From Ridgeia piscesae (Eukaryota; Annelida; Polychaeta; Sabellida; Siboglinidae), in contig JAODUO010000183.1 in assembly GCA_025642075.2 (NCBI GenBank), positions 238,501 to 302,500 on the forward strand: a stretch of DNA of 64,000 nt, given 5' to 3'. The notes under the pieces were generated by a model that did not search any database, was not told the origin of the DNA, and saw only the letters and a program-made list of their open reading frames with translations. Positions 1 through 64,000 of the stretch are shown here, piece by piece. A program made the translations under genes and the position numbers. The first letter of the stretch is position 1, and every line of letters starts with the position of its first letter.

Positions 1-1525
1 CCTACACCTACACCTACACCTACACCTACACCTACACCTACACCTACACCTACACCTACACCTACACCTACACCTACACCTACACCTACACCTACACCTA
101 CACCTATACCTATACCTACACTACACCTACACCTACACCTATACTACACCTACACCTACACCTACACCTACACCTACACCTACACCTACATCTACATCTA
201 CACCTACACCTACACCTACACCTACATCTACACCTACACCTACACCTACACCTATAGCTACACCTACACGTACACCTATACCTATACTTACACCTACACC
301 TACATCTACACCTACACCTACACCTACACCTACACCTACACCTACACCTACACCTACACCTACACCTACACCTACACCTACACCTACACCTACACATACA
401 CCTACACCTACACCTACACCTACACCTACACTACACATACACATACACCTACACCTACACCTACACCTACACCTACACCTACACCTACACCTATACCTAC
501 ACCTACACCTACACCTACACGTACACCTACACCTATACTTACACCTACACCTACACCTACATCTACACCTACACCTACACCTACACCTACACCTACACCT
601 ACACCTACACCTATACTTACACCTACACCTCACCTACACCTACACTTACACCTACACCTACACCTACACCTACACCTACACATACACCTACACCTACACC
701 TACACCTACACCTACACCTACACCTACACCTACACCTACACCTACACCTACACCTACACTCTACACTTATACATACACCTACAACTACACCTACACCTAC
801 ACCTACACCTACACCTACACCTACACCTACACCTACACCTACACCTACACTTACACCTACACCTACACCTACACCTACACCTACACCTACACCTACACCT
901 ACACCTACACCTACACCTATACCTATACCTATACCTATGCTTACACATACACCTACACCTACACCTACACCTACACCTACACCTACACCTACACCTACAC
1001 CTACACCTACACCTACACCTACACCTACAATTACACCTATACCTATACCTACACCTACACCTACACCTACACCTAAACCTACACCTACACATACACCTAC
1101 ACCTATACTTACACCTACACCTACACCTACACCTACACCTACACATACACCTACACCTACACCTACACCTACACCTACACCTACACCTACACCTACACCT
1201 ACACCTACACCTACACCTACACCTACACCTACACCTACACCTACACCTACACCTACATCTACATCTACACCTACACCTACACCTATACCTATACCTACAC
1301 CTACACGTACACCTATACCTATACTTACACCTACACCTACACCTACATCTACATCTACATCTACATCTACATCTACATCTACACCTACACCTACACCTAC
1401 ACATACACCTACACCTACACCTACACCTTCACCTACACCTACACCTACACCTACACCTACACCTACACCTACACCTACACCTACACCTACACCTACACCT
1501 ACACCTACACCTATATCTACACCTA
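1..1525. repeat. (CCTACA)n hexanucleotide array
   Basis: Nearly uninterrupted tandem CCTACA (TGTAGG on the other strand) from the first base of the window. Scattered variant units are CCTATA, TCTACA, CATACA, ACTTAC and CGTACA. All apparent reading frames here (PT or RC dipeptides) are products of the 6-bp period and are not genes. The unit resembles a telomeric hexamer but is not a known animal telomere repeat, and the array runs directly into ordinary sequence at ~1530. Confidence 0.95.
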
Positions 1526-1544
1526 CACCTTCATAACAAATACA

Positions 1545-1790
1545 AGTGACCTGGTAGGCGTAAAAGTATTAGCGCAGTAGTCTAAGACATGACTAAGAGA
1601 ACTTAGGTATGAATCCTGTGCTGTTGTGTCAAACTGTTGGCATTTATTTTCACTCTGCATTGCTCCAGTTCGCCGAGTTGTAAGAATGTGTATCTGGCTA
1701 TAGACAGTGGTGGATATTTATGTTACGAATATTTTTCGTACATTAATTGCAGAATCGTTGGGTGTTTGTTTCAAAGAGAAGCTGAGATAG
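1545..1790 (+). repeat. tRNA-derived SINE-like element
   Basis: A box-A-like TAGCGCAGTAG at 1570-1580 and a box-B-like GGTATGAATCC at 1606-1616 are spaced as in a tRNA internal promoter. Between them is a stretch resembling a tRNA anticodon arm. The following 1660-1710 (CAGTTCGCCGAGTTGTAAG, then a TATCTGGCT) resembles the conserved central block of metazoan CORE/Deu-type SINEs. No clear tail or target duplication was identified, so the boundaries are approximate. It could also be a decayed tRNA pseudogene. Confidence 0.45.
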
Positions 1791-2640
1791 TCCTCCTTTG
1801 AACATGTCTGCAGGGAGTAAAGTGTAAGTGCTTTGAGCAATCCTGAGGATTGGATAATGCGACATAGAAGAACTTACCTTTTAATACATACTAATTTGTC
1901 TATTTAGTAAGCAAGTTAGATTCCACATAATGACACCTAGCTTAGGAGCCCATGTCTCTTTACTTGTATATCATAATGGCATAGCCAATGGTATTTTTAG
2001 GATAATTATTTTATAAAATGAGGAGCCACGGTGATAATGATGAAATGTAAAGTTGTTTTAATAAATCATCAAAATAAAAAATACAGTGGTATGTTTATTT
2101 TTGATTTCACAAATGTAATCATGTAGGATATGCATTACATGTCTACCCACTTGGCGATCTAAGTGGTCATGAAGGGTTGTTGCATGGGTCTCAACATATT
2201 TTGCAGTCAACCTCTCACTATTATTTCACACAAAAACATTAAAGCTAATTCAATACCTCATGTGTCTGATGTAATTGTTAATGGAGTGAATCATTTCAGA
2301 AAATTATGTAATAAATGACCACTTTCAATCAATAATTTCATGTACTTAAAACAAAACAGTGTATCATTGTATTTCAGTAACATATATTAACTTATGATTC
2401 AAGAAGAATTTGTTTTTATTTGACCAATACAATAAATTTATGTCAAAACTTACAACATTAAGACAAACTATATGTAAACTGATTGCATAAATGGTATAAT
2501 ATATGACATTGAAATAACAACATAGGGTCAGGAAACTCGACTAAATTAATAATATTAAGGAGTCATCCTTATAAAAAATTACTTTAACAATATCAAGCAC
2601 ATCGCATCACAATGTCGATCAACTCACCCCAACTCGTTTC
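1791..2640. other. AT-rich intergenic stretch, no gene seen
   Basis: No reading frame above background and no recognised repeat. Sequence is AT-rich and unique in appearance. Confidence 0.6.
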
Positions 2641-3200
2641 TGTGTCTAATTCTAGTTAGTGATTGTTGGTATTGATTATATCCAATAGATGGCACCAACG
2701 TTTAACGTAATGTTATCCGATACTGGCGTCACAATCCAACATATCTCTGAGTTTAGGGTCACGGTCACCTTAGGATTACGATCGAAATCGTCATGGCCAC
2801 ATTGTTTTTATCCGCAAGATGGCGCCCGCTTTTAAAGAATTGACATTAAACGCGACAGTTTTCTAGATTATGGATAGGTAGCTGTTCTATGCCATAAGAT
2901 ATACCACCAAGTTTCTCGTTTTATAATCGAAAAAGTCATACTCACATAGCCTTTCTCCGATACATGGGACCAGCATTTAATGTAGTGTTACTGTTATCCG
3001 ATAGGGGTGTCACACTACAACGAACATAACATATAGGATTAGGGTTACAATCCAACATATATATGAGTTTAGGGTTAGGGTTACCGAAGGGTTAGGATCA
3101 GGTTTGAAAAATATGTTCTATGCCCTAAGAAAAACCATGTTACGATCGAATGCGTCCAAACCATATAGATTTTGTCCACAAGACCATCACAGTGATGAAG
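2641..3200 (+). repeat. diverged local tandem repeat (3-4 copies)
   Basis: A phrase built from an ATCGAA...GTC...TATCCGCAAGATGGC-like block followed by TTTAA(C/T)GTA(A/G)TGTTA and TTATCCGATA recurs at about 2685, 2780, 2930 and 3150 with heavy divergence. 'GAGTTTAGGGT' occurs at about 2750 and 3066. The copy near 3066 contains two TTAGGG units. This looks like an old, locally duplicated unit of a few hundred bases. No coding capacity. Confidence 0.4.
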
Positions 3201-3660
3201 ACTGTATCACGGTACAACGCGAACATAACAACTGCTAAAGCCAAACGGAAGCAATGAATGTACACACATTATTCAGAATACATGAATCACGATATTCATC
3301 CAGGTATAAATAAGTTCAAAAAAATCTTTGGAACTCCCTCGATAATTCAATTGTAGTACAAACAATATAATTTCAAAAAGCGTTATACAGATAGACTGTT
3401 GAATAGACCATTTTGCCACATAAATTATATAACTAAATTAAACATTCAGATTGTTTAAAAGTTATAAAGGTGTTTTTTTCTTCAATAACTATCACAATAT
3501 TTTTTTTGATTAATTGTAGTATGGTTATACATGTAAGTAGTGTTGTCGCACCTTCTATTGCACTGTTCAGGTGCTTTATGTATGTAGTTATGCAATCATA
3601 AGGGTAAACATGTTAAGTATTGTACTTCTTTTACCCTGTTGTCAACAATTTGTATTGTAT
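3201..3660. other. intergenic, nothing recognised
   Basis: AT-rich sequence with no open frame or repeat that I can support. Confidence 0.5.
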
Positions 3661-5020
3661 GTATACATGTAGTAGTAGTAGTGTGGAGTAGAGTAGTAGT
3701 AGTGTAGTAGTGTAGTAGTGTGTGCTGTGTAGTTAGCTAGTGTAGCGTAGTAGTGTTAGCTGTTTTGTGTGCACTAGTGTGCTGTGGCTGTGTGCTGGCC
3801 GTATGTGTGTGCTGTGTGTGCTGTGTGTGTAGAGAGTGTGCAGTAGAGGTATGCAGTGTGAGTAGTGTGTGTGCTGATGTAGCTGCGTTGGTTCTGGAGT
3901 GTAGTGTAGCTAGCGTAGCAGTGTAGAGAGCAGTGCTGTTGTGAAGTGCTAAATGCGTTGCTGTGTTAGTGTAGCTAAGCTGCAGTCAGCTGTGTGAGCT
4001 GTGTAGTTGTGGCTGTAGTGCTGTATGTGTGTAGCAGAGTTAGTATGTGATGGTAGAGCAGCAGTAGAAGTTAGTAGTAAGGGTACGCCAGAGAAGTAGT
4101 AGTGCAGCTAGAGTAGTCAGAGCAGCAGTAGTAGCAGCAGCAGTAGTAGTGTAGTAGTAGTAGTAATAGTAGAAGTAGTAGTATAAGTCAGTAGTCGGTA
4201 GTGAGATGTAGTAGAAGAGAGTAGATATAGCAGCCAATAATGTAGCAGAGTAGTAGAGTTGTGTTGCTAGTGTGTAGTTGAGTTGTAGTCAGTATAGAGA
4301 ACGTGCTGTTAAGTAGTGTGGTTGCTAGCAGAGAGTAGAAGTAGTAGCTAGTGTGTGTTAGTCATTAGTGTAGTAGAGTGTGTATGGTAGTGTGTATGTG
4401 CTGTCATTTCAGCAGTAGTATAGTAGTAGTAGCTAGTGTAGTAGTAGTTGTGTGCTGTGTGTAGTAGTGTTAGTCGTGTGTGCTAGTAGTCAGTATTTGT
4501 GTAGTTGTGTGTTGCTAGCTTGCTGTTGCTGGTAGTGCAGAGTAGTGGTAGTGTATGTTGTTGTGTTGGTTATGTTGCTGCTAGAGTGTTGTAGTTGTTG
4601 TTGATAATGGTGTTCACGTGAGAGAGATCAGCGTTAGTGTAGTAGTAGTGCGCAAAGGGTTTGTGTGCTGGTGTTGTAGATTTGCGTAGTGTAGTTATGT
4701 GTGTGGTGTTGTATGTTAGTGCATAAAGTATGTAGCAAGGTGTAGTGTGTGTGTAGTGTTGTAGTGGCAATCGGTTAGTAGTATGTGTGGTAGCGTAGCA
4801 GTCAGTGAGTAGTGCGCATGTGTCTGTAGCAGTAGCAGCGAGTCAGCTAGGTAGCAGAGCGTGCACAGTCAGTGTGATAGCGTCAGCTCGTATGCAGCGC
4901 GTAGCAGAGTCATGTGCAGCGTCGTAGCAGTGCAGTCAGTAGCGTCAGAGTTAAGTAGTCAGTATGTCAGCTGCGTGCAGCTGTTGTTGTAGTTAGTTGT
5001 AGTGTAGTGCTAGCTGCAGT
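3661..5020 (+). repeat. degenerate GT/TAG-rich low-complexity block
   Basis: Built almost entirely of GTAGTA, GTGTAGT, GTGCTGT, GCTAGTG and TGTGTG words, with C scarce over much of the block on this strand. It grades into the pure (TAG)n tract at its right edge, which suggests a long trinucleotide array decayed by slippage and point changes. Some of the disorder may come from long-read consensus error. Confidence 0.7.
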
Positions 5021-5097
5021 AGTAGTAGTAGTAGTAGTGAATAGTAGCAGTAGTACGAGTATGGTGGTAGTAGTATAGTAGTAGTAGTAGAGTAGTC

Positions 5098-5128
<31 letters not shown>

Positions 5129-5197
5129 CAGTAGTAGTAAAGTAGTAGTAGTAGTAGTAGTAGTAGTAATAGTAGTAGTAGTAGTAGTAGTAGTAGC

Positions 5198-5261
<64 letters not shown>

Positions 5262-5291
5262 ATAGTAGAAGTAGTAGTATAAGTAGTAGTG

Positions 5292-5330
<39 letters not shown>

Positions 5331-5351
5331 ATAGTAGTAGTAGTAGTAGTG

Positions 5352-5434
<83 letters not shown>

Positions 5435-5452
5435 TGTTGTTGTTGTTGTTGA
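5021..5452 (+). repeat. (TAG)n trinucleotide microsatellite
   Basis: Long (AGT)n tract with single-base interruptions, ending in (TTG)n at ~5432-5450. The poly-Y and poly-V frames across it are artefacts of the period. Confidence 0.95.
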
Positions 5453-5709
5453 AATAAATATATTTCAATTTAAAAAGGCGGTTGGAACATCAGCACACGT
5501 ACGGGAAGACACAGTTAACTGTGGATCGAGACGTGTTTGCACATCCAAGAGATTGGGTGACCCCGGTGACCCCGGTGACCCCTGACCGCTCCCTTCTGCT
5601 TCTAGAACATTTTATTGTCAAAATATGTGATATTCAGACATTGTCTAGCAAGTTTACTGACAGTTCGCATCTGTATTGTTGTGTTTCATCCTGGTTTATG
5701 TTTCCCTTA
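5453..5709. other. intergenic with a short 9-bp tandem
   Basis: Contains three copies of GGTGACCCC near 5557-5583. No gene recognised. Confidence 0.5.
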
Positions 5710-6060
5710 TCACTGATACTTTAGCACTGGGACACTGGTGACGATGGCTGTCACATCAAATGATGCCATGTTATTTGGTGGTACTTCCAACTGGTCGATT
5801 TCCTTTACAAATTGTGTGCTGTTTTTCCCAAAATGCTCAGTTCTTCCGACAAGTGGGCTTAGAAACGTGGCTAAACACTTGGCAGTCCTATATGTTACAC
5901 TGCCTGTACCTGACACTGGTGGTTTTACTGATATGTTGTCTTTGTCGATCTTCGGCAAACCATAGGATGTAGGCACTGCTTATGGTGTAGGGTAGATCTT
6001 GTAGTATTTAGGGCATCTAATATCGACTTTTTCTTCTTCTACTGTTATTGGTTTAACTAG
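5710..6060 (-). pseudogene. Penelope-like element reverse transcriptase remnant
   Basis: Read on the minus strand, 5976 down to 5710 encodes an 88-residue stretch with the N-terminal RT signatures of Penelope-like elements: YGLPKIDKD, a degenerate PPVSGTGS in place of the usual RPIVSS-G-S, SPLVGRTEHFGKNS, and ASFDVTAIVTSVP at the position of catalytic motif A. One in-frame TAA separates it from about 20 further PLE-like residues (ending KYYKIYPTP) up to ~6060. The frame stops immediately after motif A, so the YxDD box and the GIY-YIG endonuclease are missing. It is a truncated, dead fragment. The family call rests on recognised RT motifs. The open frame further upstream (to 6282) has no similarity I recognise. 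Confidence 0.75.
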
Positions 6061-7160
6061 TTTGCCTTTATACACCCTTTTAAAGAGAAACATTGGACAA
6101 TAATTCCCGCCGGTCATGCTCCAGCTTATGTCACGTGACGTAAGTCGTATGCCGCGACCGTCACATTCAGTCCTGCTGAAGAAAGCCGTGAGAGACAGCT
6201 GACATTTACGGATAAACAGAAAAACAGTTTCTTGAGAGGTAAAACATTTTCTAATTAATGTTGAACCAAGAAACCGGATCATTACATTAAATTAATATGA
6301 TATTTGTTATCAAAACGCAATATATCCATGTCATTATTCTACACAAATGACACAATCTGATGCTAATGTACACACGTTGTAACTAAACAAATTTCTTACC
6401 AATACAAATTGATATAGTATACAAAATATTAATTAATTAAGACAAGTTACAATGTTAATGGAGAAAAAAAAACGATTTGAACATGGGGATCTATATTGTT
6501 ATCTTGAATAATTTTCACGGGATCACGTAAAATGTATTTAATTTATGTAGCAGATAATTGGAAAACAAAGTAATATTTTAACGTTGACAAGAAACGATGT
6601 TACAGATAATTAATACGTTTTAAAGTAACATTAATTGAAGTGATATCTGACTTCTTACTAGAAATCCAAATTAAAAACAAAAACAAGATTGTATTCATAG
6701 TTATTCACACATTTTGAGTAATTATCAATCCGCAATGAACTACATAATTAGTAATTTAAACAAAATATAAACTACTAAGTCTAAATACATTAGCTGTTGA
6801 TAACGCTGCAGGTATCCATTCCGCATTGCAACGCCCAAATCCGTGGTAAGTACATTTTGCAGTGTTATTCTTCCACTAATATTATAAACCATACTCGATG
6901 TAATGACTCCTTAAATAAACAAATACATGACTGACATACTTATGTTAATTGTAAACGGGGCACGCTTGAATAACACCGTTAACTTAACCAATGAAAATAA
7001 GGCAACATTATTGTTTGATTATTCAATACTAACTTTGCTTTCCGTAACGTTGTAAGCATATGCGTAGCAGCATAGAATCGGTGTACTGTCGTCCCAGCAA
7101 CGGATTACGAACAGCAAGTTAAACATATTTATTTTATTTTAAAAAAACATTGTTTTTATC
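6061..7160. other. AT-rich intergenic region
   Basis: No recognisable gene. It ends at the left terminus of the ISL2EU-type transposon. Confidence 0.6.
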
Positions 7161-7251
7161 TCGACAACCTGTATTGCTGGTTTTTATGTGACGTCAGCAC
7201 ACGTTTTCGCGCAATGACTTATGGGATGCACCGCCATCTTTCTTCCCTAGC
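7161..7251 (+). promoter_or_regulatory. left terminal inverted repeat with promoter-like motifs
   Basis: About 91 bp ending 6 bp before the THAP start codon at 7258. It contains a complete CRE palindrome (TGACGTCA) and CGCCATCTT, a YY1-type element common in core promoters. The same two motifs occur in mirrored order at the other end, so each end probably drives one of the two genes. Confidence 0.65.
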
Positions 7252-7257
7252 TTAACG

Positions 7258-7477
7258 ATGCCAATTTGTGGAGTGATCGGCTGCGCGAATGGGCCAGGAA
7301 AATCAAAATTAGACAATATATCGTTCCACAAAACACCAAAGGTTATATGTAACCAAGGTGAAGAAACTCACGAGCTAAGCTGTGAACGACGGCGATTATG
7401 GAAGTCGGCCATCCGACGGCAAGACATAGGGACCGAAGCGAAAAGAACGTTGGTGTGCTCCAGGCATTTCGTGAATG
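7258..7477 (+). pseudogene. ISL2EU transposase, exon 1 (THAP zinc finger)
   Basis: ATG at 7258 opens a 73-codon exon encoding a THAP-type C2CH zinc finger. The ligands are Cys4, Cys9, Cys67 and His70, with the family's FH-x-x-P-K motif at 23-28 and a core Trp48. THAP domains bind the transposon termini. The frame leaves the domain at a GT donor (7478), phase 1. The next exon begins at 7962 after a T-rich tract and AG, and completes a Gly codon. The joined protein then reads through the DPSWLPTLHLG stretch that follows THAP in this transposase family. Intron 7478-7961 holds nothing recognisable. Confidence 0.8.
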
Positions 7478-7961
7478 GTTTGTACACATTTTTGTCGTCC
7501 CCATTTTATTATAAATTGGTATAACAAATAGTTTATTTCCAAAATGTAATACATTTTATATCTAAGTGTAGATGTGAAGGTGATCTTTTTCCTGACCCAA
7601 ACATGAAAACGAGTAACAACCACCAGACTAGACTCGTGTCTAAGGCTAAGGCGTCTAACGTCTAAGGCTAAGCCTAAGGTGGGGATCTGATTACCGTCCA
7701 CGGTCACGCTATCGTTGTATGCATAAGCCCATATAAAATGTGCTTACTTGCAAGATTTTAATCGTTCATGTTAATTATGGGATGTTCATTGATCTTAACT
7801 GGATCTAATAATTATAAATATTTTTGATACCAAAATTAGTCGTAGATAAACTTAAGCCTGTTTGATCTGACATAGATTTTTCATAAACAAACTTGTAGCA
7901 GCATACCACTCTTTACCAGTTACTCAGTTAAGTAGAGACTAATAATACTTTTATGTTTTAG

Positions 7962-8477
7962 GAACGAAAGCATACCTCCATGCAAAGACCGACCCGTCAT
8001 GGCTACCGACACTACACCTGGGCTACGACAAGATGTCTGCACCGACCGGTGAACGACATGCGAGGTCTGCCCAGCGCGGACAGAAGAGGAAGATTGCGGA
8101 CGCTGTATCATCATTGTTGACGCTAGGAACGACACTCTACCTGATGACTGCCCAGTGGATTTGGAACAACAGAACCGAAGCCGGTCGCAGTCTCCAATTT
8201 CTGAGGCAGTGGTGACTGAGAACATGGCAGCCAAGGCATCAGACGCTGTGGTGCAGACTGTTTTGTCGTGTGATGACATTGCTAGCATAGAGGCTGACAA
8301 TAGAGCGAGACTGTTACAGGCTGGACCAACCACTTGTTCTGTGTATGATAGAGAATGGTATGCAAATGATCCCGAGACAGTGCCTTTCTACACTAGTGTG
8401 CCATCCCTAGCAGTACTCGACATTGTTTACGATCGAATTAAATTCCATTTGTCAGAATCAATGAAACTGTCACAATA
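7962..8477 (+). pseudogene. ISL2EU transposase, exon 2 part A (THAP tail and HTH region)
   Basis: Acceptor AG at 7960-7961. The first frame encodes the THAP C-terminal segment and a basic stretch (GQKRKIAD). It must shift frame between about 8100 and 8155 to follow the downstream frame, which carries an acidic region and then VPFYTSVPSLAVLDIVYDRI, matching the Y-T-G-L-P-S helix-turn-helix start that precedes the DDE_Tnp_4 domain. At 8475-8477 the coding sequence is cut by LINE A. The last codon before the cut is CAA, and the interrupted TAC codon is completed at 18074-18076. One frameshift and the insertion make it a pseudogene. Confidence 0.75.
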
Positions 8478-10021
8478 GCATTTATAAAGAAGCACTTAAT
8501 CAAGCTACAGCTGAAATTAGAAATTCAAAGAGAAGCTACGAACAAAAAATTGCTTTTAATATAAAACATGACAGCAAGAGTTTTTATGCGTATGTTCGAA
8601 GTAAACAGAAAGTTCAGGATAAGGTCGGTCCTCTAGAAGGTAGTGATGGAAACATAATAACAGAGGGATTCTTAATGGCAGAAAACCTAAATGAGTACTT
8701 TAGTTCGGTGTTTACCAGGGAAGATATTAGTATATTACCAGTACTTGAGACTAAGTTCGAAGGGAGAGAGTTTGACTATTTAGGACAACTAATTGTAACC
8801 CCAACAATGGTAGCTATGAAAATAAGAGATATGAAAGATAATAAATCACCTGGAGTGGATGGGATTCCTCCCAAATTACTATTGGAAATTGTAGAACAAA
8901 TCAACATACCGCTTGCAACAGTGTTCAATTTGTCATTAGAGGAGGGAATCGTTCCGTTAGAATGGAAAGAAGCGAACATTATACCATTACTTAAAAAAGG
9001 TTCGAGAAACAAGTCAGAGAACTATAGACCAGTGAGTTTAACATCAGTGATTTGCAAACTAATAGAAAGACTAATTAAAGATCACATGGTTGATTTTCTT
9101 GTTAAAAATAAATTGATAAACCCATCTCAACATGGGTTTTTAAAAGCGAGGTCATGCTTAACAAATATGTTATGTTTTTTGGAAGATGTCACAAAGTGGG
9201 TAGATGAGGGATCACCAGTAGATATAATCTATTTGGATTTTAAAAAAGCCTTTGACAAAGTGCCACACCAAAGACTACTACTTAAACTAAAGGCTCATGG
9301 CATAGGAAATGGAATGATCAACTGGATAAAAAATGGCTTATTGATAGAAGACAAAGAGTAGTAGTTGATGGGGAGGTTTCAAACTGGAAATCGGTTTTGA
9401 GTGGAGTACCGCAGGGATCAGTACTGGAACCTATTTTATTCTTAATATATATCAATGATTTGGATGATGACATAACAAGCAAGGTGTTGAATTTTGGCGG
9501 ACGACACAAAAGTGTTTAGGAAAATTAAAAGTGATGCAGAAAAGACAGCATTTACAAGATGATCTTAATAAGTTGATAGAATGGTCTGAGAAGTGGCAAA
9601 TGCTTTTTAAATTTTTTGGAAAGTGTAAGTGCCTCCACACAGGACATGGGAATGAAGATGCAAAATATACAATGGGTGGTACTGTACTAAATACTCCCTT
9701 TAAAAAGGAAAAGGACTTAGGGTTAACTATTAGTGCTGACATGAAGGTATCGGGAACAGTGTGGAATTGCAGCAGCGAAGGGAAACCAAATTCTTGGTTT
9801 AAATTTAAGGCGAAATATAGTGTACAAAGAAAAAAAACCCAATAATACCGCTGTATAAAACAATAGTTAGACCTCCCCTTAGAATTTGTATACAAGCATG
9901 GGGGCCCAATATCGAAAGAAGGATATTGATATGCTAAAAAGAGTACAAAGGAGAACAACCAAAATGATAAAAAACTCGGGAATATTAGTTATGAAATGCG
10001 TCTAAAAGAATGGGTTTAAAG
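8478..10021 (+). pseudogene. LINE A reverse transcriptase, 5'-truncated, broken
   Basis: Encodes the linker and RT domain of a non-LTR retrotransposon. The longest intact frame (8675-9361) contains KDNKSPGVDGIPPKLL, ENYRPVSLTSVICKLIE and motif A in IYLDFKKAFDKVPHQ. A frameshift near 9345 precedes motif B (SGVPQGSVL-type, here GVPQGSVLEP) and motif C (the FADDT region at ~9490, shifted by one base). The C-terminal part continues at 9531-9845 (KCLHTGHGNEDAKYTMGGT) and to ~10000. Several frameshifts and truncation make it non-functional. The family resembles proteins usually annotated as jockey-like or CR1-like pol. I do not assign a clade firmly. Confidence 0.85.
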
Positions 10022-10601
10022 CTGCTCCCCCCACTCATTCGCGTAAAAATCGTTTGTTTCCTAGTGATTTTTAGTAATTTCCAAACAGCGGAATCACATA
10101 CTCCCTAATGATTGTTTTGTTGGTTTATGCATACATGTTATTTTTTTTTCTGAAATTAATAAAATAAATAAGAACTATTTCGATTTTCGTTTCGAAGAAC
10201 CCGGGTTCGAAACTCTGAGAAACGTAACTAGGGAAAATTTGGAGATTTGAGCGGAATACGCTTTAGTCTTCACGCGAACGAGATTTGGGGGGCGAGATTG
10301 ACCTTCATCCTGTCGAGTTGTTTACGTTTAGGAACAGCGAGTTTAGGCACAAACATGATTTTTATATCCCCCCGGCAAATTAAAGCAGACAAAGACAGCA
10401 TCGACGCATGATTGGGAAAGAATATGGAACCAAGCAGTGAATAGCATGACTTCGGAACAGTGACAGTCACAGTGCCCGGCTTTGCAAGCTACGGACACCG
10501 TGCCCGTGGGCCGGCGAACTGGCACTGACTACACAGTCAACATGCAGCGTTCCACAGATGTTCTTCCAGATAGGTTAGTAATTACGAATTGCTCAGCTAT
10601 A

Positions 10602-10604
<3 letters not shown>

Positions 10605-10647
<43 letters not shown>
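10605..10647. repeat. (AT)n microsatellite
   Basis: Pure AT dinucleotide tract. Confidence 0.95.
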
Positions 10648-10649
<2 letters not shown>

Positions 10650-11813
10650 GGGCGAAATAATTATACGTCATTGATTTTTCCTGTTGTTTTTTTTAAAATT
10701 TTTATGTTATTGTTTACCTTCAACCTTAGCGCTTTTCAGCCAATGCCATGGTACGACAAAATACCAAGTCCAAGGTATGGCTATGCTACGAGTATGATTA
10801 CGCCAGGCATAGACTATGGCCTATACTTAGATAACTACGACAGTCGGTGATTGATTATAATACTGTAACTATGTAATGTTTATGTCACATATGGTATGAA
10901 ACAGGTTTATAATATAAATGCATTATAAGTGATCCGTAACAGTTGCACTTAGGCCTTCGTTATACTTATTCATAATGACAATATTATAATATTATAGTTA
11001 TAATTTTTAATATATTAAGCAATGATGATAATGTGATCGTTCATAACATTGAAATTTTTTTCAAGTACATTAAAATTCAAATGTGTCACATTTTCAGAAC
11101 TTGAGGTATCATCACCATAGGGCATGCGGAAAAGCTCATCACCTCAGGTAAATGAGTGTTGAAATTTTTAAAAACATTAATTTACTCTCTCAACAAACCT
11201 TTTATAAAAATTGTACAGATGTATGTCATTTGTGAATCCAAGGGGCCCTTTGGGGCCCCTGTGGATGTGCCCCCCACATTGTAGGAATTTGGTATGCCTG
11301 CAAACTTTTTATAATAGGTCAATGCTAATTCCCTTCAATATTGTTTGAAATATGACCCAGTTTAAGTGATAATAATAAGTTGTGGCATTTTCCGATATCA
11401 CCACTCCAGATGAGACAGTGGAAAGCTGAAGCTATGCGGTATCAATAAAAATGTAGACTACCCCAATTTGGTTCAAAGGCCAGTAGAGGTTTTTGTGCCC
11501 TCAAGACGATTTCTGAATCTGACCCTCTTGTGATATTTTATTTGTCTGTATTAATGGGTGGGTGTACTTGTTAAATTGTATTTTAAAGTAAAGACATCAT
11601 AAAGAAAAAACTTTTTACCAAAACTATTTCATGAAATTGACTCAAAAAAATTGGCAAGCCCCAATAAAGTATAACTACAGGTACAATCACTGCACTTGAT
11701 ATAATGAAATTTATTTCATCAGATAACAAGAAAAGCAGTTTAAAAAAAATTGAAAACGTGTTAGGAAAATTTAAAAAAGAGTTATTTTTATAAATATTCA
11801 TATCAGCATCCAG

Positions 11814-12602
11814 CTGAGATGGAGTAATCTACTCGTGTACTCTCCCGATACTTTTTTGGGGTACTCGTACTCGAGTACAAAGGGAAAGTAATCGTCCTCA
11901 GTGATTCCCAAATTTTGTACTCACGTTCTTCTCACGTTTATTTTTTTATATGAACGGTTGCGGAAAATATATTAGACAGAAAAAAATGGCAATATTAGAA
12001 GTAATCTAATAAATGTAATAATAATCAAGGTATTCAAAATTTTTAGTCAGATTTCTCTAATTAATACCTTCTCTTCCCAGAGAAGCCACATCACATACAA
12101 GTTAAATTGTGACAGTCCCTGGGAAGCACTGCGGAGGGGGAATAAGCATCCCCTAACATCTTGCTTTGTAATTTTAGAAGCCAGGCCACAGCCCCACCTG
12201 CCTTGTTTGCTCTGTCAGTATGGTGTGAATGACTGGTCATATTTCCAACATCCAGAAGCCTGACTGGGTCTGGGCGGTTAGCTGCTAAATCCCTGTCTAT
12301 TATGTTCAATTAAGTGCAAACTGTAAACCTGCCTAAATCCACCGACCGACCGACCGACCGCCCCGCCCCGCCCCGCCCCGCCCCGCCCCGCCCCGCCCCG
12401 CCCCGCCCCGCCCCGCCCCGCCCCGACCCGCCCCGCCCCAACCCCCCGCCCCGCCCCGCCCCGCCCCGCCCCGCCCCGCCCCGGCCCGCCCCGCCCCGCC
12501 CCGCCCCGCCCCGGCCCGCCCCGCCCCGCCCCGACCCCCCCAAGAGCCCCAGCCCCAGCCCCAAAACCCCCCAGCCCCAGCCCCAGCCCCAGCCCCAGCC
12601 CC

Positions 12603-12647
<45 letters not shown>

Positions 12648-14050
12648 TTTAAAACCCCAGCCCTTGGGGGGCCCCCCCCCCCTTTGGGCCGGGGTTGGCC
12701 CCCCCCTCCCCCCAAAAAAAAAAAAAAAAAAAAAAAAAAATTCCCCCTATCTATTATGTTCAATTAAGTGCAAACTTAAACCTGTCTAAATCCACAACTA
12801 TTGTGGGTTGTCCCATCCAGACATAGGGTCAAATACTTTGAAATTTTTTAAATACAAATATTCTTGAGGGATTAAAATACAATTACAAAAACTTTTTAAA
12901 TATAAATGTATTTAAATATGAATACTTTAAAAGTGTTTCAAATATTTTTTTTACTTTTCATTTTGTATTACTATGTAGGTAAAAAAAAAAGCAACACATA
13001 TATTGAGAAAATCTAGTTTATAGGCATAATTAGTTTTTTGCTCATAAATGAAAACAAAACCAGTAAAGGGGAGTATTGTTTTGCTAACTGCTTCACAATG
13101 ACAACTGACTGAAAGAGGTAAAGGCCAAAATATAGTGTTTGTAGTTAAGCCAGGAGGTCCATAATAAAATGCCTATGTTGCCCTCAGAAGAGACACTGCT
13201 AATCATTGCTACCATGTTGTGAGGAAGGCTGCCTGACTAAAGAAAAAAAGGGGATATTGACCTATGGTCACTGTTAGGTGCTAATCCATCCTCTGGTTTG
13301 AGGGGAGGGGGGTTTTAATTCCAAGTTTGGCAGGGGGAATTCATGTTGGAACATTTTGGAAAAAAGGAAAAATGTTGATACTGACAATGTATTTAAAAAA
13401 AATATTTAAAAAAGTAAAAATACTTTAGGAAAGTATTTAAATAAAAAATACTTTTAATTCCTAAACATCAAATACAAATCCCAAAAAAAAGTTTTTAAAT
13501 ACTTTCAAATACAAATGTTTTTGGGCCCCCATCTGATATACTACATATTTGAATTGGATACTTTTTTGAATATGCCCCCCTGGTTTTGAAGTGTTGTTAT
13601 TGAAATTTGTATTTGATCATGTGTATTTGAAATTCTTAAATTCCTCCTATTTGTATTTGATTCAGAAACCATAAATTAAATTTTTAATCCAGCATTAAAT
13701 GATTCATCAAATACCTGAGAAAGTCGTCTAATTATTAATAATAATAACACCTGGATAGTGGATAGCAGTAATTAGTTAGAACATTAGTGACACAACAACA
13801 GAACAAGAATGACACCTAGGGAAATTTCCCTGAAAGTCGCCTTTATTTAGAAACAGGATATTCATTAAAGTAATCCCTGAAAGTAATCATAAAATTTCAT
13901 TCTAAAAATTTAAACTCTTGAGTACATTGTAAAGTAATCGTACTCGAGTACATTTGTTTTTTTGGTACTCGTACTCGTAATCATACTCATGCATGTTCAA
14001 AGTAATCGTACTCTCTCGAGTACATTTGTATTGTACTCACTCCATCTCTG
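11814..14050. mobile_element. hAT-like non-autonomous element with 8-bp target duplication
   Basis: GCATCCAG occurs exactly at 11806-11813 and 14051-14058, directly outside inverted termini CTGAGATGGAG (left) and CAGAGATGGAG (complement of right). An 8-bp duplication and a CAG-type terminus are hallmarks of hAT elements. Just inside both ends are inverted-repeat-rich tracts with repeated GTACTCGAGTAC-like words. The interior is AT-rich with no transposase frame, so the copy is non-autonomous. It also holds the GC-rich block at 12.3-12.8 kb. Confidence 0.8.
12297..12794. repeat. GC-rich (CCCCG)n and homopolymer block between duplicated flanks
   Basis: A ~45-bp sequence starting TATTATGTTCAATTAAGTGC appears at about 12298 and again at about 12752, bracketing the block. 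Between the copies: (GACC)n, (CCCCG)n at ~12360-12530, (CAGCCC)n, a C run of over 40 bases near 12606-12647, GGGG/CCCC runs, and an A run of over 25 bases near 12714-12740. The proline/glycine frames are artefacts. Homopolymer runs and a duplicated flank suggest a mis-resolved expansion or a sequencing artefact. Confidence 0.85.
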
Positions 14051-14280
14051 GCATCCAGCACATGGTATATCAAATACTAATTAAGGTAGTTCAAAAAAAT
14101 GAATCCCATTCATCAGGCTTTCAAATTATGCCTTTCACAGAGAATACATTAGCTTTAGCAAACATGTGCTTAGTGATACATGTCATACATGTAAAGGGAA
14201 AATTGTTCAATATTATGAAATAATTGTCGTACTAAAACATATTTCTGGAAATTTACTTTTGCAAAGAATAAAAAAAAACA

Positions 14281-15250
<970 letters not shown>

Positions 15251-15841
15251 ATACATGTCAGAGCCATTTAATTGTCACTTTGTTTCTTGTTTGGCAGATG
15301 CGGATGTACAGTAAAATGCCAGGAAGCTGGTATGCGGGATCTTCAAAGAGAGTGAACTCCACAATGTCACCCATTCCAAGCTGATGTAGTTCACTAAAGG
15401 GAAAGTCGAACCTGTCTAACAGTGTCGAGAGAGGTTGACCCAAAACATCCATGTTTGACAGACCATGGCATCCACCGTTCCATCACCAACTGCAAAGCTA
15501 GTCAAGGGTTCAATATTCGCATGTCAAGCACTCTGCATTCTGCTTGGTCTCTAGTCAGTTAGGGTATCTGACCGGCATGGAAGCCAGTGTACACACCACC
15601 TACTGTGGAGTCTGTCATGGTGCAACACACAGTACAACTGGAAACACTTCACTTGGTCGACATTCAAATACTTGACAAATTTTAAAATGCAGCATATTGC
15701 ACGGCTCATTGTTGTATAATCTTGTCCACAAATACAACTTTTCCCGTATAGCATATTAACTTGTTGAACTAGTGGTAGTAAGCATTGTTCAGTTTCTTGT
15801 TGACCTGTAGAGAAAAGCATGTATTCAATTTCAGTAAACAA
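15251..15841 (-). other. unrecognised coding-like block (possible exons)
   Basis: On the minus strand, a TTTTCTCTACAG acceptor at ~15806 is followed by about 80 open codons containing CxC and several paired cysteines (KSCICGQDY, RAICCILKF, HHDRLHSRWCVHWLPC) to a stop at 15551. A second open stretch (15452-15258) reads MDVLGQPLSTLLDRFDFPFS and GMGDIVEFTLFEDPAYQLPG, preceded by a TTTGCAG acceptor. Composition and acceptors look exonic rather than random, and the block is the only such sequence in the 7.7-kb element. I recognise no domain. It may be part of that element's transposase gene, or chance. Confidence 0.3.
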
Positions 15842-17687
15842 AAAACATGATCATGGTAGTGGAGTTGGGGGTAAATAATGATGCCATGTAATAACTATTA
15901 CATGGTGTACACATATTCATTTTTGACATTTTTTTCAAACATGAAAGGGGAGGGTTTTGGGCAAAGCAAATGTTGGAAATGACAAAATAAGGTTATTGTG
16001 ATGCCAACAGATATTCCCTCAGAAAATATTCAAGCATTCATAATATGTATGTCTACCTTCTTCAACACTGTATTATTGATTTTTTTTCATCGCTTCAGTA
16101 TTTACCCTGCTATATGATGAGTGAGGTGGACCACCTCAGTGTTTTTCTAAGCCAATTTGCTCAAAATATGCCTCATAGGTATTTCTTGCTATAAACATGT
16201 TTACACTTGTTGTGCATTTGTTTCCCTTATTTCCCAGGGGAAAAAGTTAAAACATCCTTCAGAATGCACCATTTTGAAAAGGGAATTTTTAAAAAATTTA
16301 TCTACTAGCCATGCCCCCCGACTCACATAGTGCATGTGCATTAATGTCTGTGTTGAAAACTGGGTATAATATGCATTATACAAGACTAACAAGGCAAAGG
16401 GGGTTCTAGTTTTTCCCTGTTCAAGATAAATGTAAAAGAAAAAATGTGTATTTAAAAGGACATATTAAAATATTTTTTTAATTTTTTAGTTGTTGATTGT
16501 TAAAAAGTTTAAAATTACCTGGATTGATAAAATATGAGACTCCAACAGACTACATATCCTCCCCATTTCCATACCCATGTGACTGCCTTAATCTTAGCCC
16601 CTTTCCCCTGCCTTGTCTCACTTTTGCATTGTAGTGTGGCCTGTGGGAATATTATAATTCGAATATATTATGCATTCATATAATGCTGTGATGAAAATGT
16701 TGATAAATATTTGAAAACAGCTGGCCCTGTGAGTTGAAAGGTACCAGGTACATAGACTACAGCCAGGCATCATTGACTACAATGGAAACAAGTGCAAGAA
16801 TGTTATATGTAATACTTGCATGATATAATAGTGTACACCTATTGTATTAAATTTTAATCAATCATCGCTGTCATAAAAATCTAAATTATTTTGCATAAAA
16901 TTAATGGAAATAACAACATTCAGTAATAGTACTGAAATGTGAGTCGCAAAACACTGTTTTAATAATTGTGAGATTAATTAATTCTCCCTTTGACGTTCTG
17001 TTAACGAGATAACGGATGCCTCCCCTAAAAATTCTTGCCCGACCAACAAGAGCCTACTACCAGTCCCCCATATCAATTTTTTTTATCATTTCGTCCTTCC
17101 CGTCATCTATTCTCTATGGATATGTACTTTCGCAATTACAAAATTTATTAACAAGATCCTGCGTAATCAAATACAATACCGGTACATATCAACACAGGTT
17201 TTGTCTGGCTGAGTGATGCCGAGCGATATTGTCGACTGTCAACTCAAACTGGCTTGCCTTGTCAGCGACACTGATAATCTTTCAAGTTAGAGAATCCGCG
17301 TCGAGTAGACGTTCACAAGAGTTCACCCGACTACTCGCTCTTGTTGCTAACTGCGTTAAAGCACTTAATGCGTACCTCCATTGAAGAATCACTTTGCCTT
17401 TGGAATCTTAGTCATGACGCGCAAAAGCACGTGCGATTTGTTATTGTGCCGCAGTAGGTCGATCTCGCATAAAGCACGTGACCCAAAAAGCAAAGGACGT
17501 CGGCAGCTGCTGATTGTTTCGCCAGTTATACCCGGTGTAACGGCGATTCTATTTTTATGATAAAAAAATGACAAGTATGCATTTAAAAAAAATTTAAATG
17601 ACTGTGCATTCTTGTTAAGCTATTAACACATTAAAATCTGGTCATAAAAGAACCGGTTTGGGGATTAGCAAACGAGTGGAGGGAGCA
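15842..17687. other. right portion of the 7.7-kb element, no gene recognised
   Basis: AT-rich to ~16990, then a more balanced stretch with a perfect 7-bp inverted pair (CGAGTAG ... CTACTCG) near 17300-17340. Short open frames only. Confidence 0.4.
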
Positions 17688-18072
17688 AAAAAAACAAAAC
17701 AAGAAACCAGAGGATTGAGAGAAGATCAGATTGAGGTATTTAAAATATTGAATGGGTATGAAAATATTGAAAAAAAGGGAAAAAAGGACAAATGGAGTTA
17801 CATTAGCAAAGAAGCAGTGTAGACTGGATATTAGAAAAATTTCATTTTCACAAAGAACAGTAAACGAATGGAACAGATTATCAGCTGATTGTGTAGGTGC
17901 TAGTAGTGTTAATATATTTAAAAATAAAATCGACATATACCTAAGACGGGCGGGGTATACTTAGATAGATAGGTTGGACTCTCGATAAGCCAAATTGGCT
18001 TCCTAGTCCACCTGCCATCTAGAGTTGAATCTCTAGGTGGCAATCTTGTTAAATCTCTTGTTAAATCTCTTG
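17688..18072 (+). pseudogene. LINE A 3' end (pol C-terminus, 3' hairpins and decamer tail)
   Basis: Resumes LINE A after the nested element. 17752-17964 encodes the pol C-terminus (QCRLDIRKISFSQRTVNEWN, ending KIDIYLRRAGYT), with a deletion/frameshift near 17770. The 3' region contains AGCCAAATTGGCT and CTAGAG...CTCTAG palindromic pairs that can form two hairpins, then copies of a TTGTTAAATC-type decamer. The same structure is found at the 3' end of the copy at 35985. Confidence 0.8.
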
Positions 18073-18075
18073 ATA

Positions 18076-18836
18076 CCAACAGCTGTTGGTAAGCCTCTTA
18101 AAATTGAGGATGAATTACCTGTTTCGGGATATCGCTTATCAGCTGAATGTTTCAGTGGGTACAGTCCAGCGGGTTTTCCACTATACACTAAATGCCCTGT
18201 ATGTGGAACTGGATTTCCTGATCCAGTGGCCTTCGCGAGATAATCTCAGGAAATCAATGCCAATGTGCTTTCGCAAAGAGTTTGGCAACAAGGTTGTTGT
18301 GATCATTGATTGCTTTGAGTTATTCACCGAGAAGCCCAGCGGTGCTATGAACACAGTATTAACATACTCTAACTATAAACACCACCAGACCGTAAAGTAC
18401 CTCATCGGCATTGCCCCTCAGGGATCAGTGACGTTCATTGCAAAGGGTTGGGGGGTCGCACTTCTGATAAACACATTGTTCAGAAGTCTGGCATCCTGTC
18501 AAACTTACTACCTGGCGACATCATTATGGCAGACAGTTCAAAATAGAGGAGGATGCCGCTTTCTACCAAGCCAAGTTGGTAATTCCCGATTTTACCAGGG
18601 ATAAAAAGCAGCTGCACCCGCTTGAGGTTGAAAACACTAGAAAGATTGCCAATGTACGCATACATGTAGAGCGAGTGATTGGGTTAGTGGTAAGGAAATT
18701 CAGGATTTTCGAAACAGAAATTCCCCTGGAATTTCTTAAACTCCGCCAAGGCGAGTCTGTCCCCACCATCGATAAGATAGTCCGGGTATGCTGTTGCCTG
18801 ACCTGTCTGTGCCCATCTGTTGTTCCATTTGATTAA
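18076..18836 (+). pseudogene. ISL2EU transposase, exon 2 part B (DDE_Tnp_4 catalytic domain)
   Basis: Continues in frame from 8477: codons from 18077 read QQLLVSLLKLRMNY and then the HTH RDIAYQLNVSVGTVQRVF. The catalytic domain follows: VVVIIDCFELF (first Asp), the hallmark SNYKHHQTVKYLIGI, a GWGGRTSDKH block reached only after a frameshift in the GGGGGG run near 18447, GDIIMAD (second Asp), and a small deletion/frameshift near 18534 in the DRGF motif. It ends with IANVRIHVERVIG (catalytic Glu). All three catalytic acids survive, so decay is modest. TAA stop near 18834. AATAAA near 19070 could serve as its poly(A) signal. Confidence 0.85.
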
Positions 18837-19310
18837 TTAATGAAACTAATGTGGACACTAAAGTCCATGTGTCATTCGTAGTTGTTTGTTCTGAAATGTA
18901 TTCAACATTGTGCTGTCAGTTTCTTAATGGTACTTAGTTGCATATACAGTGCATATGGTTGTTAACATTGTGTGTAGTTACACTGACGTGGTATGCATCT
19001 GTTTTCATTTAATCTGTTCACGAAATGCTGCATGAAATAATACTGATTATTCATTGTACATAATTTTGTAAATAAATACTAGCATTACACATTTGTATTT
19101 GTCGGTAACATATTTTATTTGTACCAAAAACAGTAACATGATGTATTATATACAGTAAAGTGTTCAAGCCAACCTTTTAAAATTCAACAAATGGGAATTA
19201 AATACATCTACTGATGTGTTTACTACAAGTCATACTGTAAAAATGCAGACCTCCGTTACACTCGAGTTTGTTGCCCACTGCAACCTAATCATACATGTCA
19301 CACTTGTCAT
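18837..19310. other. gap between convergent transposon genes
   Basis: 3' regions of the two ISL2EU genes. AATAAA near 19070 (+). No further gene. Confidence 0.5.
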
Positions 19311-21563
19311 CTACACATTTACTACATTTACTACAGTGCCACGTTTCATTTTTATACATTTCACATGAAACCACTGTGTGGCACAGTGATCATTGTCACA
19401 GCAGATCATTCTGCTGCCATCATCAACTCCTCTGCATATGCAGTACTGTTCCACATTTACAGTACACATTCTGTTGGCATTATTGTTACTCGCAAGCACA
19501 TATTTCTTTGAAAAATACTTGACACACAATTCTGGCATCACACATTTTGCATGCAAACTCTGTGCAACATCAGCTGTGTTCTGCCAGATGTCCTCATCAG
19601 CATATAACCGTTCTACAAGAAAGGTACAGGGCCCCCAGATGACAAAATTACAATAGCTTCTGCCCGTTAAAACATCTGCATTTGAATCTGGTAAAAATAC
19701 CTGTTGGACCGGTCTAACCGGTACTGACCACTGACAGCTGTCAGACACGACACATCACACAAGTCTCCGTGTTTTAGTATAAACGGACATTTAATTTCTA
19801 AGCAGCCTAGTCACAACATTTACACTCTACGAGTTCATCTGGACTTGCTCCAAACATAGGGTAGTCTGAGCTCAGGACTAGCCCACAGTCAACATTTTCA
19901 TGTTGAGAGAGAGCCTGGGCCATGTACTGTTTGCGACCGACCTCCTCATGTTGAGTACCCCAGTCTGTTGCTTGTGATGTGAATTTCATGTGTGTGGGTG
20001 TGCAGATGCGTTTGAGTAGTGAAATGGATGGTTTCTGCATGGATGTGTGGCATGCTGCATGGAAGTTGGAGGCTGTCACCCTGCCTGCCCGCATCTTAAA
20101 CCACAATGGGTTCATGGCCTGCTGCTTCGTCTGACTCAACACAAACCTGACCTGTTCTGCACAGACTGACACATCTAAACTAGCACAGTACGTTACCACA
20201 TCCTCATATGAGGCCAACTGCAGCGTGGCGTCATACAGTGTACCCAGAGCTTTGGGCAACTGGCCAATGATAGTCTTCGGTATGAAGTTTGCACTGTACT
20301 TATCAGTCAGTGACAAGACTGCAGCATTCGGCAAAGCCTTGTGAAGTGCATCAAAAAATGCTGCACATGCGTCTGGACCATGGAGGCCAGTAACATCAGG
20401 CTGTGTAGTCGCGGCTAAAGGAGGGGTCACTGTACCATCCAGTTGTAGTTTCCGTTTCTTTGATGCTGACCGAAAGTCCATTTCACATATCCGCTGGAAT
20501 GGTGTGCTGAACTTGGCTGCAGTCGGGAAGAGCCAGTAAGCTGGTACATCCGTCACGGACGCCTCCTTGCTGACACGTGAACCATGCTCCAGGGCGAAGA
20601 GTACGGCTGCGATGTGACTACATCCTTCGCTCAGGCCTGCCATACACGTGCAGTGGGCTGACTGCACAGTGCCATCACAGCTCCCGATAACCCAGGCCTC
20701 CAGAGGTTTATCGTTCACTCTTATTGAATGAGTGACCTGAAATAATATGCATAATAAATATTTATTACAGGCATGGCTGAACAATTATCTTCAAGAATAT
20801 GATTCGAGTGAATAAAAAAATTATTTTTAGTACTACCATGTTAAGCAAGTCTGAAAATGAAAGCCATACATGGTTTAATGTTTGTATGATTATTTGTCAG
20901 TGATCTACATTACACATGGAACTGGCACCTTCCAAACAAGAAGAAAATTTAAAGACAATATACAAGATGGAACAGAACCTTATAGATATCCCACTAGACT
21001 ACTATATCCAACACAAAGAATGGAATTATCTACCTCCAAGCACTGTCTCAAGCAAATTACTAAACTCATTTCATAATAATTTAATCCACCATTTTAACAA
21101 CTATGTCAGACGACCCACCATGCGAGCTAGCGTGATGTGTCCATAGCCATAGGCATAGGTGACAAATCTGGGATATTTTGCGAGTTAACAATAGAGATAC
21201 AGAAATAACAACACAATTTATAATAATAATTTTAATGAATACCTTTGCACGAAATATATGAAGTTCTCCGATCACTTTGTGAAGGATTTGCCGTATCCAT
21301 CCATCCTGGAAGAGCTTGTACGCCGCTAGCGACTTATACTTTTTAAGTTCTTCCTTGGTATAGGCCGACTGACTGAAGATCAGGTAGTTCACTACATCGA
21401 TGTATGCGACGTCCGGCCATTTTGACACGTTGCCATCAAATTCATTTGCCGGCACATCGTACGGATCGACACTGATGCATTCTATTTTGCGATCGTATCG
21501 TAAACGTACATCTGGGGGCAAGGACTCTCGATAAGCAAGCGTCCAAGCGAAGACATCGATCAA
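19311..21563 (-). pseudogene. ISL2EU second gene: SWIM zinc finger, YqaJ nuclease, PHD finger
   Basis: Exon 1 (21563-21243) encodes the typical start of these proteins (WPDVAYIDVVNYLIFSQSAY, then YKSLAAYKLFQDGW). No ATG is in frame, so the start is damaged or in a short shifted frame (ATG near 21577 out of frame). Intron 21242-20737 has GT and AG ends in phase 0. Exon 2 continues with a SWIM motif (CTCMAGLSEGCSH), then YqaJ motifs GRVTASNF, WGTQHEEVGRKQYM and ASPDELVE (catalytic Asp). A stop at 19807 is bypassed by a frameshift into GCLEIKCPF (catalytic ExK), and a second frameshift near 19690 leads to YCNFVIWGPCTFLVERL and a PHD finger (YCICRG ... CCDNDHCATQWFHVKC), ending at 19311. YqaJ is a lambda-exonuclease-like fold thought to process DNA during transposition. 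Two frameshifts make this a pseudogene. Confidence 0.85.
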
Positions 21564-21586
21564 TACTAACGTGACATGGCAAGTTG

Positions 21587-21675
21587 GCTAGGGAAGAAAG
21601 ATGGCGGCGCGCAGGGCAGTCTGGGTATGTGCACCCAATCGGGTGACGTCAGTGAAAACAAGCAATAAATGTCGA
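21587..21675 (-). promoter_or_regulatory. right terminal inverted repeat with promoter-like motifs
   Basis: Inverted counterpart of 7161-7251: perfect 20-bp match, TGACGTCA at 21644-21651, and TGTCGA at its outer edge. It lies ~25 bp upstream of the YqaJ coding region read on the minus strand. Confidence 0.65.
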
Positions 21676-21726
21676 TGTGCTTCACATTAATGATTAACAA
21701 CATGGCAATCTCACGTACCTCAGTCG

Positions 21727-23845
21727 GTGCGACGCCTCAAGTCTAAAGGCAACCAGCTAATACGAATTATTGTCCGCCGCCAGAGGGCAACACTTTTAAA
21801 CGGTGCTAAAAACTGTAAGATGCTCAAAACTAAGACATATGCCAAAACAAACGCTACAAAATCAAGTAAATATAAAGACTGGTTTAATGCAAACTGCCAT
21901 GATAAAAGAAATGCATTCAATAGAGCAAGACGGCGATATAAGGACAGTAAAAGCGAGGACAATTTGAAATTACTTATATTAATGGGAAAGGGGTACAAAA
22001 CTATTATAAATAAATGTAAGGCAGTGCACAGACAAAACTATGTAACTGATCTAAAAGAAAAGGAATCTAATGACCCCAAAGCTTTCTGAGAAATACTAAA
22101 TAAGAACACCAAGCAGGTAAACACAAGACATTTAACTATTTATGAGTTTCTTGAACACTTTTCAGAATTAAATTCTACTGAAGAAAATGAAGCTGAATTT
22201 GACTGTAACATGATTGAAACCCAAATGTCAAGCAGTGTAGCTAATGCATACTCAGAGTCCGATACATTAATTCTACCAATTTCTGAAGCGGAAGTGACGA
22301 CAGCTGTGAAACGATTGAAAATGGGAAGGCATACGGGGAATATAATATTATTAATGAAGTGATAAGAGCGTTCTCGTAAGATCACTTCCATATGCTAACA
22401 CAATTTTTTAATGTTGTACTACTGAGTGGACATATACCACATGATTGGTTAATTGGCATAATACAACCAATATACATAACTAAAGGTGACATTAATGTCC
22501 CAGACAATTACAGAGGGATAGCTCTTCTTAGCTGCTTAGGAACATTATTCACACCCATCATAACTGAAAGACTAAAATCCTTGATAAACTCAAAACAAAT
22601 AATGAGTGAAGCCCAAACTGCTTTTAGGAAAGGCTATACTACAACCGATCAAATGTTTATGCTTAAATGTATTGTTGAATTATTTTAATGTCAAAGTAGA
22701 AGATTGTTCTGCACGTTTGTTGATTATAGTAAGGCATTTGACTCGATCAACAGTGCAATGTTATAGAAAACACAATCAGAATTTTTCGATACACATGTAG
22801 GATCGATACAAGGAGAAAACGTATCACCACTTTTGTTTGCATTATTTCTCAATGATATGGAAACATTATTCCCAGCACAGAAATCGAATACACAAAAATG
22901 TATTGACAAACTGTTTAATGACATATGTAACAAACTGAAAGTTAATATCAGTAAAACAAAAATGGTGGTCTTTGCCAGGTCAAAGACAAGAGTGTGTAAT
23001 CTTGTTTGGTAATACGGAACTTGTTCAAGTGGAGGATCACATTTATCTGGGTATTTGTTTTAATTGGAATGGATCCTTCGTTAAAGCTAAAACGTTGCTG
23101 CATGACAAAGCTTCAAAGGCTATGTATTCACACAAACAAAAAGGCAGGAGACTAGATCTACCAACCGATGTTATACTTAAGTTAGTTGACGTGTGTGTAG
23201 AACCAATTTTATTGTATGGTTGTGAAGTGTGGGGATACGAAAATGTTGATATCCTGGAGAAAGTGCAACTAAACTTTGTAAATTAATTTGTGGAGTATCT
23301 AAATTTTCCCAAAATATGCCAATATGTGTCGGTTACCATAAAGGAGAGAACGGTTTGTTATTGGACAAAACCTTTCAAAAGCAGCATGGAAAATCTTATT
23401 AAGGTCATGTAAATAACCTTATATAATCTTTATTGTAAAGATGTACACCTCTCACCCTTGATACAAAAGTACTAGTAACATCTTTCAAACAAATGGCATT
23501 AATTATATATGATTTATTATATATATAAATAAATGTATATCGAAATCCTTCCTGAACACTTAAAAAACATTTTTTCCATTTCAGAATAGGTACACATCAA
23601 TTACCTGTTAATAACACAAAAAACCCAACGTGCCTAGGAATAACAGATTTTGCTCCATTTGTGACGAAGTTTATTACGGTGATGAACTTCATCTTTTACA
23701 GGAATGTACAAAGTTGGATGACCTGAGAACTAAACATATATCTTCGTGTAATAGGATGAGTGCAAACGTACACAATTTTACTCGTATGCTAAATAAGCAC
23801 CCGTGCCTACTATACTATTATTGGCTATTGTTCATGCAGCCATGA
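21727..23845 (+). pseudogene. non-LTR retrotransposon pol, 5'-truncated and frameshifted
   Basis: Begins ~50 bp outside the ISL2EU right end. The first part (21727-22089) encodes the linker after the endonuclease (KDWFNANCHDKRNAFNRARR, ending NDPKAF before a stop). RT follows in 22392-22688: VPDNYRGIALLSCLG and SEAQTAFRKGYTTTDQMFML. Motif A (FVDYSKAFDSINSAM) sits at ~22717 after another shift. A motif-B-like GSIQGENVSPLLFALFLND is near 22800. I find no YxDD box, so an internal deletion removed it. 22972-23286 is the RT thumb (YLGICFNWNG, ILLYGCEVWGYENVDIL). 23630-23845 is a C-terminal CxxC region (RFCSICDEVYYGDELHLLQE). Different lineage from LINE A. Confidence 0.8.
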
Positions 23846-25688
23846 GCAACATTGAAATAATCTAATTGCTGGGACAGTTTCATGTCGACGCAGTTATGAA
23901 TATTATCCTAAATTGTGAAACATAAAATAAGAAGATTTTATTGTATAGCATTTGCTTCTTCGCGTCGTCTGAGTAGTTAAGAAACAACAAAACGTAGCCG
24001 CTCGCCGACAACATGACGTGGTCACATAAATCAGACATATATTATGAGGATAGCCGAGCGAGTAAATGTAATGTAGATGACGACTGTGGCGTTTCATACA
24101 CAAGAGAACGAATGTGCATTTCTTCCTTAACACAGACATGTCATTTTGAGGAGGCAATTTGAGGAATTTCTTCAGCCTGTCTCCATAGTGAAATCACAGG
24201 GAGTTCAATGCTAGTAAATTGGTCTGAAACATTCGATTACACGTCTGTAATATACTGCATTGCCACTGACACGTCTTCCTCCTTCACCGCCTCCTCATCT
24301 TGTCCGCCAGCTTTTCTCCCCTTCAAGTAGGTCCTCAGTCCCTTGCTTGCTGCTGTCGCTGATAATTTTGTTGCCACTGTGGCAACATTGACTGCTCTGT
24401 AACAGGAGATGGCGGAACACGGACACACTGTTTTGTTTGTGATCAGAAATGCCACAATCAAACGATAAAATGACTTCTCAACCGATAACGTAAGACAATG
24501 ATAACGACGGTGATGTTTATGACGATGATGATGACGACGGCGACAATGACGAAAGTGATGACGAATATAGCTACGATAACAATAATAATATGAAGAGGTA
24601 GTCTTAACGGTGACGATGATCAGGATAATAATATACGTGATGACGACAGGTGAAAGATAACGCGTAAAACGGGCTTGATTATTATGACGATGATGACGAA
24701 TACATTTTAATCCTGCATCTTCCTTAAGATGTATTCCAAAACAATGGACGTTTCTACAGGGTGTCCAAAAATGCATGTTTCGTTTTAGCTTAGGTGTGCT
24801 TACACAAACTACTTAATATACTTCCTTTAGTTGTTTACGTAGACACATCTTGCAGTATACATACACATAATTAAAAAGCATTGATGAATTTCTTAGCTTA
24901 GCCGACTGAGACATTGATGCCGAGAGGAGAGAAAGAAAATGCAATGTTGAAAGGTGTTATACATCTCAATTAAATTCAATATAATTCACTTCGGAAAAGT
25001 ATATTCAACATACACATCTCGTGATCGTATCTAAAATATGTAACGCAAATTGTAAAATTATTTAAATGAAATGCAAAATGTAAACACAACAAATGCAAAC
25101 CCGTAGGCATCAATATCACTCATTTGAACATTATAATCTTCATCAGCTCAAAAACTCCTGCTGTAGCGAGACGGTTTGATATCATGCAACGGCATCTCCG
25201 CCGAGACAGAAGAGCATGACAGTATACGTAGAGCGAGCGATCAGACTCAGCAGCGACAGCCCGAGATTTCTTCCAGATTGCACGGTCGATCATTTCGGAC
25301 AGCCTTGGTGTAGGTAAACCATTTTAAGAGACCATGCTTACCATGACTTTACCACAGTATTGAAAAATGTAGTTAGCTATATTTGACTATAGCATACTAT
25401 GGGTATACTACAGGTTACTGTGGTTAGTACATTTTCATATATATTTACTATGCCTATGGTGAAAGCGTGATAAAATGTAGTATTCTTCGGTTTAATATAA
25501 CTTACTATGGATTTACTACAGTGTGCTACATCTTCGTGTGGATTTACTATGTATATGATAAGCTGCAATATACTTATTTCATTGTTTAATAATAATAAAT
25601 ATTTTAATAGACGCATAGCCCTAGGTTTACTGCAGCCATGGCTTGGACAGAGCAGTGGGTGTGTAATCTGTGTTAACTGATTCCACAT
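23846..25688. other. intergenic, short simple repeats, no gene
   Basis: Contains a GAC/GAT-rich stretch (~24480-24560), a CAGGGTGTCCAAAAATG motif near 24758 like the end of a mariner-type element but without a partner, and repeated TACTATGG/TTTACTATG words (25380-25560). No coding gene supported. The open frame at 24237-24776 (-) has no recognisable features. Confidence 0.5.
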
Positions 25689-26755
25689 ATAATAATAATA
25701 ACAATAACAATAACAATAACAGTGGCAGTGGCAGTGGCAGTGGCAGTGGCAGTGGCAGTGGCAGTGGCAGTGGCAGTGGCAGTGGCAGTGGCAGTGGCAG
25801 TGGCAGTGGCAGTGGCAGTGGCAGTGGCAGTGGCAGTGGCAGTGGCAGTGGCAGTGGCAGTGGCAGTGGCGTGGCGGTGGCGTGGCAGTGGCGTGGCGTG
25901 GCAGTGGCGTGGCAGTGGCAGGTGGCAGTGGCATGGCAGTGGCAGTGGCAGTGGCAGTCGTGGCAGTGGCAGTGGCAGTGGCAGTGGCAGTGGCAGTGGC
26001 AGTGGCAGTGGCAGTGGCAGTGGCGTGCAGTGGCAGTGGCAGTGGCAGTGGCAGTGGCAGTGGCAGTGGCGGTGGCAGTGGCAGTGGCAGTGGCAGTGGC
26101 AGTGGCAGGGGGCAGTGGCAGTGGCAGTGGCAGTGGCAGTGGCAGTGGCAGTGGCAGTGGCAGTGGCAGTGGCAGTGGCGTGGCAGTGGCTGGCAGTGGC
26201 AGTGGTGGCAGTGGCGTGGCGTGGCAGTGGCGTGGCAGTGGCGTGGCGTGGCAGTGGCGTGGCGTGGCGGTGGCGTGGCGTGGCGTGGCGTGGCGTGGCG
26301 TGGCAGTGGCAGTGGCAGTGGCAGTGGCAGTGGCAGTGGCAGTGGCAGTGGCAGTGGCAGTGGCAGTGGCAGTGGCAGTGGCAGTGGCAGTGGCAGTGGC
26401 AGTGGCAGTGGCAGTGGCAGTGGCAGTGGCAGTGTGGCAGTGGCGTGGCAGTGGCAGTGGCAGTGGCAGTGGCAGTGGCAGTGGCAGTGGCAGTGGCAGT
26501 GGCAGTGGCAGTGGCAGTGGCAGTGGCAGTGGCAGTGGCAGTGGCAGTGGCAGTGGCAGTGGCAGTGGCAGTGGCAGTGGCAGTGGCAGTGGCAGTGGCA
26601 GTGGCAATGGCAATGGCAATGGCAATGGCAATGGCAATGGCAATAGCAATAGCAATAGCAATAGCAATAGCAATAGCAATAGCAATAGCAATAGCAATAG
26701 CAATAGCAATAGCAATAGCAATAGCAATAGCAATAGCAATAACAGCAATAACAGC

Positions 26756-26797
<42 letters not shown>

Positions 26798-26815
26798 AAT
26801 AATAATAATAATCAT
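25689..26815. repeat. graded hexanucleotide array (AAT/AAC to GGCAGT and back)
   Basis: From left to right: (AAT), (AACAAT)n, then ~870 bp of (GGCAGT)n with GGCGT-type variants, (GGCAAT)n at ~26604, (AGCAAT)n at ~26643, (AACAGC), (AAC)n and (AAT)n at ~26795-26811. Neighbouring blocks differ by single A/G changes. The right edge abuts the 3' end of a minus-strand LINE. The long frames here are artefacts of the 6-bp period. Confidence 0.95.
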
Positions 26816-27330
26816 ATATTTTATTTAGTATAGCGCCATATCCAATTTCAAATTGTTCGTGGCGCTTTACATACATTAAAATCCCAGAATACAAATACAC
26901 ACCAGAAAAAAAAAACTTGAATATACTGGTGACATATATAAACAATTATAGAAAAAATAAAATATATCAATATAAATATAATAAAACAAATTATTTAAGC
27001 TGAGTAAGTGTATATATGTATAATAAATAGGTTAAATTAAATATCGATAAAAGTACACATTAAACTAGGCCGCCAGAACTGTCAGAAGAAATATGTCTTT
27101 AGACGTACCTTGAAGGTGGCTAAACAGGCAGACGTCTTAATGTTATTAGGTAGAGCGTTCCATAAGGTCGCTTCTGCGACCACAAATGAGTTGTCTCCAG
27201 CTTTCACGTGTGTCCGCACAACTGTTAATAAGATATTGTTCGCAGAACGCAATGCTCTCGCAGGTTTGTACGGACACACAAGGTCTGATAGGTATTTTGG
27301 GGCATCGTAGGTTCAATGCATTAATTATAA
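26816..27330 (-). mobile_element. LINE 3' end (CR1/L2-like), severely 5'-truncated
   Basis: 27279-27082 (-) encodes the characteristic pol C-terminus of CR1/L2-type LINEs: VCPYKPARALRSANN, then GDNSFVVAEATLWNALPNNI and LATFKVRLKTYFF before the stop. The 3' untranslated part ends with AAAGCGCCACGAACAATTTG, TATGGCGCTATACTAAATAA and an ATT microsatellite tail, which merges into the array at 25689-26815. Everything upstream of the last ~75 codons is missing. Confidence 0.8.
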
Positions 27331-27766
27331 AAATGTATGTGTTAATAAATTTAAATAACACATCCCTGGTAACACCATGCACACAAACCATCACGGTGGA
27401 GCCCAATGGCAAGTTGAGGGGTTATTCCAGCTTTGAAAAGCAGGATGGTCCAATTCAAGTGGCTCGTGTACACACTGGCCCGCTCGCGGCCCACGAGTTG
27501 GCGTAGTTCGGTACGTGGCTGACTTCGTATAACGACTTTTATGCCTCAATTCATATTTGAGCATATTTCGTATTTGAGCAGACTTTTATTTGAGTATTTA
27601 TATACAATACAATTACAGCAAACATCGTCAGATTTCATCGATGTTGCAATGTAGAAGTATGGCCCTAACATCGTTTAATTGTGGACAAGTGCGGCTGGAC
27701 GTTCCAGTTTCTGTAATTCATCAATCATGACATCTCTCTGTATTGTATCATATGCTGAACTGTAAT
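27331..27766. other. intergenic, nothing recognised
   Basis: No supported feature. Confidence 0.5.
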
Positions 27767-30625
27767 AGTTTGTATTCAATTCAATTCAATTCAATTCAAT
27801 TCAATATGATTTATTCAAACAACATTCAGAAGACATTATAATTTAAGACAATACAAACATGCTATACACATAATGTTATTTGACGGGAATACACAAGAAG
27901 TTAAAAATTGTAGTAGTATGTATCCCCGAACAATATTTTTGGTCATAGCCATAATATAAGAAATAATTATTATAATGTAAATATTGCACACATCCTAAAT
28001 ACATGACTAGGAAAGTAAACAGAACAACATAAATAGAATTAGTGATACAACCTCTAGTTCATTAGTCACATTACTATCACTTATTCAAAATATATGGATG
28101 CATACAAGGAATTATACTTAGAATTCAGATACATTAGTCATCTGAATCAGTTTCAATTAAAGTTGCAATTATATATATTCATTTATGAGTATTGACTTGT
28201 ACCTCTGTCTAAAAGATCTTGTTGTTTTTATGTCAGTTAGTTCAACATGCAAGGAATTCCAAAGACTTATGCCATACATAGGAAGAGACATGGCTCTAAC
28301 ATTCAAGGTGACACAGCGCCTTACTAATTGATTTTTGAGACGTGTTATTACAGAGATATCTTTTTTAACAAAATGCTGTTGTATATTAGTTGGTAACATG
28401 CAGTAGTATGCTTTATACATAAACATAGCTGTTTTGAATTTCACTAGATCTGGACATTTTAATGTGTGCGACCTGTAGAAAAGAGGAGTTGTGTAGTCAA
28501 GACGACCTGCCCCAAACAGAAATCTAATTGCTCTCTTTTGAAGTACAACAAGGCAATTGACATTAGAAGGATATGTGTTTTCCCACATTTCAGAACAATA
28601 ACTAATGTGTGGTAAGAATAATGAGCTGTACAGGATATGCATAGACTGTGAGTCTATTACATGGCTACACTTATATAATATAGCTGTACTCTTAGAGAGC
28701 TTTGATTTAACATTTGCTATATGATCTTTCCAATTCAATTTTTCATCAATTAATATTCCAAGAAATTTAGCCACACGCACTGTGCTAATACTTATACCAT
28801 TGATAGTTATGTCAAACTGTGCATTCAAATTACCAAATAACATGTAGCTTGTTTTCGAAACATTTAAAGAAAGCTTATTTACAGCAAACCATATACACAA
28901 TTTGTCAAGAACTGTCGATACTGTTGTAACAAGTTGGTTGATGTTTTTGTCTGCACAAAATAAATTTGTGTCGTCAGCAAACAGTATATATTTCACAAGC
29001 CTAGATATGTTACATAAATCATTATTATACAGTATATACAGTTTCGGCCCTAAAATTTAGCCCTGTGGGACACCACATGATATATGTAAGAGGTCTGAGT
29101 GGAATTCATTGTAGCAAACAAATTGGGACCTGTTTGATAAGTAACTGCTTATCCAATTGTGTGCCACACCTCTGATACCATAGAAATACATTTTTTACAG
29201 AGCAACTCATGATCTACTGTGTCAAAAGCTTTTTTCAAGTCAATGAATACACCAATAGAATACATTTTGTTATTTAGAGATGAAGTTATTTCATTTATTA
29301 ACTCGGTTAAAGCATAGGTTGTAGACATATTTTCACGGAATCCATACTGACTAGGGTTAATAATGTTATTTTTATCAATAAATGCACTTAGCCTACTGTT
29401 TAAAAGTGTTTCTAGTATTTGAAAAATTGTGGAAGTAGTGAAATTGGTCTGTAGTTAGAACAACCTTCTTTGATTCCCGACTTGAACACCAGGATTACTT
29501 TAGCAATTTTTAATTTATCTGGGAATACCCCAGTTTTGAAAGATGTATTAAAAATATGGGTGAGTGGCTTAATGATTGATGTGATTATATGTTTAACAAT
29601 ATTCATACTCAACCCTTCTGCATCAGTTGAGCTTTTGTTTTTGCAGCTTTCCACTACCCTAATAACTTCATTTTCATCAACTGGTGACAAGAACATACTG
29701 TTATCATTTCGATTTTTTAGATAATCGAATACAGATGCACCAACAGGAGGGTTAATTTGTTTGCCTAGGTCTGGACCAACACTGGTAAAGAACTTGTTAA
29801 ACATGTTGGCGATATTTTCTTTACTTTTGATGACTTTGTCATCTTTATGGAATAGTTCAGGATATGTATGTTCCTTCTGCATTTTACCCATTATTGTTCG
29901 GAGTATTTTCCATCGTTTTATTGATGCAGTCATTGTTAAGAATTGTTTCAATGTTTTCACAAAAAGTTGGCAATGTTTGTCCCGGTGCTCTGTATATACA
30001 GCTTATCAATATATTGTTTTTTTAGGTTAATTTCTATTGTAACACACTCAAGGATACCATCGATTGCAACTGTTTTATGTTTTACCAATTTGCTTTCGTA
30101 AGTGTTTTTATATACAATGCAACACCCCCACCTCTCTTGTTTGTTCGGAAAGCATTAAACATATTGTAACCTGGTATACTGTTATCTGGGACACTACTCG
30201 TTTGGTCCATCCACGTTTCAGTTATTGCAATAACATCAAATGAACATTTCAGGCCATGTATACAATCTGTTATTTTGTCAAGGTTTTTGTTAAGACTTCG
30301 AGCATTAAAGTGTATAATAGATATACCCATTCCTTTAGTTAGTGGGATATTTGAATTTAATTGTTGTTCGGTGTAATATTTGCAAGACATTAAAATATCA
30401 TTATACAAATTATTATCTGGATCTATGTCTTTTTCATAGTCACATACACCATAGTCTTTGTAATTAAATGAACTAAAGTTAAACACGGTACAAGGCATAT
30501 TAGGCTCATAGCTATAATTGTATGGGTTAGTTTGATAATTTAAAGCTATAAAATCCTTATCATTTATATTTGTAAATGGAAACGATTCGGCATCATATTT
30601 GTTTTGTATTGAATGACTTGTTTCG
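27767..30625 (-). mobile_element. LINE D: non-LTR retrotransposon with endonuclease core deleted
   Basis: Read from 30625 downward. Leader-region codons, then the start of an APE-type endonuclease (ISIIHFNARSLNKNLDKITD, FDVIAITETWMD, NKRGGGVALYIK) to ~30082. A short further endonuclease stretch to ~29990 (IDGILECVTIEIN) follows. The catalytic remainder is deleted at ~29945. Next come the linker and RT start in 29960-29412 (KNKSSTDAEGLSMNIVKHI, GCSNYRPISLLP), RT motif A (VFIDLKKAFDTVDHELL) near 29225-29265, motif B (SCGVPQG) near 29080, and motif C (YILFADDTNLF) at the start of the intact frame 28996-28169. A 3' untranslated region follows, with a tail of (TTGAA)n at ~27770-27805. Several frameshifts, non-functional. 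CR1/L2-like by motif style. Confidence 0.85.
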
Positions 30626-31267
30626 GTATTGTATTAACTGCTGAACTGAATCAGTTAGATTAAATGAATTAATACAAACTAACCAGTTGCAATGACAATC
30701 AACATTTCCATGTGGTTGGCTAAGTCTTAATATGATCCAAGAGTGGAATATTCATACATTGTTCGATACCATCACGTTTGTTCTGGCATGACAGGGTCAT
30801 AGTCCAGCAGCCATCTTAACCTGTTTTTCTGATATCAGTTTTTTCTTTTGTGATTATTCATCTCTGGCATGTATATAATGATATCCAGGTGGTTGTGGGG
30901 TTCTCACCTTTGGGCAATTTGGAAATAAAATGGCCGCTAAAATCAATTTATTATCATCTCTTTGCACAGAGAGAAGATACACACATGATTAAAATGTGGT
31001 TTTATATGCCTCCACATATAAGTAATTCGATTCCACCATAGTTGATTAGAAATAATGCAAAGAAAACAAAATGGCGACCAAAATGGCTGACTATTATGCA
31101 AATTGTCATATATGTTCAATTTGATAACGTGTATAAACGACTAAAATGTGTTTACGTGTTGTTGACATACGAAAAGTCACATGTGGATTATGATATCGCA
31201 TTGTTGATTGATTTCGGTGCTACTAAATATTTGTCTATAAGAATTTATTTTGTTGTTAAAATCACTC
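30626..31267. other. intergenic, nothing recognised
   Basis: AT-rich, with only short open frames lacking any recognisable motif. Confidence 0.5.
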
Positions 31268-31646
31268 GATAAACCCAACTCAACATGGGTTTCTAAAGCG
31301 AGGTCATGCTAAACAAGTATGTTGTTATGTTTTGTGGGAGCTGTAACAAAGTGGGTAGATGAGGGATCACCAGTAGAAATAATATACTTAGATTTAAAAA
31401 AGCCTTTGACAAAATGCCACATCAAATATTACTACTTACACTAAAGGTCCATGGCATAGAAAATGGAATGATTAACTGAATAGAAAAATGGCTTATTGGC
31501 ATAAAACACGTAGTAGTAGTTGATGGGGAGGTTTCAAACTGGAAATCGGTTTTGAGTGGAGTACCACAGGTATCTCTATTGGGACATATTTTATTCTTAA
31601 TATATATTAATGCTTTGGATGATGATATAACAAGCAAGGTGTTGAA
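31268..31646 (+). pseudogene. LINE A internal RT fragment
   Basis: Matches LINE A from the NPTQHGFLKAR region through motif A (KKAFDKMPHQ) and motif B (GVPQVSLLGHILF, altered) to the SKVLK residues before FADDT. Both ends are abrupt. The right end abuts a minus-strand LINE segment of the same type. Stops and frameshifts throughout. Confidence 0.8.
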
Positions 31647-31865
31647 GTCCCCTTCTTCCTAATCTATCTTTCCTAAACATTACATATCCTGTCATTCCTA
31701 ATTCGGCATCTAAAATATCGGGGGTGGCCCAATATTAAGTTATACCGATTATGTGAGGGTCGGTATCTTCTACCAAAATGTTTAGTTCATTTATTTTGTT
31801 TACTATGCTCCTTGCATCTAAGCAAACACATTTATAACCAAATTCCGTAAGGCTTTACAGGCTGT
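31647..31865 (-). pseudogene. LINE endonuclease N-terminal fragment
   Basis: Minus-strand codons, in more than one frame, read KCVCLDARSIVNKINELNIL, DPHIIGITEYWATPDILDAE and YVMFRKDRLGRRG, the start of an APE-type endonuclease of LINE A-like elements. It lies directly after ORF1 in the same orientation and is cut at the junction with the plus-strand RT fragment. Confidence 0.75.
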
Positions 31866-31940
31866 ACTTTGCTGATTTCTTTTTGCTGTCTTTATCTATG
31901 TCTATAGTATTTGACTTCTCTGTGTATCCCCCCTGCGAAA

Positions 31941-32937
31941 CTAGTTTAAATAGCTGCAACCTGTTCCACTGCCCACAGATCGAAGCAGGTTCTCGGAGAA
32001 CACTGTTGCGCCCTTTCCACTTAGATTGAGGCCATCTCTCATATACATGTCTTCTTTCCCAACAAAGTATCCCCACAAATCTATAAATCCAACTCCTTCT
32101 TCTTCACACATCTGCTCTACTAGTGAGTTAATTGCCATCCTCTTGCAGTTTATGTATGTTGCTCCCCTTCCCCTCATCAATGGCAAGATTAATGAGAGAA
32201 TAGTCTGTTAACTCTTGTCTTCTTCAGTGTCTCTACCAACTCTCTGAATCTCTTTACTATCCTGGTTGTTCCCTGTCTGCAATGTTCGCCCCTACATGTA
32301 CTAATATAGATCCTCCCTGGGCATGCCCCAGTACGTTCTCTACCCGTTCAGTCACATGCTCTATCCTAGCCCCCGGAAGACAAACAACAACGTGTTCTCC
32401 TTTGCTTAGTGTCCTGTCTGTCTTTCGCAAAATGAAGTCTCCCATAAATACCCCTTTCTGTTCTCAATGCCCCCTCAACCAGTGCTTCAGAGTAACTCCT
32501 CCGTTTTGCATCTCCCTGGTTGCTAACTTTCCCCCTGCCGCTCTCTGTGTTGTTCCTTTCTTTCCTGCCTCTTTCCTGCTTGCCATCATCCTTGTTATTG
32601 ACTTCCTTTTGGTCACATCACCTCTCACTTCCTTTCTTCCCTTCATCTTTCCTCCTGTCGCATCTACTTTTCTGTTGTTCTTTCTCCATTTGTTTTCCTT
32701 GCAATCACCCTCCCTCCCCTCCCCATCACCTTCACAATATCCGTTAGCCTAGACAACTCTGCTCTCAGACAGTCCACTTTCCAAAACCCTAAACATTGGA
32801 AAGTAAACCCTTCCTCCATTGTCTCCGACAAAGATTTTCCGCACCCCGATACGGCAAAATCCACCAAGCTGTGGCAGTGGTTACACAATAAGTGCCTCCT
32901 TGCCTTTATTTGCCGCTTGCAAGGTGCCATATTATGA
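31941..32937 (-). pseudogene. LINE ORF1: PHD-like zinc motif plus SGNH/esterase-like domain
   Basis: Starts MAPCKRQIKARRHLLCNHCH near 32937. It has a CxxC...C...C arrangement (LVDFAVSGCGKSLSETMEEG, FQCLGFWKVDCLRAEL), then a coiled-coil-like and basic Lys/Arg-rich linker (32646-32750). A domain typical of the SGNH-hydrolase ORF1p follows in broken frames: VGDFILRKTDRTLSKGEHVV, VVCLPGARIEHVTERVE, GGSILVHVGANIADRE, and finally EEEGVGFIDLWGYFVGKEDM and MRDGLNLSGKGATVFSENLL (D...H-box position reads GLNLS; the usual catalytic His is not seen), with a stop at 31941. Such ORF1 proteins bind the LINE RNA. At least two frameshifts. Tandem repeats lie upstream at 33110. Confidence 0.7.
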
Positions 32938-33109
32938 TTTATCAAAACCAACTTAGTTTACACCACTTAGTCTTTAGAAAGTTTATTGTGTACAGCAACT
33001 GCAGCACACGTTATGATAAAAACAACTTACTACCAATGCTACCATGAACAATAAGTTTAGTCTGTAATGGTACCGTTCCCTAGCGGAAACGTTGGACACT
33101 ACTTATATA

Positions 33110-33525
33110 ATCAAACTAGGGTTTCCTACTAAAACGCTTGCTTGTTTTTAATAACAGTGGCACCTAATCGAAAAATAATTTTATGTATGTAGCTGTTATG
33201 CTTATTACTTTATCTGTTATATATTATATAAATTAATCAGATATGCTAAATGTTGTTTACAATCTTGTTGAAAGCTAGATTACCCTATTTTACCCACTAT
33301 AAATAATAGTCTGCACAAACTAAGGTTTCCTACAAAAAAAACTGGTTTATTTTTAATAACAATGATACCTATTAAAACTATTTTTTTACATATGTAGTTG
33401 TTACTCTTGTTGCTTTATCTCTTATATACTATATCAAATAAACAGATTTGCTCAATCTTGTTTACAATTTGTTGAAGGCTAGATTACCCTAGTATCACCT
33501 ACTACACTAATCTGTTCAAACATAC
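33110..33525 (-). repeat. two ~205-bp tandem units upstream of LINE ORF1
   Basis: AACTA(G/A)GGTTTCCTAC occurs at 33113 and 33319. The following ~200 bp align through TTTTTAATAACA(G/A)TG, TTTATCT(G/C)TTATATA and GCTAGATTACCCTA. The position directly upstream of ORF1 suggests LINE 5' untranslated-region monomers, but this is inference. Confidence 0.6.
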
Positions 33526-33794
33526 TGTTAACTAACACATTTTAACCAAAACTACTACTCAATATATGTCTAGTACTACTTTATGAATAACCTTAACACA
33601 AGAATAATACTCATCAATCAATATTTCGAAATGTGGCAACTGCAATAGCCTGATATTGCACCATTTTGCCCATGCTAGGATGGACAGACCTGTAAACATT
33701 AAAGCGGCAGGTACTCAACCAGATCAAGATAAAGAGGACTGGTTCTCGGAAAGGTAAATATTTCATTAAATGAGAATCTTATTTAATTCACGTT
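33526..33794. other. short intergenic stretch
   Basis: Contains an ATG-led frame of ~24 codons (33680) ending at a GTAAAT donor-like site. No further support. Confidence 0.3.
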
Positions 33795-34055
33795 AGTACA
33801 GAAGGTCTTCGAAACATAATGATAATATTCTGGCCACAAACAATTCCAAACAAGCACTGTCCAGAACTTCCAGACAAGATGATATGAACTCTATACTCGC
33901 CCCAAGAAGATGCAGATGGATTGACCCTGTCTTAAGAAAGAAACATGACAGTATGTCCACAACAGCACTTTGATGGACACCTGTACTGAAAAGGAAAACG
34001 AGGACAACCCCAAAAATGTGAAGGAGGACAGTAGAAATGGAATAACTATATTTGA
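33795..34055 (+). pseudogene. LINE pol C-terminal remnant
   Basis: In shifting frames it reads RNIMIIFWPQTIPNKH, RTSRQDDM, RRCRWIDPVLRKKHDSM, then WTPVLKRKTRTTPKM and RRTVEME. This is a decayed form of the common LINE terminus with a WIGHVLR block, a WTPEGKRKRGRPK block and WRRTVE. A TGA replaces the codon before WTP. Old fragment, a lineage different from LINE A. Confidence 0.65.
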
Positions 34056-34372
34056 TTTGGGGTCAGGCTTCAAAGCAGGTTCCATACAATATAATGTGGA
34101 GGACCCTTGTTTCTACTGTAGGTGCCAGTGGGCAAGAAAAGGATTAAATATGTAAGTACATATATTATAGTACATATAAAAGTAAGAGCATTGGAGCAAA
34201 ACGGCCCATATATGGGATTTTCATATCTCCTTCGAATCAGAGGCGGAGTGATACATTTTCATAGACATCAACAATTACGTAAATGCCCTAATGCCATATT
34301 ATGCACCAAGTGGATATAAATTTTTAATTAGTTGCAATAGCAAAGCTAACGAGACACTTTGACAATCGTATA

Positions 34373-34437
<65 letters not shown>

Positions 34438-34793
34438 TGAAAATAGTTATGCATAACAACAACATGCGTAATGGAACACAGAATAATCCGCTGAGAAAGT
34501 TTGATTACGAATGCAAACAAAGGGATAGTAAAAATGCACGGCATCAGAAAATAAACAAGAATTCCGAGTTCTACGACCCTCTAACAGCAGCGATAAGGTG
34601 ACCTTCGTGACGTCAGCCTGTGTACGAAAATGTTCTTAATCACAGTTGCAAATGGTTTGCTGTTGCAGTTACGTTTGATGTGTTACATAGAAACAATTGC
34701 AAGCTTGTACGTGAATATAATTATGGTCCGAGAAATAAAACAAAATCAGTTTTAATACAAACGTGGATGCAGGGAATAAGCATAAAGTTCTAC
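34056..34793. other. intergenic with an (AT)n tract
   Basis: (AT)n at 34377-34434. No gene recognised. Confidence 0.6.
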
Positions 34794-35558
34794 CTACCCT
34801 GCGGCAGTGCCACTTGCTGCTGCTGCACTACCGGTCGCAACGACAGTCGTAGCGCCAACTGCCGATGCAGTAGCTCCGATGGCGACCGTGGCGACGACAC
34901 TAGTTACTGCAATTGCGATGACCGTCTTCGTCCTTTTGGTAAATCCAGTGCTGTTAGTCGGCGGCTCCGTCGTCGGTGCTGTTTCATTACAGTAAAAACC
35001 TGTATATTTGGGATCGCATTTGCACTGGATTAAACCGTTTTTTTCCGTAGGCATACTACAGTTTCCCTGGTTCTGACACACGTCGTCAGAGCAGTTGTAC
35101 ATCTCATTGCAGAACCAAGATTTATAGCCATCAGCGCAATGACATTTTGAACCATCCTTTGTACTGCCAAACTGCCCATCGTTTTGTAATACTTCGCAGG
35201 TCGCCCCATTTTTGCATAGATGTTCATCGCAACTGTAGTGAATCGGGCAGCGATAGCGAACTTTATAGTAGCTCACAAGAGCAAAAATGTCAACTGGTAG
35301 TACACCTTTTACGGTTGGTGTTTCACTGTAGATGCACAACTTCGTGTTCCAATTTGAAATGGCAGCCACGCATTTTATATTATCTAAGCAGAATTGCTTA
35401 CAATTATCCTTATCCAGCTTGCCACGCACATGCTTAGTTATACCAGATTTAAAAGTTGCGAAAGCGTAATTTGTTTCGACGTCATCATTGCATTTGTTAC
35501 CGAATGCCAGATGCACACAGATGTATATGGCAGTAGACGTTGCAAAAAATGCAACCAT
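34794..35558 (-). CDS. PAN/apple-like and two EGF-like domain membrane or secreted protein
   Basis: 254 codons from the first ATG (35558). An upstream GTG at 35588 is in frame but a weaker start. Residues 1-20 form a signal peptide (MVAFFATSTAIYICVHLAFG). Residues ~21-104 look PAN/apple-like, with NCKQFCLDNIKCVAAISNW and KLCIYSE cysteine spacing. EGF-like 1 spans Cys110-Cys150 and EGF-like 2 spans Cys156-Cys190, each with six cysteines and the C-x-C-x8-C end. A Thr/Pro linker with N-glycosylation sites follows, then a hydrophobic Ala/Val/Gly-rich segment from ~212. The role is probably extracellular adhesion or recognition. Oddities: the basic KRTK lies on the luminal side of the hydrophobic segment and no charged tail follows. 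The stop overlaps a good donor (CAGG|GTAGGT), so a further exon is possible. I know no named orthologue. Confidence 0.7.
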   Translation of the reverse strand: MVAFFATSTAIYICVHLAFGNKCNDDVETNYAFATFKSGITKHVRGKLDKDNCKQFCLDNIKCVAAISNWNTKLCIYSETPTVKGVLPVDIFALVSYYKVRYRCPIHYSCDEHLCKNGATCEVLQNDGQFGSTKDGSKCHCADGYKSWFCNEMYNCSDDVCQNQGNCSMPTEKNGLIQCKCDPKYTGFYCNETAPTTEPPTNSTGFTKRTKTVIAIAVTSVVATVAIGATASAVGATTVVATGSAAAASGTAAG

Positions 35559-35588
35559 TGCTATTATTCTACAGCGTTGTGACGTCAC

Positions 35589-35984
35589 GGACGCAATGTC
35601 TCACAATTTGGTCGCTTGGAGCAGCACCGTGTAATCCCTTCCGGCAAGTACAATCTCGCGGCCCATACAAGTAAACAAATAGGTAAAGCGCCTGAAATAA
35701 AATCTCACTTGCCAATAATTATTACATGCCTTTAAAACATGTATTTACATTGTTAACACAGATTAATTAATTGCAAAAATAAAATGTCTGTAATAAAAAT
35801 GAAATAAATGATGCTCTAAATGCACGTGATAATAATTATTAGCACTGCCGCACAATCGAAACAATATCGTATGTACCTCTCATTCTGCTAATAATTTTTT
35901 TCCACGTAGATTTTAACGATCTTATATGTGGCAGAAAAACAGCGTGTAATGTTTTTATGTAGGTCAGTTCGCTCAGGTTACCTT
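35589..35984. other. upstream region of the PAN/EGF gene
   Basis: No gene or clear promoter element apart from a TGACGTCA palindrome at ~35579-35586 on the border of the coding region. Confidence 0.4.
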
Positions 35985-38615
35985 TAACAAGATTTAACAA
36001 GATTGCCACCTAGAGATTCAACTCTAGATGGCAGGTGGACTAGGAAGCCATTTGGCTTATCGAGAGTCCAACCTATCTATCTAAGTATACCCCGCCCTTC
36101 TTAGGTATATGTCGATTTTATTTTTAAATATATTAACACTACTAGCACCTACACAATCAGCTGATAATCTGTTCCATTCGTTTACTGTTCTTTGTGAAAA
36201 TGAAAATTTTCTAATATCTAGTCTACACTGCTTCTTTGCTAATGTAACTCCATGTCCTCTAGTCCTTCTCTCTTCCTTGACTGTGAAAAAACTATTTCTG
36301 TCAATATTTTCATATCCATTCAATATTTTAAACACCTTAATCTGATTTTCCTCTCAATCTTCTGGTTTCTAGTGTTGTTAAACCACATTCTTTAGACGCA
36401 TTTCATAACTAATATTCCTGAGTTTTGGTATCTTTTTGGGTTGCTCTCCTTTGTACTCTTTCTAGCATATCAATATCCTTCTTGCGATATGGCCTCCATG
36501 CTTGTATACAATATTCTAAGTGAGGCCTAACTATTGTTTTATACAGCGGTATTATTAGTTCTTTTTCTTTGTACACTATATTTCGCCTAATTAATCCAAG
36601 AATTTGGTTTCCTTCGCTGCTGCAATTCCACACTGCTCTGATACCTTCATGTCAGCACTAATAGTTAACCCTAAGTCCTTTTCCTTTAAGGTAGTATTTA
36701 GTACAGTATCACCCATTGTATATTGTGCATCTTCATTCCCATGTCCTGTGTGAAGGCACTTACATTTTCCCAAAAATTTAAAACAGCATTTGCCACTTCT
36801 CAGACCATTCTATCAACTTATTAAGATCATCTTGTAAATGCTGTCTATCTGCATCACTTTTAATTTTCCTAAACACTTTTGTGTCGTCCGCAAACTTCAA
36901 CACCTTGCTTGTTGTGTCATCATCCAAATCATTGATATATATTAAGAATAAAATAGGTCCCAGTACTGATCCCTGCGGTACTCCACTCAAAACCGTTTTC
37001 CAGTTTGAAACCTCCCCATCAACTACTACTCTTTGTCTTCTATCAATAAGCCATTTTTCTATCCAGTTGATCATTCCATTTCCTATGCCATGGGCCTTTA
37101 GTTTAAGTAGTAGTCTTTGGTGTGGCACTTTGTCAAAGGCTTTAATAAAAATCTAAGTAGATTATATCTACTGGTGATCCCTCATCTAGCCACTTTGTGA
37201 CATTTTCCCAAAAAAACATAACATATTTGTTAAGCATGACCTCGCTTTTAAAAACCCATGTTGAGATGGGTTTATCAATTTATTTTTAACAAGAAAATCA
37301 ACCAGGTGATTTTTAATTAGTCTTTCTAATAGTTTGCAAATCACCGATGTTAAACTCACTGGTCTATAGTTCTCTGACTTGTTTCTCGAACCTTTTTTTA
37401 AAAAATGGTATAATGTTTGCTTCTTTCCATTCTAACGGAACTATTCCCCCCTCTAATGACAAATTGAACACAGTTGCAAGCGGTATGCTGATTTGTTCTA
37501 CAATTTCTAATAGTAATTTGGGAGGAATCCCATCCACTCCAGGTGATTTATTATCCTTCATATCTCTTATTTTCATAGCTACCATTGTTGGGGTTACAAT
37601 TAGTTGTCCTAAATAGTCAAACTCTCTCCCTTTGAACTTAGTCTCAAGTACTGGTAATATACTAATATCTTCCCTGGTAAACACCGAACTAAAGTACTCA
37701 TTTAGGTTTTCTGCCATTAAGAATCCCTCTGTTATTATGTTTCCATCACTACCTTCTAGAGGACCGACCTTATCCTGAACTTTCTGTTTACTTCGAACAT
37801 ACGCATAAAAACTCTTGCTGTCATGTTTTATATTAAAAGCTATTTTTTTTTTCGTAGCTTCTCTTTGAATTTCTAATTTCAGCTGTAGCTTGATTAAGTG
37901 CTTCTTTATAAATGCTATAGTCTTCTTCACTTCCGGTATGTCTATATGTCTTCCACATCATTTGCTTGTACTTGATTTTTCTAATGGCTTCCTTCGATAA
38001 GTGTTTCTTCTTTGACCGTTTCCCTGTTTTTTCAAGGGGACAAATTTGTCAACGACGCAGTCAATTTCACTCTTTAAAATATTCCAGCATTCTGTTGCTG
38101 TCTTATTCTTCAGTGTGTTATTCCAGTCTATCTTTGCTAAATATTCCCTCATGTCCTTATATCTTCCTTTGTGAAATGTTTTCCTGTACCTTATTTTTCT
38201 ATTCCGTTCTCCCTTTACTTTGATGATAAAATGTATCTGGTTGTGATCACTACACCCCAGTGGCTCACATATCTTGACATTATCAACAAATTCCTTCTGT
38301 GAGCTCAATACTATGTCTAACACGTTCTCGCCCCTGGTTGCTTCTAACACCTGTTGAGAAAGGAAACTATCTTGTACTAAATTTAAAAACTCTTGATCCT
38401 CTCTCCCGGTACTGTAGAGATGTTCACTGTATATGCCCATGGTTAAAATCCCCCATAATAATACAGTCCCGTTTACTCACTTCTTTGATAACGTTATGTA
38501 TTTTTTCATTCTCTTCCATGCTTATGTTTGGACTCCGATACACTAACCCAACAGTTAATGTTGACTTTCCTGTAACTATGTTACACGGACGTAATGGTTG
38601 GTTTTGTTTATTCCT
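35985..38615 (-). pseudogene. LINE A copy 2: endonuclease C-terminus to 3' tail
   Basis: The best-preserved LINE A copy. From 38615 downward: endonuclease C-terminal part (LTVGLVYRSPNISMEENEKI, MGDFN, then LGCSDHNQIHF with the catalytic SDH), a linker, RT in 37930-37364 (DNKSPGVDGIPPKLL), a frameshift near 37385, motif A KAFDKVPHQRLLLKL (37128, preceded by a frameshift), motif B SGVPQGSVLGPILFLIYIND, motif C KFADDTKVF, and thumb and C-terminus to 36081 (KIDIYLRRAGYT). The 3' hairpins and TTGTTAAATC-type tail follow at ~35985-36060. Frameshifts near 38440, 37940, 37385, 37140, 36780 and 36600 make it inactive. It is 5'-truncated. All three RT motifs including FADD are readable. Confidence 0.88.
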
Positions 38616-38918
38616 AGATCCGACGACGCTCCCGCCTGCGACGTCGCAATGTCAAATGCACATAACTATACGAGACCTTCACGATCCTTTCCAGTTACTC
38701 GTTTGTCGTATCGTAACATCAAAGTAAGTTTCTCTAAGTGCATCGTAACTTTAGACTTACGATGCCGTTTCGAGATATCCGCCCAGGTGGACATGATCTA
38801 GTATTTCAGACTGTAAACACGGAAGTCGAAATGTTTGCGTCTTTTTATAACAACATAATAACCAGTATTTGTTTTCACAATATGAACATTGTAAATACGG
38901 CATATTTGTAATCTGTTA
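38616..38918. other. short unique stretch
   Basis: Contains an ATG-led frame (38649) of ~25 codons ending near CAAA|GTAAGT. No similarity recognised, so not called as a gene. Confidence 0.3.

Positions 38919-38980
<62 letters not shown>
38919..38980. repeat. (AT)n microsatellite, left half
   Basis: Pure AT tract abutting the left end of the hAT-like element. The right half resumes at 40330. Confidence 0.95.
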
Positions 38981-38985
<5 letters not shown>

Positions 38986-40327
38986 CCGTAATATAACGAA
39001 GTACTTTTATTTCGTTACTTTACTTAAGTAGAACAGTTTATTTTTCTTGAGTAACGAAATACATTTTTGGAAGTACTTTTATTTGTAACGAAGTACAAAT
39101 ATGTGTACTTTTTTCTAAATGTAGTGAAGTACTCATGATTTCGTTGTTAAATTTGCAAATGTCCTAAAAGTAAAAGTCCGGGAATGATCTGCATCGGAAG
39201 CAAGGCAATGTTTGCAGTTAGCATAGCCATATTTACAACTATCAGCGGGAATGTACTACAAAAAGACACGTTAAGTGTCCTGGACTGGCTGGATTTCTGC
39301 TTCAGTTGAACAAACGATTTCTTTGTCACCTGATGAAGCCAATGAGATAATTGCAATCTGGGGTCTGGCGCTAATGCTGCTGAGCCTGAACTGGGTGTCA
39401 CAACTGCAGTGCAAGTCTTCATGACTGGGCAGCTAAGACAACAACGCCCATCAGTGGCATTGGCCCTGAGAATGTTAAAGCCTTGCATTGAGTAGATATG
39501 AAAAACAGCTACCTTACTTGTCTTCTTGTGTCTTGCATATTGGTCACAGTTTATTAGCTTTAGATGGTCAATGTGAACTGCACATGCTGTAGATATCGAA
39601 GACTCCCCGTTACCGCAAACATGCCGGTCTTGTGGAGCCACATCTTTATAATCTCTATCTATTTAAAATATACATCAGTGTGTGTAACTGTTTAATTTAA
39701 CTAAAGTATTTTATAAATGTTACAATTAGTAATTATTACAAATGAAGACACATTTTAAAAGACCGTTATTATAACCATTCATCTAGACCGAATGCCTCCC
39801 TCAAATAACACAAGATAAAATTCACCATACGTCCATCTATAACCCATGTTGATAGAAAACTTTAAAGAAAATATAATACCCCTATAACAACGTGAATTAC
39901 TACTAGTTCAACTTATGAATATGATGATTGCTGTGGGCCTATTATTAATAAAGCATGGTGTATTTACAACTTGTAGGCCTAGTTGACCTACGCAGTGTTG
40001 TTTGCATAATTTTAGTTCATAGTATTAAATATATTTGTTATGCATAGAACAAAAAATATAAAACACTTTATATCTGTTTGGTGTACACACTAAATTATAA
40101 TTGTGAATGTTGTTTTATTCAGTTTTAACAGTTGGCTGCATCGCCCATTGAGAACTACTTTCAGGAGAAAAGCACTTTTGTGTTTATTTTAAGTACATGG
40201 TTTTACTTTTTACTCGTACTTCAAGTACATTTTTCTAGAAGTACTTTTACTTTTACTTGAGTAGCTTTTTCTAGGGTTACCTTTACTTTTACTCAAGTAC
40301 AAAATGAATGTACTTGTATACTAGTCT

Positions 40328-40329
<2 letters not shown>
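38981..40329. mobile_element. hAT-like non-autonomous element inside an (AT)n tract
   Basis: Starts CAGAGCCGTAATATAACGAA. The complement of the right end starts CAAGACTAGTATACAAGTAC, so the termini are related inverted sequences beginning CA(G/A). Both subterminal regions are packed with AAGTACTTTTA/GAGTAA words in opposite orientation. Flanks are (AT)n on both sides, so an 8-bp duplication of ATATATAT fits but cannot be proved. The minus-strand frame at 39147-39641 has no motif I recognise. Confidence 0.65.

Positions 40330-40410
<81 letters not shown>
40330..40410. repeat. (AT)n microsatellite, right half
   Basis: Continuation of the tract interrupted by the element at 38981-40329. Confidence 0.95.
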
Positions 40411-40411
<1 letters not shown>

Positions 40412-40828
40412 TGGTGCCATTGTTGGTGTAAGGGTTAGGGTTACATTATATAAATCATTGGTGTTGATGTATATATATATTCACATATTCACATTTTGGG
40501 TTTGGCACTATTTGAGGATGTAACAATATTTATCACATTTGGAATTATATATTATATTTCTTTTGAAAGTAATAATTTTATATATTAATGGAAGGGTTCG
40601 TCTTATAAATTAATAAAATCCAGCTTACAAGATCAAATTAAATTTCACACAGAATATTAGCAAAGTTCGATCGACCAGTGTTCGGAAACTGCGCAATATT
40701 AACTATAAATTCTTCGGCCGATCGAGGCCATAAATACCGCAGATATATTAAAAAATGTGGCTTTGCGTGTTGCCGTTTTGGATAAGTTTGTTCGTTTTAT
40801 CGTTTCGATTTACTTGTCTGGTTGACGC
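40411..40828. other. intergenic, nothing recognised
   Basis: AT-rich. No supported gene. Confidence 0.5.
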
Positions 40829-40985
40829 CGTTTTGGTCGTGTCGCCGTTTTGGATGTGTCGCCGTTTTGGTTGTGTCGCCGTTTTGGATATGTCGCCGTT
40901 TTGGTTGTCGCCGTTTTTTGTGTCGCCGTTTTGGATGTGTCGCGATTTTGTTGTCGCCATTTTGGATTTGTCGCCGTTTTGACTT
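40829..40985 (+). repeat. ~18-bp minisatellite (TCGCCGTTTTGGATGTG type)
   Basis: About nine variable copies of a unit containing TCGCCGTTTTGG. Frames across it are repeat artefacts. Confidence 0.85.
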
Positions 40986-41109
40986 GTACCAGTTGTCTGT
41001 GAACGTTGTTTTATATGGCGACGACGTCAACATGTTGGCTGTGCTATATACAGTACTGGTCACCCGGCGTGCTTTCTTTGGCTGAGGTTCACTATTGGGT
41101 AACTCACCT

Positions 41110-42925
41110 CGCGGTCAAATTGAGATGCTGCGTTTGGCAAATGCATTTACTGGTGGAGATAATGGACACTCTAGCTAACCGTATGAATGAATGCTTCGTG
41201 TCGATCAGTGAAGACTTGCCAAGACTACGAGCTACACACCCCATCTTTGACATTAAAGAACCACTGCCAGCTGAATTCACCATTAATGTGAGTGACACTA
41301 AGTTGGCACTTGATAACATCAAAGTGAACAAAGCTACGGGTCCGGACAGAATACCCCCATGGGCGTTGAAGGAGTGTTCACACCTTCTTGCAGCACCGGT
41401 AACTGGTATATTTAATAGTTCTCTTAGGGAAGGTGTACTGCCAACACTATGGAAGACGGCAACTGTTATTCCTTTGTCAAAGAAACATCCTCCAGTTTCT
41501 ATTGATAGTGACATAAGACCGATATCACTTACACCAATTATAGCTAAGGTGTTTGAATCACTAGTGGTAAAATTGATGACAAGCAGTATGAAGGAATGGC
41601 AGGGACTTGTACCACGGATGCTCTTGTTGAAATGCTCCACAAATGGTATGAAAGCACCGTTGTAACGGGTAATTTGGTAAGAGTGCTTTTTCTTGATTAT
41701 AGCAAAGCATTTGATCTGATTAACCACGATATACTGTTAAACAAAATGGTTGGAATGGAAGTACCTGCCCATCTGGTTCGATGGATGGCAGCGTTCTTAC
41801 TAGATCGCGAACACAGAGTAAAAGTCGGCGACGCTGTATCAAAACCAGGATATCCCAATGGGGGCGTTTCCCAGGGGACTTTATCAGGGCCAAAACACTT
41901 CTTAGTCCATATCAATGATTTGCAAACGCCATGTCCTATTTATAAGTATGTTGACGACAGCACTATATTTGAAATATGCAACCAAGACATGGTATCTGTT
42001 ATCCAGGATTCTGCTGACGTGGTTGAGCAATGGTCTTATAATAATGACATGCGTATCAATACGACTAAGACCAAAGAAATGGTTATATGTTTCAGAAGAG
42101 ACAGAACATTTGTATATTCTCTGCCATATATTTATATGAATGGAAATTATATTGAAAGAGTGTCTCAAGCAAAGGTTCTCGGTGTAAATATATCATCTGA
42201 CTTAAGTTGGAATGCACATGTAGATGAAATAATTTCAAAGGCAAGAACGAGAGTGTACATGATTTATCAACTGAAACGTGCTGGTATCAACAAAAATGAT
42301 TTGATTAGAATTTATGTATATGTAATTAGACCCGTAGTCGAATATGCGTGCCCTGTATGGCATACGAACTTACCTAAATACTTATCGGACAATATAGAAA
42401 TAATTAAAAAAGGTGTCTCAAAACTATATTTCCAGGTTATCAGTACGAAAATATCCTGCAGATGGTCAACCTGCCGACGTTGCACCTCAGACGCGATGAA
42501 TTGTGTAGAGCGTATTTCGCTAAAATGGAGAGTAGGGATCACAAACTGAATGCGTTAGTACCAAATGGTCGAAGTGTGCCATATGCCTTGAGATTGTGTA
42601 ACAAGTTACCTATCCCAAGGGCAAACACTAATCCCTACAACAATTCCTTAATTCCGTGGTCTTTAGAGCATTTTCAGATAGGTTAGTAATGTACATGCAT
42701 TTTAACAGACAATTTAATTTGATTTATCTTTTTATTTATTTTATTTTATAACAATGTTTATGTAAAGTATATCTTAATGTACATGTTTTACATTTATTAC
42801 GTAGGTTTCCAATGATGATTTTAATTTTTAACAAGATATGTTAACATTGTACATTTATATGAAGTATGAATGTACATGTACAATCCAACTGTAAAGTTGC
42901 CACATAATAAAATTTATCTTATTAC
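41110..42925 (+). pseudogene. LINE B: non-LTR retrotransposon RT to 3' end
   Basis: 41162-41590 encodes the region before the RT palm (ALDNIKVNKATGPDRIPPWA, SDIRPISLTPIIAKVFES). After a frameshift near 41600, a long frame 41596-42430 carries motif A (FLDYSKAFDLINHDILL), motif B (GVSQGTLSGPKHFLVHIND) and motif C YKYVDDSTIFE. The thumb follows (VLGVNISSDLSWNAHVDEI, RPVVEYACPVWH). Another frameshift near 42425 leads to the terminal LHLRRDELCRAYFAKME and IPWSLEHFQIG (stop 42684). The 3' region ends with an AATAAAATTTATCTTATTAC tail. 5'-truncated. The YVDD core and most of the palm are intact, so it is a fairly young copy. Lineage distinct from LINE A and D. Confidence 0.85.
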
Positions 42926-43170
42926 AAAAGTGGGCTCAATGTCATCGTGGCTTGTATGACTACAGCAAGCAGGATGTGTTCTTCCCAGGGACTGTCCAAG
43001 TTAAGTTACATCGCCCCGACAATGCCTCACCAGAGTTTTTCCTAATTTATAACGGCTCCTCACACAAAGCTTGACCATTTCACGGCAGTGAATGCGTCAT
43101 GCAGGCGCTGGTCAGAGTAGGACGCCATTGTGGTTTTTCGTTTATATTTCTGAAACATATCTGCAAGGTA
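42926..43170. other. short unique stretch
   Basis: No gene recognised. Confidence 0.4.
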
Positions 43171-44160
43171 CGTCACATGGCGAAGTAGTGACGGTTGCTG
43201 TATGAGTAGTGTTCGAAGAGTAAGACCTGAGGGACACGTGGTACGTCACATGGCGGTAGTAGTGACAGTTGCTGTATGAGTAGTGTTCTAAGAGTAAGAC
43301 CTGAGAGACACGTGGTACGTCACATGGCGAAGTAGTGACAGTTGCTGTATGAGTAGTGTTCTAACAGTAAGACCTGAGGGACACGTGGTACGTCACATGA
43401 CGGTAGTAGTGACAGTTGCTGTATGAGTAGTGTTCTAACAGTAAGACCTGAGGGACACGTGGTACGTCACATGACGGTAGTAGTGACAGTTGCTGTATGA
43501 GTAGTGTTCTAACAGTAAGACCTGAGGGACACGTGGTACGTCACATGACGGTAGTAGTGACAGTTGCTGTATGAGTTGTGTTCTAAGAGTAAGACCTGAG
43601 AGACACGTGGTACGTCACATGGCGGTAGTAGTGACAGTTGCTGTATGAGTAGTGTTCTAAGAGTAAGACCTGAGGGACACGTGGTACGTCACATGGCGGT
43701 AGTAGTGACAGTTGCTGTATGAGTTGTGTTCTAAGAGTAAGACCTGAGAGACACGTGGTACGTCACATGGCGGTAGTAGTGACAGTTGCTGTATGAGTTG
43801 TGTTCTAAGAGTAAGACCTGAGAGACACGTGGTACGTCACATGGCGGTAGTAGTGACAGTTGCTGTATGAGTTGTGTTCTAAGAGTAAGACCTGAGGGAC
43901 ACGTGGTACGTCACATGGCGGTAGTAGTGACAGTTGCTGTATGAGTAGTGTTCTAAGAGTAAGACCTGAGAGACACGTGGTACGTCACATGGCGGTAGTA
44001 GTGACAGTTGCTGTATGAGTAGTGTTCTAAGAGTAAGACCTGAGAGACACGTGGTACGTCACATGGCGGTAGTAGTGACAGTTGCTGTATGAGTAGTGTT
44101 CTAAGAGTAAGACCTGAGGGACACGTGGTACGTCACATGGCGGCAGTAGTGTCAGTTTCT
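43171..44160 (+). repeat. 74-bp minisatellite, ~13 copies
   Basis: Units start CGTCACATGGCGGTAGTAGT and end GGACACGTGGTA. Spacing is 74 bp (73 in copies with GCGAAG). Copies differ at few positions (AGTAG/AGTTG, GAGGG/GAGAG). Each unit contains CACGTG and an adjacent TACGTCA. Confidence 0.95.
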
Positions 44161-44172
44161 TGATGAGAAGTG

Positions 44173-44304
<132 letters not shown>

Positions 44305-44305
44305 C

Positions 44306-45366
44306 TTGCTGTCAATGAGACCTGGCTCAGACCTCATGACAACAGCTCAGACCTCATGACACCAGGAGGGGAAATGTCGGCAGATAGCTTATCCGACCAT
44401 AACACAGTAATTACAGATCTTAAAGTTCCTATAGCCCCAGCCGTGTCCAAACACAACGTGTTTTACAGAGCCATTCATAGTATCAACATGGCATCATTTA
44501 TTACTGATAGCATCACGTCCAACCTTGTCACACATCATAAAGAACATGGATCAGACTTATACAAACAGTACCGTCAAACGCATAAGACATTGCTTGACAA
44601 ACATGCACCCATTAAATCTAAATGTGTGTCACAAAAGCCACCAGATCCTTGGATGACCCCGGAAATAAACCAATCTATACGGCGCCGTCGCTATCTGGAA
44701 CGTGTCTGGCGTAAATCTCGTTCATCCTTAGACAGGTCACGCTACACACGGCAATGTCATCTATGTAACCGACAAATGTCAAAAGCAAAGTCGTATTATT
44801 ACGAAAATATGGTCTCAAATAACTCTGCTACACCAAAGCAGGTATGGAAATGCATAAATCAAATCTTACACAGGCGGCCTGCTCCTTCTCTACCAACCCA
44901 TGCATCAATCAAGTCACTGCGTAACTATTTTCCTAATCATTTTAAAGACAAAGTCAGCCTCATACATTCAGCTTTCACAGATCATACTCCAGACACTGTA
45001 AATGCTGACTCTCCACAACAAAATTCCCAACTCGAATCGTTTGAACCAGCCACAACTGCTGAAAGTGAGAAAAATAATCATGTCGTCCCCAAGTAAATCC
45101 TGTGATATTGACCCACTCCCGACCATACTATTGAAAGCATGCCTTGACGTATTAATTAGACCAATAACATACATCATAAATGCATCACTGCGTTCCGGCT
45201 TATTTCCTGAAGATTTTAAACGTGTGCATGTAAACCCAGTTCTTAAGAAGACAACTCTGCTTAGGAAGAACTAAACAACTATAGGACTATTTCCAACCTT
45301 AGCTTCATTTCAAAAATACTTGAAAATGTTGTAGCAAATTGTATCAGTTCTCACATCTGCATAAAT
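44306..45366 (+). pseudogene. LINE C fragment: endonuclease remnant, linker and RT start
   Basis: Opens with LAVNETWLRPHDNSSD (APE endonuclease), jumps across a deletion to LSDHNTVITDLKVP (the SDH motif), then the linker of this lineage (RSRYTRQCHLCNRQMSKAKS, VWKCINQILHRRPAPSLP). After a frameshift near 45080 the RT start follows (SPSKSCDIDPLPTILLKACL, NASLRSGLFPEDFKRVHVNP, and NYRTISNLSFISKILENVVA at ~45275-45345). It stops abruptly before motif A. Lineage distinct from A, B and D. Both ends are truncated, the left one at a microsatellite. Confidence 0.8.
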
Positions 45367-45844
45367 GGTATATCCAATGTGTCACAGTCTGATACACGGA
45401 CGTATTGTTCAGTGTATCACCAGAGAAGAAGAAGTCACAGGACAACGAACCTGAGAGATATCATCTGGAGGGTCACCAATCTTACTAGGACTTGTCTTTC
45501 TTATACTAGGACTTGTCTTTCTTATCGTAGGACTTCTCTTTCCCGGAGGCCAAGAGCGAAAGGACGCAGGTCAATGATCTATATATTGGAGCAGGTGAAG
45601 TCTAATTCAAATGTTCAATTACAACATCGAGTAGCAGCTTTGTCATTTGTCATCCTGTGGCTTGAATGTTTTCCGTTGATACTGTTTCGTCCTGAAGCCG
45701 AGTTCCGGGTTAATCCCGAAAGATTTATTTCGCCATTGCCAGCGGAAGTTACGTTATAGGATAGATACGTCACTTCCAGGAAACACGCGTGTTTGTAGTG
45801 CACCGCCCGCTGCGCGTCGCCACTGAACACACCCACTGCTAAAC
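45367..45844. other. intergenic with a 21-bp triplicate
   Basis: TACTAGGACTTGTCTTTCTTA occurs in tandem at ~45483-45545 (third copy diverged). No gene recognised. Confidence 0.6.
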
Positions 45845-47200
45845 CAGATCAGACCTGACAGGGTTTGACACGATGAGACATGACAGGGGGTTGACACGAC
45901 CGGACCTGACAGGGTGTTGACACGACCACACCTGACAGGGGGTTGACACGACCAGACCTGACAGGGGATTGACACGACCACACCAGATAGGGGGTTGACA
46001 CGACCCAACCTGACAGGGGGTTGACACGACCAGACCTGACAGGAGGTTGACACGACCAGACCTGACAGGGGTTTTTCACGACCAGACCTGACAGGGGGTT
46101 AAACAACCAGACCTGACATGGGATTGACACGACCAAACCTGAAAGGCGGTTGACAAAACCAGACCTGACAGGAGTTTGACACGACCAAACCTGATAGAGG
46201 TTGACACGACCAGACCTGACAGAGGTTGACACGACCATACCTGACTTGGGGTTGACACGACCAAACCTGACAGGGGGTTGACACGACCAGACCTGACAGG
46301 GGGTTGACACGACCAGACCTGACAGGGAGTTGACACGACCAACCTGACTAGGGGGTTGACACGACCAACCTGACAGGGGGTTGACACGACCAGACCTGAC
46401 AGGGGGTTGACACGACCAGACCTGACAGGGGTTGACACAGACCAGACCTGACAGGGGGTTGACACGACCAAACCTGAAAGGGAGTTGACACAACCAAACC
46501 TGACAGGGGGTTGACACGACCACACCTGACAGGGGATTGACACAACCAAACCTGACAGGGGGTTGACACGACCAGACCTGACAGGGGTTGACACGATCAC
46601 ACCTGACTGGGGGTTGACACGACCAGACCTGACTGGGGGTTGACACGACCAGACCTGACAGGGGGTTGACACGATCAGACCTGATAGGGGGTTGACACGA
46701 CCAATCTGACTGTGGTTGACACGACCCAACCTGACAGGGGGTTGACACGACCAGACCTGACAGGAGGTTGACACGACCAGACCTGACAGAGGTTGACACG
46801 ACCAGACCTGACTGGGGGTTGACACGACCACACCTGACAGGGGATTGACACAACCAAATCTGACAGGGGGTTGACACGACCAGACCTGACAGGGGTTGAC
46901 ACGATCAGACCTGATGGGGGTTGACACGACCAGACCTGACTGGGGGTTGACACGACCAGACCTGACAGGGGTTGACACAACCAGACCTGACAGGGGTTTG
47001 ACACGACCAAACCTGATAGAGGTTGACACGACCAGACCTGACAGGGGGTTGACACGACCAGACCTGACAGGGGTTGACACGACCAGACCTGACAGGGGTT
47101 GACACGACCAGACCTGAAGGGGGTTGACACGACCAGACCTGACAGGGGTTGACAACCAGACCTGACAGGGGGTTGACACGACCAGACCTGACAGGGGATT
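45845..47200 (+). repeat. 26-bp minisatellite, ~50 copies
   Basis: Unit GACCTGACAGGGGGTTGACA followed by CGACCA, with variants of the G run (3-5) and T/A changes. Because 26 is not a multiple of 3 and the unit has no stop on the minus strand, long minus frames (up to 400 codons) arise. They are artefacts. Confidence 0.95.
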
Positions 47201-47447
47201 GAAGACAGACCTACAGGAGGGCACGACAGCCTGAATGCACACACTAACGGCGTCAAACCACTGCAGTGGACTACACACAGACCCGCCAGAGGGGGACAGG
47301 CCACATCAACACTACACTAAACTAAATATTTTGGGACCAATTTATCAAAGCAACATCAACATACATATAAGTATTGAAGAAATACTCAAAGTAAATCAAC
47401 AGTTTTTGTTCTGGTTTAAGAAATCCAACAAGTAACGAAGGGCAAAG

Positions 47448-47448
<1 letters not shown>
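47201..47448. other. short unique stretch
   Basis: Nothing recognised. Confidence 0.4.
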
Positions 47449-47540
<92 letters not shown>

Positions 47541-47576
47541 CACACACACACACACACACAACACACACACACACAC

Positions 47577-47647
<71 letters not shown>
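47449..47647. repeat. (CA)n microsatellite
   Basis: CA tract with three AACA interruptions. Confidence 0.97.
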
Positions 47648-47648
<1 letters not shown>

Positions 47649-49320
47649 ACCTAGCCCTGCCTAGTCAAGTGTAAGAAAGACTGGCAAGCCGGCGCCTCCA
47701 AGCGATCATTTAAACAACTACAGTTGATGACTGTAAAAGACTTTGGTGAACTGGTAGTTAGTTAATCACCACGTGGCGCCATTGTGTTTAGCCTACCGCG
47801 CTTAGCGATGTTATTGATAAAGACGGTAGGGTTGGTTTTACTGCCATGTTGAAAACTTCCAACCGACATGGTCGTGATTTGGACATGGCAGTCTCTGTTT
47901 GTTCTTGAACTCTCAAAGCTCGGGTTTCATATTGATGAAAACACATACGGACACGGCATAGGACCCGCCTTCACCTCTACGAACACGGCTTGTAGCGTGA
48001 GAAATGGCCCTGTGGTGACGTTAGGTTTGGGAATTCGTTGCTCCGAGTTGATAAGATTTGAATCGCTACAAGTTGGTTCCATCCCCATACAGATTCTCGT
48101 ACATCTTTGTTCTGTTGGAAGTATCTGATTTCTAGCGGGAAGTCTATAAAATGTTTTGCTTCTAGCCTCATCTTCAGGCTATTTCATTTCACATAAAACC
48201 TTTGCCTCAGACTTTGTGAGAATGTTTTGTTCGTGTTTAAAGACGTTTATGTTGCACAGCAGGTTGCTTTTGGTTGATTTACAACATATGTCACGGATGA
48301 CAGTATCCGGCAATGTCAGAAAAAGACAATGCCTCCTCTCATTAGAGAGCATTTCAAAATCCGAAACTCCACTATGTAATCATATTGAATTATCTTTCAA
48401 CTGGATATCTAAACAACGAAGTCCATATCATCATTTTGTGAAAATGCCACAAGTATCACGTATGACGTCACGCCTGCAGTTCATTCACCGCATAACGTAA
48501 CACCGGTTTATAAACTGTCTCTATCGCACTTCCGCGATTCACCTATTTGCATAATTTAATCAACACTTACAGAGTCAACAGTACATATGTGTCTTCAAAT
48601 TATCCAGTCTTTGTTATGCAACAGGTCGAATGTACCATTTAGACATCGCGCGTTCGAGTTTTGTCTGTCGTTCCTGAACGTCAAGCGTTTTGCTGTTGAC
48701 TCCTCAAACCAATATTTTGTTATTCACGTTTTAGGTGCGCTTTGTTATTCACGTTTTAGGCAAACACCACCTATTTAAGAATACCTAAGGTTTGCTAGCT
48801 AGTTTGCGAAATTATCGACTGAAGCATCATAATTAAGAGCATGCCGCATTAGGATTAGGTTACCATATTTGTAATGTTTCTACTTAACGAGGCCGCGGTT
48901 TAATGCTTTGTTTGAACTCTTCTAACACAACTCCCCTGAACAAATAATATGAACCAGTTTAGCCCTTCCCTGTGACTAGGGCCGCAACTGTCACCCTAGC
49001 AATGTTTCGAACTTAACTTTCTATATGGTCGAATGTTGGAACCTTCCCAAATAAATATTTCTTCACCACCTACATCACAACGTTATATTAAAAAACTGTT
49101 TCCCAAAAAATACATTTAACACACTAATTTATAAATGACCGAATGTTGTTTTTTATTGCTGTCGTTTCCAATATGGCAAATAGAAGATGCGCACTGCATA
49201 AAAGTTATATTGCCTCTTGTCAACAATGTTCGATAAAAAATAGTACTTGGTGTTTGACGTTAAATTACAATTAAATACATGTGTTGCAGAATACAAACAC
49301 GTCCAAACTCCCCGCACACA
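47648..49320. other. unique intergenic region, no gene supported
   Basis: Balanced composition. Open frames at 47868-48128 and 48156-48500 (+) show no recognisable domain. A 24-bp direct repeat (TTTGTTATTCACGTTTTAGG) occurs twice at ~48714 and ~48738. Confidence 0.5.
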
Positions 49321-49321
49321 C

Positions 49322-49428
49322 TACACACACACACATACACACACATACACACACATACACACGTACGCACGCAGGCAATCATGCACACACCTACACACAC
49401 GCACTCACACACTCACATAAACAATATA

Positions 49429-49486
<58 letters not shown>

Positions 49487-49519
49487 TTATATATATAATA
49501 TATGTAGTATATGTATATG

Positions 49520-49568
<49 letters not shown>

Positions 49569-49821
49569 CATTAATATATAATACATACATACATACATAC
49601 ATACATACATACATACATACATACATACATACATACATACATCATCATGCATGCATGCATGCATGCATACATATCATAGCATACATACATACATACATAC
49701 ATACATACATACATACATACATACATACATACATACATACATACATACATACATACATACATACATACATACATACATACATACATACATACATACATAC
49801 ATACATACATACATACATACA

Positions 49822-49851
<30 letters not shown>
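49322..49851. repeat. compound microsatellite cluster (CA, AT, GCAT, ATAC)
   Basis: CA-rich 49322-49420, (AT)n 49428-49480 and 49525-49565, (CATA)n 49583-49640, (GCAT)n 49648-49668, (ATAC)n 49681-49851. Confidence 0.95.
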
Positions 49852-49853
<2 letters not shown>

Positions 49854-49977
49854 GGCACCTACACTTTTACCATAATGACTATGTTAACGTCTTAGGCCAG
49901 GCATAACATTAATACCACAACCTCATAATTTGTCAAGTGGTAAACCCTCGACAATGTTGTTGTCCTTGTCACGTCCG

Positions 49978-50098
49978 CACGTGTCACGTGTCTACCACTC
50001 ATCGTGGCCCCGCTACTCTACTCGGCAACCTACACATACAAACCACGTACACTTATATACGTTGTGGACAACGTCACACAGTGTATTCTTATATATAA
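49978..50098 (+). promoter_or_regulatory. candidate promoter of the multicopper oxidase gene
   Basis: Two CACGTG E-boxes (49978-49983, 49985-49990), a TTATATA at 50053-50059 and a TTATATATAA at 50089-50098, placed 30-80 bp before the ATG at 50130. Motif-based only. Confidence 0.3.
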
Positions 50099-50129
50099 CA
50101 CCGCGTGTTCGTTAGTCTCCACAACAGCA

Positions 50130-50160
50130 ATGGACACCCCGGGTCGACCTAGTTCCGTTG
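50130..50160 (+). CDS. multicopper oxidase exon 1
   Basis: ATG at 50130 encodes MDTPGRPSSV plus one base, followed by a GTAAGT donor. Chosen because phase 1 matches the next exon exactly and the join forms a complete signal peptide n-region. A longer upstream frame exists but contains further possible starts only. Confidence 0.7.
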
Positions 50161-51286
50161 GTAAGTTGGTCTTAGTAAACAAATCCTCCGCATATACGAT
50201 CGTTGCAGGGTGGGTGATGGAGGACGCCAGGTTATACATATATATATAATATGGCACGAACGATCGACTGAATGATCGAACGTTTGATGTAAAGTGCCAG
50301 TTCACACAGCTGCATGGACAGCGGTGCAGTGAGTATGTAGTTATTTATGCGCTAAACACTTGACGACTTTGGACAGAGATTGAAGTAATTGTCTTCGTAC
50401 TAGTCAGAGAGGTCACACTCAGCACATCCTTCTCCGGCATACCAGTGTATACCGCACGCAAGTGGTTTCGCTTCCGGTCTGTTTTGAACAGTAACGAGAC
50501 CATACACAACTTGTCCCTATATCCATGTTCATAAGTGTATTCAGAGCCAAATTCACTGCAATGCGTAAACAATAACAAATAATAATTTATCTTCGTAATA
50601 GTTCCCACCTTCTAGAGGAGTTTTTGTTGGGTGCAAACCTATAAGACATAGAGCGGAGGTTCCTGTTGTGACATATAGTCCTGTATGTGAAAGAATACAT
50701 AGATCGTTCGGGTCGTTGGGATCGGAACATGAATGAAAATGGCAAAATAACATAACATCGATATGGAGACAAACGACACTTGTGTGACCTGTTGACCAAT
50801 CCCAAACTAACGCTATCTTACATTGAAGTCCAGCGCCACTGTAATAATGAGCGTGTCCTAACCCACAGCAACACTGTCGTTTACTAGTTGTAACTGGCTG
50901 TAAATGCATATCACAAGTCGTCCTTTTACGTCGCTGGATAGGAACCTTGTTTGTCCGCGCTCAAAGTACGAGCATAATTGTTAGTTTTATTCTGCTTAGA
51001 TATTGTGAACGTGTGTTTATTTATTTATAACATATAAGTTTATTTACAAATGTAATTTGTTCAGGCAATATAGTTAATTTTACTAAGTAGTAGTGAATGC
51101 ATATTTGAGTAAATTAATGTCTAAAAACATTTAATATCATAGTATGTTATTACTTCATTAACAGTAACCACCCGAACAATTGTAATGATGGGGTGCTTTA
51201 CAGAAATGTATTATTATTATCATTATTATTATTATCATCATCATATCATCATAATACGACTACAACTACTACTACTACTACTAATT

Positions 51287-51356
<70 letters not shown>

Positions 51357-51359
51357 CAT

Positions 51360-51458
<99 letters not shown>

Positions 51459-51475
51459 CAATACTACTACTACTA

Positions 51476-51506
<31 letters not shown>

Positions 51507-54500
51507 AGTACTACTAGAACTATTACTAATACTAATACTAATACTAATACTAATACTAATACTAATACTAATTATAATACTAATACTAATATTACTACAA
51601 ATAAAATAAATAATAATAATAATAACAATACTAATTAGTATTATTACCTTCCCCACCTTAGGTAAGTGGTCTTACTTGTGGCTCCTCCTGGCGGTAATAT
51701 CCGTTGTCACACTCACACACGGGGAGCTTTGTCTTGGTCCGGTGTGTGAGTACACGTTTGCGGTACGTCGTACGCGCACAATGACCTACGCATCCGGAAG
51801 TCACGTGTTCAACGTCGGTCTGAACGGAAGCAAGTTGCAAGTTATTGAAAACGCATACAGGTATGTCAAGATAGTGCGAACTGCCGCCTAGTTTAGTATA
51901 TAATAATAATAATTATTATTATTATTATTAATATATAATAATAATAATAATACAATAAAAACGTAACGTAGAACAGTGTCCATCTGATGCCAAATATTAT
52001 TAAATGTTTACTAACTACTAAAACGTAAGTGATACAATTAAAGGTAAAAAAAAGTCTAAACGTCATTAAACAGAAATATACCAAACAAAATAAAACAAAC
52101 AAATTAAAAGGACAATTGTAATGCAATATTACCAGCAGCTGTTATGTGTCAGTTTCTGACGAGTAGCCGGCAAAATCAGTTATTATATTGACCATAAAGA
52201 ATAAAATGAGGATGTTTTGCCAGGAAGAAGGAACGTTATCCTGATGTCATCGGGCGATTTGTGAACGCAAGTGACGTCATCACGGCGGATGGATTCAGCC
52301 GCAACGTGATCGTCATCAACGAACAGTTCCCCGGACCAACGATAGAGGTGATGGAAGGGGTACAGGTATGTGGTGTTTGGTGATGATAGAGATGACGGAA
52401 TGTGTATATGTACGTCGCGTTTGTGTGATGATAGAGATGATGGAAGGTATGTAGGTACGTGGTGTTTGTGTGATGATAGAGATTATGGAAGGTATGTATC
52501 TACGTGGTGTTTGTGTGATGATAGAAATGCTGGAAGGTATGTATGTACGTGGCGTTTGTGTGATGATAGAGATGATGGAAGGTATGTATGTACGTGGTGT
52601 TTGTGTGATGATAGAAATGCTGGAAGGTATATGTATGTACTTGGCGTTTGTGTGATGATAGAGATGATGGAAGGTATGTAGGTACGTGGTGTTTGTGTGA
52701 TGATAGAGATGACTGAAGGTATGTATGTACGTGGTGTTTGTGTGATGATAGATATGATGGAAGGTATGTGTGTACGTGGTGTATGTGTGATGATAGAGAT
52801 CATGGAAGGTATGTATGTACGTGGTGTTTGTGTGATGATAGCGATGATGGAAGGTATGTATGTACGTGGTGTTTGTGTGATAATAGAGATGATGGAAGGT
52901 ATCTATGTACGTGGTGTTTGTGTGATGATAGCGACGCTGGAAGGTATGTATGTACGTGGTGTTTGTGTGATGATAGATATGATGGAAGGTATGTATGTAC
53001 GTGGTGTATGTGTGAAGATAGAGATCATGGAAGGTATGTATGTACGTGGTTTTGTGTGATTATAACGATGATGGAAGGAATGTATGTACGTGGTGTTTGT
53101 GTGATGATAGAGATGATGGAAGGTATCTATGTACGTGGTGTTTGTGTGATGATAGCGATGATGGAAGGTATGTATGTTCGTGGTGTATGTGTGATGATAG
53201 AGATGATAGAAGGTATCTATGTACGTGGTGTTTGCGTGATGATAGCGTTGATGGAAGGTATGTATGTACGTGGTGTTTCTGTGATGATAGAGATGATGGA
53301 AGGTATGTATGTACGTGGTGTTTGTGTGATGATAGAGATGGTGGAAGGCATGTATGTACGTGGTGTTTGTGAGATGATAGAGATGATGGAAGGTATGTAT
53401 CTACGTGGTGTTTGTGTGATGATAGAGATGACGGAAGGTATGTAGATACGTGGTGTTTGTGTGATGACAGAAATGATGGAAGGTATGTAAGTACGTGGTG
53501 TTTGTGTGATGATAGAGATGATGGAAGGTATGTATGTACGTGGTGTTTGTGTGATGATAGAGATGCTGGAAGGTATGTATGTACGTGGTGTTTGTGTGAT
53601 GATAGATATGATGGAAGGTATGTATGTACGTGGTGTATGTGTGATGATAGAGATCATGGAAGGTATGTATGTACGTGGTGTTTGTGTGATGATAGCGATG
53701 ATGGAAGGTATGTATGTACGTGGTGTTTGTGTGATGATAGAGATGATGGAAGGTATCTATGTACGTGGTGTTTGTGTGATGATAGCGATGCTGGAAGGTA
53801 TGTATGTACGTGGTGTTTGTGTGATGATAGATATGATGGAAGGTATGTATGTACGTGGTGTATGTGTGATGATAGAGATCATGGAAAGTATGTATGTACG
53901 TGGTTTTGTGTGATGATAACGATGATGGAAGGTATGTATGTACGTGGTGTTTGTGTGATGATAGAGATGATGGAAGGTATCTATGTACGTGGTGTTTGTG
54001 TGATGATAGCGATGATGGAAGGTATGTATGTACGTGGTGTATGTGTGATGATAGAGATGATGGAAGTTATCTATGTACGTGGTGTTTGCGTGATGATAGC
54101 GATGATGGAAGGTATGTATGTACGTTGTGTTTCCGTGATGATAGAGATGATGGAAGGTATGTATGTACGTGGTGTTTGTGTGGTGATAGAGATGGTGGAA
54201 GGCATGTATGTCCGTGGTGTTTGTGTGATGAGAGAGATGATGGAAGGTATGTATCTACGTGGTGTTTGTGTGATGATAGAGATGATGGAAGGTATGTATG
54301 TACGTGGTGTTTGTGTGATGATAGAAATGATGAAGGTATGTATGTACGTGGTGTTTGTGTGATGATAGAGATGATGGAAGGTATGTATGTACGTGGTGTT
54401 TGTGTGATGATAGAGATGATGGAAGGTATGTATGTACGTGGTGTTTGTGTGATGATAGAGATGACGGATGGTATGTATGTATGTGGTGTTTGTGTGATGA

Positions 54501-57500
54501 TAGAGATGCTGGAAGGTATGTATGTACGTGGTGTTTCTGTGATGATAGAGATGATGGAAGGTATGTATGTACGTGGTGTTTGTGTGGTGCTAGAGATGGT
54601 GGAAGGCATGTATGTCCGTGGTGTTTGTGTGATGAGAGAGATGATGGAAGGTATGTATCTACGTGGTGTTTGTGTGATGATAGAAATGATGAAGGTATGT
54701 ATGTACGTGGTGTTTGTGTGATGATAGAGATGATGGAAGGTATGTATGTACGTGGTGTTTGTGTGATGATAGAGACGATGGAAGGTATGTATGTACGTGG
54801 TGTTTGTGTGATGATAGAGATGATGGAAGGTATGTATGTACGTGGTGTTTGTGTGATGATAGAGATGACGGATGGTATGTATGTATGTGGTGTTTGTGTG
54901 GTGATAGAGATGCTGGAAGGTATGTATGTACTTGGTGTTTGTGTGATGATAGATATGATGGAAGGTATGTATGCAGGTGGTGTATGTGTGAGGATAGAGA
55001 TCAGGGAAGGTATGTATGTACGTGGTGTTTGTGTGATGATAGCCATGATGGAAGGTATCTATGTACGTGGTGTTTGTGTGATGATAGCGATGCTGGAAGG
55101 TATGTATGTACGTGGTGTATGTGTGATGATAGAGATCATGGAAGGTATGTATGTACGTGGTTTTGTGTGATGATAACGATGATGGAAGGTATGTATGTAC
55201 GTGGTGTTTGTGTGATGATAGAGATGACGGATGGTATGTATGTATGTGGTGTTTGTGTGATGATAGAGATGCTGGAAGGTATGTATGTACGTGGTGTTTG
55301 TGTGATGATAGATATGATGGAAGGTATGTATGTAGGTGGTGTATGTGTGATGATAGAGATCAGGGAAGGTATGTATGTACGTGGTGTTTGTGTGATGATA
55401 GCCATGATGGAAGGTATGTATGTACGTGGTGTTTGTGTGATAATAGAGATGATGGAAGGTATCTATGTACGTGGTGTTTGTTTGATGATAGCGATGCTGG
55501 AAGGTATGTATGTACGTGGTGTTTGTGTGATGATAGATATGATGGAAGGTATGTATGTACGAGGTGTATGTGTGTTTGATAGAGATCATGGAAGGTATGT
55601 ATGTACGTGGTTTTGTGTGATGATAACGATGATGGAAGGTATGTATGTACGTGGTGTTTGTGTGATGATAGAGATTGTGGAAGGTATCGATGTACGTGGT
55701 GTTTGCGTGATGATAGCGATGATGGAAGGTATGTATGTACGTGGTGTTTCTGTGATGATAGAGATGATGGAAGGTATGTATGTACGTGGTGTTTGTGTGG
55801 TGATAGAGATGGTGGAAGGCATGTATGTCCGTGGTCTTTGTGTGATGAGAGAGATGATGGAAGGTATGTATCTACGTGGTGTTTGTGTGATGATAGAGAT
55901 GACGGAAGGTATGTAGGTACGTGGTGTTTGTGTGATGATAGAAATGATGGAAGGTATGTATGTACGTGGTGTTTGTGTGATGATAGCGATGATGGAAGGT
56001 ATGTATGTACGTGGTGTTTGTGTGATGATAGAGATGATGGAAGGTATCTATGTACGTGGTGTTTGTGTGATGATAGCGATGATGGAAGGTATGTATGTAC
56101 GTGGTGTTTGTGTGATGATAGAGATGATGGAAGTATCTATGTACGTGGTGTTTGCGTGATGATAGCGATGATGGAAGGTATGTATGTACGTGGTGTTTCT
56201 GTGATGATAGAGATGATGGAAGGTATGTATGTACGTGGTGTTTGTGTGGTGATAGAGATGGTGGAAGGCATGTATGTCCGTGGTCTTTGTGTGATGAGAG
56301 AGATGATGGAAGGTATGTATCTACGTGGTGTTTGTGTGATGATAGAGATGACGGAAGGTATGTAGGTACGTGGTGTTTGTGTGATGATAGAAATGATGGG
56401 AAAGGGATGTATGTACGTGGTGTTTGTGTGATGATAGAAATGATGGAAGGTATGAATGTACGTGGTGTTTGTGTGATATTTGAGACGATGGAAGGTATGT
56501 ATGTACGTGGTGTTTGTGTGATGATAGAGACGACGGAAGGTATGTATGTACGTGGTGTTTGTGAGATGATAGAGATGATGGAAGGTATGTATCTACGTGG
56601 TGTTTCTGTGATGATAGAGATGACGGAAGGTATGTATGTACCTGGTGTTTGTGTGATGATAGAGATGATGGAAGGCATGTATGTACCCTGGTGTATTTTG
56701 TGATGATAGAGATGATGGAAGGTATGTATGTACGTGGTGTTTGTGTGATGATAGAAATGATGGGAAAGGGATGTATGTACGTGGTGTTTCTGTGATGATA
56801 GAGATGATGGAAGGTATGTATGTACGTGGTGTTTGTGTGATGATAGAGATGGTGGAAGGCATGTATGTACGTGGTGTTTGTGTGATGAGAGAGATGATGG
56901 AAGGTATGTATCTACGTGGTGTTTGTGTGATGATAGATATGATGGAAGGTATGTATGTACGTGGTGTATGTGTGATGATAGAGATCATGGAAAGTATGTA
57001 TGTACGTGGTTTTGTGTGATGATAGCGATGATGGAAGGTATGTATGTACGTGGTGTTTGTGTGATGATAGAGATGATGGAAGGTATCTATGTACGTGGTG
57101 TTTGTGTGATGATAGCGATGATGGAAGGTATGTATGTACGTGGTGTATGTGTGATGATAGAGATGATGGAAGTTATCTATGTACGTGGTGTTTGCGTGAT
57201 GATAGCGATGATGGAAGGTATGTATGTACGTTGTGTTTCCGTGATGATAGAGATGATGGAAGGTATGTATGTACGTGGTGTTTGTGTGGTGATAGAGATG
57301 GTGGAAGGCATGTATGTCCGTGGTGTTTGTGTGATGAGAGAGATGATGGAAGGTATGTATCTACGTGGTGTTTGTGTGATGATAGAGATGATGGAAGGTA
57401 TGTATGTACGTGGTGTTTGTGTGATGATAGAAATGATGAAGGTATGTATGTACGTGGTGTTTGTGTGATGATAGAGATGATGGAAGGTATGTATGTACGT

Positions 57501-60500
57501 GGTGTTTGTGTGAGATAGAGATCAGGGAAGGTATGTATGTACGTGGTGTTTGTGTGATGATAGAGATGACGGATGGTATGTATGTATGTGGTGTTTGTGT
57601 GATGATAGAGATGCTGGAAGGTATGTATGTACGTGGTGTTTGTGTGATGATAGAGATGATGGAAGGTATGTATGTACGTGGTGTTTGTGTGATGATAGAG
57701 ATGATGGAAGGTATGTATGTACGTGGTGTTTGTGTGATGATAGAGATGATGGAAGGTATGTATGTACGTGGTGTTTGTGTGATGATAGAAATGATGAAGG
57801 TATGTATGTACGTGGTGTTTGTGTGATGATAGAGATGATGGAAGGTATGTATGTACGTGGTGTTTGTGTGATGATAGAGACGATGGAAGGTATGTATGTA
57901 CGTGGTGTTTGTGTGATGATAGAGATGATGGAAGGTATGTATGTACGTGGTGTTTGTGTGATGATAGAGATGACGGATGGTATGTATGTATGTGGTGTTT
58001 GTGTGGTGATAGAGATGCTGGAAGGTATGTATGTACTTGGTGTTTGTGTGATGATAGATATGATGGAAGGTATGTATGCAGGTGGTGTATGTGTGAGGAT
58101 AGAGATCAGGGAAGGTATGTATGTACGTGGTGTTTGTGTGATGATAGCCATGATGGAAGGTATCTATGTACGTGGTGTTTGTGTGATGATAGAGATCATG
58201 GAAGGTATGTATGTACGTGGTTTTGTGTGATGATAACGATGATGGAAGGTATGTATGTACGTGGTGTTTGTGTGATGATAGAGATGACGGATGGTATGTA
58301 TGTATGTGGTGTTTGTGTGATGATAGAGATGCTGGAAGGTATGTATGTACGTGGTGTTTGTGTGATGATAGATATGACGGATGGTATGTATGTATGTGGT
58401 GTTTGTGTGGTGATAGAGATCAGGGAAGGTATGTATGTACGTGGTGTTTGTGTGATGATAGCCATGATGGAAGGTATGTATGTACGTGGTGTTTGTGTGA
58501 TAATAGAGATGATGGAAGGTATCTATGTACGTGGTGTTTGTTTGATGATAGCGATGCTGGAAGGTATGTATGTACGTGGTGTTTGTGTGATGATAGATAT
58601 GATGGAAGGTATGTATGTACGAGGTGTATGTGTGTTTGATAGAGATCATGGAAGGTATGTATGTACGTGGTTTTGTGTGATGATAACGATGATGGAAGGT
58701 ATGTATGTACGTGGTGTTTGTGTGATGATAGAGATTGTGGAAGGTATCGATGTACGTGGTGTTTGCGTGATGATAGCGATGATGGAAGGTATGTATGTAC
58801 GTGGTGTTTCTGTGATGATAGAGATGATGGAAGGTATGTATGTACGTGGTGTTTGTGTGGTGATAGAGATGGTGGAAGGCATGTATGTCCGTGGTCTTTG
58901 TGTGATGAGAGAGATGATGGAAGGTATGTATCTACGTGGTGTTTGTGTGATGATAGAGATGACGGAAGGTGTGTAGGTACGTGGTGTTTGTGTGATGATA
59001 GAAATGATGGAAGGTATGTATGTACGTGGTGTTTGTGTGATGATAGAAATGATGGAAGGTATGAATGTACGTGGTGTTTGTGTGATATTAGAGATGATGG
59101 AAGGTATGTATGTACGTGGTGTTTGTGTGATGATAGAGACGATGGAAGGTATGTATGTACGTGGTGTTTGTGAGATGATAGAGATGATGGAAGGTATGTA
59201 TCTACGTGGTGTTTGTGTGATGATAGAGATGACGGAAGGTATGTATGTACCTGGTGTTTGTGTGATGATAGATATGATGGAAGGTATGTATGTACGTGGT
59301 GTATGTGTGATGATAGAGATGATGGAAGGTATCTATGTACGTGGTGTTTGCGTGATGATAGCGATGATGGAAGGTATGTATGTACGTGGTGTTTCTGTGA
59401 TGATAGAGATGATGGAAGGTATGTATGTACGTGGTGTTTGTGTGATGATAGAGATGGTGGAAGGCATGTATGTACGTGGTGTTTGTGTGATGAGAGAGAT
59501 GATGGAAGGTATGTATCTACGTGGTGTTTGTGTGATGATAGAGATGACGGAAGGTATGTAGGTACGTGGTGTTTGTGTGATGATAGAGATGATGGAAGGT
59601 ATGTATGTACGTGGTGTTTGTGTGATGATAGAGATGATGGAAGGTATGTATGTACGTGGTGTTTGTGTGATGATAGAGATGACGGAAGGTATGTATGTAC
59701 GTGGTGTTTGTGTGATGATAGAGATGATGGAAGGTATGTATGTACGTGGTGTTTGTGTGATGATAGAGATGATGGAAGTTATGTATGTACGTGGTGTTTG
59801 TGTGATGATAGAGATGATGGAAGGTATGTATGTACGTGGCGTATGTGTGATGATAGCGATGATGGAAGGTATGTATGTACGTGGTGTTTGTGTGATGATA
59901 GAGATAATAGAAGGTGTGTATGTACGTGGCGTTTGTGTGATGATAGCGATGATGGAAGGTATGTATATACGTGGTGTTTGTGTGATGATAGATATGATGG
60001 AAGGTATGTATGTACGTGGTGCTTGTGTGATGATAGAGGTGATGGAAGGTATGTATGTACGTAGCGTTTGTGTGATGATAGACATGATGGAAGATATATA
60101 TGTACGTGGTGTTTGTGTGATGATAGAGATGATGGAAGGCATGTAGGTGCGTGGCGTTTGTGTGACGATAGAATTAACGGAATGTATGTATGTACGTGGC
60201 GTTTGTGTGATGATAGAGATGATGTAATGTATGTATGTACGTGGTGTTTGTGTGATGATAGAGATGATGGAAGGCATGTAGGTACGTGGCGTTTGTGTGA
60301 TGATAGAGATGAAGGAAAGCATGTAGTTACGTGGCGTTTGTGTGACGATAGAGGTGACGGAATGTGTGTAGGTATGTGGCGTTTGTGTGATGATAGAGAT
60401 GATGGAAGTTATGTAGGTACTTGCCATTTGTGTGATGATAGAAATGATGGAAGGTATGTGGTGTTTGTGCGACGATAGATGTGACGGAAGCTGTACAGGT

Positions 60501-62967
60501 ACGTGGCGTTTGAGTGACGATAGATGTGACTGAATATGTGTACTTACGTGGCGTTTGTGTGATGATAGAGATGATGGAAGGTATGTATGTACATGGTGTT
60601 TGTGTGATAATAGAGATGATGGAAGGTATCTATGTACGTGGTGTTGGTGTGATGATAGCGATGGTGGAAGGTATGTATGTACGTGGTGTTTGTGTGATGC
60701 TAGATATGATGGAAGGTATGTATGTACGTGGTGTTTGTGTGATGATAGATATGATGGAAGGTATGTATGTACGTGGTGTATGTGTGATGATAGAGATCAT
60801 GGAAGGTATGTATGTACGTGGTGTTTGTGTGATGATAGCGCTGATGGAAGGTATGTATGTACGTGGTGTTTGTGTGATGATAGAGATGATGGAAGGTATC
60901 TATGTACGTGGTGTTTGTGTGATGATAGCGATGCTGGAAGGTATGTATGTACGTGGTGTTTGTGTGATGATAGAGATGATGGAAGTTAAGTATGTACGTG
61001 GTGTTTGTGTGATGATAGAGATGATGTAATGTATGTATGTACGTGGTGTTTGTGTGATGATAGACATGATGGAAGGCATGTAGGTACGTGGCGTTTGTGT
61101 GATGATAGAGATGATGGAAGGTATGTGTGAACGTGGAGTTTGTGTGATGATAGACATGATGTAATGTATGTATGTACGTGGTGTTTGTGTGATGATAGAC
61201 ATGATGGAAGGCATGTAGGTACGTGGCGTTTGTGTGATGATAGAGATGAGGGAAAGCATGTAGTTACGTGGAGTTTGTGTGAGGATAGAGATGATGGAAG
61301 GTATGTGTGAACGTGGCGTTTGTGTGATGATAGACATGATGTAATGTATGTATGTACGTGGTGTTTGTGTGATGATAGACATGATGGAAAGCATGTAGTT
61401 ACGTGGTGTTTGTGTGAGGATAGAGATGATGGAAGGTATGTGTGAACGTGGCGTTTGTGTGATGATAGACATGATGTAACGTATGTATGTACGTGGTGTT
61501 TGTGTGATGATAGACATGATGGAAGGCATGTAGTTACGTGGCGTTTGTGTGATGATAGAGATGAGGGATAGCATGTAGTTACGTGGAGTTTGTGTGACGA
61601 TAGAGGTGACGGAATGTGTGTAGGTATGTGGCGTTTGTGTGATGATAGAGATGATGGAAGTTATGTAGCTACTTGGCATTTGTGTGATGATAGAGATATT
61701 GGAAGGTATGTGGTGTTTGTGCGACGATACAGGTGACGGAAGCTGTACAGGTACGTGGCGTTTGAGTGACGATAGATGTGACGGAATATGTGTTGTTACG
61801 TGGCGTTTGTGTGATGATAGAGATGATGGAAGGTATTTAGGTACGTGGCGTTTGTGTGATGATAGAGATGATGGAAGGTACGTGGCGTTTGAGGAACGAT
61901 AGAGGTGACGGAAGGTGTATATGTACGTTGCGTATGTGTGGCGATAGAGGTATAGGAAAGTGTATATACGTACGTGGCGTTTGTGTGGCGATAGAGGTGA
62001 CGGAAGGTATGTTGTTATGTGGCGTTTGTGTGATGATAGAGATGATGGAAGGTATTTAGGTACGTGGTGTTTGTGCGACGATAGAGGTGACGGAAGCTGT
62101 ACAGGTACGTGGCGTTTGTGTGACGATAGAAGTGACGGAAGCTGTACAGGTACGTGGCGTTTGTGTGATGATAGAGGTGACGGAAGCTGTGCAGCTACGT
62201 TGTGTTTATTTATCGATAGAAATGATGGAATTTGTGCAGTCATGTGGTGTTTGTGTGATTGTAAGGATAACGAAGGTGTAAAGAGACGTGCTGTATGTGA
62301 TTTTAACAAAATATAAAATAATCATTAAGACTACCATCTACAACAAACATCCTTCTGATTGATACACAAGGTAACCGAAAGTACAATTGTTCTGTAAATA
62401 CGGAAACTGGCCAATTGGATGTTGGTTATCGTCAGTCTGCAGAGACTGTTTTGTTTCGTCTTCACGCCTTTGTTTTTTTTTTCTCAAGATTTCGGCGAAA
62501 GAGAACATTTATAATATGTGTTATGTTATATTGTTGCAGTGTTGTCCAGCCACACATACGCTCCACTGTCGTGTTGTTTCTCCCTAGAGAAATACAAGAA
62601 TAAGTAGTTAACATCAAACTAAATAAATACGACACCCAGAGATACGTTGGAAGAATTCAGGTTACATTTATCATGCGCAGTCGGACAACTGACACGAATG
62701 AAGATACCGCTACATTTGATTGGTCTAGGTTGTTGTTCACGTGACTAATCACCTACTCCTGGAGGGCACCACTGTACACTTCCATGGAATGCACCAGAAG
62801 GGCACGCCGTGGATGGACGGGGTGGGGTACATCACCCAGTGTCCCATTCCTCCCAGACAGACATTCACCTATCGCTTCGAAGCGCGCCCTGGCGGCACGC
62901 ACTGGTACCATGCACACTTCGAAAACCAACGAATTGACGGGTTGTATGGGATGATTATCGTGCACAG
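50130..62967 (+). CDS. laccase-type multicopper oxidase, 5' four exons (gene continues past window)
   Basis: Joined exons 50130-50160, 51662-51860, 52224-52365 and 62729-62967 give 203 codons in one frame (phases 1, 2, 0, 2), all with GT-AG introns. Residues 1-31 form a signal peptide: basic GKW, then SYLWLLLAVISVVTLTHG. Residues 32-76 contain ELCLGPVCEY and a beta-rich stretch. The first cupredoxin domain (Cu-oxidase_3) runs through ITADGFSRNVIVINEQFPGP, EVMEGVQVVVHVTNHL, TVHFHGMHQKGTPWMDGV, RQTFTYRF and GGTHWYHAHF. His141/143 and His185/187 are two of the four HxH copper-ligand pairs. The family oxidises phenols or metals with O2 reduction and acts extracellularly. Domains 2-3 lie beyond the window. 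Intron 3 is ~10.4 kb of minisatellite. Confident about family, not about substrate. Confidence 0.88.
51209..51630. repeat. (TAC)n/(TAATAC)n/(TAA)n microsatellite in intron 1
   Basis: Trinucleotide tract, ending ~30 bp before exon 2 with a short pyrimidine-rich acceptor (TTACCTTCCCCACCTTAG). Confidence 0.95.
51662..51860 (+). CDS. multicopper oxidase exon 2
   Basis: Acceptor TTAG at 51658-51661 is immediately followed by GTAAGTGG, a donor-like exon start. The exon encodes the hydrophobic core of the signal peptide and the N-terminal segment to ENAY. Donor GTATGT at 51861, phase 2. Confidence 0.85.
51900..51955. repeat. (AAT)n/(ATT)n inverted microsatellite in intron 2
   Basis: AATAATAAT followed by ATTATTATT and again AATAATAAT. 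Can fold back on itself. Confidence 0.85.
52224..52365 (+). CDS. multicopper oxidase exon 3
   Basis: Acceptor TTTTGCCAG at 52215-52223. Completes Arg77, then encodes 47 residues from KKERYPDVIGRF to PTIEVMEGVQ. Donor is CAG|GTATGT at 52365/52366, phase 0. The exon's last ~27 bases recur, modified, in every unit of the following minisatellite. Confidence 0.9.
52366..62290 (+). repeat. ~45-bp minisatellite filling intron 3, ~220 copies
   Basis: Typical interior unit: GATGATAGAGATGATGGAAG, then GTATGTATGTACGTGGTGTTTGTGT. The period is 45 bp, with a few indel units (TACGTGGTTTTGTG). It is open in several frames because 45 is divisible by 3, giving apparent proteins of 15-residue repeats (CDDRDDGRYVCTWCL, MIEMMEGMYVRGVCV and minus-strand forms). 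These are not genes: the array is intronic, and the exon frame stops at 52381. Units near the right end (62076-62190) read GTGACGGAAGCTGTACAGGT, closer to the exon 3/intron junction than the interior units are. Confidence 0.97.
62291..62728. other. 3' part of intron 3
   Basis: Unique sequence with a T-rich run at ~62468. No clear polypyrimidine tract directly before the acceptor (TTGATTGGTCTAG). Confidence 0.5.
62729..62967 (+). CDS. multicopper oxidase exon 4
   Basis: Acceptor AG at 62727-62728, an in-frame TAG just before it, then VVVHVTNHLLLEGTTVHFHG. Carries both HxH motifs (HFH and HWYHAH) and DGLYGMIIVH. Donor GTAAAC at 62968, phase 2. Confidence 0.92.
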
Positions 62968-63195
62968 GTAAACGGTCGTTCAGTGATGATGACTGAGACA
63001 TATGTGGACTTCTACGGTAGTATTCATAAAACCTGAAAATGTTTGAACTATAGCAGGGGTTTCTCTCATCTTATATTGCCTGGTGTCACCGCTATAAGCT
63101 GGTCGTTCCACATTCAACCACATTCGTTGAAGGGTGACTTCTCTTTTATGAAGGCGTTTTACTGTAGACTGTTGATGCATTCACTTGATGGAAGG

Positions 63196-63500
<305 letters not shown>

Positions 63501-63659
63501 TGGTGTGGTTTTTGCCTGTGCGTCGTTCAGTTTTGGTTGCGGTTCTGTTTTTGCTGTTGTATGTTGTTGTTGTCTGTTCGTATTTCCCATTGCTTTAATG
63601 CATGTACTGTGGTACTCCGTCGAGTTGTCTGTCTGTCTGTGGTCTCTTTGTGGTCGGAT

Positions 63660-64000
63660 AGTGTGGCGTGTGCTTTGCGGCGGCGGGCGGTGTGGCTGGG
63701 GCGGGGGGGCGTGTGCCGGGGGTGGCGCGCGGGCGGGGGCGTGGCGGTGCGGGGTGCGGGCGGGCGGGCGCGGGTGCGGGGGCGGGTGGCGGTGCGTGGC
63801 GGGCGGGGGGCGGGCGGTGCGGGCGTCGGGCGGGCGTGGCGTGTGCGGGCGTGTGCGTGTGCGTGTGCGTGTGCGTGTGCGTGTGCGTGTGCGTGTGCGT
63901 GTGCGTGTGCGTGTGTGTGTGTGTGTGGCGTGGGTGGGGGCGGGCGTGTGTGTGTGCGTGTGGTGTGGTGTGTGGTGGCGGTGCGTGGGGTGTGGTTGTG
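63660..64000 (+). repeat. GC-rich (GGGCG/GTGTGC) low-complexity end
   Basis: G-rich words GGCGGGCG and (GTGTGC)n at 63840-63912 to the window edge. Nearly C-poor in long stretches. Could form G-quadruplexes or reflect poor consensus. Confidence 0.85.

Follow-up and report, generated by a model that had tools for sequence, protein, structure and literature searches.

The laccase (multicopper oxidase) gene of the tubeworm Ridgeia piscesae contains, between exons 3 and 4, an intron made up almost entirely of a 45-bp minisatellite that begins inside exon 3 and carries many sequences resembling a 5' splice site. The locus raises two questions, namely from what the array arose, and how the true donor is chosen in the presence of so many near-equal sites. 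The window referred to below is the whole stretch of DNA that was analysed, 64,000 nucleotides of contig JAODUO010000183.1. The laccase gene lies on its + strand, and the predicted exons 2-4 form a single open frame that encodes a Cu-oxidase_3 domain (PF07732, E = 1.2e-43). The exons and the intron are arranged as follows.

51662-51860, + strand: predicted laccase exon 2 (signal peptide region), an open frame joined to exon 3 in phase 2.
52224-52365, + strand: laccase exon 3, ending ...GPTIEVMEGVQ; the exonic half of array unit 0 consists of the exon's final 25 bp.
52366-62728, + strand: the exon 3/exon 4 intron, 10,363 bp, phase 0.
62729-62967, + strand: laccase exon 4 (VVVHVTNHLLLEGTTVHFHGMHQ...IIVHR), with a donor at 62968.

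The start of exon 2 was set at a CCTTAG acceptor and is predicted only. The giant intron consists of 9,934 bp of array and a 429-bp tail outside the array, and it is bounded by ACAG/GTATGT at the end of exon 3 (52365) and by TCTAG/GTTGTTGTTCAC at the start of exon 4 (62729), where the slash marks the boundary. Across the exon 3/exon 4 join the predicted protein reads ...TIEVMEGVQ/VVVHVTNHLL..., and the Lamellibrachia satsuma protein P0094, which was 86% identical over 99% of the query, carries the same residues across the join without interruption. The 60 residues at the end of exon 4 were 100% identical to the start of the R. piscesae database protein P0189. The first residue of P0189 is a methionine inside exon 4, and the P0189 model therefore lacks the exons 5' of the giant intron. 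The published Ridgeia assembly is reported to have a contig N50 of 10.4 kb (PMC9921365), which may be why P0189 begins in exon 4.

Tandem Repeats Finder counted 221 copies of the 45-bp unit between 52341 and 62259, with the left end inside exon 3, and a wraparound alignment gave 222 units at 52341-62299 with a mean identity to the consensus of 93.6%. Both results agree with an earlier note on this DNA, made from the letters alone, which had put the expansion at about 220-fold. The unit is exactly 45 bp long in 197 of the 222 cases, and 119 distinct unit sequences were found. The main parts of the array are these.

52341-62299, + strand: minisatellite of 222 units of 45 bp across the exon 3/intron boundary (Tandem Repeats Finder, wraparound alignment).
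52341-52384, + strand: unit 0, the true exon/intron junction, in which the final 25 bp of exon 3 run into 19 bp of intron.
53826-60031, + strand: a block of about 69 units present in two adjacent copies, 53826-56931 and 56932-60031.
61898-62299, + strand: right-edge units 213-221, diverged; units 217 and 218 keep an exon-like TGTACAG/GTACGT.

The relationships among units were judged by distances and nearest neighbours rather than by a per-unit phylogeny, because 45-bp units contain little signal. Units 12-169 differed from their nearest neighbours by a mean of 0.27 bases; the corresponding difference was 7 bases for unit 0, 5 for unit 1, and up to 17 at the right edge, the maximum being that of the last unit. 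Interior units are homogenised, and the edge units are excluded from this homogenisation. The two halves of the internal duplication, of about 3.1 kb each, agreed at 97.2% of 3,054 aligned bases, and their alignment contained 98 gap columns. This duplication shows one growth step of the array and suggests past length instability. Units 181 and 209 are duplicates, being part of a block that recurs 28 units further on. Open frames of up to 400 aa on the + strand and 469 aa on the - strand lie within 52738-62309; these are long because 45 is divisible by three, and they are taken as mechanical and not as genes.

The near-identity of the duplicated halves is also what would be expected if the array were real and its length were an assembly product, arising from haplotypes or from a repeat that was collapsed or doubled, and the microsatellite-rich parts of the window do look hard to assemble. 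We nevertheless regard this as improbable, as the halves differ by the gap columns given above, the best offset between them shifts along the block (69, 68 and 58 units), and the 222 units comprise 119 distinct sequences.

The origin of the array was assessed by comparing the last 25 bp of exon 3 with the exonic half of the units. Right-edge unit 217 matched the exon at 22 of 25 positions, a score of 19 that none of 1000 shuffles, and none of 1000 25-mers from other parts of the window, attained. The interior consensus scored 13, which no shuffle out of 1000 attained but 3 of 1000 window 25-mers did; because of these three, it is the edge units that prove the exon origin. The same three window 25-mers are what can be said for a chance resemblance, in which an unrelated satellite adjoins the exon and happens to match it. 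That reading has next to no probability, given that unit 217 was equalled in neither control and that the units keep the register of the exon, inside which the array begins; the shuffle and window controls refute it to the extent that a single genome can. The earlier note had proposed setting the units against the junction and against shuffled sequence, and unit 217 stands well beyond the latter. At least 21 of the 25 exon positions are matched by six units (181, 209, 213, 217, 218 and 219), all among the last 41. The mean number of matches was 18.0 of 25 for units 1-221, 17.9 for units 200-209 and 16.5 for units 220-221. The right edge is thus not exon-like throughout; exon-like units are few and are confined to the right side. 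The motif TGTACAG/GTACGTGG, said earlier to persist at the edge, is present in four units (181, 209, 217 and 218).

The direction of copying is given by the protein. The end of exon 3 encodes TIEVMEG; 3 of 19 other aligned proteins have exactly this sequence, and further ones have close variants of it. Lamellibrachia P0094 carries an identical TIEVMEGVQVVVHVTN. Exon 3 therefore codes for laccase sequence common to relatives, which makes the exon the source and the array the derived copy. The reverse, an array that had overwritten the exon, was rejected on the same residues. The register of unit 0, the controls for unit 217 and the laccase residues of relatives give good support to the proposal that the array came from this gene's exon 3/intron junction.

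A junction-spanning duplication can also be read as the birth of the intron itself. Under the AGGT model of Rogers, coding sequence across the exon 3/exon 4 join would have been tandemly duplicated, and the intronic half of the unit would be a degenerate copy of the first bases of exon 4. The coding join, ...CAG/GTT, is a proto-splice site, 12-13 bases can be aligned between the intronic half of the unit and exon 4, and the 26 bp before exon 4 matched the end of exon 3 with a score reached by 28 of 1000 shuffles (uncorrected, one of several tests). Intron gain from a boundary tandem duplication has been described in potato, where a single duplication in an RdRp gene created a new intron (PMC4974935), and has been proposed for amphioxus globins (PMC3087553). 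The potato case resembles the laccase gene in its duplication across an intron-exon boundary; it differs in that laccase gave a negative result when intron gain was tested on the donor side. On the donor side the similarity to exon 4 was ordinary: the scores of unit 217, unit 0 and the consensus were attained by 305, 106 and 305 of 1000 shuffles, respectively, and by 248, 124 and 246 of 1000 other GT sites in the window. In addition, 429 bp of non-array sequence separate the array from exon 4. An AGGT duplication that would have placed a copy of the beginning of exon 4 at the 5' end of the intron was rejected on these shuffle counts, and intron birth is accordingly held to be very unlikely.

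Donors were scored by log-odds and by pairing with the U1 5' end, using donor frequencies and a U1 sequence of vertebrate type, and on this scale the real donor, CAG/GTATGT at 52366 inside unit 0, had the top log-odds among all 1680 GTs of the intron. On the same scale the exon 2 donor, CAG/GTATGT at 51861, scored 5.65 and the exon 4 donor 3.55. Near-equal decoys, defined as sites within 0.5 bit of the real donor, numbered 144, every one of them in the array, and this count takes the place of the roughly 200 decoys claimed earlier. None of the 29 GTs in the 429-bp tail came within 0.5 bit, only three near-equal sites were found on the + strand of the 52.2 kb upstream, and 30 Markov-1 sequences of the array's composition gave a mean of 9.7. 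By U1 pairing energy, two other sites equalled or beat the real donor (-9.4 kcal/mol); the energies were -9.0 for CAG/GTACGT, -8.7 for AAG/GTATGT and -2.3 for TAT/GTACGT. The features immediately downstream of the real donor are as follows.

52381-52383, + strand: in-frame TGA that terminates exon 3 read-through upstream of the first decoy.
52447-52452, + strand: the first strong decoy, AAG/GTATGT, 81 nt past the real donor, with unit 1 in between carrying no strong decoy.

The decoys are mostly not the inherited donor. AAG/GTATGT was found in 138 of the 222 units, and CAG/GTACGT accounts for four more decoys. In a column-by-column alignment, the position homologous to the true donor reads TAT/GTACGT in 137 units, and AAG/GTATGT lies 8 nt upstream of it. 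CAG/GTACGT stands at the inherited position only in the four units that carry the edge motif, and forms such as TGTATAT and TGTGTAG, in units 1, 178, 206 and 213, look transitional. On this alignment the interior decoys are newly formed donors, and the inherited donor has decayed. The idea that each interior unit retains GAAG/GTATGT from the junction consequently fails twice, in the number of units that have the motif and in its position, which is not homologous to the true donor.

Read-through from exon 3 adds the peptide VCGVW and then meets the TGA. The stop follows at once because unit 0 is one base shorter than the 45-bp unit. The earlier note had held that the exon reading frame is preserved in the unit; the unit consensus is indeed open in the exon frame, but exon 3 read-through itself stops at 52381-52383. 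Judged from the reading frame, this TGA would be present in any transcript that is extended to a decoy or keeps the intron, and transcripts of this kind would probably be destroyed. Exonisation from within the array was also considered. A cassette-exon search found at least 10 pyrimidines in the 15 bases upstream for one of the 630 array AGs on the + strand, a weak negative because the true acceptor itself has only 9 of 15. A repeat-peptide query, consisting of one 400-residue stretch in two frames, gave no match at E<=0.001 among 53 candidate database proteins.

These donors might have a function. Decoys could be used or could bind U1, and unproductive splicing or intron retention would then tune laccase output by copy number. 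The 144 near-equal donors of this one intron score above the exon 4 donor, and every use of a decoy runs through an in-frame stop. The human IFI6 (6-16) gene has a minisatellite of about 26 copies of a 12-bp unit. Two downstream units of that repeat are reported as used donors, giving three mRNAs (Turri 1995, cited in PMC4526556). IFI6 thus resembles the laccase gene in having a minisatellite that supplies multiple splice donors; it differs in that its repeat donors are reported to be used, whereas the laccase decoys are predicted from sequence and read-through stops at once. Against a function, constraint on the decoy columns was not seen in a set of 108 distinct aligned units from units 1-211, a set that excludes unit 0 and units 212-221: the decoy columns ranked 40 of 45 in conservation, and 87% of randomly drawn sets of 7 columns were at least as conserved. 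The decoy columns being unconserved, there is no sign of selection for the decoys. The unit next to unit 0 lacks a strong decoy, and the repeat peptide was absent from the candidate proteins. A functional array is accordingly considered unlikely. A more specific version, to which we give slightly less credence again, is a donor ladder, in which a fraction of laccase pre-mRNA would be spliced from the 144 decoys and destroyed, so that array length would set output and would vary between individuals.

RNA folding was examined as a further means by which the true donor might be distinguished. The median predicted openness was 0.019 for decoys versus 0.035 for the real donor, 18 of 138 decoys had a higher predicted accessibility than the real donor, and 42 of 99 arrays in which the unit flanks had been shuffled were at least as closed. 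Selective structural masking of the decoys was therefore rejected, the decoys being barely less open than the real donor and many flank-shuffled arrays their equal. The four edge CAG/GTACGT decoys were predicted to be strongly paired and are too few to build on. The array RNA as a whole (52341-62299) is predicted to form a long, near-continuous hairpin. Four consensus units folded at -45.3 kcal/mol; none of 100 mononucleotide shuffles of the unit folded as stably, and 3 of 200 dinucleotide shuffles did. The fold of unit 217 was reached by 3 of 200 dinucleotide shuffles, and the exon junction unit was ordinary (29 of 200).

Arrays of this kind are known from amphioxus, where they are called mirages and have been described for the globins BflGb6 and BflGb9, Adh3, TnC and PGBD5 (PMC3087553, PMC3902484), the second of these papers adding PGBD5 and mentioning troponin C. 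Their units are 10-160 bp long and few in number, with 6 and 3 units in the two haplotypes of BflGb6 and 2-7 in PGBD5, and the authors suggest that regular splicing is undisturbed (PMC3087553, PMC3902484). As in these mirages, the laccase array is a minisatellite-like tandem duplication over an exon-intron boundary with AG/GT signals in many units, and as in BflGb6, units at the boundary escape homogenisation. By every feature tested, namely the boundary-spanning unit, the splice signals and the unhomogenised edge, the laccase array is a mirage. It departs from the few-copy mirages of a chordate in belonging to an annelid, in having 222 units and in the shift of the strong donor by 8 nt. A boundary array is thus not a new phenomenon, the amphioxus mirages and the human IFI6 donor minisatellite having already been published; what is new is the size of the array, the relocated donor and, as far as the literature was searched, the phylum. 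A splice-junction-derived array in an annelid was not found in that search, a weak negative as it covered open-licence papers only. Human paralogues in recent segmental duplications have internal tandem repeats at exon-intron boundaries (mean 30-bp units, four copies), which share the boundary location of the laccase array, alter splicing and can form new introns (PMC2812944). Within annelids, the introns of earthworm metallothionein genes contain tandem arrays with mean monomers of 178-181 bp, and their derivation from a splice junction is not described in the available text of that report (PMC12783039).

Taken with the homology and donor counts above, the array is best explained as a neutral, runaway mirage, a tolerated by-product in which the true donor is chosen as the first and strongest site; we place the probability of this reading at roughly 0.78. 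Points against it are the small number of exon-like units and their restriction to the right side, the three window 25-mers that equal the interior consensus, the decoys predicted to be more accessible than the real donor, and the two sites that pair with U1 at least as well. In the tubeworm lineage, a 45-bp segment, with 25 bp from the end of exon 3 and 20 bp from the start of the intron, would have been duplicated in tandem. Slippage or unequal exchange, including the duplication of about 69 units, may then have carried the array to 222 units, so that the intron, perhaps 450 bp long at first, reached 10.4 kb. Interior units would have been homogenised, while some right-edge units probably escaped with the ancestral TGTACAG/GTACGT junction. 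In the interior, the original donor would have decayed and the strong AAG/GTATGT would have arisen 8 nt upstream and been spread by homogenisation. The true donor would normally be used because it is both the 5'-most and the strongest site; occasional use of a decoy would yield a premature-stop transcript, and the array is probably tolerated rather than a selected device.

The locus is a natural experiment in 5' splice-site choice, with 144 near-equal competitors placed mostly in 45-bp steps, the nearest of them 81 nt from the true donor. Almost exclusive use of the true donor would mean that position and exon context outweigh a large excess of near-equal sites; without such use, the locus would be a copy-number-dependent switch. 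The findings further suggest that boundary minisatellites occur beyond amphioxus, can reach great size, lengthen introns and perhaps break gene models.

The window contains no N, and Rfam and tRNA scans of it gave no hits. Fragments of mobile elements were found on the + strand, namely reverse transcriptase (PF00078) at 8675-9358 and 41596-42546 and a DDE_Tnp_4/HTH_Tnp_4 transposase at 18086-18601; an open reading frame on the - strand at 19810-20784, similar to YqaJ/viral alkaline exonuclease, is perhaps also derived from a mobile element. Long hexanucleotide arrays (CCTACA, CAGTGG, GCAATA) occupy 1-1530 and 25720-26741, and a 205-bp unit is present as a tandem pair at 33112-33491. Directly past exon 4, at 63197-64000, lies a low-complexity stretch that is TG-rich and then very GC-rich, and is possibly hard to assemble. 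Two more minisatellites lie upstream of exon 2, at 43167-44174 (13.6 copies of 74 bp) and at 45850-47217 (53.5 copies of 26 bp).
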